Shown here: in pieces, positions 1-64,000 of the stretch | How positions within the stretch are numbered: the stretch's first letter is position 1 | Layout of the letters: each line of letters opens with the position of its first letter | NCBI GenBank assembly: GCA_903832295.1 | Contig: CAILAZ010000309.1 | Span: 26,595 to 90,594, forward strand | Reading direction: 5' to 3' | Source of the DNA: an uncultured Acidobacteriota bacterium | GTDB taxonomy: Bacteria; Acidobacteriota; Terriglobia; Terriglobales; Acidobacteriaceae | DNA length: 64,000 nt | Translations under genes and position numbers: made by a program | The notes under the pieces: model-generated | The model's database searches: none | What the model was told of the DNA's origin: nothing | Seen by the model: only the letters and a program-made list of their open reading frames with translations

Positions 1-2462
1 CCGGCGACAACAGAGACGGCCTTGGTGTTCGCATCCACTTTGTGAACCAGCGAGTACTCGGTGTAATAGATATTGTTTGCCGCATCGACCACTAACGCCG
101 TTGGATACGTTGTGGACACCACCGAGTAGATGTATCCCGGAGTGCGTCCGCCGCAGTACGGGCCGCCCCCTGATCCGCAAATTACACGAATCTGGCCGAC
201 ACCCGAGTCGGCGATGAATATGTTCCCAAGCGCATCTACAGCGAGGGAAGACGGCCCAAATACGCCGCCTCCGGAGAAGGAATGCAGACTAATCTGCCTC
301 TGGAATAGCAGGGCACGGGTTGCGGGACAGCCATTTCCGGAAGTATCCGTGGCGCCGGGGCAGACGTCGTAGTTGCCTCCGCCAACCCAGGAGATTTTCT
401 GGGTCACCGCATCCACCTTGTAAAGCGCTGAGGCGGCCCAATCTCCGAGGTATAGATTTCCGGCGCTGTCAATCGCCACATTCATCATTACGCCCAGCGG
501 AGTGCTGGTAGCCGGGCGCACGGTGAAATTGTAGTAGCCGCGATTGCCGTTGCCCGCCACGGTGTAGATGTAGCCAGCGGTTTTGTCGGCGCAGAATGGG
601 CCGCTGTTCACCGTGCAGATTACGCGGATACGGTAATTGTTGGTGTCAGCAATGAAGACGTTGCCATAGCTGTTGACGGCGGCCTGGCCGGGATAGTTGA
701 CTTGCGCCCAAGTTGCGGGGAAGCCATCGCCGTTGTAGCCGGCATTTCCGTTGCCGGCCAGGGTGCTCATGATGCCGGTCTGGGAGTGCTGCCCGGCAAT
801 TACGGTCTGAGTGGCGGTGATGGACAACAGCCCTGCGCTGGATGCCGAGTAGGTGTAGGAGCCAGCGGTGTTCAGGGGCGTGGCAGACAAGTTAAAGCTG
901 GCATAGCCGTTGACGGCGTTGGTTGCGTAGTCCTGCGAATACGCGTTGGGTCCGGTGACAGAGAGCGATACGGAGGCGGATGAACCGGTGACTGCCGAGC
1001 CAGAGGCGTCAAGGATTGCGACGACAACGATGCCGGCGTTTGCGCCTGCCCGGACGGTGGGGTTTGGGGCGGTCGTAAACTTGAGACCGGCAGCGACATT
1101 GGCCGAGCACGATGCCGTGCTGCCACCATTTGCGCCTGAGCAACTCCAGCTCCAAGTCTTAGAGGAGAGGCTTACGGACGAGGGAAATCCGGACGAGCAT
1201 AGAGAATCGGTGGGTGCGGATTGGAACGCGCCTCCGTTGGACGCGCCGCAAATTCCATTTGACTTGAATGAGCTGGCACCACCGAGCTTCACGATTGCGT
1301 TGTTTGTAATGTCGGTGACATAGGCGTTTCCCGCTCCATCGACCGCGATCTTGCGGGGCGACCAGGAAGAGATGCCGGGATCCAGCAGCATCTGGGTTCC
1401 GCCAGAGAGCAACACAACGATGTTCCCGAAGCTGTCCACGATGTAAACCGACCCGGCTCCATCGACTGCGATTCCGGTAGCCGATGACAAGACCGATCCG
1501 CCGCCACTGATACCGGTCCAGACCTTGGTCCGGGCCGCGCCGCGTGTCACCTTCCAGACGTAGCCTGCGGAGATGCATCCGGGGAACGCGTTGCAGGGAT
1601 GATTGTCGCCGACATAGAGACTGCCGGCGGCGTCCATGGCGATTGGGCCGACGTAGGCAAACTGGGAAGCGACGGTGGTCTGGCTACCATCAGGCGCAAC
1701 CTGCAGAATGGTCTCGGTGGTGGAATCTGAGATGTAGAGGTTTCCGGCTCCATCGACGGCCACGGAAACGGGATAGAGGTCAGCCGGGGCATTGACCTTT
1801 GTCATCTGTCCGCCGGCAACTTTCCAGACGCAGTTGGCACCGGGGTCGGCGATGTAGATGGCTCCTGCGCCATCGACGGCCGCGGCGACCGCAGAGGTCA
1901 ATCCGGTGGCGACAGGCACCACTCCGACAAAGTCAGGGGAGATCCTCCAGAGAGCGCCAACATCGGCGACGTAGATGTAGCCCGCGGCATCGACGGCAAT
2001 GCCCATGGGACGAAATGAAATGCCCGCCGAGGTGGCGACGGGTGGAATCGCCGGCAGGGCTCCGCTGCCCGAACCTTGTATATAAGTGGTGGCAAGAGGC
2101 GTTCCACCAAGGTCGCTGAGGACGACAGCGCCCATGCGCAGCCCAGGATAGGCCGGAGTGAAGGAAAGAGTCAGGGTGCAGGTGTCATTGGACGCATAGG
2201 TTCCGGCGACACAGGTCCCGCCGGCCATGGTGAAATCCAACGAGCTATAGCCCTGGGTGAGCACCTGGGGGGTAGCAATGGTGACGGGCGAGGCGAAAAC
2301 ATAAGTGAAGGTAGCAGTTGCGGACTGGCCGACGGTCTGAGTGCCGAAATCCGGTGCCCCGGATTGCAAGGCTACTTGTGCCGAAAGAGGCAGGAGGGCA
2401 AAAAAGACGAAGAGGATGAATCGGCAGGCCTTAGCCGCAAACCGAGAGCTGGAAGAGCTCAT
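1..2462 (-). CDS. Secreted NHL-repeat protein, C-terminus off the window
   Basis: This reading frame is absent from the ORF track because it has no stop inside the window. I read it from an ATG at 2462 leftward and checked it in frame near 2450-2350, 2000, 1335 and 40-3. The start MSSSSSRFAAKAC followed by FILFVFFALLPLSAQ is a good signal peptide. Next comes a choice-of-anchor/HYDIN-like beta domain, then repeated NHL blades of the type GIAVDAAGYIYVAD and IAVDGAGNAYVTD. An Ig-like stretch sits in the middle and further NHL blades follow. About 820 residues are visible. Such proteins form beta-propellers outside the cytoplasm and probably bind proteins or glycans; no catalytic site is seen. 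The many short plus-strand ORFs here are shadows. Confidence 0.85.
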   Translation of the reverse strand, partial: MSSSSSRFAAKACRFILFVFFALLPLSAQVALQSGAPDFGTQTVGQSATATFTYVFASPVTIATPQVLTQGYSSLDFTMAGGTCVAGTYASNDTCTLTLSFTPAYPGLRMGAVVLSDLGGTPLATTYIQGSGSGALPAIPPVATSAGISFRPMGIAVDAAGYIYVADVGALWRISPDFVGVVPVATGLTSAVAAAVDGAGAIYIADPGANCVWKVAGGQMTKVNAPADLYPVSVAVDGAGNLYISDSTTETILQVAPDGSQTTVASQFAYVGPIAMDAAGSLYVGDNHPCNAFPGCISAGYVWKVTRGAARTKVWTGISGGGSVLSSATGIAVDGAGSVYIVDSFGNIVVLLSGGTQMLLDPGISSWSPRKIAVDGAGNAYVTDITNNAIVKLGGASSFKSNGICGASNGGAFQSAPTDSLCSSGFPSSVSLSSKTWSWSCSGANGGSTASCSANVAAGLKFTTAPNPTVRAGANAGIVVVAILDASGSAVTGSSASVSLSVTGPNAYSQDYATNAVNGYASFNLSATPLNTAGSYTYSASSAGLLSITATQTVIAGQHSQTGIMSTLAGNGNAGYNGDGFPATWAQVNYPGQAAVNSYGNVFIADTNNYRIRVICTVNSGPFCADKTAGYIYTVAGNGNRGYYNFTVRPATSTPLGVMMNVAIDSAGNLYLGDWAASALYKVDAVTQKISWVGGGNYDVCPGATDTSGNGCPATRALLFQRQISLHSFSGGGVFGPSSLAVDALGNIFIADSGVGQIRVICGSGGGPYCGGRTPGYIYSVVSTTYPTALVVDAANNIYYTEYSLVHKVDANTKAVSVVA

Positions 2463-3016
2463 GTTTTGTCCGCTTTCTGAGCCCTGGGTGGAAGGGCTAC
2501 GACTCGGTGTTCACACCTAGGCGGAGGCAGTTACGGATCACATGCTCGGCGATAGAGCGCAGTGCCGATACCCACCGGACCAGAGAGCGAATTTATTGAG
2601 AGTCGCTGAACGTTACTAGGCACCGGGGGAGAAGACAAGCAGTTTCCACGATGGCCGATACGTGGGGGTTCCAATACGGGAAATGCTGTAGCTCGCGATG
2701 GATGGCTTTCTGACGGTTACTCGAATTGGGCCTAATGAGATGGCAGATTCTTGCCACTCATTCTGAAAACAGACATTCCTCCCCGCTTGTTTCGAAAAAT
2801 GGTGGTATTGTGAATGCGTTGATTCTGGACTATGCGGGGGGAACTGAGTAGAAACGCGCGGCGCGGGCTGGCAATAAATATCTTTTTATTTATCGATGTA
2901 CGGAAGTAGTCCTTAACGTCTTCATAGCAACTGCCGCATTTCGCTTCCACCACTCTTCCACGTAATGGGGACCGTCTTTCTTTGAGGCGGCCGCCGGTCC
3001 AATCACGGAGGCACTC
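2463..3016. other. Intergenic region upstream of the [NiFe] hydrogenase operon
   Basis: About 550 bases with no convincing gene; the 73-residue minus ORF at 2732-2953 has no support. It probably carries the promoter of the secreted NHL gene and that of the hydrogenase operon. Two dyads are visible. TGGCA-N6-TGCCA lies at 2741-2756. An AT-rich pair, ATAAATA at 2874-2880 and TATTTAT at 2887-2893, lies about 125 bases before the first operon start. Either could bind a regulator. I could not identify a clear sigma-70 promoter. Confidence 0.4.
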
Positions 3017-3157
3017 GTGAGAGTAGTCGGTGGCGACCCATGGCGTTTCTATGCCTGCGCGCTTTGGCAGGCATTCGTGTTTATTCCTGCGGGTTCAACA
3101 TGCCTGGAAAGTAACAGGAGATCTTCAGAGCCTGTGCGCTCGCTGGGGAGGGCATGA
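3017..3157 (+). CDS. Possible 46-residue small protein leading the hydrogenase operon
   Basis: Too short for the ORF track. A GTG at 3017 is preceded by GGAGG at 3007-3011 with five bases between, an excellent ribosome binding site. The frame runs 46 codons and its TGA (3155-3157) overlaps the ATG of the next gene (3154) as ATGA, the same coupling used through the rest of the operon. The peptide has one short hydrophobic stretch (FYACALWQAFVFIPAG) and a polar, basic tail. No family is recognised. It may be a tiny membrane subunit, a leader that couples translation of the large antiporter subunit, or chance. Confidence 0.4.
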   Translation: MRVVGGDPWRFYACALWQAFVFIPAGSTCLESNRRSSEPVRSLGRA

Positions 3158-6100
3158 TGCCTACACCCGGCGCACTTGTCCCCTGGGCTTTGTGGCCTCT
3201 GCTGTGTGGCATGGGTCTGGAATTGATGGGAGCGAAGCTGCTCTCGTCGCGATGGAAAGGCGCGCTCGCATTTCTGTGCTGCCTGGGGAGTCTTGCGGCG
3301 GTGCTCGGAACGTATCCGGGCGTCCGCGACGGATCTGCGATACATCTTCAACTGGGAGCCTGGGATGGTCCACTTGCACTGGTGCTGCATGTGGACGCAC
3401 TGAGCCTGCTGTTTGCCTTTATGGCGACCGGGATCGGCACCCTGGTGCTGCTTTACTCCATTGACTACATGGCCGAAGAGGTTTCCGCGACACGGTTCTA
3501 TTGCATCATCCTGGCGTTTATCGCCGGGCTGGTGGTGCTGGTCTATAGCGCAAACCTGCTGATCTTCTACCTTGGCTGGGAACTGGTTGGCCTGTGTTCG
3601 TTCAGCCTTGTGGGCTTCTGGTACACGAATCCCGAGGCGGTGAAGGGAGCGCGCAAGGTTCTGCTGATGACGCACCTTGCGGGCTACGGGCTGCTGGCGG
3701 CGATTCTCGTTATTTATGCCCGAACGGGCAGCACGCTGTGGACCGATCCGGCGGTTGGAAAGTCGATGGGAAGCGGACTGTTTGTGCTGATGCTGATCGC
3801 GCTGGCCGCGAAATCAGTGCAGTTCCCTCTTCATACATGGATTCCCGAGGCGATGGCGGCTCCCACTCCGGTGAGCGCGCTGCTGCACGCGGCGTGCTAC
3901 GTGAAGGCAGGGGTTTACCTGGCAGCACGCATGCACAGTTTTGCGGCGTGGCCCGCTTCGTGGAGCTTCATCATGCTGTGGGTGGGGACGGTGACGATGC
4001 TGGTGGGCGTGCTGTACGCGCTGGTGCAGACAGACCTGAAACGTCTGCTGGCATTCAGCACGGTGAGCCAGATCGGCTACATGATTACCGGCATTGGCCT
4101 GGGAAGCCCGCTGGGAATTGCCGCCGGACTGCTGCATTGCGTGAACCACGGATTTTTCAAGAGCACGCTGTTCCTGGCAGCCGGATCGGTGCAGCACGCC
4201 GCGGGTACGAGGGACATGAACAAACTGGGCGGACTCGCCTCCAGAATGCCGCGAACGACGCTGGTGTGGATGATCAGCATTGGCAGCATGATGGGAATTC
4301 CGCTGATGAGCGGCTTCGCGAGCAAGTGGCTGGTCTATACGGCGGCGCTCCAGAAGGGGATGGTGATTCCCGCGCTGGCCGCCTGGATTGCGAGCATCGG
4401 CACGGTGTTCATCGGAGTGAAGGCGACGAGCGCCGTGTTCCTGGGCGATACGACAGAGCAGACAAAGAACGCGCACGAATCGCCGGCGACGATGACGACC
4501 GGCATGATGTTGCTGACGGCAGTGACGATCATTCTGGGGATTGCGCCGCAGTTTGCGATCCGGTACCTGATCAACCCGGTTCTGGCTTCGTTTGGAATGC
4601 CTGCTGCGATTGGCGTTTCGTGGTTTGGAATGACGGACGCAATGGGGAGCTGGGCAACTTCGATGGGGCTTGTGATGGCAGTGGTTTCGGCTGTCATCGG
4701 CGGCATTGTGTACCTTGCGGTCGTGCGTCCGGCGCGGCATGTGGTTTCAGGCGGCGTGCTTGCGGGCGCAGGTGGCGGAGCCTTCACAGGCGGCGAGCCG
4801 ATGCGCGGGTCCGCGGAATTGCAGGCAGTCGATTTCTCCGAGGTATTCAAGCGGCAGTGGGCTCCGATTCTGCGAGCATTCGACGTCGATGCGTTCTACA
4901 AAGGATTCTGGCGGCTGGTGCTGAACTTCTCGACACGGATGCAACGCGCACTCTCCTGGCTGGAAACGCACGCGGTGGTGACGCTGGCTGGTTGCGCGGT
5001 TGTCGTCCTGCTGTCGGTGTTCCGGGCAGTTCCGAATGCTTCGCTTGCAGCGAGCGGAGAGGGAATTCCAACGCTGATTGGCGTATGCAGCGCATTCGCC
5101 TTCCTGGCACTGGTGCTTACGGCATTGAGCAGCAAGACGACCCGCAAGCTGGCGGGACTGATGTTCCTCTCCGGAGCCCCGGCGATTCTAGGGCTGATGG
5201 TGGAATCCGGGGTCCTGAGGATGATTCTGCTGGAGGCATCTTCGTTCCTCGCGCTGCTGCTGATCTGGAAGAGCGCAAAGACGAAATCGGCGAAGTGGAC
5301 ATTTCTTGCGGTCGTTGCGGCTTCGGCGGCGACGCTGGTTCCAGGCTTGCTGCTGCTGGAACACGGACATGCGGACCTGGCACGAACACTGCTGATCGTT
5401 GGGTTCTTCCTGAAGCTGGGACTGGTTCCGTTCTTCCTGTGGCTGCCGAAAATTGCGGAGCAGGTTCCGGCACTGGTGCTGGGACTGGTGGTTTGTGTGC
5501 TGGATATTGCCGCCTTCGGAGAACTCTGCGCGGTGGCAAAAGCGGCACCCTGGGTGCTGGAACCGAAGAGCCTGTGGCTGGGCGTAGCGGCGGCCTCAGC
5601 ACTGGCGGCCGCACTGTTGATGCTCTCACAGCGCGACATGAAACGCCTGCTGGCGCTCTCAACGGTGGAAGACATGGGCTTCCTCTGTTTTGGACTGGCG
5701 TCAGCGACGGTAATTGGATTTGAAGGCGCGGTGATTGGGGTGGCAACACACGCAGTTGCGAAGGCGTTGCTATTCCTCTCCATCAGCTCTCCGGAAGCGA
5801 ACGGAGAGTTGCGAGCCAAGTGCCGGGGACTGGCGTCGCGTTACCCGGTGAGCGCCGCAGGCTTCCTGATTGGGATGCTGGCGGTGCTTGGCATTCCTCC
5901 CACGATCGGGTTCGCGGGACGGTGGCGAATTTACGAAACAGCGGCACAGTTGGGAACGCCCTGGCTGGTGATGCTGATAGCGTCCTCGATGCTTGCGCTG
6001 ATTGCATACGTCCGCGCACTGACGGGAACGTGGTGGGGAATGTCATCTGCGGAAGCGGGCGTTGATTGTGCGGAGCCTGTGGAAACAGGGATCGCAAAGA

Positions 6101-6183
6101 CACTCATTGTGGTAATGGCGGCATTGCTGGTAATTGCCGGGACGTGGCCCTCTGGGGTCGATTTTCTGCGGGGGATCCGATGA
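3154..6183 (+). CDS. Fused double antiporter-like membrane subunit of group 4 [NiFe] hydrogenase
   Basis: A 1009-residue polytopic protein with two NuoL/M/N-type modules in one chain. In the first module (about residues 60-450) I see the essential Glu in YLGWELVG, the Lys in AAKSVQFPLHTWIPEA and a later Lys in GFFKSTLFLA. After a linker near residues 520-600 the second module (about 620-1000) has a Glu in ILLEASSFLA, a Lys in FLKLGLVPFFLW and VAKALLFLS. Both halves therefore keep the residues that form the proton path in complex I antiporter subunits. In Hyf, Ech and Mbh enzymes these modules are normally separate genes. It should translocate protons or sodium ions driven by the hydrogenase. 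Start: ATG at 3154, with ATG 3157 an alternative better spaced from GGGGAGGG. Confidence 0.85.
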   Translation: MMPTPGALVPWALWPLLCGMGLELMGAKLLSSRWKGALAFLCCLGSLAAVLGTYPGVRDGSAIHLQLGAWDGPLALVLHVDALSLLFAFMATGIGTLVLLYSIDYMAEEVSATRFYCIILAFIAGLVVLVYSANLLIFYLGWELVGLCSFSLVGFWYTNPEAVKGARKVLLMTHLAGYGLLAAILVIYARTGSTLWTDPAVGKSMGSGLFVLMLIALAAKSVQFPLHTWIPEAMAAPTPVSALLHAACYVKAGVYLAARMHSFAAWPASWSFIMLWVGTVTMLVGVLYALVQTDLKRLLAFSTVSQIGYMITGIGLGSPLGIAAGLLHCVNHGFFKSTLFLAAGSVQHAAGTRDMNKLGGLASRMPRTTLVWMISIGSMMGIPLMSGFASKWLVYTAALQKGMVIPALAAWIASIGTVFIGVKATSAVFLGDTTEQTKNAHESPATMTTGMMLLTAVTIILGIAPQFAIRYLINPVLASFGMPAAIGVSWFGMTDAMGSWATSMGLVMAVVSAVIGGIVYLAVVRPARHVVSGGVLAGAGGGAFTGGEPMRGSAELQAVDFSEVFKRQWAPILRAFDVDAFYKGFWRLVLNFSTRMQRALSWLETHAVVTLAGCAVVVLLSVFRAVPNASLAASGEGIPTLIGVCSAFAFLALVLTALSSKTTRKLAGLMFLSGAPAILGLMVESGVLRMILLEASSFLALLLIWKSAKTKSAKWTFLAVVAASAATLVPGLLLLEHGHADLARTLLIVGFFLKLGLVPFFLWLPKIAEQVPALVLGLVVCVLDIAAFGELCAVAKAAPWVLEPKSLWLGVAAASALAAALLMLSQRDMKRLLALSTVEDMGFLCFGLASATVIGFEGAVIGVATHAVAKALLFLSISSPEANGELRAKCRGLASRYPVSAAGFLIGMLAVLGIPPTIGFAGRWRIYETAAQLGTPWLVMLIASSMLALIAYVRALTGTWWGMSSAEAGVDCAEPVETGIAKTLIVVMAALLVIAGTWPSGVDFLRGIR

Positions 6184-6710
6184 AATTGCTTGAGGACTTG
6201 CTGAATCACTGCCGCCAGAAAAGCCCCTGGCTGTTTCATATGAACTCCGGCAGCTGCAATGGCTGCGATATCGAACTGGTTGCCAGCATTGCACCGCGCT
6301 ATGACGTAGAACAACTGGGTATCCACCTGGAAGGCAGCCCGCGCCACGCCGATATTCTGTGCATCTCCGGCCCGGTGACGCATAACACTTTGAATGCGGT
6401 GAAGGCGGTCTATGGGCAGGTACCGCATCCGAAAGCGGTGGTCGGACTTGGCTCCTGCGCCGCGTCCTGCAACGTGTTTGCGGGCAGCCGGACGGTGGTA
6501 GGGCCGCTGCACCTCCACGTCCCGGTTGATGTCTATGTGCCGGGTTGCCCGCCGCGTCCTGACGCCATCATTGAAGGCATTGCGAAAGCTGCCGAGTTGC
6601 TCAGCCATCCGGAACGGAAGCAGATTTCGGAGGCGGAGATCAAGGCTGCGTCGGCTGCCGGGTGCCAGTGTGACGGCGCTCCCGCAGAAGGAGAGACGCC
6701 GTGCAAGTAA
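6180..6710 (+). CDS. [NiFe] hydrogenase small subunit, NuoB/HyfI/EchC-like
   Basis: A 176-residue NuoB-type protein. It carries the ligands of a single proximal [4Fe-4S] cluster: SGSCNGCD near residues 22-28, GLGSCAASC near residue 85 and VPGCPPRP near residue 120. It passes electrons between the [NiFe] site of the large subunit and the NuoI-like ferredoxin subunit at the cytoplasmic face of the membrane. The ATG at 6180 overlaps the TGA of the antiporter gene (ATGA). The longer ORF in the track starting at 6066 is an artefact of upstream reading. There is no twin-arginine signal, as expected for group 4. Confidence 0.9.
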   Translation: MKLLEDLLNHCRQKSPWLFHMNSGSCNGCDIELVASIAPRYDVEQLGIHLEGSPRHADILCISGPVTHNTLNAVKAVYGQVPHPKAVVGLGSCAASCNVFAGSRTVVGPLHLHVPVDVYVPGCPPRPDAIIEGIAKAAELLSHPERKQISEAEIKAASAAGCQCDGAPAEGETPCK

Positions 6711-7618
6711 CAACTGCGATTCTTCGGCTGCTGGTATTCCCTGGACTCCTGTTTGCCATCCCGGCGGCCTGGTTCTTCCTGTACGTGGAGCGAAAGACGA
6801 TTGCGCGGATGCAACGGCGCATTGGACCTCCATTGCTTCAGCCGTTTTACGATTTTGTAAAGCTGCTGGGAAAAGAGTCGCCGCGCTATACCGGCATCGA
6901 GAGCCTGATGATGAAGGCATGGCCGGCGCTCTCCGTGGCCGTGCTGCTGGCGGCGCTGGCACTGATTCCGATCTTTCCGGCGAAGGGCGGCTTTTCCGGC
7001 GACCTGATTCTGCTGATTACGCTGCTGGAGCTGCCTTCGATGTTCTACATGCTGGCGGGCTTCACTTCACGTTCGATTTACGGGAAGGTGGGTTCGATGC
7101 GCGAAGCTTCCCTGAGCCTGTCGAGCAATCTCCTTTTTCTGACCGCAGTGATGATGATTGCGGTGACATCGCATACATTCCAGCTCTCAGAGCTGGCGAT
7201 GCCGGCAGCGTCTCCGGCGAGATGGCTGGGGCTGGCTGCAATCATCCTCTGCATCCCAGCAAAGCTGCGGCTGAATCCGTTCTCCACTTCGAGCGCGGAG
7301 CAGGAGATCTATGCCGGACCGCTGACCGAATACAGCGGGAGCGACCTGGCGCTGTGGGAACTTGCCCACGGACTGGAGTGGCTGGCGCTTTCCGGCTTTG
7401 TCGTTTCGATGTCATTTCCACGAACCGGCTTCCGGCTTGTGGACGCGGGAATCTTCGCGTTTCTGTGCATTGCACTGGTGATTCTGCTGGCGACCGTCGC
7501 GGCAGCTACCGCGCGCTTCACCATCGACCGCTCGGTGCGCTTCTACTGGCGCTGGAGTGTGACGCTGGCAGTCGTCTTTCTGGTAACGGCAGTCGTACTC
7601 AGGGGGGTCGCATCATGA
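6701..7618 (+). CDS. Membrane anchor subunit, NuoH/HyfC/EchB-like
   Basis: A 305-residue, strongly hydrophobic protein of the NuoH family. Diagnostic stretches are YVERKTIARMQRRIGP near residue 30, FSTSSAEQEIYAGPLTEYSG around residue 190-210, and several membrane helices. In complex I and group 4 hydrogenases this subunit links the hydrophilic arm to the ion-pumping arm. Translation starts at GTG 6701, preceded by AGAAGGAGAG, and overlaps the end of the small-subunit gene by ten bases. Confidence 0.9.
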   Translation: MQVTTAILRLLVFPGLLFAIPAAWFFLYVERKTIARMQRRIGPPLLQPFYDFVKLLGKESPRYTGIESLMMKAWPALSVAVLLAALALIPIFPAKGGFSGDLILLITLLELPSMFYMLAGFTSRSIYGKVGSMREASLSLSSNLLFLTAVMMIAVTSHTFQLSELAMPAASPARWLGLAAIILCIPAKLRLNPFSTSSAEQEIYAGPLTEYSGSDLALWELAHGLEWLALSGFVVSMSFPRTGFRLVDAGIFAFLCIALVILLATVAAATARFTIDRSVRFYWRWSVTLAVVFLVTAVVLRGVAS

Positions 7619-8058
7619 AAAGCATCCTTCGTCTTCTTATGCAAAATCTTCGTGACGGCAGCATCACGCTTCCCTACCCGGAAAGGCCGGCGATCCAGAG
7701 CAACTTCCGCGGGATGGTGCAGAACGAACCCGAAGAGTGCACGGGGTGCGGCTTGTGCGCCTATGTGTGCACCTCCAGCGCGATTACTGTGCTGCGCGTT
7801 CTGGACGGATTCCAATGGAACTACGACCCAGGACAATGCACATTCTGCGCGCGCTGCACGCAGCGCTGCCCCAAGCATGCGCTGACAATGGAAGGTACCC
7901 GTCCGCCGGTTTATCAACTGCGCGGCGCATTGCGGCAATCCCACGACGTTAAGAAAAAGAAGAAACCGGCGGGAACTCCCATCGGTCCGCTGCCGATTGA
8001 GGCGGCTGGGTCGAAGGACATGGTTGCAGGCATTGGCGAGCAAGGAGAAGTGAGATGA
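7615..8058 (+). CDS. Two-[4Fe-4S] ferredoxin subunit, NuoI/HyfH-like
   Basis: A 147-residue protein with two ferredoxin-type motifs, CTGCGLCAYVC near residue 42 and CTFCARCTQRCP near residue 78, as in NuoI, HyfH and EchF. It should carry electrons between a soluble ferredoxin or other donor and the NuoB-like subunit. The tail after residue 105 is basic (VKKKKKP) and low in complexity. The start ATG at 7615 overlaps the NuoH-like gene's TGA as ATGA. The 510-residue ORF in the track (from 6526) contains this gene only at its end. Confidence 0.9.
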   Translation: MKSILRLLMQNLRDGSITLPYPERPAIQSNFRGMVQNEPEECTGCGLCAYVCTSSAITVLRVLDGFQWNYDPGQCTFCARCTQRCPKHALTMEGTRPPVYQLRGALRQSHDVKKKKKPAGTPIGPLPIEAAGSKDMVAGIGEQGEVR

Positions 8059-8492
8059 GCGAGAGCGCAACCATGTTCAAGAGAGAGCCGCGGTTTGACG
8101 CGCAGCTGCTGGAGTTACGCGAGGAAGACGGTTGGCAGCAGAAGAACGGCGCGTGGTGGATTGCGCCGCAGATGCTGGATGCGCGCGCCATGGCCCGGCT
8201 GATGGTTCCGGTTGCCCGTCTGATGACGGTGGCTTCCAGAGTGTGCGATGGCGGAGAGACACATCTTGATTATCACTGGGACCTGAATGGCGTGATCCTG
8301 ACTTTTTCCGCGCAAACGAGCGAGAACAAGTTTGCGAGCATCAGCGACCTTTGCCCCGCCGCGGACTGGGTGGAACGCGAAATCCACGAGTACTTTGCTG
8401 TGGATTTCACCGGACGCGACAATACCAAACCGCTGATGTTGAGACCCGGCCTGGAAGCCGGCCTGAACCGCACCCAGGATGGAAAACTATGA
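8055..8492 (+). CDS. NuoC-like 30-kDa subunit of group 4 hydrogenase
   Basis: A 145-residue protein of the complex I 30-kDa (NuoC) type. The best signature is DWVEREIHEYFAVDFTGRD around residue 105-123, followed by LMLRPGLEAG. In HycE and HyfG this domain is fused to the NuoD-like large subunit; here it is separate, as in Ech and Mbh enzymes. It is a structural piece of the hydrophilic arm. ATG 8055 overlaps the previous TGA. Confidence 0.85.
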   Translation: MSESATMFKREPRFDAQLLELREEDGWQQKNGAWWIAPQMLDARAMARLMVPVARLMTVASRVCDGGETHLDYHWDLNGVILTFSAQTSENKFASISDLCPAADWVEREIHEYFAVDFTGRDNTKPLMLRPGLEAGLNRTQDGKL

Positions 8493-9574
8493 GCTACCGA
8501 ATTCCGATTGGACCTTTCCATCCGGCACTGGAGGAACCTTACGAACTTGAACTGGTTTGCGAAGGCGAGACCGTGCGCGAGGCCGAGCTGCATGTGGGCT
8601 TCAATTTCCGCAACATCGAGCACCTGGCCGAAAGCCGCAATTACCAGCAGGCGATCTCACTGGTTGAGCGCGTTTGCGGGATCTGCTCGAACGTGCACTC
8701 GATGACGTTTTGCCTTACGGTGGAGCGGTTGCTCGGGCTGCAAGTCCCCGAACGCGCGCAGTACATTCGGGTAGCGATGGGCGAGCTGGAGCGGTTGCAT
8801 TCGCACATTTTGTGGGCGGGAATCGCGGCGAAGCTCATTGGTTTCAAGACGATGTTCATGAGCTGCTTTGCGATGCGCGAGAAGGTGATGGATACGCTGG
8901 AGATGATCTCTGGCAACCGCGTGAACTACGGCATGAACTGCTTCGGCGGCGTGGTGCGCGACATCCATGACAAGGAAACGATCCTGGGCGTAGTAAACGC
9001 GATTGAGAAGGAACTTGTGAGCTCAATCATCCCGGTGTTCACAACCAACTCCACGGTACGGGACCGCTGCGCTGATATTGGCGTGCTGACCAATGAACAG
9101 GCAAAAGCAATGGGCATCGTAGGTCCTCTCGCACGCGCTTCCGGTGTGAACCAGGATCTCCGACGCGATGCGGCTTACCTGGTCTATGACCGGCTGGAGT
9201 TCGAAGTGCCGGTGCAAACAGCTGGAGATGTGCGCGCCAGGCTGGTGGTGCGGGCCCTGGAGTTGATTGAGAGTTGCCGCATCCTGCGGCAGGTAATGCG
9301 GGATATTCCGGAAGGTCCGATTGCGGTGTCGTCCGGCGCGCCCCGGCTGAAGGTGCCTGCGGGGACGGCAGTGGCGCGTATCGAAGCTCCACGCGGAGAG
9401 GTGTTCTACTCGGTTACTTCGAATGGGACAGATAAACCCGAGCGGGTGAAAGTTCGGACGCCGACGTTTGCCAACATGCCTTCCATGCAGTGGGCACTGA
9501 TTGGCGCCCAGCTGGCGGATGCTCCGCTGATTCAGGCCTCGATTGACCCCTGCTACTCGTGCACGGATCGTTGA
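8489..9574 (+). CDS. [NiFe] hydrogenase large (catalytic) subunit, group 4
   Basis: A 361-residue NuoD/HycE-type protein that still has all four nickel ligands. The N-terminal L1 motif is RVCGICSNVH (Cys63 and Cys66) and the C-terminal L2 motif is DPCYSCTDR (Cys355 and Cys358). This separates it from true complex I NuoD, which lacks the cysteines. It catalyses H+ reduction or H2 oxidation. The protein stops directly after CTDR, so there is no C-terminal peptide for a maturation protease to remove. No hyp accessory genes are in the window. I cannot assign the exact subgroup by eye; the gene set and separate NuoC fit Ech-like groups (4e-4g). Confidence 0.92.
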   Translation: MSYRIPIGPFHPALEEPYELELVCEGETVREAELHVGFNFRNIEHLAESRNYQQAISLVERVCGICSNVHSMTFCLTVERLLGLQVPERAQYIRVAMGELERLHSHILWAGIAAKLIGFKTMFMSCFAMREKVMDTLEMISGNRVNYGMNCFGGVVRDIHDKETILGVVNAIEKELVSSIIPVFTTNSTVRDRCADIGVLTNEQAKAMGIVGPLARASGVNQDLRRDAAYLVYDRLEFEVPVQTAGDVRARLVVRALELIESCRILRQVMRDIPEGPIAVSSGAPRLKVPAGTAVARIEAPRGEVFYSVTSNGTDKPERVKVRTPTFANMPSMQWALIGAQLADAPLIQASIDPCYSCTDR

Positions 9575-9603
9575 GGCGGGGTTGGAATGAATTGACTGAA
9601 ATA

Positions 9604-9637
9604 GAACAGGGATGGGCTCTTCCGCTCATCCCTGTTT
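9604..9637 (+). terminator. Hairpin at the end of the hydrogenase operon
   Basis: AACAGGGATG (9605-9614) pairs perfectly with CATCCCTGTT (9627-9636). It lies at the convergent junction with the GntR gene, whose stop codon it overlaps. The T-run is short on both strands, so it may act as a modest two-way terminator. Confidence 0.6.
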
Positions 9638-10369
9638 CAGATGCTGGCTCTCAAAGAGAACATTGTAGCCGCGCTGGAAAAGCTGGAGATGAATGCGCAT
9701 GGCCTCGCGGGCCTTTGCGGGGTTGCGCTGCTTTAATGCCTCGAGAATCTTAACGTGACCGCGAAGGGCAATCTCCAAGCCCTCTTCGAGAAGCAGACTC
9801 TTGGTGATGAGTTCCATCGACTGCTCACGGATGCTGGACAAAATCCCATTCAGCACGTCATTTTTGGCGGCGCTGCCGATACAGACGTGAAATGAGAGAT
9901 CGAGCTTTGAGAATTCGATCGCGTCGCGGACAAACTCCTTCATCTGCTCGACCAGGATCTCCATCTGCTGAAGTTCTGCCGCGGAAATCCGCTCGGCGCA
10001 TAGAGCGACAACTTCGGTTTCAAGGAATAGCCGGGCCTCGACGAATTCACGCAGCGCCTTCTCATCGGCCAGCAATCCACCCCTGAGCCAGGAACCGGTG
10101 AGATAGGCGGATGGTTGCTCTGCTACAAAACTTCCGCCGCCGGCGCGGACACGGATGACTCCGATGAATGCCAGCGAGGCCAGCGCCTCACGCAGACTGG
10201 AGCGTCCGACGTTGAATGCCTTGCACAGTTCAGCCTCAGAGGGAAGCTTCTCTCCGGGCTGCCACGCCCCTTCAGCAATGCAAGCAGCAAGTTTTTTCGC
10301 CACTTGTTCGCTTAAGGTGACTCGGGACAGCGTATCCAAGTTCAACAACTTAGAGTTAGTCGCATCCAC
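9626..10369 (-). CDS. GntR-family (FadR/FCD) regulator, LldR-like
   Basis: A 247-residue regulator. The N-terminal winged helix (residues 15-85) has PGEKLPSEAELCKAFNVGRS then LREALASLAFIGVIRVRAGGGSFV, typical of GntR. The rest is an all-helical FCD effector domain with metal or carboxylate-binding residues (for example DLSFHVCIG and RGHVKILEAL). FCD regulators such as LldR, PdhR and FadR sense small organic acids. It is divergently placed from a lactate permease/dehydrogenase operon, with a matching palindrome between them, so control by lactate is the natural inference. It also sits end-to-end with the hydrogenase operon, but nothing seen links it to those genes. Confidence 0.88.
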   Translation of the reverse strand: MDATNSKLLNLDTLSRVTLSEQVAKKLAACIAEGAWQPGEKLPSEAELCKAFNVGRSSLREALASLAFIGVIRVRAGGGSFVAEQPSAYLTGSWLRGGLLADEKALREFVEARLFLETEVVALCAERISAAELQQMEILVEQMKEFVRDAIEFSKLDLSFHVCIGSAAKNDVLNGILSSIREQSMELITKSLLLEEGLEIALRGHVKILEALKQRNPAKAREAMRIHLQLFQRGYNVLFESQHLKQG

Positions 10370-10416
10370 GAACTAAGCATAGGGAAAAAGAAAGTTGCGG
10401 TCAATCGGATTTGCTA

Positions 10417-10429
10417 CTTGTCTGACAAG
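10417..10429. promoter_or_regulatory. GntR/FCD-type operator palindrome
   Basis: CTTGTCTGACAAG has perfect six-base arms around one central base. It matches the TNGTNNNACNA core known for FadR/LldR/PdhR-type operators. It lies 48 bases before the regulator's own start codon and overlaps the putative -35 region of the lactate operon. Autoregulation plus repression of the operon would fit this placement. Confidence 0.7.
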
Positions 10430-10446
10430 CTGACCTGCTGTATTGT
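10419..10446 (+). promoter_or_regulatory. Putative promoter of the L-lactate operon
   Basis: TTGTCT (10419-10424) and TATTGT (10441-10446) are 16 bases apart and resemble sigma-70 -35 and -10 elements. The -35 falls inside the palindrome above, which would let the regulator block RNA polymerase. The untranslated leader would be about 100 bases. Confidence 0.45.
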
Positions 10447-10552
10447 CTTTCCACTCAAAGCCACTGAGTAACGCGCCCGAAACGGAGCGCGAAGGGAAAA
10501 AGGGTCAGAATACTGCCGACCCAATCCTGATGGCCCTCGACGGAGGTTCTAC

Positions 10553-12403
10553 TTGAGCTCCCACACTGTTTCCGCAGCTAGCGCTAACAAGGTTCCAACG
10601 CCTTCACAGCCTAGCCCGAACTACTTGATATCCGCACTGGTTGTTGCCGCGGGAGTAATCGCCGCGGTGATTATCTTGAGACTGCCTTCGCTGGGAGGAG
10701 CCTGGCAGCAGAATTACGATCCAACGGGACACTGGTTTCTGTCCACGTTGATTGCCGCTATTCCGATCGTGGTGTTGCTGGGTACGCTGGCGCTGGGTCA
10801 CATCAAGGCGCACTACGCAGCCCTGGCCGGGCTGGCAGCGGCTCTACTTACGGCAATTTTCGGATTCCACATGCCGACACAACTGGCCGCCGCCACGGCG
10901 GTGTACGGCGCAGGCTACGGCCTGTTTCCAATCGGCTGGATTGTGCTGAACGTGATCTTCATGTACCAACTGACGGTGGAGTCAGGGCGATTCACCGTGC
11001 TGCAACATAGCTTGACGGGGATCACCAAGGACCGCCGGTTGCAGTTGCTGCTGATTGCATTCTGCTTTGGCGCATTCTTCGAGGGTGCAGCCGGGTTTGG
11101 AACGCCTGTGGCAGTAACGGCTGCACTGCTGATTGGACTCGGATTCAAGCCGCTTCAGGCTTCTGGGTTGTCGCTGATCGCAAACACGGCCCCGGTGGCA
11201 TTCGGGGCGCTGGGCACGCCGATCATCGCACTTGCGAAGGTGACTGGGTTTAGCGAGGTGATTCTCTCGGCGATGGCCGGACGTATCCTGACGCCGTTCT
11301 GCATCCTGGTTCCCTTCTGGCTGGTGTGGGCGTTTGCAGGGTTCAAGGGCATGGTTGAAGTGTGGCCGGCGATTCTGGTTGCGGGTGTCACGTTTGCAAT
11401 CCCGCAGTTGCTGGTCTCAAATCTGCATGGCCCGTGGGTGGTGAACGTTGTGGCTTCGGTGGTTTCCATGATGTGCCTGATTGGATTCCTCCTGATCTGG
11501 AAGCCGAAGAGGATATGGAAATTCGAGGGACAAGAGGAAGAGGAGCAGGCTGAACTGGCGCGCGGAGAAATCAAGCAGACGTATTCGCGGAAAGAGATCA
11601 CGCAGGCCTGGGTTCCGTGGGTGATTCTGAGCGTAATCGTATTTGTGTGGGGTACGCAGACCGGCAAGCTGTGGATGAACACGCCGGAGAAGATATTCCC
11701 CTCGACTGCAAGCTGGTCCACAAAGCCCAGTGAAATCACCAATCCTCAATTCAAGGTAGCAGTGCTGCACAACATGGTGGAGCGAGTTCAGCCGGTGGTT
11801 CCGAAGCCGACAAAAGAGCCGGCAGTTTACGGACTGAACTGGGTGAGCGCCACGGGAACGGGAATTCTACTGGCGGCAATTCTCTCCGGGCTCATCATGG
11901 GGCAGGGACCGGGCAAGATTTTCTCAATTTTCCTGAAGACTGTAGTGAAGGTGCGATTCTCACTGCTGACGATTGCGGCCATGCTGGGGATTGGCATGCT
12001 GACGCGCTACTCCGGGCTGGACGCCACACTGGGGCTTGCGTTTGCGCGTACGGGCCATCTGTATCCATTCTTTGGCACGCTGCTGGGTTGGATGGGCGTG
12101 GCGGTTACGGGCTCGGATACATCGTCAAACGTACTGTTTGGCAGCTTGCAGAAGATCACCGCACAGCAGATCGGCGTTTCTCCGGTGCTGATGTCAGCGG
12201 CGAACACGACGGGCGGGGTTATGGGCAAGATGATCGATGCGCAGAGCATCGTGGTGGCCTCGACCGCGACGCAATGGTATGGGCACGAAGGCGACATTCT
12301 GCGTTACGTCTTCCTGCACTCGCTGGCGTTGGCTGCGCTGGTGGGCGCTCTCATTTTCATGATGGCGTATGTGTATCCGTTTACCCAGCTGGTGGTTCAC
12401 TAA
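10553..12403 (+). CDS. lldP: L-lactate permease (LctP/LldP family)
   Basis: A 616-residue polytopic membrane protein of the lactate permease family (TC 2.A.14). Signature stretches include FGAFFEGAAGFGTPVAVTAA, LIANTAPVAFGALGTPII and TGSDTSSNVLFGSLQ. It should bring lactate in with protons. It begins at TTG 10553, preceded by GGAGG with six bases between. A charged cytoplasmic loop (EGQEEEEQAELARGE) lies mid-protein. It is the first gene of an operon with the two L-lactate dehydrogenase genes and is a close paralogue of the permease at 33728; both end in FTQLVVH. Confidence 0.93.
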   Translation: MSSHTVSAASANKVPTPSQPSPNYLISALVVAAGVIAAVIILRLPSLGGAWQQNYDPTGHWFLSTLIAAIPIVVLLGTLALGHIKAHYAALAGLAAALLTAIFGFHMPTQLAAATAVYGAGYGLFPIGWIVLNVIFMYQLTVESGRFTVLQHSLTGITKDRRLQLLLIAFCFGAFFEGAAGFGTPVAVTAALLIGLGFKPLQASGLSLIANTAPVAFGALGTPIIALAKVTGFSEVILSAMAGRILTPFCILVPFWLVWAFAGFKGMVEVWPAILVAGVTFAIPQLLVSNLHGPWVVNVVASVVSMMCLIGFLLIWKPKRIWKFEGQEEEEQAELARGEIKQTYSRKEITQAWVPWVILSVIVFVWGTQTGKLWMNTPEKIFPSTASWSTKPSEITNPQFKVAVLHNMVERVQPVVPKPTKEPAVYGLNWVSATGTGILLAAILSGLIMGQGPGKIFSIFLKTVVKVRFSLLTIAAMLGIGMLTRYSGLDATLGLAFARTGHLYPFFGTLLGWMGVAVTGSDTSSNVLFGSLQKITAQQIGVSPVLMSAANTTGGVMGKMIDAQSIVVASTATQWYGHEGDILRYVFLHSLALAALVGALIFMMAYVYPFTQLVVH

Positions 12404-12421
12404 ACACGCGTTAGAAGTGCA

Positions 12422-12447
12422 TGGCGGACGGCTAAGGCCGTCCGCCA
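12422..12447 (+). other. Intercistronic GC-rich hairpin between permease and dehydrogenase genes
   Basis: TGGCGGACGGC (12422-12432), loop TAAG, GCCGTCCGCCA (12437-12447): a perfect 11-base stem with no T-run after it. This is more likely an mRNA stabiliser or processing site than a full terminator. The next gene's ribosome site (GAAGG) follows directly. Confidence 0.65.
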
Positions 12448-12460
12448 ATAGAAGGAAATT

Positions 12461-13039
12461 ATGAACGCAATTCTGGAATCGTCACAGGTTTTCGAATCTT
12501 TCAGAACGCGCGCTGAAGCGGTGAGCGCCCAGGTGGAACGCGTTGCAACAAGCGAGCTGGCACTGGAGCTGATTATCAGCAAATTGCATCTCGAGGGTGT
12601 GCGAGACGAGGCCCATTGCTACGCGGTGTGGGCCGAGTGTCCAATGATAGGCACCCCGGAGAAGAAGCGGCTGGAGGCCGCGGTGCCGGGCCTGAAATTT
12701 GATGTGACACGTGAACTGGCGGCGGATGCAAAGGTGGGAGTGAGCCAGATGGACTGGGCGCTGGCCAATACAGGCACGCTTGTGCAGAGGGCGGATGAGG
12801 TGGATCGGCGGCTGGTATCGACCCTGCCCCTGCTGCACATAGCGCTGGTGGCAACGGCGGCCCTTCTTCCCGATCTTCCCTCGGTGCTGGCGAGAATCGA
12901 CCCGGCGAAGTCAAAGTACTTCTCATTTATCACGGGACCGAGCCGCACGGCAGACATCGAACGAGTGTTGACAATTGGAGTGCACGGCCCGGAACGGCTC
13001 CTGATTGTGCTTGTGGACGACCTGGAGGTGACGGCGTGA
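12461..13039 (+). CDS. lldG: LUD-domain L-lactate dehydrogenase small subunit (LldG/LutC-like)
   Basis: A 192-residue LUD-domain protein. The tail ITGPSRTADIERVLTIGVHGPERL is the hallmark of LutC/LldG proteins. These work with the iron-sulfur subunits LutA/LldE and LutB/LldF to oxidise L-lactate to pyruvate, passing electrons to the membrane quinone or another carrier. It has no cysteine clusters of its own. AGAAGGAAATT precedes ATG 12461, and its stop overlaps the GTG start of the next gene. Confidence 0.88.
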   Translation: MNAILESSQVFESFRTRAEAVSAQVERVATSELALELIISKLHLEGVRDEAHCYAVWAECPMIGTPEKKRLEAAVPGLKFDVTRELAADAKVGVSQMDWALANTGTLVQRADEVDRRLVSTLPLLHIALVATAALLPDLPSVLARIDPAKSKYFSFITGPSRTADIERVLTIGVHGPERLLIVLVDDLEVTA

Positions 13040-15168
13040 AACAGGAATTCAAGCAATCCATACTCGATGCGCTGGCAAACCCGAATCTGACTGGAGCGCT
13101 GGGGAATTTCTCGGTGGCGTACCGCGCAGGGCGGGCCAAGGCTTACGAGGGCGTTGATTTTGAGGCGCTCCGCGATCAGATTGCAGAAATCAAGTCTTCC
13201 GCGTCCTCGCAATTCGATGTGCTGGCAGAACGGTTTTCGCAAGCGGCAGAGGCACAGGGGACAAAGGTATTCCGCACGAATGATCCGCAAGCGGTGAAGG
13301 ACTACATTCTCCGGCTGGCGCAGGATCGTGGAGTAAAGAGGATCGCCAAGTCAAAGTCGATGGCGACCGAGGAGATTCATCTTAACAAGCACCTGGAAAA
13401 GGCTGGCATCGATGTGCAGGAAACTGATCTCGGCGAGTGGATTATCCAGCTTGCAGGCCAGACGCCCTCGCACATGGTAATGCCCGCCATTCACATGACC
13501 AAGGAAGAGGTCGCCGACGTTTTCAGCAACAAGGTGGAAGATGGGCAGAAGCCGGATATTCCGAAACTGGTGAAATTCGCGCGAGGCAAGCTCCGCCCGA
13601 TGTTTCTAAGTGCCGAGATGGGAATCAGCGGCGCCAACATTGCGGTAGCGGAAACAGGCAGCATCGTCATCGTGACCAATGAAGGCAACGCCAGACTGGT
13701 GACTACACTGCCGAAGATTCATGTGGCGATTGTGGGACTGGAGAAGCTGGTGGAGCATTTCCAGGACATCGCGCCGATTCTGATTGCACTCCCCAAGAGC
13801 GCTACCGCGCAACTGCTGACCAGCTACGTTTCCATCATCAGCGGGCCGGTACCGAACACGGACGGCTCAGCCAAAGAGTTGCACGTGATCCTGATGGACA
13901 ACCGGCGCAATGAGATGTCGCACGATCCCCGTTTCAAGCAGGCCCTGCAATGCATCCGGTGTGCATCCTGCCTGAACGTCTGCCCGGTGTTCAGGCTGGT
14001 GGGCGGGCATGTGTTCGGCAAGGTGTACACGGGTGGCATTGGCACGATCCTTACGGCGTGGTTCAGTGCGCTCAAGGAATCCGACGAAATCCAGAGCCTT
14101 TGTATCCAATGCGGCAATTGCAAAGACGTGTGCCCCGGCAAGATCGATATCCCGGACCTGATTCTGGAGTTGCGACGCCGACTTGCCGTGGAACAGGGGC
14201 AGCCCTTGATACAGAAGGCGATCTTCTCAGTGGTCAACAACCGGAGGCTGTTCCATACCATGATGCGGGCTGCATCGATTGGGCAGAAGCCGTTTGCAAA
14301 GCAGGGATTCATCCGCCATCTGCCGCTTTTCCTGAGCAACATGACGGAGAACCGTTCACTGCCTGCGATTGCCGATGTTCCATTCCGTGACCGAATCAAG
14401 CAGATCGAGCAGCCCAAGTGCACGGAGAAGGCCGCGTTCTACGGAGGGTGCCTGATCGACTTCGCGTACCCAGGGATGGGCGAGTCCGTGGTAAAGGTGC
14501 TGAACAAGGCGGGCATCGAGGTAATCTTTCCCGAGGGCCAGACCTGCTGCGGCGCTCCGGCGCGATACAGCGGAGCTTACGAAGTTGCCGCGCAGAACGG
14601 AGCCGACAACATCAAGGCGCTGCTGGGAGAGGATGTGGACTATATCGTTTCGGCGTGCCCCACATGCACGGTAGCGCTGAAGCACGACTTCATCGCCAAC
14701 CTGGAATCCGTGGGGCGCACGGAGGAACTCCCGGCGGCACGACGGCTGGCGGAAAAGGTGGTGGATTTTTCCACGCTTGCCAGCCAGTTGGTGGAGCAGG
14801 GCAGGCTGAAGTTCAAGGCGGGCATTGAGCCGATGAAATTTACGTACCACGACTCATGCCACTTCAAGCGCACGCTGCACGCCGACCAGACTCCGCGCAA
14901 GCTGATGAAGCAGGCGGGATACGAAGTGGTTGAGATGGAAGAGGCTGACATGTGCTGCGGAATGGGCGGCTCCTACTCGATCAAGCTCCCCGAGATTTCG
15001 GCCCCGATTCTCGAACGCAAACTGGTGAACATTGAAAAGACGGGAGTGCCGCTGCTGCTGATCGACTGCCCGGGGTGCGTGATGCAGATCGGTGGAGGCC
15101 TGGACAAGCGTGCTTCCAACATCAAGGTGGAGCACACGGCACAGCGACTGGCAGAGTGCCTTGAATAG
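13036..15168 (+). CDS. lldH: Fused iron-sulfur L-lactate dehydrogenase large subunit (LutB-LutA fusion)
   Basis: A 710-residue fusion. Residues 1 to about 290 are a LUD domain including GISGANIAVAETGSIVIVTN and ISGPVPNTDGSAKELHVIL. Two [4Fe-4S] motifs follow, CIRCASCLNVCP near residue 307 and CIQCGNCKDVCPGK near 357. The C-terminal third carries two cysteine-rich CCG domains, with CCGAPARYSG and CPTC, then CHFKRTLH and CCGMGGSYSIK. In most bacteria these are two proteins, LutB/LldF and LutA/LldE. The fused form is known from the LldGH (LdhGH) enzymes of sulfate reducers. It oxidises L-lactate to pyruvate. Start GTG 13036 overlaps the lldG stop as GTGA. Confidence 0.9.
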   Translation: MKQEFKQSILDALANPNLTGALGNFSVAYRAGRAKAYEGVDFEALRDQIAEIKSSASSQFDVLAERFSQAAEAQGTKVFRTNDPQAVKDYILRLAQDRGVKRIAKSKSMATEEIHLNKHLEKAGIDVQETDLGEWIIQLAGQTPSHMVMPAIHMTKEEVADVFSNKVEDGQKPDIPKLVKFARGKLRPMFLSAEMGISGANIAVAETGSIVIVTNEGNARLVTTLPKIHVAIVGLEKLVEHFQDIAPILIALPKSATAQLLTSYVSIISGPVPNTDGSAKELHVILMDNRRNEMSHDPRFKQALQCIRCASCLNVCPVFRLVGGHVFGKVYTGGIGTILTAWFSALKESDEIQSLCIQCGNCKDVCPGKIDIPDLILELRRRLAVEQGQPLIQKAIFSVVNNRRLFHTMMRAASIGQKPFAKQGFIRHLPLFLSNMTENRSLPAIADVPFRDRIKQIEQPKCTEKAAFYGGCLIDFAYPGMGESVVKVLNKAGIEVIFPEGQTCCGAPARYSGAYEVAAQNGADNIKALLGEDVDYIVSACPTCTVALKHDFIANLESVGRTEELPAARRLAEKVVDFSTLASQLVEQGRLKFKAGIEPMKFTYHDSCHFKRTLHADQTPRKLMKQAGYEVVEMEEADMCCGMGGSYSIKLPEISAPILERKLVNIEKTGVPLLLIDCPGCVMQIGGGLDKRASNIKVEHTAQRLAECLE

Positions 15169-15190
15169 CAGTAACCGGTGAATCACTTCA

Positions 15191-15219
15191 GCCCGCACAG
15201 ATTCTGTGCGGGCCTTTTT
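15191..15219 (+). terminator. Intrinsic terminator of the L-lactate operon
   Basis: GCCCGCACAG (15191-15200), loop ATT, CTGTGCGGGC (15204-15213), then CTTTTT. A textbook rho-independent terminator 22 bases after the stop of the dehydrogenase gene. It also sits at the convergent end of the MFS gene. Confidence 0.92.
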
Positions 15220-15231
15220 CGGTTGGCGAGT

Positions 15232-16521
15232 CTATCCGCAAGACTGAAGTTCCTTGCCCCTGGTCTCAGGAAGCATCAGCACCGAGATGATCATGACCGC
15301 ATAAGCCAAGGCAGCGAATACGGCGATTGCCCGGCCGAGGGTGAGGCGAACGCTGAGGTAGCCAACCAGGGTTGGAAACAGCGCTCCGACTCCGCGGCCG
15401 ATGTTGTAGGAGAAACCCTGTCCGGAGCCGCGCACGCGGCTAGGAAACAGCTCGGTGAAATATGCGCCAAAGGGACTGAAGGAGCCGGACGCAAAGAATC
15501 CGAGCGGGAAACCCAGTACCACGACGAAGCCATTGCCAATGGGCATAGAGGTGTAGGCGGTGACGGTGAGGGCGCAGCAGGCGGCAAAGAGAATCAAGGA
15601 CTTCTTTCGTCCAAGCGCGTCGGAAAGATACGCTCCGGTGAGATACCCGCAGAAGGAGCCGCCGATGATGACGATCATATAGGCCCCGGTGTTGAGCACC
15701 GAGAGGTGGCGCACCGTCTTGAGATAGGTGGGCAGCCAGGTGGTGATGGCGTAGTAGCCTCCCTGTGCTCCCACACTCAGGGCCGATGCCATCACGGTGG
15801 TCTTCAGCAGTGACGGAGAGAATATCTCGAGAAAGCGTAAACTGCCGCCCTCGGATGCGAGTTCGCGGCGGGTACGAAGATAGACCTCGGGCTCAGGGAC
15901 ATAACGGCGAATGTAGAACACCAGCAACGCGGGGAGAATTCCGATCCAGAACATCGCGCGCCAGGCAAGGTTCGGCGGGAGCCAGGAGAACATTGCGACA
16001 GAACAGATGGCGGCAATTCCCCACCCTATGGCCCAGCCTCCCTGAACGGTGCCAACGGCTTTGCCGCGGTGTTCAGCGCGAATGGTTTCCCCCATCAACA
16101 CTGAGCCAACGGCCCATTCTCCACCGAAGCCCAATCCCTGGAGGCCTCGAACGATGAGCAACTGCCAGAAGTTGGTGGTGAATCCGCTGAGGAAGGTAAA
16201 CACCGCGAACCAGAGAATCGTCCACTGTAAAACACGGGTACGTCCGAATCGATCTGCGAGCAGTCCCGCGAGCCATCCTCCCACTGCGGAAATGAGCAGA
16301 GCCGCAGTTCCGAGCATTCCAGCTTCCCCCTTGGTGATGTGCCAGGCGGCAATCAAGCTGGGAATGACAAAGCTGTACACCATTACGTCCATACCGTCGA
16401 GCGCCCAACCTCCGAAGGTTGCGACGAAGGTACTCCGCTCGGAACGGGTCAACTCGGTGAACCACGCATTCGGCGCGTGCGCTCTGGTTGAGGCCGGTGT
16501 TGCCTTGGAAGGAGTGCCCAT
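15232..16521 (-). CDS. MFS transporter, carboxylate/sialate-porter type
   Basis: A 429-residue, twelve-helix major facilitator. The signature loop GWLAGLLADRFGRTRVL after helix 2 is clear, and GYLTGAYLSDALGRKKSL repeats it in the second half. The start FGGWALDGMDVMVYSFVIPSL resembles sialate/aromatic-acid porters (NanT/AAHS-like). It is the last gene of the run pxpB-pxpC-pxpA-MFS, 35 bases after pxpA, so import of 5-oxoproline or a related organic acid is a reasonable guess. The true substrate is not readable. Confidence 0.85.
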   Translation of the reverse strand: MGTPSKATPASTRAHAPNAWFTELTRSERSTFVATFGGWALDGMDVMVYSFVIPSLIAAWHITKGEAGMLGTAALLISAVGGWLAGLLADRFGRTRVLQWTILWFAVFTFLSGFTTNFWQLLIVRGLQGLGFGGEWAVGSVLMGETIRAEHRGKAVGTVQGGWAIGWGIAAICSVAMFSWLPPNLAWRAMFWIGILPALLVFYIRRYVPEPEVYLRTRRELASEGGSLRFLEIFSPSLLKTTVMASALSVGAQGGYYAITTWLPTYLKTVRHLSVLNTGAYMIVIIGGSFCGYLTGAYLSDALGRKKSLILFAACCALTVTAYTSMPIGNGFVVVLGFPLGFFASGSFSPFGAYFTELFPSRVRGSGQGFSYNIGRGVGALFPTLVGYLSVRLTLGRAIAVFAALAYAVMIISVLMLPETRGKELQSCG

Positions 16522-16556
16522 AAACTTCTCCTGTCTAGGAATGTGATGAAAGCAAA

Positions 16557-17318
16557 TCAGCGCCCAAACGTCTTGAGCGTTACGCCGTCCTTATCGAGCT
16601 TGTGCTTTATGGCCTTGATCATTGCAAGCGCGCCCGCAGTGTCTCCGTGCACACAGATTGTTTCCGCTTGAATCGGTATCCCGGTCCCGTCAATGGCCAG
16701 GACTGTTCGATTGCGCACCATGTTCAAGACTCTTTGCGCGATGAAGTCAACATCCTGAAGGACTGCTCCCGCCTGAGTCCGGGGCACCAACCCGCCACTC
16801 CGGGTGTATGCACGGTCCGCAAACACCTCCTGCACGAAGGGCAGGCCTGCAGCCTGTGCCGCGGCGACCATGGCTGAACCACTGAGGCACACCATGATCA
16901 ACTCCGGGTCCACGGCCTTGATGGCTTGCGCAATTGCAGTTGCAACCGACGGGTTCTCCGCAGCCTTGTTATACAGCGCACCGTGGGCTTTTACATGATG
17001 GAGGCGTACGCCTGCGCGCCTGCAAAACGCCCAGAGTGCACCGACCTGATAAGTGACGTCGGCGGAAACTTCCTCGGCCGACACATTGATCTCCCGGCGA
17101 CCGAAGCCGACCAAGTCAGGATAGGAAGGATGTGCTCCAACGGCTACTCCGCACTGAACAGCGAGTCTGACCGTCTGCCACATTCTTGCCGGGTTGGAAG
17201 CATGAAAGCCACAGGCCACATTTGCGGAGGTGATGAGTGGCATGACCTGCTCGTCGATGCCGCAATCGTAAACCCCGAAACCTTCTCCCATATCGCAGTT
17301 CAGATCAATCGATAACAT
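16557..17318 (-). CDS. pxpA: 5-oxoprolinase subunit PxpA (LamB/YcsF family)
   Basis: A 253-residue LamB/YcsF protein. The start MLSIDLNCDMGEGFGVYD is the conserved N-terminus of the family, so I take ATG 17318 rather than the ORF start at 17375. Other marks are ACGFHASNPARM, GAHPSYPDLVGFGRRE and HVKAHGALYN. With PxpB and PxpC it forms the prokaryotic ATP-dependent 5-oxoprolinase, turning 5-oxo-L-proline, a spontaneous damage product of glutamine and glutamate, into glutamate. It overlaps pxpC by 14 bases. Confidence 0.92.
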   Translation of the reverse strand: MLSIDLNCDMGEGFGVYDCGIDEQVMPLITSANVACGFHASNPARMWQTVRLAVQCGVAVGAHPSYPDLVGFGRREINVSAEEVSADVTYQVGALWAFCRRAGVRLHHVKAHGALYNKAAENPSVATAIAQAIKAVDPELIMVCLSGSAMVAAAQAAGLPFVQEVFADRAYTRSGGLVPRTQAGAVLQDVDFIAQRVLNMVRNRTVLAIDGTGIPIQAETICVHGDTAGALAMIKAIKHKLDKDGVTLKTFGR

Positions 17319-18255
17319 GGCTGAGTCTCCGGTGAGCATCTTCATAGCAAGCCTGTTCGGCGATAAGGGCAGCAACGGCTTCTCGATCTGTGCAGATGGT
17401 GAACCTCACACGGTCGCCTGCTTTCATCTGCGCTACCTTGGGCAGATCGGGGCCGATGACTGTGGCTATCTTTGCGTATCCTCCAGTGGTCTGGCAATCG
17501 GAGGCCATGATGATAGGCATGCCGCTGCCGGGGACCTGAACCGATCCAGGACACAGCGCGTCGGAGACGATATCCGGGCCGCTGCCGTGGGCGATGGCAG
17601 GTCCCTCCAGTAGATAACCCATGCGGTCATGCCGGGTAGAGACAACATAGGGGCTATTGAGGAAGGTCAGCATCCCCTCGTCGGTAAAATGGTCATTTTG
17701 AGGGCCAAGCATGGCGCGCAATTGAAGATCACTTTCATAGGCTGGAACAAGGGACGATGGAAGTTCTGTGCGAGAGCTGCGGGAACATTCAGACGGAGCG
17801 ATGGAGAGGACATCCCCACTTTTCAGAGCTCTACCTTCATACCCTCCAAGATGAGCACGCAAGAATGTGGAACGGCTTCCCATGATCTCCGGCACGTCGA
17901 TTCCCCCTCGAAAAGCGACGTAGGACCGGCAACCAGTTACCGCGCATCGGAAAGCAAGCTCACTGCCGGGAGCAACGTAAAGAGCCGACCAGTTGGGGAT
18001 GCGGGCTCCATCCAACTGGGCCTGCATTTCTGCGCCGCAAATTGCAACGTAAACCCTGGCGGAGAATCTGAAACGGGCCCCGCGCATTGTCATTTCCACG
18101 ACAGCAGCGTTGCGCGGATTGCCCGCGAGGATATTGGCCATCGTGAATGCATAACGGTCCATGGCACCGGAAAGCGGCATTCCGAAAGCGCGATACCCGG
18201 AACGCCCATGATCCTGCACGGTACTCAAGATTCCGGGATCAATGACTGTGAGCAC
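17305..18255 (-). CDS. pxpC: 5-oxoprolinase subunit PxpC (carboxyltransferase-like)
   Basis: A 316-residue protein of the allophanate-hydrolase C-domain/biotin-dependent carboxyltransferase-like family. Diagnostic motifs are MLTVIDPGILSTVQDHGRSG at the start, YVAFRGGIDVPEIMGSRST, and MASDCQTTGGYAKIATV near the end. It forms the PxpBC kinase/hydrolase half of 5-oxoprolinase. Its start overlaps the end of pxpB by 17 bases. Confidence 0.92.
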   Translation of the reverse strand: MLTVIDPGILSTVQDHGRSGYRAFGMPLSGAMDRYAFTMANILAGNPRNAAVVEMTMRGARFRFSARVYVAICGAEMQAQLDGARIPNWSALYVAPGSELAFRCAVTGCRSYVAFRGGIDVPEIMGSRSTFLRAHLGGYEGRALKSGDVLSIAPSECSRSSRTELPSSLVPAYESDLQLRAMLGPQNDHFTDEGMLTFLNSPYVVSTRHDRMGYLLEGPAIAHGSGPDIVSDALCPGSVQVPGSGMPIIMASDCQTTGGYAKIATVIGPDLPKVAQMKAGDRVRFTICTDREAVAALIAEQACYEDAHRRLSHVID

Positions 18256-18994
18256 GGTTCTCGCCTCGGGCTGAAACGGTCATGAGCGGAGCGTAGGTAC
18301 CTGAATCAACCTGCTCCCTGATGGAGATGTATTCATCTTCAGAAATGGGTGCAAATTGAAGGTAGTCTCCGGCCGCAAAGAGAAATGGGCTTGGGGCGAG
18401 CGGGCGGAAGATGGTCACCGGGGTGCGCCCGATCAGTTGCCATCCGCCGGGGCTCTCCACAGGATAGATTCCGGTCTGCCGAGCGGCAATGCCAACCGAT
18501 CCGGCCGCGATCTTCACCCGGGGCACAGCGAGCCGGGGCGCAGCAATGCGCTCTGGAAGACCGCCGAGATAGGGAAAACCGGGCATGAATCCGAGCATAT
18601 AGACGAGGTATGGCAAAGAGGAATGAAGCGCGATCACCTCCTGCGCTGTTATGCCATTGTGCCGTGCAACAAACTCGAGATCGGGACCGAATTCGCCACC
18701 GTAACACACGGGGATTGTAATGGTTCTCCTGGTTTCGTTTACTCCCGCGGGTTCGGGGCTCTCCAATAACTCCGCAACCCTCTGCTGGAGGGCTTGCCAG
18801 CTGATGACGGCGGGATCGAAGTAGATCATGAGGGAGCGATAGGTGGGAACAACCTCGAGGATACGCGTCGGCATTTGGGCCATCAGAGTGCCGGCAAGGC
18901 GATGGACCCGTGCATTCACCACGGGATCTATCTCGTCGCCGAACTCAACGACCAATCCTTGCTCGCCTGCTTCGAGTATGCGAATCGGCTTCAT
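18239..18994 (-). CDS. pxpB: 5-oxoprolinase subunit PxpB (KipI-like)
   Basis: A 251-residue protein of the KipI/allophanate hydrolase subunit 1 family. YMLGFMPGFPYLGGLPERI and PRVKIAAGSVGIAARQTGIYP are typical, including the glycine-rich and TGIYP motifs. I place the start at ATG 18994 (MKPIRILEAGEQ), which has CTCTCCGGGGAG in front; the ORF-track start at 19054 adds 20 unlikely residues. First gene of the pxpBCA-transporter operon. Confidence 0.9.
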   Translation of the reverse strand: MKPIRILEAGEQGLVVEFGDEIDPVVNARVHRLAGTLMAQMPTRILEVVPTYRSLMIYFDPAVISWQALQQRVAELLESPEPAGVNETRRTITIPVCYGGEFGPDLEFVARHNGITAQEVIALHSSLPYLVYMLGFMPGFPYLGGLPERIAAPRLAVPRVKIAAGSVGIAARQTGIYPVESPGGWQLIGRTPVTIFRPLAPSPFLFAAGDYLQFAPISEDEYISIREQVDSGTYAPLMTVSARGENRAHSH

Positions 18995-19125
18995 CGTCTC
19001 CCCGGAGAGACCGTTGCGTGATCCGGCTATTATGCCACCCCGCTTCCGGGACAACCAATCGGCAAGCCAGGTTCGCTAGACGCGAGACCGCTGCTTCCAT
19101 GCATATTGCGCGGAAGCGGAACGGT

Positions 19126-20169
19126 TCAGAGGGAAGAGGAAATTCGGGAGCCGGGTCCGGAACCAACGAAACGCCCGAGGCGTCCGATTCGCATGCGAAG
19201 GCAATGATTACACTGGGTGGCGTTCTCATCGACACAGGCCTTGCCGGGATAGATTTCGTACATCTGGCGATAAGGGGCGGGCGTGAGGATGGGCATGAAA
19301 ACATTCCCGCCGCTTTCCAGTCCATGTTCGCGCCCGTCGGTGGTGTTGATGGTGGCGAGGGCGGTGGTCGCGGGCAAGTTGGCTTGCGGACAGACGATAC
19401 GGGTGAGAGCAACGGTCTTCAGGACCATCAATTCGGTGCTGGGAACCTGATCCTCCGCGGCGCTGGGGGTGGCGGGATCTCCGAGGGGCGTTTGAGGATG
19501 AGCAAGAAATGGACCGATACCGACCATGTCGAGATCGAGTTGCCCAAAGAGGCCGATATCGCAAGCCAGCATCTCGCAGGTCTGCCCGGGGATTCCGACC
19601 ATGACGCCGCTTCCGACTTCGTAGCCAATCTGCCGCATGAAACGCAACTGTCCGATGCGATCACTAGGCGTGGCTCCCCGCAGGGGATGAATGCGGGCGT
19701 AGAGTTCTGGATCCGAGGTCTCAAAGCGGAGCAGGTAACGATCTGCTCCGGCCTGCCGCCACAGACGCAGTTCGTCGGGAAGGCGCTCACCAAGGCTGAG
19801 GGTGACGGCGAGTGGGGTTTCGCTCTTGATGACGCGAACTACTTCGGCAATCCATTCCGGCGCGAGGCCGAAGTCTTCACCGGCCTGCAAGACCACAGTT
19901 CCGAAGCCGAGGAGCACTGCCTGGCGAGCACACTGAAGAATCTCCTCCCGGCTCATGCGATAGCGCGGGATGGCGCGTGCAGCGCGCAATCCACAGTAGA
20001 GACACTGGCGCACGCAGTGGTTGGAGATTTCAATGAGTCCGCGCAGGTGAACCGCGTCGCCCACATGAGTGCGACGAGTTGCATCGGCCCGGGCAAAGAG
20101 CTGCTCCAACGCTGCCGAATCGGGCTGGCGCAGCCACTGAAGAATCTCTGGGTGGGTCAACCCTGGCAC
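19126..20169 (-). CDS. hydE: [FeFe]-hydrogenase maturase HydE (radical SAM)
   Basis: A 347-residue radical SAM enzyme with the cluster motif CVRQCLYC (CX3CX2C) near residue 52, GLIEISNHC before it and FGTVVLQAGED after it. The C-terminus carries another cysteine group (CVDENATQCNHC), as in HydE proteins with an accessory cluster. HydE acts after HydG in building the diiron part of the H-cluster. It starts at GTG 20169, 21 bases after hydG, in the order hydG-hydE. BioB was considered, but the length and neighbours fit HydE. Confidence 0.92.
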   Translation of the reverse strand: MPGLTHPEILQWLRQPDSAALEQLFARADATRRTHVGDAVHLRGLIEISNHCVRQCLYCGLRAARAIPRYRMSREEILQCARQAVLLGFGTVVLQAGEDFGLAPEWIAEVVRVIKSETPLAVTLSLGERLPDELRLWRQAGADRYLLRFETSDPELYARIHPLRGATPSDRIGQLRFMRQIGYEVGSGVMVGIPGQTCEMLACDIGLFGQLDLDMVGIGPFLAHPQTPLGDPATPSAAEDQVPSTELMVLKTVALTRIVCPQANLPATTALATINTTDGREHGLESGGNVFMPILTPAPYRQMYEIYPGKACVDENATQCNHCLRMRIGRLGRFVGSGPGSRISSSL

Positions 20170-20190
20170 TGGATGAAGTTCCTCCGCTGG

Positions 20191-21597
20191 CTACACGAAC
20201 ACATCACGCTTGCCTTTGCGCACAGCATCGATCATCGGGGTAGCGATTCGCCTCTGCTTGTCATCCATGGTCGCAACCTGATGGAGGATGTGCAGCTCCC
20301 CTGCCTGACGGGTGGCTGGAGAAGCATAGTCCTCCAGGTATTCGGTGAAAGTGGCGAGCGCGTTGGGCTCGCAGTGATACTTGATCGCTCCGGGCTTGGC
20401 GATGTCCATGAAGTCGGAACCGGTGCGTCCGGTGCGGTAGCAGGCAGTGCAGAAAGAGGGAGTGAAACCCATCTCCGCGATTTCGCGGACGACCTCATCG
20501 ACAGGGCGAATGTCTCCTACGGCAAACTGGCTGCTATGGAAGTCGCCCTGCGAGCGGGCGTAGCCGCCGGGATCGGTTCGGCTGCCGGCGGAAGTTTGTG
20601 AAATGCCGAGTTGGAAGCTCTGGTGGCGGATTGCGGACGACTCGCGGGTGGACATGATCAGGCCTGTGTAAGGAACGGCAAGGCGCAGGATCGCAGTCAA
20701 CTTGAGGAAGTCGGGGTCGCTCACCGTGTACGGGGTTGTGGCAGTAAAGTCGGTTCCCGATGCGGGTTCGAGGCGGGGAACGCTGATGGTGTGCGGCCCA
20801 CACCCAAAACGCTGCTCAAGGTGCTGTGCGTGCTGAAGCATCGCCAGCAACTCAAAGCGCCAATCGTAGATGCCGAGCAGAGCCCCAATGCCGACATCGT
20901 CAATTCCTGCCTCCATGGCACGGTCCATAACGGTGGCTCGCCAGTCGAAATCGCGCTTACGGCCCTGAAGATGGACACGGGCATAGGTTTCACGATGGTA
21001 GGTTTCCTGAAAGCACTGATATGTGCCGATGCCGGTGGCCTTGAGGTCACGAAAATCCGAGACGGAAAGAGGCGCGACGTTGACGTTTACGCGGCGAATT
21101 TCACCATTGCCGGAGCGGGTTGCATACACGGTTTCCACGGCCGAGTGGACGTACTTCAGACTGTTGTGGTCCGGGTAGGACTCTCCGGCGACAACGAGAA
21201 TACGCTTGTGTCCCTGCTCGATGATGACCCTGGTCTCGGCGGCAATTTCTTCCTGGGAGAGAACGCGGCGATGCAACTCACGATTGCTGGCTCGATATGC
21301 GCAATAGGTGCACTCATTGGCGCAAAGATTGCTGATGTAAAGTGGCGCGAACAAAACCAGGCGTGATCCGTAAATCTCCTGCTTGATGGAGCGGGCAGCG
21401 GCAAACAACTCACTCATGAGCTCAGGATCGTCCACGGCTACAAGGGCGGTGGTCTCGTTGAAGCTTAACCCCTGCATGGCTTTTGCTTTGTCCAGAATGG
21501 CCCGAATGCGCGCGGGTTCAGGACGAGCACGTTCCCTGAGACAATCGAAGATGACCTGTTCGTTGATGTAGGTGGCAATTCCCGCAGCTTCAGACAC
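20191..21597 (-). CDS. hydG: [FeFe]-hydrogenase maturase HydG (tyrosine lyase)
   Basis: A 468-residue radical SAM enzyme that splits tyrosine to give CO and cyanide for the H-cluster. CANECTYC near residue 87 binds the SAM cluster. The C-terminus has the HydG-only motif CTAC-X22-C (I counted exactly 22 residues from CTAC to the Cys of YHCEPN), which binds the auxiliary cluster carrying the dangler iron. The ORF track runs on to 22119, but AGGAGA at 21604-21610 sits eight bases before GTG 21597 (MSEAAGIATYINEQ). I choose that start. Confidence 0.94.
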   Translation of the reverse strand: MSEAAGIATYINEQVIFDCLRERARPEPARIRAILDKAKAMQGLSFNETTALVAVDDPELMSELFAAARSIKQEIYGSRLVLFAPLYISNLCANECTYCAYRASNRELHRRVLSQEEIAAETRVIIEQGHKRILVVAGESYPDHNSLKYVHSAVETVYATRSGNGEIRRVNVNVAPLSVSDFRDLKATGIGTYQCFQETYHRETYARVHLQGRKRDFDWRATVMDRAMEAGIDDVGIGALLGIYDWRFELLAMLQHAQHLEQRFGCGPHTISVPRLEPASGTDFTATTPYTVSDPDFLKLTAILRLAVPYTGLIMSTRESSAIRHQSFQLGISQTSAGSRTDPGGYARSQGDFHSSQFAVGDIRPVDEVVREIAEMGFTPSFCTACYRTGRTGSDFMDIAKPGAIKYHCEPNALATFTEYLEDYASPATRQAGELHILHQVATMDDKQRRIATPMIDAVRKGKRDVFV

Positions 21598-21645
21598 TAA
21601 TAAATCTCCTACCATACGAATAAACCCAATCCGGCGATAGGTGCG

Positions 21646-21659
21646 GTGATTTGGATCAC
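21646..21659. promoter_or_regulatory. FNR/CRP-like palindrome between divergent hyd arms
   Basis: GTGAT-TTGG-ATCAC is a perfect 14-base dyad. It fits the TGAT-N4-ATCA core of FNR-type sites (consensus TTGAT-N4-ATCAA), with G/C instead of T/A outside. It lies midway between hydG (start 21597) and the lyase gene (start 21740). A weak TATTCG box on the minus strand about 33 bases from the dyad centre fits an activator at about -41.5 of hydG. Confidence 0.55.
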
Positions 21660-21739
21660 TCGCGGGCTTACTCCGGACTTGGCGGTTTGGACACAATGGA
21701 TAGACAATTGACTGCATGGAGATGGATCGAGGGCAAAGC

Positions 21740-23203
21740 ATGACCCAGCCGCAACGCATGGAAGCCGACGATCTAGGCCAGCGAGCGCTCCCCATTGAGG
21801 CGCTGTTTGGAATCCACACTGCACGTGCGATCGAGAATTTCACCCTGGCGGGGCGTCCGGTCCATGGAGCGCTGGCCCGCGCCTTTGGCGACGTAAAACT
21901 CAGTTGCGCGCTGACAAATCGCGCATTGGGATCGTGGGCAGATGATGCCGCCAAGGGCGATGCGATTGAGCGCGCCTGCCGCGACCTGGGTGAGGGGCTG
22001 CTCGACGCCCACATTGTGGTGGACGCTTTGCAGGGCGGGGCCGGCACCAGCACAAACATGAACGTGAACGAGGTTGTGGCGAACCGTGCACTGGAGTTGC
22101 TGGGGGAAGCGCACGGCAATTACGACCGGGTTTCACCGCTCAACGATGTCAACCTGCATCAATCCACAAACGATACCTACCCGACGGCGCTGAAACTGGC
22201 GGCGATCCGATTGCTGCACAAACTGGAAGCGCAAGTGATCTCTCTGCAGGAGTCTTTCCAGAGGGCAGAAAAGCGCTTTGCGCACATTGTGAAAGTGGGC
22301 CGGACTCAGTACCAGGACGCTGTGCTGACCACTCTTGGCCGCGAGATGGGCGCGTATGCGGAGGCGATCAATCGGGACCGATGGCGTATTTACAAGTGCG
22401 AGGAACGGTTGCGGGTCGTGAACCTGGGTGGAACTGCGATTGGCACCGGACTGGCTGCGCCGCGTGAGTTTATCTTTGGCGCCGTGGAGCAGTTGCGCTC
22501 ACTGACGGGGATCGGGTTTGCCCGCGCGGAGAACCTGGTGGAGGCAACGCAGAATACAGACGTCTATGTCGAAGTCTCGGGAATCCTGAAGGCACACGCC
22601 GTCAGCCTGCTGAAGATCTGCTCGGACCTGCGACTGCTCTCCTCCGGTCCAGATGCGGGGTTGGGCGAGATTCGTCTGCCTGCAAGGCAGGCGGGCTCGT
22701 CGATTATGCCTGGCAAGGTGAATCCTGTGATTCCCGAAGCCGTCAGCCAAGCGGCCATGTTGGCAATTGGAAATGACGGAGTAATCACCGCTGCCTGCGC
22801 CGCAGGCAGCCTGGAACTCAATGCGTTCCTGCCGTTAATCGCACACTGTCTGCTTGGAAACATAGACCTGTTGACGGGAGCATGTGACATCTTGAGCCGT
22901 CATTGCGTGGAGGGGATTGAGGCAGACGAGGCCAGATGCCGCGCTCACGTGGAGAATTCCACGGCGGCCGCAACGGCGCTGCTTCCTGTGCTGGGATACA
23001 GCCGGGCTGCAGAAGCTGTCCGGATTTCGAGATCAGAGGGCAGAACATTGCGCGCAGTAGTCACGGAGAACGAATGGATGAGCGCGGGAGCTTTCGACGC
23101 ATGCATCAGCCCAGAAGCGGTCTGCCGACTGGGTTCGCCGCGCGCGGCGGTGGAAGTGCCGGTTACTGCTCGCCTGTCTCCTGAGAAGGGCCGGTCGAAA
23201 TGA
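21740..23203 (+). CDS. aspA: Aspartase/fumarase-superfamily lyase in the hyd locus
   Basis: A 487-residue protein of the aspartase/fumarase superfamily. It has NLHQSTNDTYPTAL, the aspartase-like GRTQYQDAVLTTLG and the catalytic-serine loop GSSIMPGKVNPVIPE. It should release ammonia from L-aspartate to give fumarate. Lyases of this kind are often found in hydEFG clusters of anaerobes. Since the bridge of the H-cluster contains a nitrogen atom, a local ammonia supply is a plausible role, but that is inference. I choose ATG 21740 (GAGG eight bases before); ATG 21716 is possible. Its stop overlaps the hydF start as ATGA, so the two are coupled. Confidence 0.85.
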   Translation: MTQPQRMEADDLGQRALPIEALFGIHTARAIENFTLAGRPVHGALARAFGDVKLSCALTNRALGSWADDAAKGDAIERACRDLGEGLLDAHIVVDALQGGAGTSTNMNVNEVVANRALELLGEAHGNYDRVSPLNDVNLHQSTNDTYPTALKLAAIRLLHKLEAQVISLQESFQRAEKRFAHIVKVGRTQYQDAVLTTLGREMGAYAEAINRDRWRIYKCEERLRVVNLGGTAIGTGLAAPREFIFGAVEQLRSLTGIGFARAENLVEATQNTDVYVEVSGILKAHAVSLLKICSDLRLLSSGPDAGLGEIRLPARQAGSSIMPGKVNPVIPEAVSQAAMLAIGNDGVITAACAAGSLELNAFLPLIAHCLLGNIDLLTGACDILSRHCVEGIEADEARCRAHVENSTAAATALLPVLGYSRAAEAVRISRSEGRTLRAVVTENEWMSAGAFDACISPEAVCRLGSPRAAVEVPVTARLSPEKGRSK

Positions 23204-24444
23204 GTTCCACAGCAAAGGGCTTGCGGTTGCATATCGGATTGTTCGGACGGCGGAACGTTGGCAAATCGAGTCTATTGAACGCCATCACCCGGCAATCGGT
23301 ATCGATCGTCTCTCCAATTGCCGGGACGACGACGGATCCTGTCGAGAAGCCAATGGAGCTGCTTCCGCTCGGTCCTGTGTTGTTCATCGATACGGCAGGA
23401 ATCGACGAAGAAGGTGCCCTGGGAGCTTTGCGCGTTGGAAAGACACGACAGGTTTTCGAGCGAACCGAGGTGGCAATTCTGGTAGCGGAACCCGGTATCT
23501 GGGGCAGGTTCGAGGAGGAACTTGTCGCTGAGTTTTCTGCGCGGCAGACGCCGGTGATCGTTGTGTTCAATAAAGTCGATCTTGCTGCGGCAGACGACAC
23601 GGTTGTGGAGCGGTTGCGTGCGGCACAATTATGCGTGGTTATGGCCTCAGCAATTACCGGACAGGGTCTCGCGGAACTGAGGCGGGCGCTGCTGGATCTG
23701 GCACCCCCGGATTTCATTGATTCGCCATCCATTGTTGGCGACCTGGTTGGCCCGGGCGAAATGGTTGTGCTGGTGGTTCCCATCGACAAAGAGGCTCCGA
23801 AGGGACGACTGATTTTGCCTCAGGTTCAGACGATCCGCGACCTGCTGGACAGCGATGCCATCTGCATGGTGGTGAAGGAACGTGAGCTTCGCACCGCGCT
23901 TGCACGCCTGAATACACCACCCAGGCTGGTGGTGACCGATTCGCAGGCTTTTCTGAAAGTTGCCGCAGACACGCCAAAGGAGGTCGCGCTGACCAGTTTC
24001 TCCATTCTGATGGCGCGTTTCAAAGGCAATCTGACTGCACAGGTAGAGGGCACGCTTGCCATCGAGAAGCTGCGCTCCGGGGACCGTATTCTGGTAGCGG
24101 AGGCGTGTACGCATCATCCCATTGGCGAAGACATTGGGCGGGTGAAGATTCCCCGCTGGCTGGCGCAGTACACTGGTGCCAAGCTGGATTTCGTTTCCAT
24201 GCAAGGGCTTGATTTTCCTGATGATCTGAGCAGTTACAAGCTGGTGATCCACTGTGGAGCCTGCATGTGGAATCGACGGCAGATGCTTAGCCGCATCCTG
24301 CAGTGCAAACAGGCTGGCGTTCCTATTACCAACTACGGGCTGACGATCGCCTACAGTCTGGGGATTTTCGGACGCGCGCTGGAGCCGTTCCCGGCGGCTT
24401 TGGCGCTTTATCAGGAACTGGAAGGTCCGCCTCCAAGAGCATGA
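23200..24444 (+). CDS. hydF: [FeFe]-hydrogenase maturation GTPase HydF
   Basis: A 414-residue protein. The N-terminal GTPase has GRRNVGKSSLLNAI (P-loop), SPIAGTTTDPV (switch I), DTAGIDE and NKVD. The C-terminal part binds the [4Fe-4S] cluster with CTHHPIGED and HCGACMWNRRQM. HydF is the scaffold that receives the diiron unit made by HydG and HydE and hands it to HydA. Coupled to the lyase gene. Confidence 0.94.
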   Translation: MSSTAKGLRLHIGLFGRRNVGKSSLLNAITRQSVSIVSPIAGTTTDPVEKPMELLPLGPVLFIDTAGIDEEGALGALRVGKTRQVFERTEVAILVAEPGIWGRFEEELVAEFSARQTPVIVVFNKVDLAAADDTVVERLRAAQLCVVMASAITGQGLAELRRALLDLAPPDFIDSPSIVGDLVGPGEMVVLVVPIDKEAPKGRLILPQVQTIRDLLDSDAICMVVKERELRTALARLNTPPRLVVTDSQAFLKVAADTPKEVALTSFSILMARFKGNLTAQVEGTLAIEKLRSGDRILVAEACTHHPIGEDIGRVKIPRWLAQYTGAKLDFVSMQGLDFPDDLSSYKLVIHCGACMWNRRQMLSRILQCKQAGVPITNYGLTIAYSLGIFGRALEPFPAALALYQELEGPPPRA

Positions 24445-24677
24445 ATCTATGTGCTTTACCTTCCTTTTGTAGCATGGTCATAAGCTCTCGTGACAGCCAT
24501 CACTGGCCACCGTGTGGGGTTGCCGTAGTATTCAGGCGGGCAGGATGCTCGTGACGCCGCACTCTGGCGGACCCTTGGTGCGGATGCGATTACGGAAGTG
24601 CGCATTTGCCCAACTGATTGCGAGTCGAGATTTTGCAGGGCGAACACTGGGAACCGGCCGGCAACGGCCTGGGGACC

Positions 24678-26687
24678 ATGAAAGAGAACACCATGGCCCG
24701 TCTTTATTATGGAGTCTGGAACGGCTTGGTTCTAGACAATCGCGGCAGAAGCGCTGCGAGCGATCCTTTTTCCGAATTTGAGCGGTTTGGAGACTTCAAC
24801 GAAGGAAACCCTATTCGCGCATTTTTCGGCGATTTGGGCTTTCTTGTTTTTGACCCAAAAGTGAGTCTTGTGGACGCTTTCTGGCGTTACCTGGACGAGG
24901 CGGCCAAACAGTCTTGCGGCAGATGCACGCCATGCCGAATGGGAACTGTGCTGGTGCGTGACTCGCTGGACCGGTTGCGCAAGGGGATGGTGCCGCAACT
25001 TGATTTCGAAGGTATTCGTGCCCTGGCGCAGCAGATGACAGAGACCTCGCTGTGCGGTCTTGGCCAGACCTGCGCCAAGGCGCTGCTGGGGGCGCTCGAT
25101 CATTTCCGCGACCGACTTGAGGCCGAGGTCGCGACCCTCCGGGTTCCCGAGCAGAATGGCATGACGTACATGACGGCGCCATGCATCCAGGCCTGCCCTT
25201 CCAAGATCAACGTGCCTCGCTACATTGACTACATCCGTGATGGAAAGCCAGAGCACTCCCTGGGAGTGATTCTGCAGAAGTACCCGATGGCCGCCACCTG
25301 CGGCCGGGTCTGCGTAAGATTCTGCGAGATGGCATGCAGGCGCAACCTGGTAGATCAGGCGGTGAGCATCAAGACGCTCAAGCGCTATGTCGCCGATCAC
25401 CAGAAGGGAAAGCGGGAACTCCGTTTTAATGAAGACCTGATAGCCCATCCGTTGCCGGAAGATATGCGGGTCGCAGTAGTAGGAGCCGGACCGGCCGGAG
25501 TGTCTTGTGCCTATCACCTTCTACTCCGCGGCTATCACGTGGATATTCTGGAAGCCGGCGGCACAGCCGGTGGCATGGCGGCCATTGGAATTCCCGCCTA
25601 TCGGCTTCCCAAAGATGTATTAAAATCCGAGACCGATATTATTACCGCACTCGGCGGGCGCTTCCTCTTCAAACAGGCTCTTGGACGAGAATATTCCGTG
25701 GATGACCTGTTCCAGCGCGGCTACAAAGCAGTGTTCCTTGCGCTGGGATGCCAGCAGGGCACACGCTTGGGTGTGAAGGATGAGGATCCCACGCTTGCAG
25801 GCTATGAGGCGGGTATCGGATTCCTGCTGAAGGTTCACGACCACATTGCGGGGATCAAGATCACCAGATTGTCAGGCGAGGTTGTGGTGGTTGGCGGCGG
25901 AAACGTAGCAATGGATTGCGTGCGCTCCGCCCTGCGAATGGGTGCGGAAAAAGTGCACCTGGTGTATCGCCGCACCCGCGAGGACATGCCCGCCGACGAG
26001 GAAGAAATCAAAGCAGCCGAAGAGGAAGGAGCAATTTTCCACTTTCTTTCCAATCCCGCAGCGGTGAAGTCCGAGGATGGCCGGGTGATTGGACTGGAAC
26101 TGGTGAAGATGCGCTCGACCGATGCCGACGCGCAAGGAAGGCGCAACGTGCAGGCCATCCCTGGCACCGAACACTTTATGCCCTGCACGACACTGATTGC
26201 TGCCATAGGACAGCAAGTACAAAGCGGTGTGATCCAATCTGGCGACGGAGTGACGATGAACCGCTGGAACTGCGTTGACGCCCAACCGATTAACCTGATG
26301 ACATCACGCCCGGGCGTCTTCGCCGGCGGTGACTGCGCATCCGGCCCCTCGACGTTGATTCATGCAATGGCAAACGGACTCCAGGCAGCGCGCTCGATTG
26401 ACGACTGGATACAACTTGGGCAGGTACGCTTCTCGCCACGAGTGCGAATGCGACGAATCCTGAATGAACACAAGATGCTGAACTCTGATTGCGTTGATAT
26501 TCCGGTGAAGTTGGAGTACCGCGTGCACCACCCGGAGTTGGACCCCGAAGTGCGCAAGTACATGTTCGAAGAAGTGGAACGTACGATCAGCCCTGAGGAG
26601 GCTTATCACGAGGCCAAGCGCTGCATGCGCTGTTACCGGATCTACTCGGTCATCACCGAGCATCCCATTCCGGAAGGGGCGTCATAG
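24678..26687 (+). CDS. Hydrogenase partner: NuoF-type iron-sulfur domain fused to GltD/NfnB-like NADPH module
   Basis: A 669-residue protein. Near residue 75 lies CGRCTPCRMG, the N3 cluster motif of NuoF/HydB, with the fourth Cys in SLCGLGQTC. The FMN- and NAD-binding front part of NuoF is missing and no NuoE-like gene is nearby. The rest is a GltD/NfnB-like flavoprotein: CIQACPSKINVPRYI and CGRVCVRFCEMAC for clusters, VAVVGAGPAGVSCAYHL for FAD, and VVGGGNVAMDCVRSA with YRRTREDMPA, typical of NADPH binding. It probably connects HydA to NADP(H). Start uncertain: ATG 24678, ATG 24693 or TTG 24618. hydA follows three bases after its stop. Confidence 0.85.
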   Translation: MKENTMARLYYGVWNGLVLDNRGRSAASDPFSEFERFGDFNEGNPIRAFFGDLGFLVFDPKVSLVDAFWRYLDEAAKQSCGRCTPCRMGTVLVRDSLDRLRKGMVPQLDFEGIRALAQQMTETSLCGLGQTCAKALLGALDHFRDRLEAEVATLRVPEQNGMTYMTAPCIQACPSKINVPRYIDYIRDGKPEHSLGVILQKYPMAATCGRVCVRFCEMACRRNLVDQAVSIKTLKRYVADHQKGKRELRFNEDLIAHPLPEDMRVAVVGAGPAGVSCAYHLLLRGYHVDILEAGGTAGGMAAIGIPAYRLPKDVLKSETDIITALGGRFLFKQALGREYSVDDLFQRGYKAVFLALGCQQGTRLGVKDEDPTLAGYEAGIGFLLKVHDHIAGIKITRLSGEVVVVGGGNVAMDCVRSALRMGAEKVHLVYRRTREDMPADEEEIKAAEEEGAIFHFLSNPAAVKSEDGRVIGLELVKMRSTDADAQGRRNVQAIPGTEHFMPCTTLIAAIGQQVQSGVIQSGDGVTMNRWNCVDAQPINLMTSRPGVFAGGDCASGPSTLIHAMANGLQAARSIDDWIQLGQVRFSPRVRMRRILNEHKMLNSDCVDIPVKLEYRVHHPELDPEVRKYMFEEVERTISPEEAYHEAKRCMRCYRIYSVITEHPIPEGAS

Positions 26688-26689
26688 CC

Positions 26690-28522
26690 ATGAATTCCTA
26701 TACCGTCGAACCCTCTGCGCTGATAAAGGCCTCCATCAACGGACAAGCGGTTACCGCCGAAGCAAATGAGACGATTCTGAGTTGCGCACGGCGGCATCAG
26801 ATACACATTCCCACGTTATGCGAGATGCAGGATATTGACCATGCGCCCGGTACGTGCAGGGTGTGCCTCGTCGAGATCCATATGCCTGGCCGCGAACAAC
26901 CCCAGACCGTTACCAGTTGCAATACCCCGGTACATGATGGAATGGAGATTCAGACCCGCACGCCTCGGATCCGCGAGATGCAGCGGTTGCAGGTGGAACT
27001 TCTGTTGGCTGACCACAACCAGGACTGCGCCACCTGCGTTCGCCATGGAAACTGTGAATTGCAGGACGTGTGTCAGTTTGTTGGACTCCAGTCAAACCGC
27101 TTCTTTGATCCAGTTCGCGTGGCTTCAAGGAAGGTGGACCGCACCTCGCCCGCGCTGATCCGCGACATGACCAAGTGCATCCGATGCCAACGTTGTGTTG
27201 CACTCTGCCGCGACGGACAGGGAGTGGACGCACTGGTGATTACCGGGACCGGGCAGGACACCGCTGTGGGATTGCATTATGGGCCATCGCAGAAGGATTC
27301 CACTTGTGTCACCTGCGGACAGTGCGTGCTGGTGTGCCCGACCGGAGCGCTGGGCGCGCGCGATGAGACCGACGCAGCTCTCGATATGCTGTATGACCCA
27401 GAGATCATCACGGTGTTTCAGTTTGCGCCCGCTGTGCGTGTTGGCTTCGGCGAAGAATTCGGAATGCCCCCGGGAAGCAACGTTGAAGGAGAGATCATCA
27501 GCGCGTTGCGCCAGATGGGCGCAGACATCGTGCTCGACACGAACTTTGCCGCCGATGTCGTGATCATGGAGGAGAGCACTGAGTTGCTGCGGCATCTCTC
27601 GGCCAACCGGCGTCCGACCTTTACTTCGTGCTGCCCGGCGTGGATTAACTTCGCCGAGCGCCACTATCCCGATATCCTGCCATTGCTGTCGTCAACCAAG
27701 TCTCCGCAGCAGTGCCTAGGGAAGATTGCCAAGACGTATCTACCCGAACGCATGGGCCTTGATCCTGCGCGAATCCGCGTCATCTCAATCATGCCCTGCA
27801 CCGCGAAGAAGGATGAACGGGTGCGCGGACAACTCGCCGAGAACGGCGTGCCCGAGGTGGATCTGGTGTTGACCACCCGCGAATTTGCGCGGCTGTTGAA
27901 ACGCCAGGGGATCAATCTTGCCACGCTCGAAAAATCCACATTCGACAATCCCTACATGACGAACTATTCGGGTGCGGGCGCAATCTTCGGGACCACTGGC
28001 GGCGTGATGGAAGCGGCAGTGCGAACCATGTACAAGACCGTAACCGGCAAGGAACTGGATCAGATGGAGCTGACGCAACTGCGCGGCTTCGAGGGAATCC
28101 GGTCAGCCACGGTGCAGGTTGGCGACCTTGAAGTAAAGGTGGCCATGTGCCACGGGCTGAAGTCGGCGCGCGAAATCGTTGAGGCCGTCCGCGCCGGAAC
28201 TGTTGATTTTGACTTCATCGAGATCATGGCCTGTCCTGGAGGGTGCGTGGACGGAGGCGGCACTCTGCGATCCAAGAAGGCGTATCGTCCGTTCGCAGCG
28301 AAACGACGCGAGACCATGTTCGCCATCGACCGGAATGCAAAAATCCGCCAATCGCATAACAATCCGCAGGTGAAGGCACTCTACGAAAACTTCCTGGAGC
28401 ACCCTTATTCGGAAAAAGCTCACCACTTGCTCCATACGTACTACACAGATCGCCACATCAACATGGTGCGGACGGTGAAGGAAATCTGGAACGAGATTAC
28501 GATGAGCACGATGGTGTACTGA
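26690..28522 (+). CDS. hydA: [FeFe] hydrogenase catalytic subunit HydA
   Basis: A 610-residue modular [FeFe] hydrogenase. The N-terminus has a plant-type [2Fe-2S] site (CRVCLVEI and partner cysteines) and a His-ligated [4Fe-4S] site (DHNQDCATCVRHGNCELQ). Two ferredoxin clusters follow (CIRCQRCVALC and CVTCGQCVLVCP). The H-cluster motifs are complete: TSCCPAW at residues 312-318, MPCTAKKDE from 368 and EIMACPGGCVDGGG from 511. The C-terminus is the small-subunit-like region (YSEKAHHLLHTYY). It interconverts protons and H2 in the cytoplasm, with the NADPH-type neighbour as likely electron partner. Confidence 0.95.
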   Translation: MNSYTVEPSALIKASINGQAVTAEANETILSCARRHQIHIPTLCEMQDIDHAPGTCRVCLVEIHMPGREQPQTVTSCNTPVHDGMEIQTRTPRIREMQRLQVELLLADHNQDCATCVRHGNCELQDVCQFVGLQSNRFFDPVRVASRKVDRTSPALIRDMTKCIRCQRCVALCRDGQGVDALVITGTGQDTAVGLHYGPSQKDSTCVTCGQCVLVCPTGALGARDETDAALDMLYDPEIITVFQFAPAVRVGFGEEFGMPPGSNVEGEIISALRQMGADIVLDTNFAADVVIMEESTELLRHLSANRRPTFTSCCPAWINFAERHYPDILPLLSSTKSPQQCLGKIAKTYLPERMGLDPARIRVISIMPCTAKKDERVRGQLAENGVPEVDLVLTTREFARLLKRQGINLATLEKSTFDNPYMTNYSGAGAIFGTTGGVMEAAVRTMYKTVTGKELDQMELTQLRGFEGIRSATVQVGDLEVKVAMCHGLKSAREIVEAVRAGTVDFDFIEIMACPGGCVDGGGTLRSKKAYRPFAAKRRETMFAIDRNAKIRQSHNNPQVKALYENFLEHPYSEKAHHLLHTYYTDRHINMVRTVKEIWNEITMSTMVY

Positions 28523-28541
28523 CAAAGGGAAGAACTATCTT

Positions 28542-28578
28542 CATAAAAGGAGGCCATGAAAAATGGCTTCCTTTTATG
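28542..28578 (+). terminator. Terminator after hydA
   Basis: CATAAAAGGAGGCCA (28542-28556) pairs with TGGCTTCCTTTTATG (28564-28578) with one G-T pair and a seven-base loop. The T-stretch is inside the right arm. It begins 20 bases after the hydA stop and should end the aspA-hydF-partner-hydA transcript. Confidence 0.8.
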
Positions 28579-28625
28579 TTTGGAACTGGCCAACACAACT
28601 TCTCGCAATTATGCGACATTGAGAT

Positions 28626-29549
28626 ATGGCACAGGTTCCAAGCCGGCGACAATTTGCTGCGGGATATGGCGCCTGCGCGCTCGCAAGTTGCTTGTGGGGA
28701 ACCGGTTTCTACTTCGGAAAGATCGCGCTGACGCAGATGAGCGTGGCGCACATGGTGCTCTACCGATTTCTGTTTGCCTGCGTAGCCTTGCTGCCCCTGG
28801 TGTGGAGACATCCGGCACGGTTCGGCGCGAGTGAGTGGCGGGTGCTGATCCTGGCATCGTTTCTGGGCGTACCCGTGCAGTTTCTGGTTCAGTTCTATGG
28901 GCTTTCGCTGACCACGGTTTCCCATGCCTCCATGATGGTGGGAACGATGCCGGTGCTGCTGGCGGTTGCTGCCTCGCTGTTCGCTCATGAACGGCTGGAC
29001 GTGATGGGATGGATGGCGCTGGGCGCCTCCACGCTCGGAGTTGGCCTGATCGCGCTGGGGGGAACTCCGGCGATTTCGGATGGACGCGGGCCAAGTGTGG
29101 CGGGCGATTTGCTGGTGGTGCTTTCCCTAGTGATTGCGCTTGGCTGGATTCTGCTGAACAAACGTCTGCTGGAGAAGCATCCACCCGTGGTGGTTACCGC
29201 CTATGGGCTGCTGAGCGGAGCGGCGATGCTGGCGGTGGTGGTTCTCACGACGCGCGGGGCACCGCCGGTTTACAGCGTGAGTGGACGAGCATGGATGGCT
29301 CTTGCAGCAAGCGGAGTGCTTTGCACTGCATGCACTACGTTGCTGTGGAATTGGGGAATTCAGCGGGTGCCGGCTTCTCGCGCTGGGGTGTTCCTGAACC
29401 TCGAACCTGCTGTTGGTTCCATCCTTGGCATTCAATTGCTTGGGGACCGGCTAGGACCTTTCGCGTGGATCGGAGGAGGGCTGATCGTGGCTGCTGCGGC
29501 AACGCTGACAACACGCGGCCACACGGAGGTTGCCGCCATTCTGGAATAG
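28626..29549 (+). CDS. EamA/DMT-family transporter
   Basis: A 307-residue protein with about ten membrane helices in two EamA repeats. ASCLWGTGFYFGKIAL near the start and NWGIQRVPASRAGVFLNLEPAVG in the second repeat are typical. These drug/metabolite transporters export small molecules; the substrate cannot be read. It lies after the hydA terminator and is probably a separate unit. Its ribosome site is weak. Confidence 0.85.
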   Translation: MAQVPSRRQFAAGYGACALASCLWGTGFYFGKIALTQMSVAHMVLYRFLFACVALLPLVWRHPARFGASEWRVLILASFLGVPVQFLVQFYGLSLTTVSHASMMVGTMPVLLAVAASLFAHERLDVMGWMALGASTLGVGLIALGGTPAISDGRGPSVAGDLLVVLSLVIALGWILLNKRLLEKHPPVVVTAYGLLSGAAMLAVVVLTTRGAPPVYSVSGRAWMALAASGVLCTACTTLLWNWGIQRVPASRAGVFLNLEPAVGSILGIQLLGDRLGPFAWIGGGLIVAAAATLTTRGHTEVAAILE

Positions 29550-29664
29550 TCCAAGTCATGCACGACCACCTACTTCATCCAGGGATCTTCCGGTATTCCC
29601 GGGACGCTTCACACCAAGCCCCCCACTCAGCCACAACCTGTCCGATCCAGAGGTCCTTGGAGGA

Positions 29665-30669
29665 TTATTCCTCTTCGCCTGTGGCGTGGGTCTGAACCGC
29701 CATCGCCCGGATAAATTTCCAAGCGCTTCGTACGATTTCATCCAACTCAGGATGTTCTGGGCGCCAGCCGAGTTCAGACCGAATTTTCTCGGAACTTGCA
29801 ACCAGCGTTGCAGGGTCACCTGGGCGTCGCGGCTTCATTACTTCTGGAATAGGATGACCGGTCACCCGCCGCGCGCACTCGATGACTTCCCGTACGCTGA
29901 AGCCTTTGCCGCTGCCGAGGTTATAGATCAGTTGCAAGGGCTCCTGGGCAGAGCGTAGAGCGTCGAGTGCAAGCAGGTGTGCGCTTGCGAGGTCAGACAC
30001 ATGTACATAGTCGCGCACACAGGTTCCGTCAGGCGTATCGTAATCACCGCCAAAGATGTTAATGAAACTCCGTCTTCCGCTCGCTACCTGAAGCACCAGT
30101 GGAATCAGATGTGATTCCGGATCATGCTGCTCACCAAGCGTCCTGGTTGCGCCCGCAGCGTTGAAATAACGCAGGCTCGCATAAGAGAGTCCATGGATGC
30201 GATGGAACCACGCGAGCATCTGTTCCACCATCAGCTTCGATTCGCCGTAAGCATTTGTCGGCAGAAGGGCGTCATTCTCTCGAATGGGAATGCGCCCGGG
30301 ATTTCCGTAAAGCGCAGCCGTAGATGAGAACACAAAACGGCTCACGTGATGAGCGAGCATCGCCTCCAGCAGCGTGAGGGCATTTGCCGTGTTGTTGCGA
30401 AAAAACTTCGCCGGATCGTGCATGGATTCGCCAGCCTCGATCCACGCAGCAAAATGCATTACTGCCGCAGGTTGATGCTCTCGAAAGGCATCGTCAAGCA
30501 CGGCGCGGTCACCCACGTCTCCGATTACGAACTTGGCCGCCGGGGGGATCGCATCGCGATGCCCTTTACTCAGGTTGTCATAAACTACAACCTCGTGCCC
30601 CGCAGCCACAAGTTGCGCCGCGACGATGCCGCCGATGTACCCCGCACCGCCTGTGACAAGAACCTTCAT
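29665..30669 (-). CDS. galE: UDP-glucose 4-epimerase
   Basis: A 334-residue extended short-chain dehydrogenase/reductase. It has the NAD-binding TGGAGYIGG, the catalytic triad elements SSTAALYGNP and YGESK, and SLRYFNAAGA and VRDYVHVSDLA typical of GalE. It interconverts UDP-glucose and UDP-galactose for exopolysaccharide or lipopolysaccharide sugars. Its stop faces the EamA gene, and its start is seven bases from the end of the secreted esterase gene upstream, so the two may be co-transcribed. Confidence 0.92.
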   Translation of the reverse strand: MKVLVTGGAGYIGGIVAAQLVAAGHEVVVYDNLSKGHRDAIPPAAKFVIGDVGDRAVLDDAFREHQPAAVMHFAAWIEAGESMHDPAKFFRNNTANALTLLEAMLAHHVSRFVFSSTAALYGNPGRIPIRENDALLPTNAYGESKLMVEQMLAWFHRIHGLSYASLRYFNAAGATRTLGEQHDPESHLIPLVLQVASGRRSFINIFGGDYDTPDGTCVRDYVHVSDLASAHLLALDALRSAQEPLQLIYNLGSGKGFSVREVIECARRVTGHPIPEVMKPRRPGDPATLVASSEKIRSELGWRPEHPELDEIVRSAWKFIRAMAVQTHATGEEE

Positions 30670-30676
30670 ATGCGTG

Positions 30677-32422
30677 CTAATACCGCCAACTGGTCAGGTC
30701 CGCACCCGCGGGAGCCGTCTTCGCAATTCGATCTAATATCTTATCCAGGTACATGGTGTTGTAATGCAGCCGAGTGAGATAGTTGGGACGCGACGGATCT
30801 CCATTCCAGCAGTGCTCCGCGCGGTCTCCATACTTCACCTCCCCGTCATAGGGCGGGTTGGTGGTGCTCTTCAGAAAATCCTCCATCTTATAGACAGCAT
30901 CGTTCAAGAAATAGGTGTCGGCACTTCCGCAGTAAAGATGCAATTTCCCGCGCAGCTTCGGACCAAGCACCGACCAGTTCTTCTCGAGAATTGCCCGCAG
31001 ATCGTAATGTTCTCTCCAATAATCAGCAACCTCGTGGTTGATCGCACCCGTGCGCTTGTCGAAGATGGGCTTGGGATAACCGTCTTCTCCCACGGGTGAA
31101 TAGACCGCCTGCCAGATGTCAAACTGTTCGCCAGAACGCCCGTGGCTGCCCAATGCAAGCTCGTATGCGTTGTTCTCCTCAAGGGTCAGTGTCGTGTGTC
31201 CCAGGTAGTCGCGCATGGCCGGTTGTGCCACCCGCTTGTGCGCACCCTCAATGAAGAATGCGTTCTTGTCGTGGTACAGATCAATCACCTCGTAGGAACT
31301 GAAGTCCACCGGGTCAGGACAAGCGCCAAAAGCCCCGTTGTAGTGATCGGGATAAAATATCTGTACCGCGAGAGCTTCCCAGCCCCCGGTGGATCCACCG
31401 TACATGAATCGCGCCCAGCCTGCTCCGATCGCCCGGAATTGCTTCTCGACCGCAGGCATCAACTCAGTTTCAATTGCGTCGCCGTAGGGACCGAGATTGG
31501 CCGAATTCACTGCGTAAGAATCGTCGTAGTAGGGATTTGCATGCTGCACCTTAACGACCAGGAAGCGGGGAAACCCCGGTGATATCCACTGCTGGTAGTT
31601 CTTGTAGGACTCCTCCTGCTGAATCCTGTTGTAGCCCGAGATATGGAAACGCTCGCTATAATCCGGCTTCAGATTCGGATCAGGCGGTTCCGTACGGAAG
31701 TCGCTGAACTCACTCACAAAGTGGTCATGCGAGAGCAGTAAAGGAAAGTGCGCCTCGGGATGCGTGTCAAATCCTTCGGGCACCAGCACCAGCGCGGAGA
31801 GATACATCGGCCGTCCCCAGAACTTGGTAAGCAACTGGCTCTGGATGCGGATGCGGCGAACGTACTTCGTGTCTTTCGGCTCGGGGATGGGCGGGATCAC
31901 ACGATCCAGCGCTACTTTGAAGGATGTGCTGCCTTTACCGATCACGACCTTCTCAGGCTTGCTGTAAAGGTTCCCTGGTGCGAGATTCCAGTGCTGGCCT
32001 TCACCCCGGTCCATCGGAAGCCTGACGGTCTTGCCGTCAGAACGGTGAAAGGTCTCATACACATGAAGTACCGCCTGCATGTAGTACTCGCCCGGAGGCA
32101 GATCGCGCAAACTGCGAACCGGGTATCCATCCGCTCGCTCATCGACAACTACCGGCTGCCCCGGCTGGAGTCCTTCGACATCCACACCAAAGATGAGCTG
32201 TGAGGCTGGAGTGTCGTCGATCTGATTGCGAGGTTCATCTCCGGGATCGGTCGAGAGCAGCAGATACATGCGGCCATCGAGCGCGCGGGCACTGCTGCTG
32301 ACGGGAAAGCTGATCGAGAATTTTGCGAAGTTGTCCGGTTCCGACTGTGCGAAAGCCAAAGCGGACACCGTCAGAGCAGAAGCAAACAGCATGCGAAGGA
32401 AGAACCGTGCGCCTGAGGCCAT
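30677..32422 (-). CDS. Secreted esterase-like protein
   Basis: A 581-residue protein with a signal peptide (FFLRMLFASALTVSALAFAQ). The second half is an alpha/beta hydrolase of the esterase-D type, with the nucleophile in MYGGSTGGWEAL and a late HCWNG possibly providing the His. The first 200 residues look like a beta-rich accessory region. It probably cleaves an ester outside the cytoplasm; the substrate is unknown. It precedes galE. Confidence 0.7.
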   Translation of the reverse strand: MASGARFFLRMLFASALTVSALAFAQSEPDNFAKFSISFPVSSSARALDGRMYLLLSTDPGDEPRNQIDDTPASQLIFGVDVEGLQPGQPVVVDERADGYPVRSLRDLPPGEYYMQAVLHVYETFHRSDGKTVRLPMDRGEGQHWNLAPGNLYSKPEKVVIGKGSTSFKVALDRVIPPIPEPKDTKYVRRIRIQSQLLTKFWGRPMYLSALVLVPEGFDTHPEAHFPLLLSHDHFVSEFSDFRTEPPDPNLKPDYSERFHISGYNRIQQEESYKNYQQWISPGFPRFLVVKVQHANPYYDDSYAVNSANLGPYGDAIETELMPAVEKQFRAIGAGWARFMYGGSTGGWEALAVQIFYPDHYNGAFGACPDPVDFSSYEVIDLYHDKNAFFIEGAHKRVAQPAMRDYLGHTTLTLEENNAYELALGSHGRSGEQFDIWQAVYSPVGEDGYPKPIFDKRTGAINHEVADYWREHYDLRAILEKNWSVLGPKLRGKLHLYCGSADTYFLNDAVYKMEDFLKSTTNPPYDGEVKYGDRAEHCWNGDPSRPNYLTRLHYNTMYLDKILDRIAKTAPAGADLTSWRY

Positions 32423-32618
32423 GCGATAGTCTAACTCTCCTGAGCGGAAGTTTGTTCACCACTTTTCAGCGGTGCACGCCGTCGTACCCAGCTCCAAAAT
32501 TTCCTGGGACAGCCCTGCTCATCTGGCACCTCCCAGCCTCTCTCCGGGCATCCCAACCAATCTCCACGGACATTTCGAGCAGTCAATCCAATCAACCAGC
32601 AGTATGAGGAGATTCTCA

Positions 32619-33479
32619 ATGCCTTACATCAGCGTTGGCGAGGAAAATTCAGGCAAGATCGATTTGTATTATGAGGACCACGGCAAAGGAAACCCAGTAG
32701 TCTTAATCCACGGGTGGCCGTTGAGCGGCGCCTCCTGGGAAAGGCAGTTGCCGGCTCTGCTGGAGGCTGGCCATCGGGTCATCACCTATGATCGGAGGGG
32801 TTTTGGCCGATCCAGTCAGCCCTCCCGCGGCTACGACTATGACACGCTTGCCACAGATCTGAATGCGCTCATGTCACGGCTCGAGTTGAGAGATGCCACT
32901 CTGATTGGCTTTTCCATGGGCGGAGGCGAGGTGGCCCGTTACCTTGGAACTCACGGCAAGCAGCGTGTGCACTCAGCGGTATTCATTTCCGCAATCCCAC
33001 CTTTTCTACTGAAAACCAGCGACAACCCGGAAGGAGTGGACAAGTCAGTTTTTGAGGGAATCAGAAAGGGACTCTCCGCCGACCGTCCGGCATTCCTCGC
33101 GCAGTTCCTGGCGGATTTCTACAATGTGGACACATTGGGTGGGAAGCAAATATCGCAGCAGGCGGTGCAGGCAAGCTGGAACATCGCTGCCATGGCCTCA
33201 CCAATCGGCACTCTCGAGTGTGTCCAATCCTGGCTCACTGATTTCCGGAAGGACCTCCAGAGCATTCAAGTTCCCACTCTCGTACTTCATGGAGATGCCG
33301 ACCGCATACTTCCCATTGCCTCCACAGGAAAACGAACGCCAGAGTTCGTTAAAGGAAGCAAATTGGTTGTTATCCAGGGAGGACCCCACGGGCTCACCTG
33401 GACACATGCCAACCAGGTGAATCAGGCTTTACTCGATTTCCTTCAGCAGAACAAGGCCGCACGGAAGGACGCCGCCTGA
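32619..33479 (+). CDS. Alpha/beta hydrolase, non-haem chloroperoxidase-like
   Basis: A 286-residue cytoplasmic alpha/beta hydrolase. It shows the oxyanion motif IHGWPLSG, the nucleophile elbow GFSMGGGEVAR, the acid in LHGDADRILP and the His in GGPHGLTWTH. These are the marks of cofactor-free haloperoxidase/esterase enzymes. The start at ATG 32619 has GAGGA eight bases before it; the ORF-track start at 32472 is not supported. Confidence 0.85.
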   Translation: MPYISVGEENSGKIDLYYEDHGKGNPVVLIHGWPLSGASWERQLPALLEAGHRVITYDRRGFGRSSQPSRGYDYDTLATDLNALMSRLELRDATLIGFSMGGGEVARYLGTHGKQRVHSAVFISAIPPFLLKTSDNPEGVDKSVFEGIRKGLSADRPAFLAQFLADFYNVDTLGGKQISQQAVQASWNIAAMASPIGTLECVQSWLTDFRKDLQSIQVPTLVLHGDADRILPIASTGKRTPEFVKGSKLVVIQGGPHGLTWTHANQVNQALLDFLQQNKAARKDAA

Positions 33480-33487
33480 CGCTGGCT

Positions 33488-33556
33488 CTAAGGTGGTGTG
33501 GCGTCGGTTCACCTTTTCCACCTAAGGTATTCCTCGGGAAAGACCTTAGTCCTAAG
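33488..33556. repeat. Cluster of CTAAGGT/ACCTTAG inverted repeats
   Basis: CTAAGGT occurs at 33488-33494 and 33532-33538. ACCTTAG is at 33543-33549, and CTTAG-TC-CTAAG spans 33545-33556. The set can fold as nested hairpins between the hydrolase gene and the second lactate permease. It could be a terminator for the first or regulator sites for the second. Confidence 0.4.
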
Positions 33557-33727
33557 ACACTGCGAAGGTCCAGCGCACTCCCCTGCTTGCGGTATTTTTC
33601 GCTACACAGGCAACCGAGTGCGCTTATTTGCGTCAATCGCCGCCTTGCTCTGTGATATAACCGTCGGACTTTATCTCACCGCAGCGGCAGTTGAAGCGGA
33701 GAGTTTCGATTGGTTTCAGGAGGATAT

Positions 33728-35557
33728 GTGGCCACACCGAGCGGCGCTAACGAAAGACCGTCCAAGCCCAACTTACCTGCGAAATCCGAAAGCTGGGTCA
33801 CCGTCATCGTCCTCACGGTTGTTGCTGCGGGAGCAGCAGCCTGGTTGCTGAATACGAACCACGTCACCTCACCATGGCAGCAGAATTACGATCCCGTCGG
33901 ACACTGGTTGCTCTCCGCGCTCGTTGCGGCGCTCCCTGTCATCGTGCTCCTTGGAAGCCTTGCTCTCGGACACGTCAAGGCGCACTATGCTGCCCTTGCG
34001 GGTCTGGCCACCGCGCTTTTGACCGCAATCCTGGGCTTCCACATGCCCGCGAGGCTGGCCCTTACCACTGCCGTTTACGGTGCAGGCTACGGGTTATTTC
34101 CCATTGGCTGGATCGTGCTCAACGTGATCTTCATGTATCAACTCACGGTTGAGTCCGGACGATTCAAGGTGCTCCAGCACAGCCTGACTGGCATCACCCA
34201 GGACCGCCGCCTCCAGTTGTTGTTGATCGCGTTCTGCTTCGGAGCCTTCTTCGAGGGCGCGGCAGGTTTTGGAACACCGGTCGCTGTCACCGCTGCCCTG
34301 CTCATCGGACTCGGCTTCAAACCGCTTCAAGCCTCCGGTCTTTCTCTCATCGCCAACACTGCCCCCGTTGCTTTCGGAGCTCTGGGCACCCCGATCATCG
34401 CACTTGCCAAAGTGACCGGATTCAGCGAAGTAGTACTCGCCGCCATGACCGGGCGCATCCTCGCTCCCTTCTGCATCATCGTTCCCTTCTGGCTGATCTG
34501 GGCATTCGTCGGATTCAAGGGGATGGTCGAGGTTTGGCCCGCAATCCTGGTGGCTGGAGTCTCATTCGCCGTGCCGCAGTTGCTGGTTTCCAATATGCAC
34601 GGCCCATGGTTGGTGAACGTGATCTCCGCCGTCATTTCTATGATCTGCCTTATCGGATTCCTGCTGGTCTGGCATCCAAAGAAAATCTGGACATTCGCGG
34701 ATGAGACCAGCAAGAGCGCCAGGGCGGACCACGGCTACAGCCGCGCCGATATCTCTCGTGCCTGGGTGCCATGGATCATTCTCAGCGTGATTGTATTCAC
34801 CTGGGGAACACAGACCGGCAAGCTCTGGATGAATACACCAGAGAAAGTCATTCCTTCCACCTCAACATGGAATCCAAAGCCGAGCCAGATTACCAACCCG
34901 CAGTTTCCGGTCGCCGGACTTCACAACAATGTCGAGCGCGTCCCTCCCGTGGTGCTGAAGCCAACCAAAGAGCCTGCCGTATTCCAGCTCAACTGGGTGA
35001 GCGCAACCGGAACGGGCATTCTGCTTTCGGCTGTTCTGTCAGGACTTGTGATGGGGGTATCCTTCAGCGGGATCTTCCGGATCTACCTGAACACAATCCA
35101 CAAAGTGCGCTTCTCTCTCCTGACCATTGCTGCAATGCTTGCCGTCGGCATGCTGACCCGCTACAGCGGGCTGGATGCCACCATGGGGCTGGCGTTCGCC
35201 AAGACCGGGCAGTTCTATCCCTTCTTTGGCACCATGCTGGGCTGGCTTGGAGTGGCACTCACCGGCTCTGACACCTCTTCCAATGTGCTGTTCGGCAGTC
35301 TGCAGAAGATCTCCGCGCAGCAGGTGGGCGTCTCACCCATTCTGATGTCTGCCGCCAACAGCACCGGCGGAGTGATGGGCAAGATGATCGACGCCCAGAG
35401 TATCGTCGTGGCATCCACTGCAACCCAGTGGTACGGCCACGAGGGCGATATTCTGCGTTATGTATTTCTGCACAGCCTTGTACTGGCCGCGCTGGTCGGC
35501 GTTTACGTCTATCTACTCGCCTACATTCCCCCTTTCACGCAGCTCGTAGTGCATTAA
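33728..35557 (+). CDS. lldP: Second lactate permease (LctP family)
   Basis: A 609-residue permease, paralogous to the one at 10553 over its whole length, with the same FGAFFEGAAGFGTPVAVTAA and TGSDTSSNVLFGS motifs and the same FTQLVVH end. Codon choice differs: this copy prefers C-ending codons where the first copy prefers G or A. I take GTG 33728 as start, with AGGAGG at 33718-33723; an ATG two bases earlier is out of frame. It precedes a D-lactate dehydrogenase, so it may serve D-lactate or both forms. Confidence 0.9.
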   Translation: MATPSGANERPSKPNLPAKSESWVTVIVLTVVAAGAAAWLLNTNHVTSPWQQNYDPVGHWLLSALVAALPVIVLLGSLALGHVKAHYAALAGLATALLTAILGFHMPARLALTTAVYGAGYGLFPIGWIVLNVIFMYQLTVESGRFKVLQHSLTGITQDRRLQLLLIAFCFGAFFEGAAGFGTPVAVTAALLIGLGFKPLQASGLSLIANTAPVAFGALGTPIIALAKVTGFSEVVLAAMTGRILAPFCIIVPFWLIWAFVGFKGMVEVWPAILVAGVSFAVPQLLVSNMHGPWLVNVISAVISMICLIGFLLVWHPKKIWTFADETSKSARADHGYSRADISRAWVPWIILSVIVFTWGTQTGKLWMNTPEKVIPSTSTWNPKPSQITNPQFPVAGLHNNVERVPPVVLKPTKEPAVFQLNWVSATGTGILLSAVLSGLVMGVSFSGIFRIYLNTIHKVRFSLLTIAAMLAVGMLTRYSGLDATMGLAFAKTGQFYPFFGTMLGWLGVALTGSDTSSNVLFGSLQKISAQQVGVSPILMSAANSTGGVMGKMIDAQSIVVASTATQWYGHEGDILRYVFLHSLVLAALVGVYVYLLAYIPPFTQLVVH

Positions 35558-35569
35558 CCTGTTACACGG

Positions 35570-35595
35570 GGCGGCCATGATTCTTCCTGGCCGCC
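35570..35595 (+). other. Intercistronic hairpin between permease and D-lactate dehydrogenase
   Basis: GGCGGCC (35570-35576), twelve-base loop, GGCCGCC (35589-35595), with no strong T-run. Same relative position as the hairpin at 12422 in the L-lactate operon. Confidence 0.5.
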
Positions 35596-35617
35596 TCATC
35601 TTTCCAGGAGCAATCAT

Positions 35618-38485
35618 ATGGCGGTAACTGCTGTGGCACGCCCTTCCTACTCACCTGAACAACTGAACACCATGCTGGCCCAGATTCTGGATGAGCGCCG
35701 CATCCTGATGCGCCCCATCGATCTCATCGCCTACGCTTCCGACGCCGGCTTCTACAGGCTCATCCCTAAAGCGGTAGTGCAGGCAGCCAGCGAGCAGGAA
35801 GTGGAGCGCCTCTTTCGTTTCAGCCATACTCATTCCATTCCCATCACTTTTCGGGCTGCGGGCACCAGCCTTTCCGGTCAGTCCATCTCCGATGGTTTGC
35901 TCGTCGAGGTCACGCGCAATTTCCGCGACCTCCAGGTGCTCGAGAACGGCCGTCGCATTCGCGTTCAACCAGGGGCGATTGGCACCAGCGCCAACCGCGC
36001 ACTTCTCCCTTATGGAGTGAAGATCGGTCCGGACCCTGCGTCCATTGCGACCTGCACTCTCGGAGGAATTCTCTCCAACAATTCCAGCGGAATGTGTTGC
36101 GGCGTGGAGCAGAATGCCTACCACACCCTGGCTTCGCTCCGCTTCCTGCTGCCGTCGGGCACCTCCATTGACACCGCCGCCCCCGATGCCGACCAGCAAT
36201 TCTTCGCGAAAGAACCCGCCCTCGCCCGCGGCGTTCTCGAGCTGAAGGCAAGAATTGAGCGCGACCCGGTTCTGGCCGAACGCGTGCGCCGCAAGTATCG
36301 AACCAAGAACACCACCGGGTATGGCATCAACGCCTTCCTGGATTTCGAGCGTGCTGTGGACATCTTTGCCCACCTGCTCATTGGTTCGGAAGGCACCCTG
36401 GCCTTCATCTCCGAGGCGGTGCTCAATACCGTGCCGGAGCTTCCGGTAAAATACACCGGGCTGCTGCTCTTCCCTGATCTCTACGCCGCGTCCGAATCGA
36501 TCGTTCCCCTGCGCCAGGCCGGAGCCAAGGCGCTGGAAATCATGGATCGGGCTTCCCTGCGTTCCGTTGAAAATCAAGCCGGTACTCCTCCAATCATCAA
36601 GACCTTGGCGGACGGCGCTGCCGGATTGCTCGTCGAGTTCCAGTCCGCATCAGAGTCTGGTCGCGCGGAGCTTGAGGCCCTCGCTGCTGAATCCACTTCG
36701 AGCCTTATGCTGCTTGAACCCGCACAATTCACTCACTCGGCCGCCGCCCAGGCTGCGCTCTGGAAGATCCGTGCCGGCATGTTCCCTTCCGTTGGCTCGG
36801 TTCGCAAGAGCGGAACCACGGTCATCATCGAAGATGTTGCCTTCCCGATCGAGCACCTCGCCCCCGCGGCACAGGAGTTGAATGGACTCTTCCAACGCCA
36901 CGAGTATGACAACGCCATCATTTTCGGCCACGCTAAGGACGGGAATCTCCACTTTGTCATCACCCAGTCCTTCAACGATCAGCGTGCCATCGACCAGTAC
37001 TCGCACTTCATTGATGACGTCGTCGAACTGGTCGTCCATAGATTTGATGGTGCCCTCAAGGCCGAACACGGCACCGGGCGCAACATGGCTCCTTTCGTCG
37101 AGACCGAGTGGGGCGCGGAAGCCTACGAGATCATGCGTCAGGTCAAGTCGCTGGCCGATCCCACTGGTCTGCTCAATCCCGGCGTCATCATCAACTCCGA
37201 CCCGCTGGCTCACCTGCACAACCTCAAGCAGTTGCCTACCGTCGAACCCGAAATCGACAAGTGCATCGAGTGTGGTTACTGCGAGCCGCGCTGTCCCAGC
37301 CGCGATCTCACTCTCACTCCGCGCCAGCGCATCGTCGTGCGTCGCGAGATGACGCGCCAGCAACAACTCGGCGGCAGCGCAATGCTCACGCAGCTCGAGA
37401 GCGACTTCCCCTACATGGCGCTCGACACCTGCGCGGTTGATGGCCTTTGCGCTACCACCTGCCCCGTCAGCATCGACACCGGAAAGGTCGTCAAGCGCTT
37501 CCGCGCGCTGAGGAATTCTGACTTCGCCAAGGGCGTGGCCAGGTTCACTGTGGACAATTTCAGCTTGGTAGAGACTCTCATCCGCATTGGTCTCAGCGCC
37601 GCACATCTTGCCCAGCGCATGGTCGGAGTCAAGGGCATGCAGGTAATCACCGGAGCCATGCGCAGGGTGATCGGCCCTAATATGCCCATATGGACGGCAG
37701 AGATGCCGCACGCAACCAGGGGCGGCATTCCGCCCACCAGCCGAGCCAAAGCTCAAGCCGTGTATTTCCCTGCTTGCATCTCCCGCGTCATGGGGCGCCT
37801 TCCCGGTGAACCCAGCGAGATGAACCTGATGCAGGCCACCGTCACAGTGGCAGATCGAGCCGGGGTTCCCGTCTGGATTCCGGAAGACGTTGCCGGAAAT
37901 TGCTGCGGCACACCTTACTCATCCAAGGGCTTTGAGGAATCGCGCGACGCAATGTTGAATCGGGTGATCGCCAACTTCTGGAGCTGGTCCAGTGAAGGCA
38001 AACTGCCCATCATGGTTGACACAAGTCCCTGCACCTATGGACTGACACATGCCCGCGAGTTTCTCACGCCGGAAAACCAGCAACGCTTTGATCGCCTCCG
38101 CATCGTGGACAGCATTGAATTCGTCCACGACCAGTTGCTTACCAGGCTCACGGTACGTCAGCCTGACAATTCCGTTGCGCTGCATCCAGTCTGCTCCGCC
38201 GTGAAGATGGGGCTCAATGGAAAGCTGGACGCCATCGCCCGAAAGTGCAGTGGCGAGGTCTTCATTCCTCCCAGCCTCGGCTGCTGCGCCTTCGCCGGAG
38301 ACCGCGGCTTCATGTACCCGGAGCTCACCGCCTCGGCCACCGCCAGCGAAGCGGCGGAGATCAAGGCGCATAAGCACGACGCTTGCTACTCCAGCAGCCG
38401 CACTTGCGAGATCGGGATGACCCGCTCTACCGGCGAGGTTTACCGCTCTTATATGTATCTGCTGGAGAAAGTGACGCGAGGATGA
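35618..38485 (+). CDS. dld: FAD/iron-sulfur D-lactate dehydrogenase (Dld-II/GlcD-F type)
   Basis: A 955-residue enzyme. Residues 40-250 form an FAD-binding-4 domain (FRAAGTSLSGQ, GILSNNSSGM) and 260-540 the FAD-oxidase C-terminal domain (HAKDGNLHFV, KAEHGTGRNMAPF). Two [4Fe-4S] motifs follow, CIECGYCEPRCPSRD from residue 549 and CAVDGLCATTCPVS near 606. Two CCG-like regions close it (NCCGTPYSSKG and GCCAFAGDRG). This layout matches iron-sulfur D-lactate dehydrogenases of the Dld-II kind, which oxidise D-lactate to pyruvate and feed the quinone pool. A glycolate or other 2-hydroxyacid is possible, but the permease next door favours lactate. Confidence 0.88.
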   Translation: MAVTAVARPSYSPEQLNTMLAQILDERRILMRPIDLIAYASDAGFYRLIPKAVVQAASEQEVERLFRFSHTHSIPITFRAAGTSLSGQSISDGLLVEVTRNFRDLQVLENGRRIRVQPGAIGTSANRALLPYGVKIGPDPASIATCTLGGILSNNSSGMCCGVEQNAYHTLASLRFLLPSGTSIDTAAPDADQQFFAKEPALARGVLELKARIERDPVLAERVRRKYRTKNTTGYGINAFLDFERAVDIFAHLLIGSEGTLAFISEAVLNTVPELPVKYTGLLLFPDLYAASESIVPLRQAGAKALEIMDRASLRSVENQAGTPPIIKTLADGAAGLLVEFQSASESGRAELEALAAESTSSLMLLEPAQFTHSAAAQAALWKIRAGMFPSVGSVRKSGTTVIIEDVAFPIEHLAPAAQELNGLFQRHEYDNAIIFGHAKDGNLHFVITQSFNDQRAIDQYSHFIDDVVELVVHRFDGALKAEHGTGRNMAPFVETEWGAEAYEIMRQVKSLADPTGLLNPGVIINSDPLAHLHNLKQLPTVEPEIDKCIECGYCEPRCPSRDLTLTPRQRIVVRREMTRQQQLGGSAMLTQLESDFPYMALDTCAVDGLCATTCPVSIDTGKVVKRFRALRNSDFAKGVARFTVDNFSLVETLIRIGLSAAHLAQRMVGVKGMQVITGAMRRVIGPNMPIWTAEMPHATRGGIPPTSRAKAQAVYFPACISRVMGRLPGEPSEMNLMQATVTVADRAGVPVWIPEDVAGNCCGTPYSSKGFEESRDAMLNRVIANFWSWSSEGKLPIMVDTSPCTYGLTHAREFLTPENQQRFDRLRIVDSIEFVHDQLLTRLTVRQPDNSVALHPVCSAVKMGLNGKLDAIARKCSGEVFIPPSLGCCAFAGDRGFMYPELTASATASEAAEIKAHKHDACYSSSRTCEIGMTRSTGEVYRSYMYLLEKVTRG

Positions 38486-38544
38486 GAAATTGCAGGATGA
38501 AGCGTTCTAGATCGCATCAGCTGTCTCGAGCATCCGAGTAACTG

Positions 38545-39366
38545 ATGCGCTCTCGAAACTTCATCCTCCTCTGCCTGTGTGTGGCTCTCTGTGGCGCTTC
38601 TGCACTCGCCGGTCCTCCATTCTTCACGGATGACCCCGAGCCTGTCCCATTCGGGCGCTATGAGTTCTACACATTCTCCACCCTGGACCGCTCCGTCGGG
38701 AGCTATGCTGCGGCATTCCCAGCCTTCGAATTCAACGTTGGGGCTGCACCCAACCTTCAGTTGCACGTCCTTGCTCCAATGGCAATCTCAGCGCTCGAAC
38801 CCGGGCCGATCACCTACGGTGTGGGCGATATCGAACTTGGCGCGAAATTCCGCTTTGTACAGGAAAAGGGTCGGCGTCCGCAGGTGGGCATTTTTCCGAT
38901 GATCGAGACGCCCACTGGAGACCGCCATCGCAATCTCGGCAACGGACAGACTTGGGCCCGACTCCCTCTCTGGGTTCAGAAAAGCTGGGGGCCATGGACA
39001 AGTTACGGCGGCGCGGGCTACATCCTCAATCGTGCTCCCGGAATGCGCGACCACACATTTGCGGGATGGCAGGCGCAACGCGAGTTAAACAAAAAGCTGA
39101 CGCTCGGCGCCGAGTGGTTCAATCCCGGCCGCGAAAGCATGTCCGCACGCAATACTCACCTTCTCAATGCGGGAGGCATTTACAACTTCAACGAGAATTT
39201 CAGCTTCCTCTTCACCGCAGGTCACAGCATTCGGGGCGACACCCATACAGTGGCCTACTTTGGCCTGTACTGGACATGGGGAAAGAGAGCTCCAGGAGAC
39301 GAACCGAAGCTTGCCAGCTCCCTGCACTCTGCCTTCGGCCGGGCAACACCGTTCCGCATCCGGTAA
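38545..39366 (+). CDS. Secreted outer-membrane beta-barrel-like protein
   Basis: A 273-residue protein with a signal peptide (FILLCLCVALCGASALAG). The body alternates short polar/aromatic strands ending in aromatic residues (for example FGLYWTWGK near the end), as in outer-membrane barrels of the phenol-degradation MetA-like or transporter type. FFTDDPEPVPFGRYEFY at the mature start is seen in such proteins. Function unknown. It may be co-transcribed with the D-lactate gene 60 bases upstream. Confidence 0.6.
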   Translation: MRSRNFILLCLCVALCGASALAGPPFFTDDPEPVPFGRYEFYTFSTLDRSVGSYAAAFPAFEFNVGAAPNLQLHVLAPMAISALEPGPITYGVGDIELGAKFRFVQEKGRRPQVGIFPMIETPTGDRHRNLGNGQTWARLPLWVQKSWGPWTSYGGAGYILNRAPGMRDHTFAGWQAQRELNKKLTLGAEWFNPGRESMSARNTHLLNAGGIYNFNENFSFLFTAGHSIRGDTHTVAYFGLYWTWGKRAPGDEPKLASSLHSAFGRATPFRIR

Positions 39367-39374
39367 CTGCCCGC

Positions 39375-41015
39375 TTAGTTTGCGCGCTTTCCGTAACGCA
39401 GAATCAGGGCAGTGCAGTCATCAGAGAGCGGAGTTTCTCCGCGGTATGCATCGAGAGATGCAAAGAGCATTCCTAGAGAAAACTCGGAACCAAGCGCTGC
39501 CTCCAGTCTCTCGTTTCCAAAGAACTCTCCGTCGCGGTCTTCCGCCTCCACCACGCCGTCGGTGAAAAGCAGCAGCCGGTCGCCATCACGCAGTTGAACG
39601 CGGGCACTCGTAAACGTCACCGGGGAGAGCAGTCCCACTGGAAAATTCTCGTTGTCCAGACAACGAATCACTCCGTCCGAATACAGCAGCGGCTTCACGT
39701 GGCCGCAGTTGATGTATTCCAGCTCTCCATTGTCATAGAGCTTCATCATCAGCAGCGTCGCATACTTGCGCCCGACAATCTTGTTATAGACGTATAGGTT
39801 CATCCCTTCCACAATCTGATGGAGAGGTAAGCCCTGACGCAACTGGGGGTCAATCGCGCCTTGCAGAACGGAGGCCAGCAGCGCTGCGGAAACTCCCTTT
39901 CCGGACACGTCCGCCACAACCACCGCCACGCAATCCTCCAACCGCGTCACGTCATAAAAGTCGCCGCCAACTTCCTTGCATGAAATATTGCGAGCCTCCA
40001 CTTCGGCAAATGCAAGCGATGGAATTTTCACCTCCATCATGCTCTGCTGAATCGTCGAGGCAATCGCCAGTTCGCGCTGGTAGGCCAGCGCCTCTTGCTC
40101 GGCCTTCACCAGGTAGGCGTTCTCTACCAGTGCCGCAGCCTCGCGCGCAATCGCTCGGATCAATTCCTGGCTTACATCCGGGAGTTTTCCTTTTTCAATG
40201 CGGCTGTCAAGGTACAACACGCCGATCGCCCCATGCCCGCCACAGCCGCTCTCGCGAAATTGCGACCTGCGCAAGGGAATACAGACCACGCTCCTCAACT
40301 GCTGTTCAACAATGCTCTCTCGTCCGGTCATACCCGGATCGCCCATGCTCATAACGAACTCAGAGGAGGAGTCAATCACATCCTGAAGCACAGACTGTGA
40401 AATTCCCTTTGCCTCAACCAGGTCTTCTCCCCGCTCGCTGCGCCCCGCCCCCAGTTCCAGTCGCCCATTCTCCTTGCACAGAAACACAAAACCTCTCTCC
40501 GCCTTGGTCAGCCGGAGGGAGACTTCGACCAGGTTGGCCAGCACTTCGCTAAGTACTGTGGAGGTATTCAGCGCCCGGGCGCCCTCGATGAACAAGCTCA
40601 GCAGGTTCAGCGCACCCGGCCTGTCTGACGAAGTCCCCTGCGACATGATCTTCGACAGCATGTCGTGGGAATCTGACCCGCCCCCCGGCACGCTCGGATC
40701 GTGGAACACCAGGTAGCTGCCTCCGATCGTCCCCAACTCAATGCGATCTCCACTGCGAAGGCTGCGGTGCTGCGTGGCCTGCCCATTGACGAACGTCCCA
40801 TGGCTGCTGCCCATGTCCACGATGAAATACTCTGCACCCCGCCGCTCAATCTGGGCATGGTTGCGTGAGACGTGCGGCTCCGCAATTACTACGTCGCGAT
40901 CCGGCCTCCTGCCTATGGTGACAACCGGTCTGGTCAGCGCATAGTAGGTTTGCGTGTCGCCAATCACAATCAGGAGTTCCGCTTCCACGGGTTTCTCGAC
41001 CGGTGCCCCTGCCAT
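39375..41015 (-). CDS. FHA-GAF-SpoIIE (PP2C) serine phosphatase
   Basis: A 546-residue regulator. The FHA domain (about residues 10-110) has the phosphothreonine-binding set GRRPDR, SRNHAQIERRG and SSHGTFVNG. A GAF domain follows (about 145-320). The SpoIIE-type PP2C domain (about 340-546) carries metal-site Asp residues in GGDFYDV and ADVSGKG, then LLFTDGVVEAED. Such proteins dephosphorylate anti-sigma-factor antagonists in partner-switching or act with Ser/Thr kinases. Start: ATG 41015, preceded by GAGGGGGG; the track's GTG at 41030 is less likely. Confidence 0.88.
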   Translation of the reverse strand: MAGAPVEKPVEAELLIVIGDTQTYYALTRPVVTIGRRPDRDVVIAEPHVSRNHAQIERRGAEYFIVDMGSSHGTFVNGQATQHRSLRSGDRIELGTIGGSYLVFHDPSVPGGGSDSHDMLSKIMSQGTSSDRPGALNLLSLFIEGARALNTSTVLSEVLANLVEVSLRLTKAERGFVFLCKENGRLELGAGRSERGEDLVEAKGISQSVLQDVIDSSSEFVMSMGDPGMTGRESIVEQQLRSVVCIPLRRSQFRESGCGGHGAIGVLYLDSRIEKGKLPDVSQELIRAIAREAAALVENAYLVKAEQEALAYQRELAIASTIQQSMMEVKIPSLAFAEVEARNISCKEVGGDFYDVTRLEDCVAVVVADVSGKGVSAALLASVLQGAIDPQLRQGLPLHQIVEGMNLYVYNKIVGRKYATLLMMKLYDNGELEYINCGHVKPLLYSDGVIRCLDNENFPVGLLSPVTFTSARVQLRDGDRLLLFTDGVVEAEDRDGEFFGNERLEAALGSEFSLGMLFASLDAYRGETPLSDDCTALILRYGKRAN

Positions 41016-41204
41016 TGCAACCCCCCTCACACCGCGATACTTGCAAGCAATTCAATGTTGAACCTGATGTGGTTTGGATGCCGCGCGTCCTGTCATGGTT
41101 CCCGATCATTTTTCACGCTCGCAAACACATTCTCACCAACTCACACCCATCGCTGGCGGCTCTGCTTTAAAATAGCGGGTAGTATAGGCCGATCAAGGAC
41201 GATC

Positions 41205-41936
41205 ATGGAACACACCCTGCTCACCGCCCGGCTCACCCGCTCCGTGCTGATTTCGGAGAAAACCAAACACCTCGAATTCGATATCGAGGAGGTCTCTTCT
41301 TTCGACTTCGTGGCCGGACAGTTCATCTCCGTTCGCGAGCCCCGGGGCGACAAGTTCGTCACTCGCGCTTATTCCATCGCTTCTCCTCCACGCGGCAACA
41401 ACACCTTTGACCTCTGCCTTAACCGCGTTGATGAAGGCTTCATGTCCAACTTCCTCTGCGACCGTGAAATTGGCGAGACCGCTCGCTTCCACGGTCCCCA
41501 CGGGCTCTTTGTGCTCAAGCCTGAGGTCGAGGACCTGATCCTTGTTGCGACGGGAACCGGTGTCGCCCCTTTCCGCAGCATGGTTCAAGACATTTTCGGG
41601 AAGGATAGCAGCGGCCAATCGCGCCACGGAGGCCGCCATGTATGGCTGGTTTACGGTACGCGCTTTGCCGAGGATGTCTATTACCTGGACGAGTTTGAGA
41701 CGCTCGCCGCCGAACAACCCAACTTCCATTACACGGCCACTCTCAGCCGCCCACCCGAGGACTGGAGCCGGGGGCGTGGGTACGTTCAGGAACACATCCG
41801 GAAGATCGTAGGCGAGCGAAAAGACATGCACGTGTACATATGCGGCTTGAATGAGATGGTCTCGTCGGTCCGCAGCATGTTAATTGAAGAGTGCGGATGG
41901 GAGAAGAAGCGCGTCATCTATGAGCGTTACGACTAA
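41205..41936 (+). CDS. Ferredoxin/flavodoxin-NADP reductase family protein
   Basis: A 243-residue flavoenzyme of the FNR superfamily. RAYSIASPP binds FAD, LVATGTGVAPFRSM binds the pyridine nucleotide, and YICGLNEMV is the usual second NAD(P) motif. The ending VIYERYD has an aromatic residue close to the C-terminus, as in bacterial ferredoxin-NADP reductases. It probably moves electrons between NADPH and ferredoxin or flavodoxin, which would link the NADPH pool to the hydrogenases. ATG 41205 follows AAGGAC. Confidence 0.85.
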   Translation: MEHTLLTARLTRSVLISEKTKHLEFDIEEVSSFDFVAGQFISVREPRGDKFVTRAYSIASPPRGNNTFDLCLNRVDEGFMSNFLCDREIGETARFHGPHGLFVLKPEVEDLILVATGTGVAPFRSMVQDIFGKDSSGQSRHGGRHVWLVYGTRFAEDVYYLDEFETLAAEQPNFHYTATLSRPPEDWSRGRGYVQEHIRKIVGERKDMHVYICGLNEMVSSVRSMLIEECGWEKKRVIYERYD

Positions 41937-41952
41937 GCGGAGATAGCAACTT

Positions 41953-41986
41953 GCGGCGGTCCTCAGCACGGGAGCAGGGCCGCCGC
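41953..41986. terminator. Hairpin at a convergent junction
   Basis: GCGGCGGTCC (41953-41962) pairs with GGGCCGCCGC (41977-41986) with one G-T pair. It lies between convergent genes and could terminate both, though T-runs are poor. Confidence 0.5.
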
Positions 41987-42004
41987 TCACTTACACTTGA
42001 AAGC

Positions 42005-42430
42005 CTATGCGCGAAACCGTAGGGCGTTTCCCGCCCCTTCCCGCTTGGCAATCCCCGGTGACTTGCCCTCGTCGTACATGTGATCGCGAATCCACTCTTT
42101 GCACAAACTCCGCAGATAGAGCGCGGAAGATAACTCCTGGCGTTTCAGGCCCGAATCAATTTCATTGATGCCACTAAGGAATTTCACCTCGGCCTTGTAG
42201 CGCTCCGGTAACGTGTCCGACGCGCACTTTTCCAGCAACTGCGCCTTATGGATGAAGTGCAACAGCATTAATTGGATCAGGTTTTCAGCCGCCAGCAGGA
42301 TGGTGGGACCGTGCCCCCATACCAGGGCCTCGTCCAGTTCAACAAAGCTCCGCTGAATTTCCAGATGCTCACGTTTTAAAAGTCCACGTCCGACACCCAG
42401 TGCCTTACGATCTTTCTGCCTAGTCATCAT
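42005..42430 (-). CDS. Hypothetical protein, mostly helical
   Basis: I do not recognise this protein. From ATG 42430 (GAGGAAG just before it) it is 141 residues, soluble and rich in helix-forming residues, with a basic N-terminus (MMTRQKDRKALG). The longer track start at 42580 has no ribosome site. It contains one hydrophobic stretch (TILLAAENLIQLMLLHFIH), too polar to be a clear membrane anchor. Its promoter region is shared with the 438-base gap before dnaK. Confidence 0.5.
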   Translation of the reverse strand: MMTRQKDRKALGVGRGLLKREHLEIQRSFVELDEALVWGHGPTILLAAENLIQLMLLHFIHKAQLLEKCASDTLPERYKAEVKFLSGINEIDSGLKRQELSSALYLRSLCKEWIRDHMYDEGKSPGIAKREGAGNALRFRA

Positions 42431-42868
42431 CACGCTTCCTCGCTGGAGGACTGAGCATTTCAGCTTCCCTTTCTCCAAGTCAGGCCTCTGCAAAACGCAA
42501 TGCGGATCGATGCGTACGTAAGCTATTGAACTGTATGTACTTATGTTTGATCCCAAGTGCTTAATCTCCACCCTCGCCAAATCCTCCCAGGAAACGCCTT
42601 AGGAATATCTAATAAACAAGCACTTAGACGAAACTGCGGACGGGCTCTATCTCAACGAATCGTCCCTCGCCAAGACACACTCTTTCTGTGCATCTTAGGC
42701 GCAAGTCCTCTCATCTATTAAGTTGACAGTAACTCACTCAGGTTCTATCATCGCAATCATGTTAGGTCTGAGTAGGGCAGCTTACATGTGTCCCATCAGA
42801 GTTTTAGCGGCCCTCACAAGCCGTGCATAGGCAAGATTCTCAGCTTTACCGCAGGAGGCGAGAGGCAA
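42431..42868. other. 438-base gap between the hypothetical gene and dnaK
   Basis: No gene is supported here. Its right part holds the dnaK promoter listed separately. The left part is AT-richer than its surroundings and shows no structure I can name. Confidence 0.4.
42723..42751 (+). promoter_or_regulatory. Strong sigma-70-like promoter of dnaK
   Basis: TTGACA (42723-42728) and TATCAT (42746-42751) are exactly 17 bases apart. ACTCAG (42736-42741, in the spacer) and CTGAGT (42768-42773) form an inverted pair centred about 32 bases apart. HspR operators (HAIR) read CTTGAGT-N7-ACTCAAG, so these resemble half-sites, but the spacing is not canonical. The leader would be about 110 bases. Confidence 0.7.
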
Positions 42869-44779
<1,911 letters not shown>

Positions 44780-44814
44780 CCGGCGGCTCGCCGGAAGCTT
44801 GGCGGGCTTATTTC

Positions 44815-44842
44815 GCGGCCGGAGCATAACTGCTCTGGCCGC
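44815..44842 (+). terminator. Hairpin after dnaK
   Basis: GCGGCCGGAGC (44815-44825), loop ATAACT, GCTCTGGCCGC (44832-44842), one G-T pair. A second small dyad, CCGGCG-GCT-CGCCGG, is directly after the dnaK stop (44780-44794). No strong T-run, so read-through to the next genes is possible. Confidence 0.5.
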
Positions 44843-44892
44843 TTCTCACACCAGCGGGCACACACCGTCCGGCTGGGGAACAAGGGGAATCT

Positions 44893-45075
44893 ATGAATTT
44901 TGAAGTCAACGGCATCCCGTACTTTCTCACTTTCGATACCAGCGAGGCGCAGTGGTTTCTGCTCACACCATCCCGCAACGGCGTCGAGTCGGTGGAGATT
45001 CACGATGACGGCACGCTGCTGACCACGTCCTCTGCACTGCCGCCACGCAGCGGCAATGCCCGGGGCGTTAACTAG
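44893..45075 (+). CDS. Small hypothetical protein (60 residues)
   Basis: A 60-residue ORF with GGGGAA 6-11 bases before its ATG. The sequence begins MNFEVNGIPYFLTFDTSEAQ and looks like a compact beta fold, with acidic and aromatic residues and no signal or cysteine. No family is recognised. Its place between two hairpins and inside the dnaK-dnaJ interval suggests a real gene of the heat-shock cluster, but this rests on context only. Confidence 0.6.
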   Translation: MNFEVNGIPYFLTFDTSEAQWFLLTPSRNGVESVEIHDDGTLLTTSSALPPRSGNARGVN

Positions 45076-45109
45076 CGACTCCCCGCCCGTGCATCAAGCG
45101 TGATACAGT

Positions 45110-45154
45110 CTGCCCCGTCGGTCGTTGCCCGAAGGCGAACCGCTGACGGGGCAG
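45110..45154 (+). terminator. Long hairpin before the secreted SnoaL-like gene
   Basis: CTGCCCCGTC-GGT (45110-45122) pairs with ACC and GACGGGGCAG (45139-45154), followed by CAGATTTTAG. It may end the small gene's transcript or structure the leader of the next gene, whose ATG is 22 bases further on. Confidence 0.55.
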
Positions 45155-45176
45155 CAGATTTTAGCGGAGAACTTCC

Positions 45177-45701
45177 ATGCGTAAGATTTTTCAGTGGGCT
45201 GCATTGTTCTTGGTAACGAGCGGCTTGACCACCGCCGCCATGGCGCAGACATCCGTGCGTTCGCACTCCGGCTCGCATATCGCGCATCCTCACACTCTTC
45301 GTGACGACGCCACCCAGCTCACCTCGCTGCTTAAGGAGTTTCTCGACAACGTCAACGACCCCGTGATGCACATGCGATTCTGGGCCGACGACCTCATCTA
45401 TGTAAGTTCCGCTGGCACAGTGCGGACAAAAGCTGCGATCGTGAACGCGGTCCGCGTGGAGGCGGTGCAGGCAGCTTCGGGCAAAGCTCTGCCCCCAGAG
45501 AAATATTCCGCCGAGGAGATTACCGTCCGCAGTTATGGCCCTCTGGCCGTGATCAACTTCACGCTTGTGGCGCACGAACCTGAAGCCGCCACGGAGAAGT
45601 TGCGGCGCTACCGCAACTCGGGCGTCTTCCAGCTCAACGCCGATGGATGGCAGGCCATTAGCTGGCAGTCCACCGCCATTCCTGAAACGGCAAAGAGGTA
45701 G
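45177..45701 (+). CDS. Secreted SnoaL/DUF4440-like (NTF2-fold) protein
   Basis: A 174-residue protein with a signal peptide (WAALFLVTSGLTTAAMAQ). The mature part resembles the NTF2-like SnoaL/DUF4440 fold: a helical start (LTSLLKEFLDNVND), then MRFWADDLIYVSSAGTVRTKA and the closing strands ITVRSYGPLAVINFTLVA and GWQAISWQST. Such proteins bind or turn over small ligands; no catalytic set can be assigned. It is placed between dnaK and dnaJ. Confidence 0.65.
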   Translation: MRKIFQWAALFLVTSGLTTAAMAQTSVRSHSGSHIAHPHTLRDDATQLTSLLKEFLDNVNDPVMHMRFWADDLIYVSSAGTVRTKAAIVNAVRVEAVQAASGKALPPEKYSAEEITVRSYGPLAVINFTLVAHEPEAATEKLRRYRNSGVFQLNADGWQAISWQSTAIPETAKR

Positions 45702-45798
45702 TCGCACGATAACACTTGGCAGAGCTGCAATCACGCAAGTATGCTGAGGCGCAGGGTATTCTGGTTTACCGGAATGAGCGGGAAGAAGAATAACAATC

Positions 45799-46845
45799 AT
45801 GGCCGCAACCGATAAGAAGGACTATTACGGCATCCTTGGCGTCAAGAAGACCGCCACTGCTGACGACGTGCGCAAGGCCTTTCGCAAACTCGCCCGCAAG
45901 TATCATCCCGACGTCAATCCGGGCGATAAGAAGTCGGAGGAGAAGTTCAAGGAACTCTCCGAAGCCAACGAGGTCCTCAGCGATCCCAAGAAGCGCAAAA
46001 TTTACGACCAGCTCGGCTTCTACTCTGACAACATCGATCCCAAGACGGCGGAGGCTTACGCCAATAGCGGTGGAGGCGGCGGCAATCCGTTTGGAGGCGC
46101 TGCCGGAAACCCATTCGGCGGCTACACCCAGCAGGGCGGCGGACAGCGGGTCGATTTCGACTTCCGCGACTTTGACTTCGGCGCGGCCCAGCAACCGGGT
46201 GCCCGTGGCGGCAGCTTTCGAGACATCTTCTCCGGCATGTTCGGCGGCAGCGCGGCACAGGAACCGGCCAACGCCGCCGGCACTGACGCCGAGTACACCG
46301 TGCAGGTTCCCTTCTGGGATTCGATTCGCGGAGCGGAGATGAAGCTCAATATTCAGCGTCCATCCGCCATGGGCCGCATGACGCCTGAGCCTGTCTCTTT
46401 CCGCATCAAACCCGGCACTCGCGATGGCCAGCGCATCCGCCTCGCAGGCAAGGGCAACCCCGGCACCCGCGGAGGACCTCCGGGAGACCTTTACATCATC
46501 GTTCACATCGCCGAACATCCCGTCTTCCACCGCGACGCCGACGACATCAGCATCACTCTGCCCATCCTTCCCTGGGAGGCAGCACTGGGGGCCAAGGTTG
46601 AGGTGCCGACCATCGACGGGCGCACTGTCTTGCGCGTGCCTCCTGGAACCCAGACCGGCCAGAAGCTGCGCATGAGAGAAAAAGGTGTTCCCTCGGCCAC
46701 CCGTCCCGGAGTCATCGGAGACCAGATCGTGGAAATTCGCATCGTCGTTCCGGAGATTCCCAATGTGGAAGCCAAGGAGCTATGGCAGAAGCTGGAGAAG
46801 ATGCACCCGGAGGATCCCCGCAGGGAGCTGTGGAGCAAGATTTAA
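45799..46845 (+). CDS. DnaJ-type co-chaperone without zinc finger (CbpA-like)
   Basis: A 348-residue type II J-protein. The J domain (residues 6-72) contains the HPD motif in [12 protein letters not shown] Gly/Phe-rich linker follows ([18 protein letters not shown]). Then come the two substrate-binding beta domains and a C-terminus with ELWQKLEKM. The cysteine-rich zinc finger of classical DnaJ is missing, so CbpA-like is the better name. It stimulates DnaK's ATPase. It is followed 16 bases later by hspR. Confidence 0.93.
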
Positions 46846-46861
46846 GAGATGAGGCGCAATC

Positions 46862-47245
46862 ATGACGAAACGTAAAGGCAAAGGCGCTTACATGATCTCG
46901 GTGGTGGCTGAGATGTATGAAATCCACCCGCAGACTCTGCGATTGTACGAGCGCGAAGGCTTGCTCAAACCTTCGCGCAGTGACGGCAATACCCGCCTCT
47001 ACACGGAGGACGATCTCAAACGGCTGGAGTTCATTCTCTCCCTCGCCCGCGATCTCGGCGTCAACATTGCAGGCATCGGTATCATCCTCAATATGCGTGA
47101 GCGCATGGAACAGATGCAGACGCAGATGCAGGAGTTCGTGAAGTACGTACAGCAGGAAGTGATGACCCGCGCCAACCAGGCTATGCCGAGGGAAGGGCTG
47201 ATCCCGGTGCGTAGGCCAGTGGTCATCCCCCCTAAGAAGAAATGA
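46862..47245 (+). CDS. hspR: Heat-shock repressor HspR (MerR family)
   Basis: A 127-residue MerR-type regulator. YMISVVAEMYEIHPQTLRLY and EREGLLKPSRSDGNTRLYTE form the winged helix and match HspR. A short coiled coil (MRERMEQMQTQMQEFVKYV) follows, and the tail is basic. HspR represses dnaK operons by binding inverted repeats, with DnaK as co-repressor in actinobacteria. The position downstream of dnaJ fits that circuit. GAGG lies in front of ATG 46862. Confidence 0.92.
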   Translation: MTKRKGKGAYMISVVAEMYEIHPQTLRLYEREGLLKPSRSDGNTRLYTEDDLKRLEFILSLARDLGVNIAGIGIILNMRERMEQMQTQMQEFVKYVQQEVMTRANQAMPREGLIPVRRPVVIPPKKK

Positions 47246-47266
47246 CGCTCCGCTCGATACCAGATA

Positions 47267-47294
47267 CAAAGGCCAGCGTCGAAGCTGGCCTTTG
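47267..47294 (+). terminator. Terminator after hspR
   Basis: CAAAGGCCAGC (47267-47277), loop GTCGAA, GCTGGCCTTTG (47284-47294): a perfect 11-base stem with A/T ends, able to work for hspR and, from the other side, for the convergent gene at 47318. Confidence 0.82.
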
Positions 47295-47317
47295 TCATGA
47301 TTGCACTGGAACTTCAG

Positions 47318-47722
47318 CTATTTCGGCCACCCCACCCACACGGGCTTGCCCTTATCGTCGCGCATTACCATGATGTCGCCATTACGGGTGACTTCCCGGG
47401 CCAGCATCACCGCGGTGCCGTCAATGGAAACTTGCGAGCCAAGTATCTCGAGATTGTCTCCCTTGGCGAATGTGATTTCCATATCCTGCAGGAACTTCTC
47501 CGGTGCCACTACCACATCCAGCGGACCTTTGTCCGTATTCAGCGTGAGATGGACGATTTTGTCGGCGGCGGTCTTTACTTCATCCACTACGCCTTTCACT
47601 TTGGCTTCGGTACTTTTGTCGTACTTCAACTGCGGCGCTGTCTGTGCAAATGCCGGAATGAATGCGAGCACTACGATCAGGGCAACTGCGGATACCAACT
47701 TGCAACAAGCCGATCGTGCCAT
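47318..47722 (-). CDS. Small secreted beta-rich protein of unknown function
   Basis: A 134-residue protein with a signal peptide (LVSAVALIVVLAFIPAFAQ). The mature part, with KVKGVVDEVKTAADKIVHL, GPLDVVVAPEKFL and KGDNLEILGSQVSIDG, looks like a small OB-like beta barrel of the kind that binds nucleic acid or metal. The family is not recognised. AAAGGAG precedes its ATG at 47722. Confidence 0.6.
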   Translation of the reverse strand: MARSACCKLVSAVALIVVLAFIPAFAQTAPQLKYDKSTEAKVKGVVDEVKTAADKIVHLTLNTDKGPLDVVVAPEKFLQDMEITFAKGDNLEILGSQVSIDGTAVMLAREVTRNGDIMVMRDDKGKPVWVGWPK

Positions 47723-48056
47723 GGTTCAGTTCTCCTTTCGAATCCAGGGGGACGGAGTCTCTCGCAATCTGGCGTGCTACCGGTAAAGGCAGCGCCTCCG
47801 AAGGTCTCCTGTTTCCTCAACCACCAGGCGCACCACTCCCCGGCACTGATGACTGACGGCGGTGGGCGCACTAAAGGTCGCATTCAACGTAGTCTCCGCC
47901 CGCGCTTTGCACAGTGAGGCGAGTCACAGCAGCCCGTGATGGCGGGACTCCATTGCCCTGCAACGGATTATTCCACTTATATTTACAGAGTTGCTCGCCA
48001 GGTCATTTCGGAGAATAATCAGATCGGCAGTTTTCAGTCGCCATAGGAAACAAAAC
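47723..48056. other. 334-base divergent promoter region
   Basis: Lies between the secreted protein (minus) and the sensor kinase (plus). TATATT at 47978-47983 could be a -10 for the kinase, with TTGCCC at 47953-47958 as a poorly spaced -35 (19 bases). No RNA gene is visible. Confidence 0.35.
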
Positions 48057-49820
48057 GTGCGCTGGCCCGCTTCGTACCGCTACCTAAAACGCCTCAACGT
48101 GCCAACTACTGAGGCCGAGCGCAGCCGCGTGGAGACGATCCTGGGCGCGCTTCGCGTACTGCTCGCAATATTGGCCGTGGTCGCGTTCTGGACCGACGTT
48201 CCAGAACCAGCCCGATTTGCCCATCTGGTTTACATTCTCTTGTCTGTTTGGGTGCTGCACAGCATCCTGATATTCGCATGGGTCTCGCGCCGCCCGGTCT
48301 CGCCCGTTGTGCTCAGATATCTCCACGCTGGAGACATTCTATGGCCCACGCTCATCACCTCGTTCTCGCACGGTGCAAGTTCCCCATTCATTAACCTCTA
48401 CTCATTCTCCCTTCTCTCCGCAGGCTTCCGCTGGGGATTTCCTGAAGCGCTGTCCACCTCCATTGCTGGCGGTCTGGTGCTGGAGGTCGAAGCGTTCTTC
48501 CTCCGCGGCACCGCCCTCGGGCAATTTGAGAGCAACCGCCTGCTCGTGCGCTGCGCCTATCTGCTGGCGCTCGGATACCTGATCGGCACTCTAGGCGAGA
48601 ACGAAAAGGAACGCCGAGCGGAGTCTGCTGTCGTGACCCGCCTTCTCCATTCCGCGCGCACGGAACAGAGCATGAGCGCGGTGCTGCAGGCAGTATTTTC
48701 AGAGTTCATCGCCCTGTTCGACTGTGCCCGGATCTTTCTGGTCGCACACGACCTTAGCACTGACCGCGTTTATCTGTGGCAGATGGCCTCGCGCCCGCAG
48801 CGGGATGCGCGTCCTTACTCGCGTGAAATTCTCACCGACGACCGCCTCGCCTACCTGCTGCCCGACTACTCCGCAGCGTTCTTCTGCGAGCAGACTTCAC
48901 CGAACACGATGAAGATGCTTGCACTTGGTTCGAAGACACAGACGCGCACCACCACAGGGCAAATACCTGCACTGCCCTTCCTGCCAGGAAACACCAGGTC
49001 ATTGCTTGCGGTGGCCGCGCCGCTCGGCCATGAGTGGAGGCTGCGGCTGCTGCTGGCTGGCGCCAGGGTGGGCAAGAACGCTTCGCAGGAGCTTGCCTTT
49101 GCGGACTCGCTGCTGGGCCAGGCCGCCACTGCCATCTATGGCGTGTACCTGGTGCGCAGGCTGCGCGCCCGCGCAAGCGCGATAGAACGAGCGCGCGTAG
49201 CCCGAGAACTCCATGACGGAGCAATCCAGTCCCTGATCTCAGCCGAGATGCGCACCGACATCCTTCGCCGCCGCGCGATCAAGGAATATGCGCCGATCGC
49301 ACCCGAAATCGAGTCGCTGGAGAACCTGCTTCGCGACCAGGTGATTGAATTGCGCGAACTTATGCACCAACTGAAGCCCGTGGAGGTAGCGCCCGACCAG
49401 TTGCTGGACCACATGGCCGAACAGGTGGATCGCTTCCGCCGTAATTCCGGAATCGCGGCGCGTTTTGTTTCCGCATCCGACGAAATTCACCTCTCCGCAC
49501 ACACTTGCCGCGAGATCCTCCTGATTGTGCAGGAGGCGCTTGTCAATATACGCAAGCATGCGCGCGCTGAGGATGTGCTGGTGACGTTCGGCCGCCACGA
49601 TGGGTACTGGCGATTGAGCATCACCGACAATGGCGTTGGCTTCGGTTTTGAGGGTACACTTGCTGGAGTTGAACTGATGAGGTCGGCAAAGGGGCCGGCC
49701 ATCATCAAGGAGCGCGTAGCTAATCTCGGAGGCGAACTCTTCATCGACTCCACATCGTCAGGCGGTACGCAACTGCTAATCAAGCTGCCACAGAAAGGCT
49801 ATTTTTCTCATGGACGGTAA
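48057..49820 (+). CDS. Membrane sensor histidine kinase, NarX/DegS type
   Basis: A 587-residue kinase from GTG 48057 (AGGAAA eight bases upstream); the track's TTG at 47991 is less likely. About five or six membrane helices fill residues 25-190. A GAF-like sensor region lies at about 200-355. The HisKA_3 dimerisation domain has the phospho-accepting His386 in ARELHDGAIQSL. The ATPase domain has DNGVGFGF and GGTQLLIKLP. It phosphorylates the response regulator encoded next, whose start overlaps its end. The signal is unknown. Confidence 0.9.
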   Translation: MRWPASYRYLKRLNVPTTEAERSRVETILGALRVLLAILAVVAFWTDVPEPARFAHLVYILLSVWVLHSILIFAWVSRRPVSPVVLRYLHAGDILWPTLITSFSHGASSPFINLYSFSLLSAGFRWGFPEALSTSIAGGLVLEVEAFFLRGTALGQFESNRLLVRCAYLLALGYLIGTLGENEKERRAESAVVTRLLHSARTEQSMSAVLQAVFSEFIALFDCARIFLVAHDLSTDRVYLWQMASRPQRDARPYSREILTDDRLAYLLPDYSAAFFCEQTSPNTMKMLALGSKTQTRTTTGQIPALPFLPGNTRSLLAVAAPLGHEWRLRLLLAGARVGKNASQELAFADSLLGQAATAIYGVYLVRRLRARASAIERARVARELHDGAIQSLISAEMRTDILRRRAIKEYAPIAPEIESLENLLRDQVIELRELMHQLKPVEVAPDQLLDHMAEQVDRFRRNSGIAARFVSASDEIHLSAHTCREILLIVQEALVNIRKHARAEDVLVTFGRHDGYWRLSITDNGVGFGFEGTLAGVELMRSAKGPAIIKERVANLGGELFIDSTSSGGTQLLIKLPQKGYFSHGR

Positions 49821-50475
49821 GAAGATCAGGCTTGTCATTGCCGACGACCATACAATTTTTCGCGACGGCCTGCGCCGCCTTCTGGATCTGGAAGATGATT
49901 TTGAAGTAGTGGGCGAGGCCGCCGACGGCGCGGAAGCCGTGGCAATGGTGCGCCAGCATCAGCCGGCCATCCTGCTGCTCGATCTCGCGATGCCGAAGAT
50001 GCCCGGACTGGAGGCGCTGCGTGAACTCTCACAGCAGAATAGCAACACGCGTTGCATCCTCCTCACCGCCGCCATCGAGCGGCGCCAGATCATAGAGGCG
50101 TTGCACGTTGGGGCGCGCGGCATTGTGATGAAGGAGTCCGCCACCCAGTTGCTGCTCAAGGCAATCCGCACGGTGGTGGCGGGGCTTTACTGGGTTGGGC
50201 GTGAGCCGGTCACAGACATGATGATGTACCTGCGCGAGCAGAGCACGCTCCAGGTTCCATCCAAGGCGCGCAGCAGCTTCGGGCTCACCCGCCGTGAAAC
50301 CGAGATTCTCGCAACCATCGTGGCCGGATTGAGCAACAAGGAAATCGCCCAGAAATTCACGCTCAGCGAAGACACGGTGAAGCATCACCTGACCAACATC
50401 TTTGACAAGGTCGGAGTTTCCAGCCGCCTGGAGTTGGCGCTGTTCGCCATCAACAACCGGCTGATAGAAAATTAG
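49810..50475 (+). CDS. NarL/LuxR-family response regulator
   Basis: A 221-residue regulator. The receiver domain has the acidic pair IADDHTIF, the phospho-acceptor Asp58 in LLLDLAMPKMPG and the Lys in VMKESA. The C-terminal LuxR-type helix-turn-helix shows LTRRETEILATIVAGLSNKEIAQ and TVKHHLTNIFDKVGV. It forms a two-component pair with the kinase (11-base overlap). Possible targets include the rubrerythrin pair directly downstream. Confidence 0.93.
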   Translation: MDGKKIRLVIADDHTIFRDGLRRLLDLEDDFEVVGEAADGAEAVAMVRQHQPAILLLDLAMPKMPGLEALRELSQQNSNTRCILLTAAIERRQIIEALHVGARGIVMKESATQLLLKAIRTVVAGLYWVGREPVTDMMMYLREQSTLQVPSKARSSFGLTRRETEILATIVAGLSNKEIAQKFTLSEDTVKHHLTNIFDKVGVSSRLELALFAINNRLIEN

Positions 50476-50599
50476 CGCGAGCTGTAGAAGAGCGCAGTTG
50501 GGCTCGTCCGGCGCTGTCACGGGGAGAGGTGAGTTCAGTCACTGCCCCGGCGGGATGTTTGGGCCAGACTTTACGCGGTTGGCGCACGTGGAGAATCAT

Positions 50600-50971
50600 A
50601 TGCCCCAGGATTTGCGCGACGTGTTGCAGATACTCCGCTTCGAGTTGAACTACCTGGAGCAAGGTGGATTCGAGCGCGACCGGGCACTGCTCGGAACAGA
50701 GTCTCCATTTCAGGGAACGATTGCATGCATCAACTTTGGAGATCCGCTGCGGACGCATGCCTGCCACGAATGTTCGCTGCACGCGTTTGTGCCGGAAGAC
50801 AAGAAGACGGAAGAATTTCCCTGTCATCATATTCCGCTCAGCCACTCCGGCGAGACCATTGCGGAATTGCTGGAGAAGAACGACTCGCAACGCATGGTTG
50901 AGGTGCTTAAACACTGGCTGCGCGGCACAATCGCAAGGCTGGAGTCAAACCTGCATCGCGATCCCGACTAG
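50600..50971 (+). CDS. Small Cys/His-containing protein next to rubrerythrin-like gene
   Basis: A 123-residue protein. I take ATG 50600 as start because GGAGA lies five bases before it; the track start 50498 is unsupported. A helical front (DLRDVLQILRFELNYLEQGG) is followed by HACHECSLHAFVP and FPCHHIPLSH, a Cys/His set that could bind a metal. The end is again helical. Family not recognised. It is 24 bases upstream of a ferritin-like protein, which suggests a shared role in metal or oxidative-stress handling. Confidence 0.65.
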   Translation: MPQDLRDVLQILRFELNYLEQGGFERDRALLGTESPFQGTIACINFGDPLRTHACHECSLHAFVPEDKKTEEFPCHHIPLSHSGETIAELLEKNDSQRMVEVLKHWLRGTIARLESNLHRDPD

Positions 50972-50995
50972 TGCGATGCGCCCACAGGTGAGGTA

Positions 50996-51523
50996 ATGAA
51001 ACGAAGCTTTCAGGCCCTGTCACCACAGGAAGCACTGCACGTCGCAGTGTTCATCGAAGAGCGCAACGCGGAACTGTACCACCACTTTGCCGAGATGTTT
51101 GCGTCGTTCCAGGATTTTGCATCGCTGGAGATTGCAGGCGTGTTGTGGGATATGGCATTGGAGGAGCGGCATCACAGTTCGATGCTGCAGGCGCGCTACA
51201 CCGCTCAATACGGGCACTCCGCGTGTGCTCTTACAGAGGCGGATGTGCTGGAGATGATTGAGTTGCCGCAGTTGAAAGGGAGCGAGATCTTCGATTCGAC
51301 GGCGGTGACGGCACGGCAGAACGCGCTGCGACTGGCGCTGGGAGCGGAGACGCAGGCGCGGGAATTTTATGCGGAGCTGGCGCGATGCGTTGCAGAGCCT
51401 GATTTTCAGCGGGTCTGCGAGGAGTTGGCTTCTTTTGAAGCCGATCACGTGGAGGCTTTGACGCGCAGACTGGAAGAATGCGGAGCCTGCGGCGAGCCGG
51501 GCAAGGATTTACTTTCAGAGTAA
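50996..51523 (+). CDS. Ferritin-like/rubrerythrin-family diiron protein
   Basis: A 175-residue four-helix protein with repeated diiron ligands: EERNAELYHHFAEM, ALEERHHSSML, GAETQAREFYAEL and FEADHVEAL. This is the E...EXXH pattern of rubrerythrin-type ferritin-like domains. There is no rubredoxin tail, although ECGACGEPG near the C-terminus holds two cysteines. Such proteins remove peroxide or store iron in anaerobes exposed to oxygen, a sensible partner for oxygen-sensitive hydrogenases. Confidence 0.82.
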   Translation: MKRSFQALSPQEALHVAVFIEERNAELYHHFAEMFASFQDFASLEIAGVLWDMALEERHHSSMLQARYTAQYGHSACALTEADVLEMIELPQLKGSEIFDSTAVTARQNALRLALGAETQAREFYAELARCVAEPDFQRVCEELASFEADHVEALTRRLEECGACGEPGKDLLSE

Positions 51524-51638
51524 TCGTTGGAAAGGATGTGTTGCGGCCGGGTGCAATGGTTCAGAAAATTTGAAAGGATTGCACGAACCGGTTATCCGCA
51601 AACGAGTTACTGATGGCAGAAGAGTGAATGGTTGAGCC

Positions 51639-51660
51639 GGGGAGCCTCAGGAGGCTCCCC
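51639..51660 (+). terminator. Terminator between rubrerythrin and DUF4142 genes
   Basis: GGGGAGCCT, loop CAGG, AGGCTCCCC: a perfect nine-base stem followed by GACGTTTTGC. It sits at a convergent junction and may serve both strands. Confidence 0.75.
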
Positions 51661-51688
51661 GACGTTTTGCGCAGTCCTGCATTCCGGC

Positions 51689-52381
51689 TTACTGCGGTTG
51701 CGGAGAACTCATGGCTCCGGCGGTCTTCTTTGCGGTGTCGGCTCCGACCTGAGAGGCGACCTGCTTTGCAGCGGAGAGGTGCTGCTCAAGGGTGGGCAGA
51801 GTTTTCTGCGCCCAGGCTTTTACCTCGGGGTCTTTTCCGCTCTCGGCTTCTCTCTTGAACTCGGCGATATCGGCCTGATGGTCGCGCACCATGTCACGAG
51901 TGTAGGCCTTGTCGAATTCCGATCCTTGTTTGGCCTGGAGAGTTTTTCCGAGGCGCTTGTCTTTTCCGCTGACGTCGCTGGGGAGAGTGATTCCCTTCTG
52001 CTGGGCGAGTTGACGGAGTTCGTCGTTGGCCTTGGAGTGGTCGGTGACCATCTTGTCGCCGAACTGCTTGACCGCGTCACTGCCGCCATTCTGCTTGGCG
52101 AGGTTTCCAAGATTGACCTCGGCCATTCCGCCCTGTGCGGCTTTCATGATGAAGTCCTGATCTGGACTCTTCATCGTGGTTGCGTCCCGTCCCATGGTGG
52201 CGGAGGGAGAGTTGGGGTCATTGGCGCCGGGCATTCCAGGGCGGCTTGGTTGGGTGGCTCCGGGCAGCCCGGTCCCGGATTGTCCCATGCCGCCTTGCTG
52301 GCCCATATTGCCCTGAGCCATGCATACTGCGCCGAGGGCGGCGACCGCCAGGGCGTGGAGGACCATTCGTTGTGCTTTCAT
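51689..52381 (-). CDS. Secreted DUF4142 protein
   Basis: A 230-residue protein from ATG 52381 (AAGGAG nine bases upstream). A signal peptide (VLHALAVAALGAVCMAQ) is followed by a Gly/Met/Gln-rich linker (GNMGQQGGMGQSGTG). Then comes a ferritin-like helical DUF4142 domain, with DQDFIMKAAQGGMAEVNLG, FGDKMVTDHSKANDEL and YTRDMVRDHQADIAEF. DUF4142 proteins are common in the periplasm of soil bacteria; their function is unknown, though stress resistance is suspected. Confidence 0.82.
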   Translation of the reverse strand: MKAQRMVLHALAVAALGAVCMAQGNMGQQGGMGQSGTGLPGATQPSRPGMPGANDPNSPSATMGRDATTMKSPDQDFIMKAAQGGMAEVNLGNLAKQNGGSDAVKQFGDKMVTDHSKANDELRQLAQQKGITLPSDVSGKDKRLGKTLQAKQGSEFDKAYTRDMVRDHQADIAEFKREAESGKDPEVKAWAQKTLPTLEQHLSAAKQVASQVGADTAKKTAGAMSSPQPQ

Positions 52382-52561
52382 TGCGTATCTCCTTGAATGT
52401 TCGACGGGTGGCACTCCATTAGAGAGGCGCTCGGCAGTGGGGCGTTGCCACCGCGAGAGCACCTAAGATAGCTGGCAACTCGGGGGCAACGGCAGCACTC
52501 AAATTCTGGAAAGGACTTGCCCCCTCCTTACAAAGCACGCTTCGTCTGAAGTGGAGGCGCG

Positions 52562-53170
52562 ATGTCACGAAATCTATTTCTTGGCGGCGTAGTTACAGGC
52601 GCTGCCGGAACCGTTGCCGGACTGTGGGCGTGCGGACTTCTGCTGCCCGTGGGCAGAACCGTGTCCTTAGAACGCAGCATCCAGGTCCGGCGTCCGGCGG
52701 CGGAGGTGTTTGCGGCCTGCGCGAGGCTGGACAAGATCCCGGAGTTCATCCGCTCAGTTGTGAGCATTGAGGCGTGCGAGGACGTTTCCGAGTGGATTGC
52801 CGACCTCAACGGTCGGCGCTTTGCGTGGGACGTTGAAATTCTTCAAGTGATTCCCGGACAGGTGATTGGGTGGAAGTCGCATCGCGGACCGCGTCACTCG
52901 GGGCGAATCAGTTTCTTTTCGCTGGGCGACGAAACGCTGGTGCACCTGGGAATGAACTACGTTCCGGAAGTTGCGCTGTCGAACCTATTGCAGGCTCCCG
53001 TGTGGTGGAACATTGGAGGCGCGATCGAGGGGGCGTTACGGGATCTAAAGAGATCCGTAGAGGCAGAGAGTTCCCCTCGAACGGTGACCCAGGCGACGGG
53101 GACGTATGGGCCTTCGGTGGTGGAATACTCAACTGACTTTGAACGGCCTGCGCGAAATGAATATCCGTAA
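52562..53170 (+). CDS. SRPBCC-family (polyketide cyclase-like) membrane-anchored protein
   Basis: A 202-residue protein with a hydrophobic N-terminus (LFLGGVVTGAAGTVAGLWACGLLL) that is probably a membrane anchor. The remainder is an SRPBCC/START-like domain, with SIQVRRPAAEVFAACARLDK, IPEFIRSVVSIEA and GWKSHRGPRHSGRISF. Such domains bind hydrophobic ligands. The pattern is that of cyclase/dehydrase-like proteins in acidobacteria and proteobacteria. Confidence 0.78.
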   Translation: MSRNLFLGGVVTGAAGTVAGLWACGLLLPVGRTVSLERSIQVRRPAAEVFAACARLDKIPEFIRSVVSIEACEDVSEWIADLNGRRFAWDVEILQVIPGQVIGWKSHRGPRHSGRISFFSLGDETLVHLGMNYVPEVALSNLLQAPVWWNIGGAIEGALRDLKRSVEAESSPRTVTQATGTYGPSVVEYSTDFERPARNEYP

Positions 53171-53179
53171 ACTGTCTGC

Positions 53180-53683
53180 CTAACGCTGCTCCCTGGTGTC
53201 GTGAGCGGCGGGATTCGGCTCGGCGTCCTGAGGGAAGGACTTCAGGGTGAGCTCGTGGCGCTTCTCGCTGACTTTTCCGTCGGGGGTGGAATGGCGCTCG
53301 AGGAGGGTTCCGCGGATGTTCCAGTAGCCCTCATCGCTAGGAGTTTTGGCGGGGCCGCGCTCCACGGTTCCGGTGAATTCAAAGACGACGCCCTCAAAGG
53401 CCTTGGTGCGGAAGGTGAGGTTTGCGCCTTCGAGCTTCGCCTGATCGAAATACTGGTCCACAAAATCTGACTTCTCAAGATCCTCTCCCTTGAAACGGGA
53501 GACGAGTCCGGTGACTCTGCCGTCGGCAACCTCGATCTGCACGAACTCGCCTTCATGAACGAAGGAGTAGAGTCCGGTGATGTCTGCCGTGACCTGAGCC
53601 TGGGGCGGCGGGGCGGGCGACTGGGCGAAGGCGGAGGAGAAAAGCAGGAGCGACAAAGCCGAGATTGCTAATACGTTCTTCAT
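53180..53683 (-). CDS. Small secreted protein of unknown function
   Basis: A 167-residue protein from ATG 53683, with a signal peptide (LAISALSLLLFSSAFAQ). The mature part, with ADITGLYSFVHEGEFVQIEV, then GRVTGLVSRFKGED and a run of strands with EFTGTVERG, suggests a small lipocalin-like beta barrel. The family is not recognised. The start is only 32 bases from the divergent TonB-like ORF start in the track. Confidence 0.6.
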   Translation of the reverse strand: MKNVLAISALSLLLFSSAFAQSPAPPPQAQVTADITGLYSFVHEGEFVQIEVADGRVTGLVSRFKGEDLEKSDFVDQYFDQAKLEGANLTFRTKAFEGVVFEFTGTVERGPAKTPSDEGYWNIRGTLLERHSTPDGKVSEKRHELTLKSFPQDAEPNPAAHDTREQR

Positions 53684-53715
53684 ATTGTTGGAATCGAGTA
53701 TAGCCGAGGGCAGGG

Positions 53716-55422
53716 GTGGCAGTGCTGCTCCCGGCTCGCGATATAATCGCGCCACTGGCGACGTTGCGAGTCATTGTCAAAATCCGAAGCAAGAACAACC
53801 CCGCGATCGATGAAGGGCCGCGTCTGCTGGTGGCGTGGACGGACCCGCTGACAGAGCTTGGCGAGAACCTGCGCGCCCGGCTGGCGGGGCGGGTGGTTCC
53901 GGAGATGGATTTGAGCTGGGCTCCCGATGAGGAGTTCTGGCGGGATGTGAATGTGCCGTCGCCGTTTCCGGGGCGGGGCGTGGTGGATTCGATATTTGCA
54001 CACGCGGCGCTGCTGGGACTGCTGTATGCGGTCTCGATATGGCCGAGCCAGGGCGCGCACCTGCTGGATCCGCTGGCGCACCGCGCCATGGATGGCTACA
54101 CGCTGAGCCAGTATCTGCCGGAGCTGCGCGGGGCTCCGACGCGGAAAAAGGCGCAGGGCAAGCACGACCCGGTATTGGCGAAGCAGGAGATTGTGTCGCT
54201 GCCGGAGACTCCGGACAATTTGCGGCAGACGATTGTGACTCCGCCGAAGCTGAAGCTGCAACGAGATGTGGCGCTGCCCAATATAGTGGCGTATGACAAG
54301 GCGCTGCCGGTGCAGCCGCTGGAGGCAAGCGAGCGCGATTCGGTGAAACTGCGGTTGCCAGACTTTATGCCGGAGGTGGTTGGCCCGACGGTGGAGACCG
54401 GGGCGCTGCGGTCACAGACAAAGCTGCCCGCATTTGAACCACGCATCGTGGAACCGGCTCCGGATGTTGCGGTGGAGAGTCCGCGGCTGGCGCTGCCGAC
54501 GTTTGCGCCGCGCGTGGTGGAGCCCGCGCCGGAGCTGGGACATGTGAGCCGGGGATCGAGCACAAATCTTGCACACCTTGCACCGCAGGTGCGCGGCCCG
54601 GTCCCAGAAGCTCCGGGAGTGGGCGATGCGCTGCGCGGGACGCCAGCGCAGGTGATTGCGCTGAACCTGCATCCGGTGGAGGTACACGCCCCGGTGGTGC
54701 TGCCAGAGGGCAACCGGAGCGGCGCATTCGCGGCGTCTCCGAAGGGAAAGCCTGATGCGGCGGGAACCCCGGGCGCAGATGCGGCGACGGGAAGCGTCGC
54801 GAGGGAGATGGCCGGAAAGCCGAATGCTCCGGCAGGGATTCATGTGAGCGGGGCGGCTCCGGCGACGGCGGTGACTTCTCCGAATGCGCCAGTGCCGAAC
54901 GTGCAGGCGGACCCGACGGTAAAGGCGAAATTGATGGCGGCGATGCGGGCTCCGATGATGACGGCTCCGCCGAGGCAACCGGCGGCGCGGGAGAGCACGG
55001 GGGCGAGGAGCGAGTTGGAAAACCGCATCTTCGCGGGAAGGCGCTCCTACACGCTGGCGGTGAACATGCCGAATCTGAACACGGCGACAGGAAGCTGGAT
55101 TATCCACTTTGTGGAGCGCGAGCCGGGGGCGGTACAGTCTCCGATCGCAGCACCGGAGGTGGTGAGCAAGTCCGATCCGGCATACCCGGGAGAGCTGATT
55201 CAAGACGGGGTGCAGGGGACGGTGGTGCTGACGGCGATTATCAAGAGCGATGGCAGCGTGGCGGAAATTGCAGTGGCCAAGAGCCTGGACCCGAAGCTGG
55301 ACCAGAACGCGGCGGAGGCACTGGGGAGATGGCTGTTTCGTCCGGCGCTGAAAGATGGGAAGGCCATTGACCTGGAGGCGGTGATCACGGTGCCGTTCCG
55401 TCCAAAGCCGGCGGGGTTTTAG
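53716..55422 (+). CDS. TonB-family protein
   Basis: About 568 residues. After a polar N-terminus and one membrane helix (FAHAALLGLLYAVSIW) comes a long Pro/Ala-rich periplasmic stretch with the recurring phrase PRIVEPAP/PRVVEPAP. The C-terminal domain is TonB-like: SDPAYPGELIQDGVQGTVVL, then DGSVAEIAVAKS and LGRWLFRPALKDGK. It transmits energy to outer-membrane receptors. The start is doubtful: the track's GTG 53716 lies upstream of a perfect TATAAT, so the real start may be TTG 53764 or later. Its end overlaps the convergent gene by four bases. Confidence 0.82.
   Translation: MAVLLPARDIIAPLATLRVIVKIRSKNNPAIDEGPRLLVAWTDPLTELGENLRARLAGRVVPEMDLSWAPDEEFWRDVNVPSPFPGRGVVDSIFAHAALLGLLYAVSIWPSQGAHLLDPLAHRAMDGYTLSQYLPELRGAPTRKKAQGKHDPVLAKQEIVSLPETPDNLRQTIVTPPKLKLQRDVALPNIVAYDKALPVQPLEASERDSVKLRLPDFMPEVVGPTVETGALRSQTKLPAFEPRIVEPAPDVAVESPRLALPTFAPRVVEPAPELGHVSRGSSTNLAHLAPQVRGPVPEAPGVGDALRGTPAQVIALNLHPVEVHAPVVLPEGNRSGAFAASPKGKPDAAGTPGADAATGSVAREMAGKPNAPAGIHVSGAAPATAVTSPNAPVPNVQADPTVKAKLMAAMRAPMMTAPPRQPAARESTGARSELENRIFAGRRSYTLAVNMPNLNTATGSWIIHFVEREPGAVQSPIAAPEVVSKSDPAYPGELIQDGVQGTVVLTAIIKSDGSVAEIAVAKSLDPKLDQNAAEALGRWLFRPALKDGKAIDLEAVITVPFRPKPAGF
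53742..53747 (+). promoter_or_regulatory. Possible -10 element (TATAAT)
   Basis: A perfect TATAAT within the 80-base region between the secreted protein and the TonB gene. No matching -35 is visible at the right distance. Read on the other strand, TTATAT could serve the gene at 53683. Confidence 0.35.
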
Positions 55423-57650
55423 GAAGTAGAAGGACCGAAGCGCTGGCTCTCGACAGTTTCGATGAGTTCGGCGTTGGTGCAGACTTCATAGTAGAGATGG
55501 TCAGCCCAGCGGACGAACTGGAAGTCGCGAAGCTGAACCTGTGCGGCGCGCCCTTCGCGGACGAGCACAGGGTGGAAGACTCCGGGGCTGACCGGAACAA
55601 GGCCGCGGAAGAGACGCACGGTGTCATTTCCCCAGGGCATGGGGAGATCCATCTCAAACTCGGCGAGCGAGATTTCATCACGGAGTTTGTCAAAGGCAGC
55701 GCGGGGGAGGTGGATTCCGCCGACGTTGTAGGTGAGCATGAAATCTTCCAGCGCCCCGGCGACGGCTTCCTCGTCGGCGGTTTGAAAAATAAAAACGTTG
55801 AAGATGGGATTGGTGCCCTTCAGGTGGGCGCGGGCGCGCTTGTGGCAGGCGCTGAGACGATCACTGAGATTGAGCGCGTCGGAGATCATGACGCGGTGCG
55901 AGCCGTCCATGAGATAGAGGGGCGCGGAGTTCTGGTAGGAGATTCCGGTACCGATCTCAAGCGGGGGCAGGCCATTCTCGGTGGAAGCCACATTGTATGC
56001 CTGGACAATGTTGAGCATCTCGCGCGCGAGAGCACAGGTGCGGGCGACACCGAAACCGTGTTCGCCTTCCTTCTCAAGCAGGGTGAGGATGACGGCGTCA
56101 CCCTCGATGAATACTTTCTCCGCGCCATAGCGGGGGAGGAGTTTGTTGACGGGTTCGAAGAAGTTGAGGCTGAAGAATGATGCGGGATTGAGTCCGCGCT
56201 CGAGCATGGAGCGGGTGAGAAAGGTGGAGCCGCGAATGTCTGCCTTGAGGACGACGTGATCCTTGACGCGCTCCTCGGCGGGTCTTTCTTCCTCGGGCAG
56301 GAGGTACTCGTAGAGAGTTCCATTGATCTCGGAAAGCTCGCGGAGACGAGCGTTGCTGAGGAGGTTGACGGACTCAAGCGCGCGCTCCAGCACATCCATT
56401 TTGCGAACGTCACGATGGAAGCGCAGGAGGTCAATGAAGTAGCGCGCGGCATAGCGCAGGCGCTCGCTGGCTCCGGCGGCGCGCAGGCGCTGGGCGGCAG
56501 TGTTGAGGCGAGCAGAGGGGAGATGATTGTGGGTCTCCAGAACCTCGGCGACGCGGAGCAATTCACTTTTTGAGATGAGCGCGGTCTTCAACTGCTGCGA
56601 AGCGACGACGGCACCGTAGTCGCCAAGAATGGGTGCGGCTTCATAGGCGGCGCCGGCGTAGTCCATGGTGCCAGCTTCCTCGAGCATGGACATCCAGGCA
56701 GTGGTGAGCGCGCGCTGCGCCTTGCCCCGGGGAGATTCGTCAGAAAGGCCGCTGAACATGAGGAGCTTGGCGTTTTCGGGAACGTTGAGCAGCGCCTCGG
56801 CTTCGGCTTCGTCCGCGGCAAGGCCGATGTTGCGGAGGAACGACTGGGCGAGGCCGACAACCCGCTCAAAGTAGTCCGGATCGCGCTCTGAGGTTCCGAA
56901 GAGTGCGTAATGTTCGGCGCGGAAGACGGGGTCCTGGGCGGAATCCTGAAAGAGGAGGCGGTTGGCAATGACTTCGTAAGCTGCCTGATTGCGGTCTCCG
57001 AAGAGGGAGTGGCGGGTGCTCTCGACGGTCTCACGCTCGACCTGCTTGAGGGTGGAGAGGACGTCGGCTGCGACGCCGCGGAGAATCTGGCGCTTGTTGG
57101 CCTTGAAGCGGGCAAAGCGGTCCTGAAGCAGAATCTGCTGATCGCGAAGCCCGGTGCCCTCACGGAGGCGAAGATTCTTCTGGCAGCGGTCCTGCACCTG
57201 GGTGAACTGGGAGAGAAGTTCGGCTCGAAGAAACTTTACGAGGCCGACCCGGCAGAGGAGATCGAGCTGCATGTCATCGGCTTCGCGGGCGCGGCGGAGC
57301 GAGGCAATCTGGAGTCCGGCGAGACAGCGCTTGAACTCGGCAGGATAGTCGATGTCCTGCTCGGGCAAGGCGTCATACTTGATGTGAGCACGACCGTAGC
57401 GGGAGTCCCCATAAGGATTGGACTTGGGGGCTTCCTTCAGCTGCTTGACGCCGCCATGCTGCTCGATGAGGCGGGAGAGGTGAGCACGAGCGATCTCGGT
57501 GAACCTGGGACTGAGGAATACGTCGGTGCGCAGATTGTCCACGCCGGGCATGAGCCCCTGAAGAGTAAGCACAGGGACATAGGAGGTGAGCGTGAACTGG
57601 CTGGCCAGTTCCGCGAGATTCACGCGCCCAAAGAAAGGCAACGGTGACAT
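55419..57650 (-). CDS. Large protein with class III nucleotidyl-cyclase-like domain
   Basis: A 743-residue cytoplasmic protein I cannot place in a named family. Residues 1 to about 460 are mostly helical with no obvious motif. Residues about 475-650 resemble a class III cyclase: LKADIRGSTFLT (first metal Asp), KVFIEGDAVILTL (second metal Asp in GD) and ALNLSDRLSACHKR (the N-X3-R transition-state pair). The residues that normally select adenine or guanine (Lys/Glu four before the GD Asp; Asp/Thr before the Asn) appear to be Phe and Val. The last 90 residues are beta-rich. It may make a cyclic nucleotide or bind one. ATG 57650 is the only good start. Confidence 0.7.
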   Translation of the reverse strand: MSPLPFFGRVNLAELASQFTLTSYVPVLTLQGLMPGVDNLRTDVFLSPRFTEIARAHLSRLIEQHGGVKQLKEAPKSNPYGDSRYGRAHIKYDALPEQDIDYPAEFKRCLAGLQIASLRRAREADDMQLDLLCRVGLVKFLRAELLSQFTQVQDRCQKNLRLREGTGLRDQQILLQDRFARFKANKRQILRGVAADVLSTLKQVERETVESTRHSLFGDRNQAAYEVIANRLLFQDSAQDPVFRAEHYALFGTSERDPDYFERVVGLAQSFLRNIGLAADEAEAEALLNVPENAKLLMFSGLSDESPRGKAQRALTTAWMSMLEEAGTMDYAGAAYEAAPILGDYGAVVASQQLKTALISKSELLRVAEVLETHNHLPSARLNTAAQRLRAAGASERLRYAARYFIDLLRFHRDVRKMDVLERALESVNLLSNARLRELSEINGTLYEYLLPEEERPAEERVKDHVVLKADIRGSTFLTRSMLERGLNPASFFSLNFFEPVNKLLPRYGAEKVFIEGDAVILTLLEKEGEHGFGVARTCALAREMLNIVQAYNVASTENGLPPLEIGTGISYQNSAPLYLMDGSHRVMISDALNLSDRLSACHKRARAHLKGTNPIFNVFIFQTADEEAVAGALEDFMLTYNVGGIHLPRAAFDKLRDEISLAEFEMDLPMPWGNDTVRLFRGLVPVSPGVFHPVLVREGRAAQVQLRDFQFVRWADHLYYEVCTNAELIETVESQRFGPSTS

Positions 57651-57714
57651 GCACCCCTTCCAATTACCCAGACGACCTGCCGACTAACTGGACTTTACCA
57701 CACGAACTAAGCTG

Positions 57715-57743
57715 TGCTGGAGAGGTGGCGGGGCTCTCCAGCA
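57715..57743 (-). terminator. Hairpin after the M28 peptidase gene
   Basis: TGCTGGAGAG (57715-57724) and CTCTCCAGCA (57734-57743) form a perfect ten-base stem 25 bases after the peptidase stop. T-rich sequence is weak on the minus strand. Confidence 0.6.
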
Positions 57744-57768
57744 TCACGTTTTCACTGGCTGCAAAAAC

Positions 57769-59451
57769 TTAGCGGGCCGAAGCTTTGCGCGCCTTCTCGA
57801 ATTCGTCGCCGGGCTTCCACTGGACGAGGGCGGATTGCTGGGCGGCGCGGAATCCGAGAGCAATGCCGAAACGGGCGAGGACGGCGTTGGAGCGGTAGTC
57901 GTAGTCCTCGTGGAATTCGTCGGATGGCTGATGGTAGCTCTTGTCCATGGCTTCGGAGTTGGTTTTGATCCAGGCTTCGGGGTGTCCGGTGAAGGTGCTG
58001 CCGGGACCGATGGAGAAGGCGGGAACTCCGACACGGGCGAAGCTGAAATGGTCAGAGCGGTAATAGCCGCCGCTCTCGGGATGTTCGGGAGCAAGGATGG
58101 TGAGTTTGAAGTCGGCGGCGGTCTTCTCAAAGACCGGGGCGAAGGTGGTGCGCTGGTAGCCCTCGGCCTGAACTTCATGCGGAATTCCGAGGGGCTTGAT
58201 GGAATCGTAGTTGAGATTGAGGGCGATGTCGGCGACGGGGACGGGAGGATGCTGTCCGAGATAGGCCGAACCCCAGAGACCCTGCTCCTCAGCGGTGACG
58301 GTGGCGAAGTACATGGTGCGGCGGGGCTTGATGGGGGAGGCAGCAACGGCACGGGCCATTTCAATGACCATGGCGGTGCCGCTGGCGTTGTCAAGAGCGC
58401 CGTTGTAGATGTTGTCGCCGGGCTGGTTGGGACGGATGCCGAGGTGGTCATAATGGCCGGTATAAATGACGGCCTGCTTGCTGAGTACGGGATCGGACCC
58501 GGTGACCTTGCCTATGACATTGGCGGATTCGAAGGGACGGATGTTGGAGACGATGTGGGCGCTTACCTTGAGGGGCAAGGGGATTGCGCGAAAGCCCTTG
58601 ACCTGGGAAGCAGCGATGAGGGAGTCGAGATCTTGGCCGGCATCGGCGAGGATGGCGCGAGCTTTTTCAAGCTGGAGCCAGGAGGCGAGAGGGAGTTTTG
58701 GATCGCGGTCTTCGGCGAGGCCGGAGCGCTCTCCGGACCAGGAAGAGCGGACGACCTGCCAGCCGTAGCTGGCCATCTCGGTTTTGTGGATGAGGATGAC
58801 TCCGGCGGCGCCCATGCGGGCAGCCTGCTCGTACTTGTATGTCCAGCGGCCGTAGTAGGTGAGGGCCTTGCCGGCGAAGTAGGCGGGATCGGTGGAGGGG
58901 GGCTCATTGACGAGCATGAGGAGGACTTTGCCCTTGACGTCGATGCCGGCGTAGTCGTCCCAGGAGAATTCCGGGGCGGTGATGCCGTAGCCGATGAAAA
59001 CGACGTCTGCGTTGAGGTCACAGGTGGGGCGCTGGTCGAGATTCATGATGACGACGTCATCAAGGAGCTTGAGGTCGAAGGCCTGCTTGGGGGTCTTCAC
59101 CTGCATGGTGGTTTCGGGCAGGGTGGTCATGCCGACCATGGGGACCTTCTGGAAGTAGGTTCCGTTGTCTCCGGCGGGCTCGACGCCCGCGGCCTTGAAC
59201 TGCTGGGCGATGTACTGGGCGGCGAGTTCGCCGCCACGGCTGCCGGTGCCGCGGCCTTCGAGAGCATCACTGGAGAGGTATTTGACGTCGGCACGGATGC
59301 GCTCGGCCTGGACATTGTGGAGGGCCTCCATCATTCCGGCGGGCTGCTGTCCGGTGAGGGCAGGCTTGCGGGTGTTGTGATGGGGGGTGCGAGCAACGGC
59401 GGCGGAGGCGAGTGCGAGACAAAGAGCGAGGACTACCAAAACCCTGCGCAT
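57769..59451 (-). CDS. Secreted M28-family aminopeptidase with PA domain
   Basis: A 560-residue protein from ATG 59451, with a signal peptide (VLVVLALCLALASAAVA). A PA-type insert lies at about residues 110-260 (FIGYGITAPE, AAGVILIHKTE). The dizinc peptidase core has TGHYDHLG, NGALDNASGTAM, TAEEQGLWGS and a late YHQPSDEF, all metal or catalytic residues of family M28. It trims N-terminal residues from peptides outside the cytoplasm. Confidence 0.92.
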   Translation of the reverse strand: MRRVLVVLALCLALASAAVARTPHHNTRKPALTGQQPAGMMEALHNVQAERIRADVKYLSSDALEGRGTGSRGGELAAQYIAQQFKAAGVEPAGDNGTYFQKVPMVGMTTLPETTMQVKTPKQAFDLKLLDDVVIMNLDQRPTCDLNADVVFIGYGITAPEFSWDDYAGIDVKGKVLLMLVNEPPSTDPAYFAGKALTYYGRWTYKYEQAARMGAAGVILIHKTEMASYGWQVVRSSWSGERSGLAEDRDPKLPLASWLQLEKARAILADAGQDLDSLIAASQVKGFRAIPLPLKVSAHIVSNIRPFESANVIGKVTGSDPVLSKQAVIYTGHYDHLGIRPNQPGDNIYNGALDNASGTAMVIEMARAVAASPIKPRRTMYFATVTAEEQGLWGSAYLGQHPPVPVADIALNLNYDSIKPLGIPHEVQAEGYQRTTFAPVFEKTAADFKLTILAPEHPESGGYYRSDHFSFARVGVPAFSIGPGSTFTGHPEAWIKTNSEAMDKSYHQPSDEFHEDYDYRSNAVLARFGIALGFRAAQQSALVQWKPGDEFEKARKASAR

Positions 59452-59544
59452 AGTGGAAACTCCCAATGTGACGGATGCAGAACTCTGCGGTGAGAACATA
59501 TTGTACGCTGCCCGGCAGGTGGGCAACAGTGCACTTAGGGGCCG

Positions 59545-60546
59545 TCAGTGTATGGCCAATTTGCGCAAGATCTTGCGGGTAACGCCGGTGAGGGGGAGCG
59601 ACCAGAGTTCCCATGAGGAAAAACAGAGCCAGGCGGGTTGAGGGCCGAGCAAGGTGAGCGCTTTGATGGGGACGGAGACGACATGAACTTCGTAATTGGT
59701 GTCGGTTATGGAGTGGCGGACGAGGCAGATGGGCGTCTGGCGGTCGGATGGAACGACCTCAGGCAGCTCCCACATGCCGGGCATCTGGGCGGCGTCGGGG
59801 GGACGCTTGACGAGACAGAAGCCCCGGCGACGCTTGATGAGGGCGCAGGTGAGCTGAAGACGCTTGCGGGCGGGCTGAGGACGTCGGGTTTCCGCCCCGG
59901 GAGCGCGGCACCAGCCGTGAACAGGACAGACGAGGCACTGGGGATTCTGCGGGGTGCAGACGGTTGCACCCAGCTCCATCATGGCCTGATTCCAATCGCC
60001 GGGATGCAGGGGGTCAAGGAGTTCGGCGGCACGCCGCCAGACGGCGGCATCGGGACGGGAGAGACCGTCCAGGCGGCTGAGGACACGCTCGACATTGCCA
60101 TCCACGACGGCGGCGCGGAGGCCGTAGGCGATGCTGGCGATGGCTGCGGCGGTGTAGCGTCCAACGCCGGGAAGCGCGCGGATAGAGTCGAGATCGGTGG
60201 GAATGCGACCCAGGAACTGGGCGACGACGAGCTTTGCGGCCTGATGCAGCATCCGGGCGCGGCGGTAGTAGCCCAGACCGCTCCAGAGGGCGAGGACATG
60301 CTGCTCGGGGGCGGCGGCCAGGGCAGCGACGGTGGGAAAAGCCTCCAGAAAGAGGCGGTAGTGCTCAAGTACGGCGGCGACGCGGGTCTGCTGAAGCATG
60401 ATTTCGGAGACCCAGACGCGGTAGGGATCGCGGTCCTGCCGCCAGGGGAGCTGGCGCTGGTGGGCGGCGTACCAGCCGAGAAGAGCAGAGCGGAGGGAGA
60501 GGACGTCTGGCGTTGCGGAGGCGGAGGTGGAAGAGCGGGCGGGCAT
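59545..60546 (-). CDS. mutY: Adenine DNA glycosylase MutY
   Basis: A 333-residue protein from ATG 60546. It has the catalytic Glu in VSEIMLQQT, the helix-hairpin-helix LPGVGRYTAAAI, the catalytic Asp in VVDGNVERVLSR and the cluster motif CX6CX2CX5C (CTPQNPQCLVCPVHGWC). The C-terminal NUDIX-like domain that reads 8-oxoguanine is present (LVKRPPDAAQMPGMWELPE). It removes adenine paired with 8-oxoguanine. The track start at 60723 adds a proline-rich stretch without family support. Confidence 0.94.
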   Translation of the reverse strand: MPARSSTSASATPDVLSLRSALLGWYAAHQRQLPWRQDRDPYRVWVSEIMLQQTRVAAVLEHYRLFLEAFPTVAALAAAPEQHVLALWSGLGYYRRARMLHQAAKLVVAQFLGRIPTDLDSIRALPGVGRYTAAAIASIAYGLRAAVVDGNVERVLSRLDGLSRPDAAVWRRAAELLDPLHPGDWNQAMMELGATVCTPQNPQCLVCPVHGWCRAPGAETRRPQPARKRLQLTCALIKRRRGFCLVKRPPDAAQMPGMWELPEVVPSDRQTPICLVRHSITDTNYEVHVVSVPIKALTLLGPQPAWLCFSSWELWSLPLTGVTRKILRKLAIH

Positions 60547-60713
60547 GCGTGTGGCGATTGTAACAAGGCGGGAGTGGAAGTCGGGAGCCGGTGGAAGGAA
60601 GCAGGCAGGAGGATGAGGCAGTACATTCCTGGCAGAAAGCTCAAAGCAGGTCACGACGGGGAGCTGCAAATTGGCTTTGCCGAGATCGACGGTTTTGTGT
60701 TCTGATTCTGAGT

Positions 60714-61583
60714 ATGAAAACAATGCTTAAGACAGCCGTAACTCTCCTGGCAGCCGGCACCATGCTGGCTGGCAGCGTCCTGGCCCAGCAGACCCCTGCG
60801 GCAAAGCCCGCCACTGCGAAGGCCGCAACCACTACTACAGCGACAAAGGCGCCCGCAAAAGCGGCTCCGGCGGAGTTGAAGCTTGAGACAAGCAAGCAAA
60901 AAGGCAGCTATGCCATTGGCGCGAGCGTGGGCAAGAGCCTTGTGCGCGACAGCGTGGATGTTGATACGGCCATCCTGCTGCGCGGCCTGAAGGACGCTCT
61001 CGCGGGCGGGAAGATGCTGCTGAACGAGGATGACATCCGGGCGGCGCTTGCCGACCTGCAGAAAGAGTCGCGCGCCAAGAACGAGGAAAAGATGAAGGCG
61101 CTGGGCGAGGAGAACAAGAAAGCCGGCGAGGCCTTCCTGGCGGCGAACAAGACGAAAGAGGGAGTGGTCACGCTTCCGAGCGGATTGCAGTACAAGGTTC
61201 TGAAGCAGGGCGATGGCCCGAAGCCGACATCGACGGACACGGTGGAGTGCAACTATCGTGGCACGCTGATCGACGGCAAGGAGTTCGACAGCTCCTACTC
61301 CCGCAAACAGACCGCGACCTTTGCGGTGACGAGGGTGATCAAGGGCTGGACCGAGATTCTACAGATGATGCCGGTGGGATCGAAGTACCAGATCTTCGTT
61401 CCATCCGAGCTGGCATATGGTCCCCAGGCGCGGAGCGCCGAGATCACGCCGAACTCGACGCTGATTTTCGAGATTGAGCTGGTGTCGATCAAGCCGAATA
61501 CTCCGGCTCCCGCAGCGGCTCCGAAGCCCGCAGATGCGCCGAAGCCGGAAGCGGCCCCGAAGGCAGCCGAGCCGGCAAAGTAA
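60714..61583 (+). CDS. Secreted FKBP-type peptidyl-prolyl isomerase (Mip/FkpA-like)
   Basis: A 289-residue protein from ATG 60714. A signal peptide (LLAAGTMLAGSVLAQQ) leads into an Ala/Thr/Lys-rich linker. A helical dimerisation domain of Mip/FkpA type comes next (SYAIGASVGKSLVRD), then a long charged helix. The FKBP domain has VECNYRGTLIDGKEFDSS, VIKGWTEILQMMPVGSK and FEIELVSI. The C-terminus is Pro/Ala-rich. It helps fold proteins in the periplasm. Confidence 0.93.
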   Translation: MKTMLKTAVTLLAAGTMLAGSVLAQQTPAAKPATAKAATTTTATKAPAKAAPAELKLETSKQKGSYAIGASVGKSLVRDSVDVDTAILLRGLKDALAGGKMLLNEDDIRAALADLQKESRAKNEEKMKALGEENKKAGEAFLAANKTKEGVVTLPSGLQYKVLKQGDGPKPTSTDTVECNYRGTLIDGKEFDSSYSRKQTATFAVTRVIKGWTEILQMMPVGSKYQIFVPSELAYGPQARSAEITPNSTLIFEIELVSIKPNTPAPAAAPKPADAPKPEAAPKAAEPAK

Positions 61584-61603
61584 GAAATCACGTATGCAGA
61601 CTT

Positions 61604-61629
61604 AGAGCCCGCCAGTGATGGCAGGCTCT
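61604..61629 (+). terminator. Hairpin after the FKBP gene
   Basis: AGAGCCCGCCA, loop GTGA, TGGCAGGCTCT with one mismatch. Almost identical to the hairpin at 62581. Works together with the stronger terminator 22 bases downstream. Confidence 0.6.
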
Positions 61630-61651
61630 GATGCTGGCAAAGTGACTCCGG

Positions 61652-61680
61652 AAGCTCTCGCGTCAGCGGGAGCTTTTTTA
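61652..61680 (+). terminator. Intrinsic terminator downstream of the FKBP gene
   Basis: AAGCTCTCGC (61652-61661), loop GTCA, GCGGGAGCTT (61666-61675), then TTTTTA. One G-T pair in the stem. A good rho-independent terminator. Confidence 0.85.
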
Positions 61681-61721
61681 TGTGCGCTGGCTCTGGCCGA
61701 CCTCTGGCCAACCGGATCTAT

Positions 61722-62501
61722 TTACTGCACTGGCCAGCACTGGATGGGGCCGTCGAGGACTTTCGTGACGGGCGGCGAAGTGAGGGTGGTCTGCACGGGA
61801 TAGGCGATGACGGATTCAAGACTTTCCTTGACGCCTTTGTAGCCCTTGCAGACCGGCGGGGTTGCGGGCTTGAGGGCATACTGGGTGCGGATGCGATTCC
61901 AGCAATGCAGCGCCTCGCGATGAAGGTCGCAATCCGTCACCACGACGCGCATGTAATTCAATACGAGGGTGCCGGAGGCGTCGGTTGTGAGGCGGAGGTT
62001 ACGGAACGGCATAGGCTCGCCCGGCTTGCGAGTTTCATTGCTGCTGGACTCGATCACGTCGTCTTGGAATAACAGTTTGCCGGTGCGCGCGCCATAGGCG
62101 CTGAATCCGATGCCGCCATTGGCTCCGTCGGCGGTTCCAAGAAATACCAGCGCGCCCTTCACGCCAAGGAAGTAGCCCCAATCCTTCAACTCGATTTCGC
62201 CAGGGAGCAAGTTCTTGCTACAAGCGGGCAAAGACTGGCCCTTGCGGCGCACAATCGCGATCAGGTCGGCACCAATCTCTCCGGAATTCAGCTCTTTGAC
62301 CATGAAGGACGGGTAGTAGTGACAGGCCAGCACGATGGGGCAGGCAGGATCACAGTTAGGCGACAGGCCCAGGTTCACCAATTGCCTGCTGACAGGCGGA
62401 TCGAATCCGTCGGAGGCTGCGGCTGCGGCGCAGACCAGCGCGGCGACGGTGAGGAGGAGAAAGAGCAGGCGCATCAGGCATGATTTTATGGAGGTTGGCA
62501 T
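61722..62501 (-). CDS. Secreted hypothetical protein
   Basis: About 259 residues from ATG 62501; ATG 62474 is another candidate and no clear ribosome site favours either. The signal peptide is MRLLFLLLTVAALVCAAAAA. The mature protein has several cysteines in spaced pairs (CDPACPIVLACHYY, then VTDCDLHREALHC and VCKGYKGV) that suggest disulfide bonds. No family is recognised. It is flanked by two near-identical hairpins and has no operon partner. Confidence 0.65.
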   Translation of the reverse strand: MPTSIKSCLMRLLFLLLTVAALVCAAAAASDGFDPPVSRQLVNLGLSPNCDPACPIVLACHYYPSFMVKELNSGEIGADLIAIVRRKGQSLPACSKNLLPGEIELKDWGYFLGVKGALVFLGTADGANGGIGFSAYGARTGKLLFQDDVIESSSNETRKPGEPMPFRNLRLTTDASGTLVLNYMRVVVTDCDLHREALHCWNRIRTQYALKPATPPVCKGYKGVKESLESVIAYPVQTTLTSPPVTKVLDGPIQCWPVQ

Positions 62502-62580
62502 GATCGCAGAATTGTAACGGGTGAGCGGTGTGCCTTGCACCCTGCCATTTTTCCGATCCGTGCGGCTCGTCAACAACAAA

Positions 62581-62604
62581 GAGCCCGCCAGCGATGGCGG
62601 GCTC
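62581..62604 (-). terminator. Terminator of the Tes-like radical SAM gene
   Basis: GAGCCCGCCA, loop GCGA, TGGCGGGCTC: a perfect ten-base stem followed on the minus strand by TTTGTTGTT. It begins 22 bases after the stop codon. Confidence 0.85.
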
Positions 62605-62626
62605 AAACGTTTGCGGTGGCGCGAGA

Positions 62627-64000
62627 CTACTTGCCGATTTCGACGAAGTCGAAGCGCTCCAACTGCTGCTCGAAGGGGATGGAGAACTGCTTCTCGATCT
62701 TCTCGCGGTAGGTGGGGCCGGAGTTGTAGGTGCAGAAGGGGTAGAGCTTGCCATCGGGCGCGGCGTAGTGAATGACGCAGCGCTTGACGCGCTCGATGTC
62801 GTAGTTGTAGCTGTCCTGGAAGTGCATTCCGGCGACGAGCAGGGTGCGGTAGGTGAAGGTTCCGTCCATGCCATCGCGGCCAAGCTTTTTGTTGGTCATG
62901 CCCTGAATGGTGTTGAGGAAGCGCTCGAAGGTGAGGCCCTCGGGAGCGAGTTCAGCCTTGAAGTGCTTTTTGAGTTCGAGCCAGCCCTTGGCGCCGTTGT
63001 AGTACTTCATGAGTCCGCCGAAGGATTTGCGGGAGAGCATCTCGATATCCTGCAGCATGGCGGGAATGTCCACAAACTGGGTGACGGGAACGGCCTTGCG
63101 GGACTTCTCATCGACAAACATATAGGTGCCGAGCGAGCAGTGCGGGTGGCTGGAGATGGTGGGGACGCCCCGGTGCTCGACGGCAGCGATGAGCTTGCTG
63201 AACGGAGTGATGGCCGAGAGCGGGAACCAGTCATTGTACTTATCGAACATTCCGGTTTGATCGCTGAGGGCGAAGGCGAGATCGGTGAGGGTGAAGCGCT
63301 TGGCTTCGAGCTCTTTCTTGGAGATGCGTCCGGTGAAGGCGACGGGCTGGAAGCTGATTCCGCTGACGGTGTCCACGTTGTCAATGGCGCACTTGAGGAT
63401 GTCGCCGAGCTGATGATCGTTGATGCCCTTGACGATGGTGGGGACGAAGACGATCTTCATGCCCGCCTGGCGGCAGTTCTCGATGACCTGCATCTTCTTG
63501 GCGACAAGAGCTTCGCCGCGGGTCTTCATATAAACGTCGTCGGTGACGCCATCAAACTGAAGGTAGAGAGTGGCGAGCCCGGCGGCCTTGCACTGCTTGG
63601 CGAATTCGAGGCTGTTGCCGATCATGAGGCCGTTGGTGGCAGCCTGGAGATGGGTGAAACCCATGTCGCTGGCCATCTTGAGAATCTCGAGGAACCTGGG
63701 GTGGATGGTGGGCTCGCCGCCGGAGAACTGGACGACGCGGCCATCGACCGGACGCTCATTGCGCAGGGCCATGAGCATGGTGCGGACCTGCTCCATGTCT
63801 GGCTCATAAAGGTAGCCGGCAGCATTGGCGTTGGCGAAGCAGACCGGGCAGGTGAGGTTGCAACGGTTGGTGAGATCGACGTTGGCAAGCGCACTGTGCG
63901 AGGTGTGGAGCGAGCAGAGGCCGCAATCTTCAGGGCAGGAGGTTTCCGCGCCCTTGTTGCTGGAGGGATTGCTGAGGCCGGCATTGTCGCCGAACTCCCA
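62627..64000 (-). CDS. Tes-like radical SAM protein, N-terminus off the window
   Basis: 457 residues are visible; the frame is open to the right edge, so the track's start at 63796 is internal. Upstream in the same frame I read SCPEDCGLCSLH then VDLTNRCNLTCPVCFANANA, giving an accessory cysteine set and the radical SAM motif CX3CX2C. Downstream are FSGGEPTIHPRFLEI, HCSLGTYMFVDE, DSYNYDIERVKRCVIHY and YPFCTYNSGP. This matches the MJ0619/tetraether synthase (Tes) family, which joins lipid tails to make membrane-spanning lipids. Acidobacteria are known for such lipids (iso-diabolic acid, branched tetraethers). That role here is inference from motifs. Confidence 0.78.
   Translation of the reverse strand, partial: WEFGDNAGLSNPSSNKGAETSCPEDCGLCSLHTSHSALANVDLTNRCNLTCPVCFANANAAGYLYEPDMEQVRTMLMALRNERPVDGRVVQFSGGEPTIHPRFLEILKMASDMGFTHLQAATNGLMIGNSLEFAKQCKAAGLATLYLQFDGVTDDVYMKTRGEALVAKKMQVIENCRQAGMKIVFVPTIVKGINDHQLGDILKCAIDNVDTVSGISFQPVAFTGRISKKELEAKRFTLTDLAFALSDQTGMFDKYNDWFPLSAITPFSKLIAAVEHRGVPTISSHPHCSLGTYMFVDEKSRKAVPVTQFVDIPAMLQDIEMLSRKSFGGLMKYYNGAKGWLELKKHFKAELAPEGLTFERFLNTIQGMTNKKLGRDGMDGTFTYRTLLVAGMHFQDSYNYDIERVKRCVIHYAAPDGKLYPFCTYNSGPTYREKIEKQFSIPFEQQLERFDFVEIGK

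Follow-up and report, generated by a model that had tools for sequence, protein, structure and literature searches.

In Pelobacter carbinolicus, the [FeFe] hydrogenase HndD1 (Pcar_2502) and the SfrB-like protein Pcar_2503 were predicted in 2012 to form a pair, with the SfrB-like protein as the proposed NADPH-oxidizing partner (PMC3543383). The same adjacency is found at the locus described here, and aspA is among the maturation genes of that species; the prediction, to which our pair is likened by annotation, concerned a single pair in a single species and was annotation-based, without domain, ligand or phylogenetic analysis. In Moorella thermoacetica, SfrB2 is the 76-kDa subunit of an NADPH-only formate dehydrogenase (SfrB2, SfrA2, FdhF3; PMC13040438). 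There too an SfrB-type module feeds a catalytic protein, the N3-GltD architecture of SfrB2 being taken from its family name, and a Moorella-like gene neighbourhood is also found in Desulfobacterota; the catalytic part is a formate dehydrogenase, whereas here it is an H-cluster hydrogenase.

The Stn/Nfn-Bfu transhydrogenase of Sporomusa ovata (StnABC; PMC10482914) shares with the present partner a GltD domain with a permuted C-terminal CxxC, a Lys at the FAD-proximal cluster, an NADPH site and an FAD assigned as non-bifurcating in StnC from structure and mutants. StnC, however, is fused to NuoG and feeds the bifurcating StnAB core, whereas here the chain ends at HydA, with no StnAB or HydBC. 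NfnAB has a GltD-fold NADPH/FAD domain and two [4Fe-4S] clusters, but our partner carries Lys in place of Glu at the proximal cluster and permuted cluster ligands, and NfnA is missing. In HydABC (A. woodii, T. kivui, T. maritima), the HydA architecture is the same and N3 corresponds to the last, C-terminal third of HydB's core; the present locus instead lacks the FMN domain, HydC/NuoE and the HydB ferredoxin domain, has an NADPH/FAD module, and its HydA falls in a separate clade.

The window, a 64,000-nucleotide stretch of a contig from an uncultured Acidobacteriota bacterium, holds the following features:

19126..20169, minus strand: hydE, radical SAM maturase
20191..21600, minus strand: hydG, radical SAM maturase (approximate start)
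21716..23203, plus strand: aspA, aspartate ammonia-lyase
23200..24444, plus strand: hydF, H-cluster maturation GTPase
24693..26687, plus strand: partner gene (SfrB-like), 664 aa, NuoF C-terminal/N3 domain and StnC-type GltD flavoprotein (alternative ORF start 24678)
24876..25124, plus strand: N3 [4Fe-4S] domain of NuoF (PF10589), Cys 80, 83, 86 and 126 invariant in 76 partners
25173..25409, plus strand: Fer4_20 domain, Cys 169, 173, 208, 212, 216, 220 and Lys235 all invariant
25464..26378, plus strand: FAD and NADPH Rossmann domains (PF07992), R309, GGGNVAMD and Y-R431-R432 invariant
26622..26633, plus strand: C-terminal RCxRC (Cys 649, 652), cluster ligands that are N-terminal in NfnB, in permuted position as in StnC
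26690..28522, plus strand: hydA, [FeFe] hydrogenase catalytic subunit, 610 aa
26723..27367, plus strand: HydA NuoG-like N-terminal electron-wire domain ([2Fe-2S], His-Cys3 [4Fe-4S], two [4Fe-4S])
27410..28453, plus strand: HydA H-cluster domain and small-subunit domain (TSCCP, MPCTAKK, MACPGGC)

For the partner, the inner ATG at 24693 is preferred as the start to 24678, on account of the family alignment and of an AAAGAG element; counted from 24678, the ORF has 669 aa. In a domain search of this 669-aa ORF, PF10589 (NADH_4Fe-4S) covers residues 67-149 (E 7e-22), PF14691 (Fer4_20) residues 166-244 (E 1e-21) and PF07992 residues 263-567 (E 2e-26); the PF01512 FMN domain is found neither in the partner nor nearby. 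Modelled alone, the N-terminal 160 residues match the C-terminal third of NuoF and HydB (best Z 15.1, 121 aligned; for example, T. maritima HydB 418-568), so that the FMN module is absent while a bit of the domain preceding N3 is retained. The second Rossmann fold is of NADPH type, with GGGNVAMD and an invariant RR. This RR matches the theme of an Arg pair modelled as holding the NADP 2'-phosphate in Thermococcus Fdh3B, an NAD(P)-binding formate dehydrogenase subunit (PMC8965080). The sequence-only reading, which described an N3 remnant of NuoF without FMN module, fused to a GltD-type flavoprotein with an NADPH signature, is borne out. With N3 fused N-terminally to GltD and no FMN domain, an architecture defined from the partner homologs, the partner is an SfrB-type NADPH module; it also adjoins a NuoG-like N-terminal domain, that of HydA, as such modules do.

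The hydA gene starts 2 bp past the partner stop and encodes a complete protein, with PF02906 (E 9e-89), PF02256 and all N-terminal Fe-S domains. Its TSCCP, MPCxxKK and MACPGGC motifs, the accompanying HydEFG and a TIGR02512 match above cut-off place it in [FeFe] hydrogenase group A. Against NF040763, the NCBIfam model for NADH-dependent group A6, it scores 730 bits, below the curated cut-off of 765. The nearest solved structure, which it resembles closely, is the A. woodii HydA of the bifurcating HydABC, and in view of this likeness ferredoxin may still interact. AspA probably supplies the ammonium that goes into the dithiomethylamine ligand (PMC11736057).

Beside the pair there is no NuoE or FMN gene, which agrees with the earlier statement that the locus lacks a NuoE-like gene, and PF01257 (HydC/NuoE-like) has no match on this contig. 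The HydBC bifurcating core (FMN, NuoE-like [2Fe-2S], HydB ferredoxin-like C-terminal domain) is absent beside the pair, no NfnA adjoins it in the window, and the long-flank loci of the pair hold no third conserved electron-transfer gene. With neither a HydB-type FMN/NAD subunit nor a HydC/NuoE-like subunit encoded with hydA, the enzyme falls outside HydABC/Bfu (group A3). The HydDB glutamate-synthase-linked group A2 likewise has a GltD-type protein beside HydA; its rule, applied to the gene downstream of HydA, asks for GltD but not NuoF (PMC5037454). Here the partner lies upstream and carries a NuoF-derived piece, so the enzyme lies outside A2, and the distinction from that group drawn before stands. 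An EamA transporter gene lies directly downstream of hydA, and the HydDB rule would therefore assign A1.

The pairing is not unique to this genome. Across the roughly 85,000 species genomes scanned, a partner GltD domain is found directly upstream of HydA in all 80 of the closest HydA genes examined, with the N3 domain also seen in 79 (the remaining contig ends there), which answers the domain-order search suggested earlier. The two-gene unit is thus shared with at least 80 other species, and its recurrence in 80 loci excludes chance as the origin of the gene pairing. Many of the carriers are phototrophic or fermenting proteobacteria. The pair also occurs, with 76-82% identity, in another Acidobacteriaceae MAG (L100); this, with a GC content that is even over the whole window, speaks against a chimeric contig. 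Plasmid copies of the pair were looked for and none was found. HydA and the partner each form one clade (support 100/100 and 100, respectively), and their distances correlate at 0.94-0.96, compared with 0.79-0.90 for HydA and the maturases; over 73 pairs the correlation is 0.93. This co-variation is the strongest of all pairs in the locus. The idea that FMN was lost recently from the NuoF-GltD fusions seen in other Acidobacteriota was set aside, those fusions falling in a different clade (in a tree that is midpoint-rooted only).

The two proteins probably form a soluble heterodimer, or a multimer built from it, and couple H2 and NADP(H) reversibly without bifurcation. The preference for NADP over NAD is suggested by motifs and homologs, and we infer contact between HydA and the partner, for which the NuoG-like domain of HydA is the expected docking surface of N3. 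A hydride would pass from NADPH to the FAD of the GltD domain, from which single electrons would leave via the two GltD [4Fe-4S] clusters to N3 and, through a complex I type contact, enter the NuoG-like N-terminal clusters of HydA. Electrons arriving at the H-cluster would form H2, and the reverse route would yield NADPH. The partner would thereby substitute for HydBC as pyridine-nucleotide module, like SfrB2 in the Moorella formate dehydrogenase that depends on NADPH. The two-subunit H2:NADP+ oxidoreductase apart from HydABC and Hnd, proposed previously, is supported at the level of sequence. With NADPH at about -370 mV and H2 (250 Pa) at about -340 mV (PMC13040438; PMC6288185), H2 formation from NADPH is energetically allowed. 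Fermentative disposal of NADPH electrons at low H2 is the likely role, and H2 uptake is possible. Among open-licence papers, no biochemical data for any family member were found; the closed literature may hold a characterised member.

The sequence-only reading had further suggested bifurcation by an NfnB-like FAD, a suggestion that fares poorly. The pair might bifurcate or confurcate (NADPH and reduced ferredoxin to H2, or H2 to NADP+ and ferredoxin) through that FAD or through ferredoxin docking on HydA, and three observations fit: the flavin domain shares homology with NfnB (34-37% identity), R309 is retained at the NfnB R201 position, and HydA is nearest, among solved structures, to that of the bifurcating HydABC. 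However, the GltD part best fits StnC-type chains, C-terminal CxxC included (Z 34.4-36.9, 470-475 residues; NfnB, Z 28.1, 409 residues), and StnC keeps the same Arg without contact to FAD N5 (PMC10482914). The Glu ligand of the FAD-proximal [4Fe-4S] cluster, by which NfnB is recognized (PMC10482914), is replaced by Lys235 (codon 25380-25382), equivalent to StnC K170; together with the cluster-completing CxxC this is the StnC-type arrangement. Lys stands here in 76/76 HydA-paired partners, in 37/37 further N3-GltD homologs (Desulfobacterota, mostly beside formate dehydrogenases) and in 29/29 NuoF-GltD fusion sequences. The partner also has no second acceptor site, and the HydBC core and NfnA are missing. 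On the cluster-ligand evidence, bifurcation by the partner FAD is unlikely and is ruled out as the main reading; a bifurcating pair in the wider sense keeps a small chance. Less probable still is that the two subunits make up a minimal energy-coupling hydrogenase. In it, an FAD-proximal cluster that is ligated by Lys (or switches between Cys208 and Lys) would let NADPH and ferredoxin jointly drive one HydA without a HydBC/NfnA core.

HydA-type enzymes are able to use ferredoxin or viologens alone, and HydA could accordingly act with ferredoxin while the partner, an NADPH oxidoreductase unrelated to it, is co-transcribed by coincidence. The linkage in 80/80 loci, the monophyly of both proteins and their top co-variation in the locus make this very improbable, as does the fact that N3 domains like the partner's otherwise adjoin proteins with NuoG-like N-terminal domains, including the formate dehydrogenases beside lower-identity N3-GltD homologs. 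It is equally improbable that HydA relies on an FMN module (HoxEF or NuoEF) from another locus of the genome, with the partner as an extra NADPH input: FMN genes are indeed present in this genome (HoxEFUYH, complex I, and a NuoF-like/GltD cluster with Ptb-Buk-like genes), as the earlier caveat of an FMN subunit elsewhere foresaw, but each has its own operon partners (HoxEF at C264 with HoxUYH, NuoEF at C167 with complex I by NuoE/NuoF/NuoG order), the partner N3 would take the same HydA site, and a NuoE-NuoF set, in the loci that have one alongside, comes with a second HydA of its own.

In conclusion, the soluble, non-bifurcating H2:NADP(H) pair is best regarded, given the single previous prediction (PMC3543383), as a member of a broad, putative variant and not as a new principle. 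Under the HydDB downstream-gene rule the enzyme of this window would count as ferredoxin-dependent (A1), and the nearest NCBIfam model points to NADH dependence. Should the family be NADPH-coupled, predictions of H2 metabolism change for purple bacteria, Propionivibrio/Accumulibacter, Desulfobacterota and soil Acidobacteriota. If true, the reading would also make it possible to test cleanly how a single GltD module connects to a hydrogenase, a formate dehydrogenase and a bifurcating core, and NADPH recycling driven by H2 would gain a simple catalyst in a soluble [FeFe] H2:NADP+ enzyme of two subunits.

The window belongs to contig C309 of a draft genome (4.87 Mb, 351 contigs, 94.6% complete). 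In this locus, hydE and hydG occupy the minus strand, followed on the plus strand by aspA, hydF, the partner gene and hydA:

19126-20169, minus, hydE
20191-21600, minus, hydG
21716-23203, plus, aspA
24693-26687, plus, partner, SfrB-like gene (664 aa)
26690-28522, plus, hydA, [FeFe] hydrogenase catalytic subunit (610 aa)

The position of aspA between hydG and hydF is seen in many hyd clusters, and recent work explains AspA beside hydF by a supply of ammonium for building the H-cluster (dithiomethylamine ligand; PMC11736057). The partner's stop codon and the start codon of hydA are 2 bases apart. Translation of the partner most likely begins at ATG 24693 rather than 24678, because the family consensus opens M-A-x-x-x-Y-G-V-W-D-G and because that ATG has an AAAGAG element in front of it. 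Some 5 kb downstream of hydA (33710-38485), an L-lactate permease is followed by an FAD/Fe-S D-lactate-dehydrogenase-like protein. A minus-strand ORF (42782-43936), overlapping a longer plus-strand ORF, strongly matches PF10712 (NAD-GH), possibly a shadow-ORF family.

The partner consists of the Pfam domains NADH_4Fe-4S, Fer4_20 and Pyr_redox_2, with no match to the FMN domain (Complex1_51K) in the Pfam search of the protein. Residues 1-155 (24693 form), folded alone (pLDDT 88), match the C-terminal third of NuoF/HydB chains, such as T. maritima HydB 418-568 and E. coli NuoF 284-425, bearing out the sequence-only reading of a NuoF fragment that retains the N3 domain, lacks the FMN domain and is fused to GltD. 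The full-length model (pLDDT 88, pTM 0.86) best fits StnC-type structures (9bov_A, Z 36.9 over 470 residues; 8oh5_C, Z 35.4 over 472), compared with Z 28.1 over 409 residues for NfnB 5jca_L; the added matched length is the partner's C-terminal tail, ending RCxRC. Residues 620-652 align with T. maritima NfnB residues 10-42 (HMMER). In NfnB the equivalent RCxxC precedes the Fer4_20 domain, whereas in the partner RCxRC lies in the C-terminal tail, so the permutation of the cluster ligands matches that of StnC.

HydA carries the H-cluster motifs TSCCP, MPCTAKK and MACPGGC, together with [2Fe-2S], His-Cys3 and two [4Fe-4S] sites, and its Cys/His ligands show conservation of at least 99% across 77 relatives. 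GTDB genomes were scanned with HydA, and the best 80 loci (53-80% identity) come from Alpha-, Beta- and Gammaproteobacteria, Desulfobacterota, Eisenbacteria, Krumholzibacteriia, Verrucomicrobia and Acidobacteriaceae. The anticipated order, NuoF 4Fe-4S plus GltD next to hydA, is found directly upstream on the same strand in 79 of them; the contig of the 80th begins within the GltD domain. Partner lengths cluster around a median of 665 aa. No HydA-paired locus has an FMN homolog joined upstream of N3, and the neighbourhood comparison reveals no third conserved electron-transfer gene near the pair.

The commonest extra neighbour is a NitT/TauT-like ABC transporter (binding protein ~315 aa, ATPase ~256 aa; e.g. 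L136:7837-8784), present in 25-26 of 64 loci from Alphaproteobacteria and Desulfobacterota (also L064-L068, L091-L107, L122, L123, L128); the window shows none. In some Alphaproteobacteria and one Eisenbacteria MAG (L070, L073, L075, L077, L088, L063), the pair is adjoined by a separate set of NuoE, NuoF and HydA with a TSCSP motif. Frameshifts, either sequencing errors or decay, split HydA in L100 (2187-4030) and the partner in L122 (3979-5978).

With an SH-aLRT support of 100, HydA-paired partners form a single clade, separate from the formate-dehydrogenase-linked N3-GltD set and from the FMN-retaining NuoF-GltD fusions. The pair's HydA likewise forms a single clade (support 100/100), apart from HydABC-type and fusion-linked HydA. 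Across 73 genomes, pairwise HydA distances track those of the partner with a correlation of 0.93; since such correlations retain shared species history, the useful part is the comparison in subsets, 0.94-0.96 for HydA-partner versus 0.79-0.90 for HydA-maturase. The nearest copy from Acidobacteriaceae lies in L100, a second MAG bearing that name. The pair's HydA is absent from close family members of the window's genome, and in both trees the window's pair groups with an Azospirillaceae MAG within a mainly proteobacterial clade, which suggests that the pair reached this lineage by horizontal transfer.

Related modules occur with other partners. A strong N3-GltD homolog is present in 69 of 247 Desulfobacterota genomes, and most copies inspected adjoin a NuoG-N/formate dehydrogenase protein (L174, L175, L195, others). 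Several of these dehydrogenase ORFs stop at NNVDHCARL, the point at which a TGA coding for selenocysteine would be expected, and are apparently selenoproteins. In other Acidobacteriota, most homologs are proteins of roughly 1,020-1,220 aa in which the FMN domain is kept and GltD added; several of these loci have NuoE upstream. Seven fusions of about 1,040-1,200 aa (L035, L040, L045, L048, L050, L051, L056) lie beside a HydA-like gene (match of at least 380 residues), most with NuoE upstream; these combinations of FMN-containing NuoF, N3 and GltD possibly represent an H2/NAD/NADP enzyme in its own clade. On contig C103 of the window's genome (L015:7028-10763), a NuoF-like 535-aa protein and a 702-aa NuoG-N/GltD fusion neighbour AcpS, phosphotransbutyrylase-like and butyrate-kinase-like genes.

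In the proposed path, NADPH would transfer a hydride to FAD, as in homologs, and electrons would pass through the two [4Fe-4S] clusters of GltD to N3. From N3 they would enter the N-terminal clusters of HydA, a step proposed because the corresponding NuoF-NuoG contact exists in complex I and HydABC, and reach the H-cluster as in homologs. With cellular NADPH at about -370 mV and H2 at about -340 mV at 250 Pa (PMC13040438; PMC6288185), the reaction is close to equilibrium and bifurcation is not needed.

The suggestion that the NfnB-like FAD might bifurcate is not supported, and such bifurcation is unlikely. For StnC, structure and mutants led to the conclusion that bifurcation does not take place at its FAD (Kumar et al. 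2023, PMC10482914); at its proximal cluster Lys170 stands in place of the Glu of NfnB, and Arg239 makes no contact with N5 of the FAD (PMC10482914). The aligned partner residues are Lys235 and Arg309. Lys235 is kept in 76/76 HydA-paired partners, and Lys also occupies this position in 37/37 Desulfobacterota N3-GltD homologs, most beside formate dehydrogenases, and in 29/29 NuoF-GltD fusions. Within the HydA-paired clade Cys208 does not vary; Desulfobacterota homologs are mostly hydrophobic there. For an Nfn-Bfu enzyme, Schut et al. 2022 (PMC9304861) likewise predicted that the FAD of GltD serves solely as an NADP(H) site. Because the HydBC core and NfnA are both absent beside the pair, it has no known route to bifurcation.

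Aklujkar et al. 2012 (PMC3543383) put forward the same pairing in P. carbinolicus, between HndD1 and an SfrB-like protein, the Moorella NADPH-only formate dehydrogenase employs SfrB2 (PMC13040438), and HydDB has no class covering an upstream N3-GltD partner (PMC5037454). In light of these precedents, the pair represents a broad, coherent variant predicted among the [FeFe] hydrogenases that are coupled to NAD(P).
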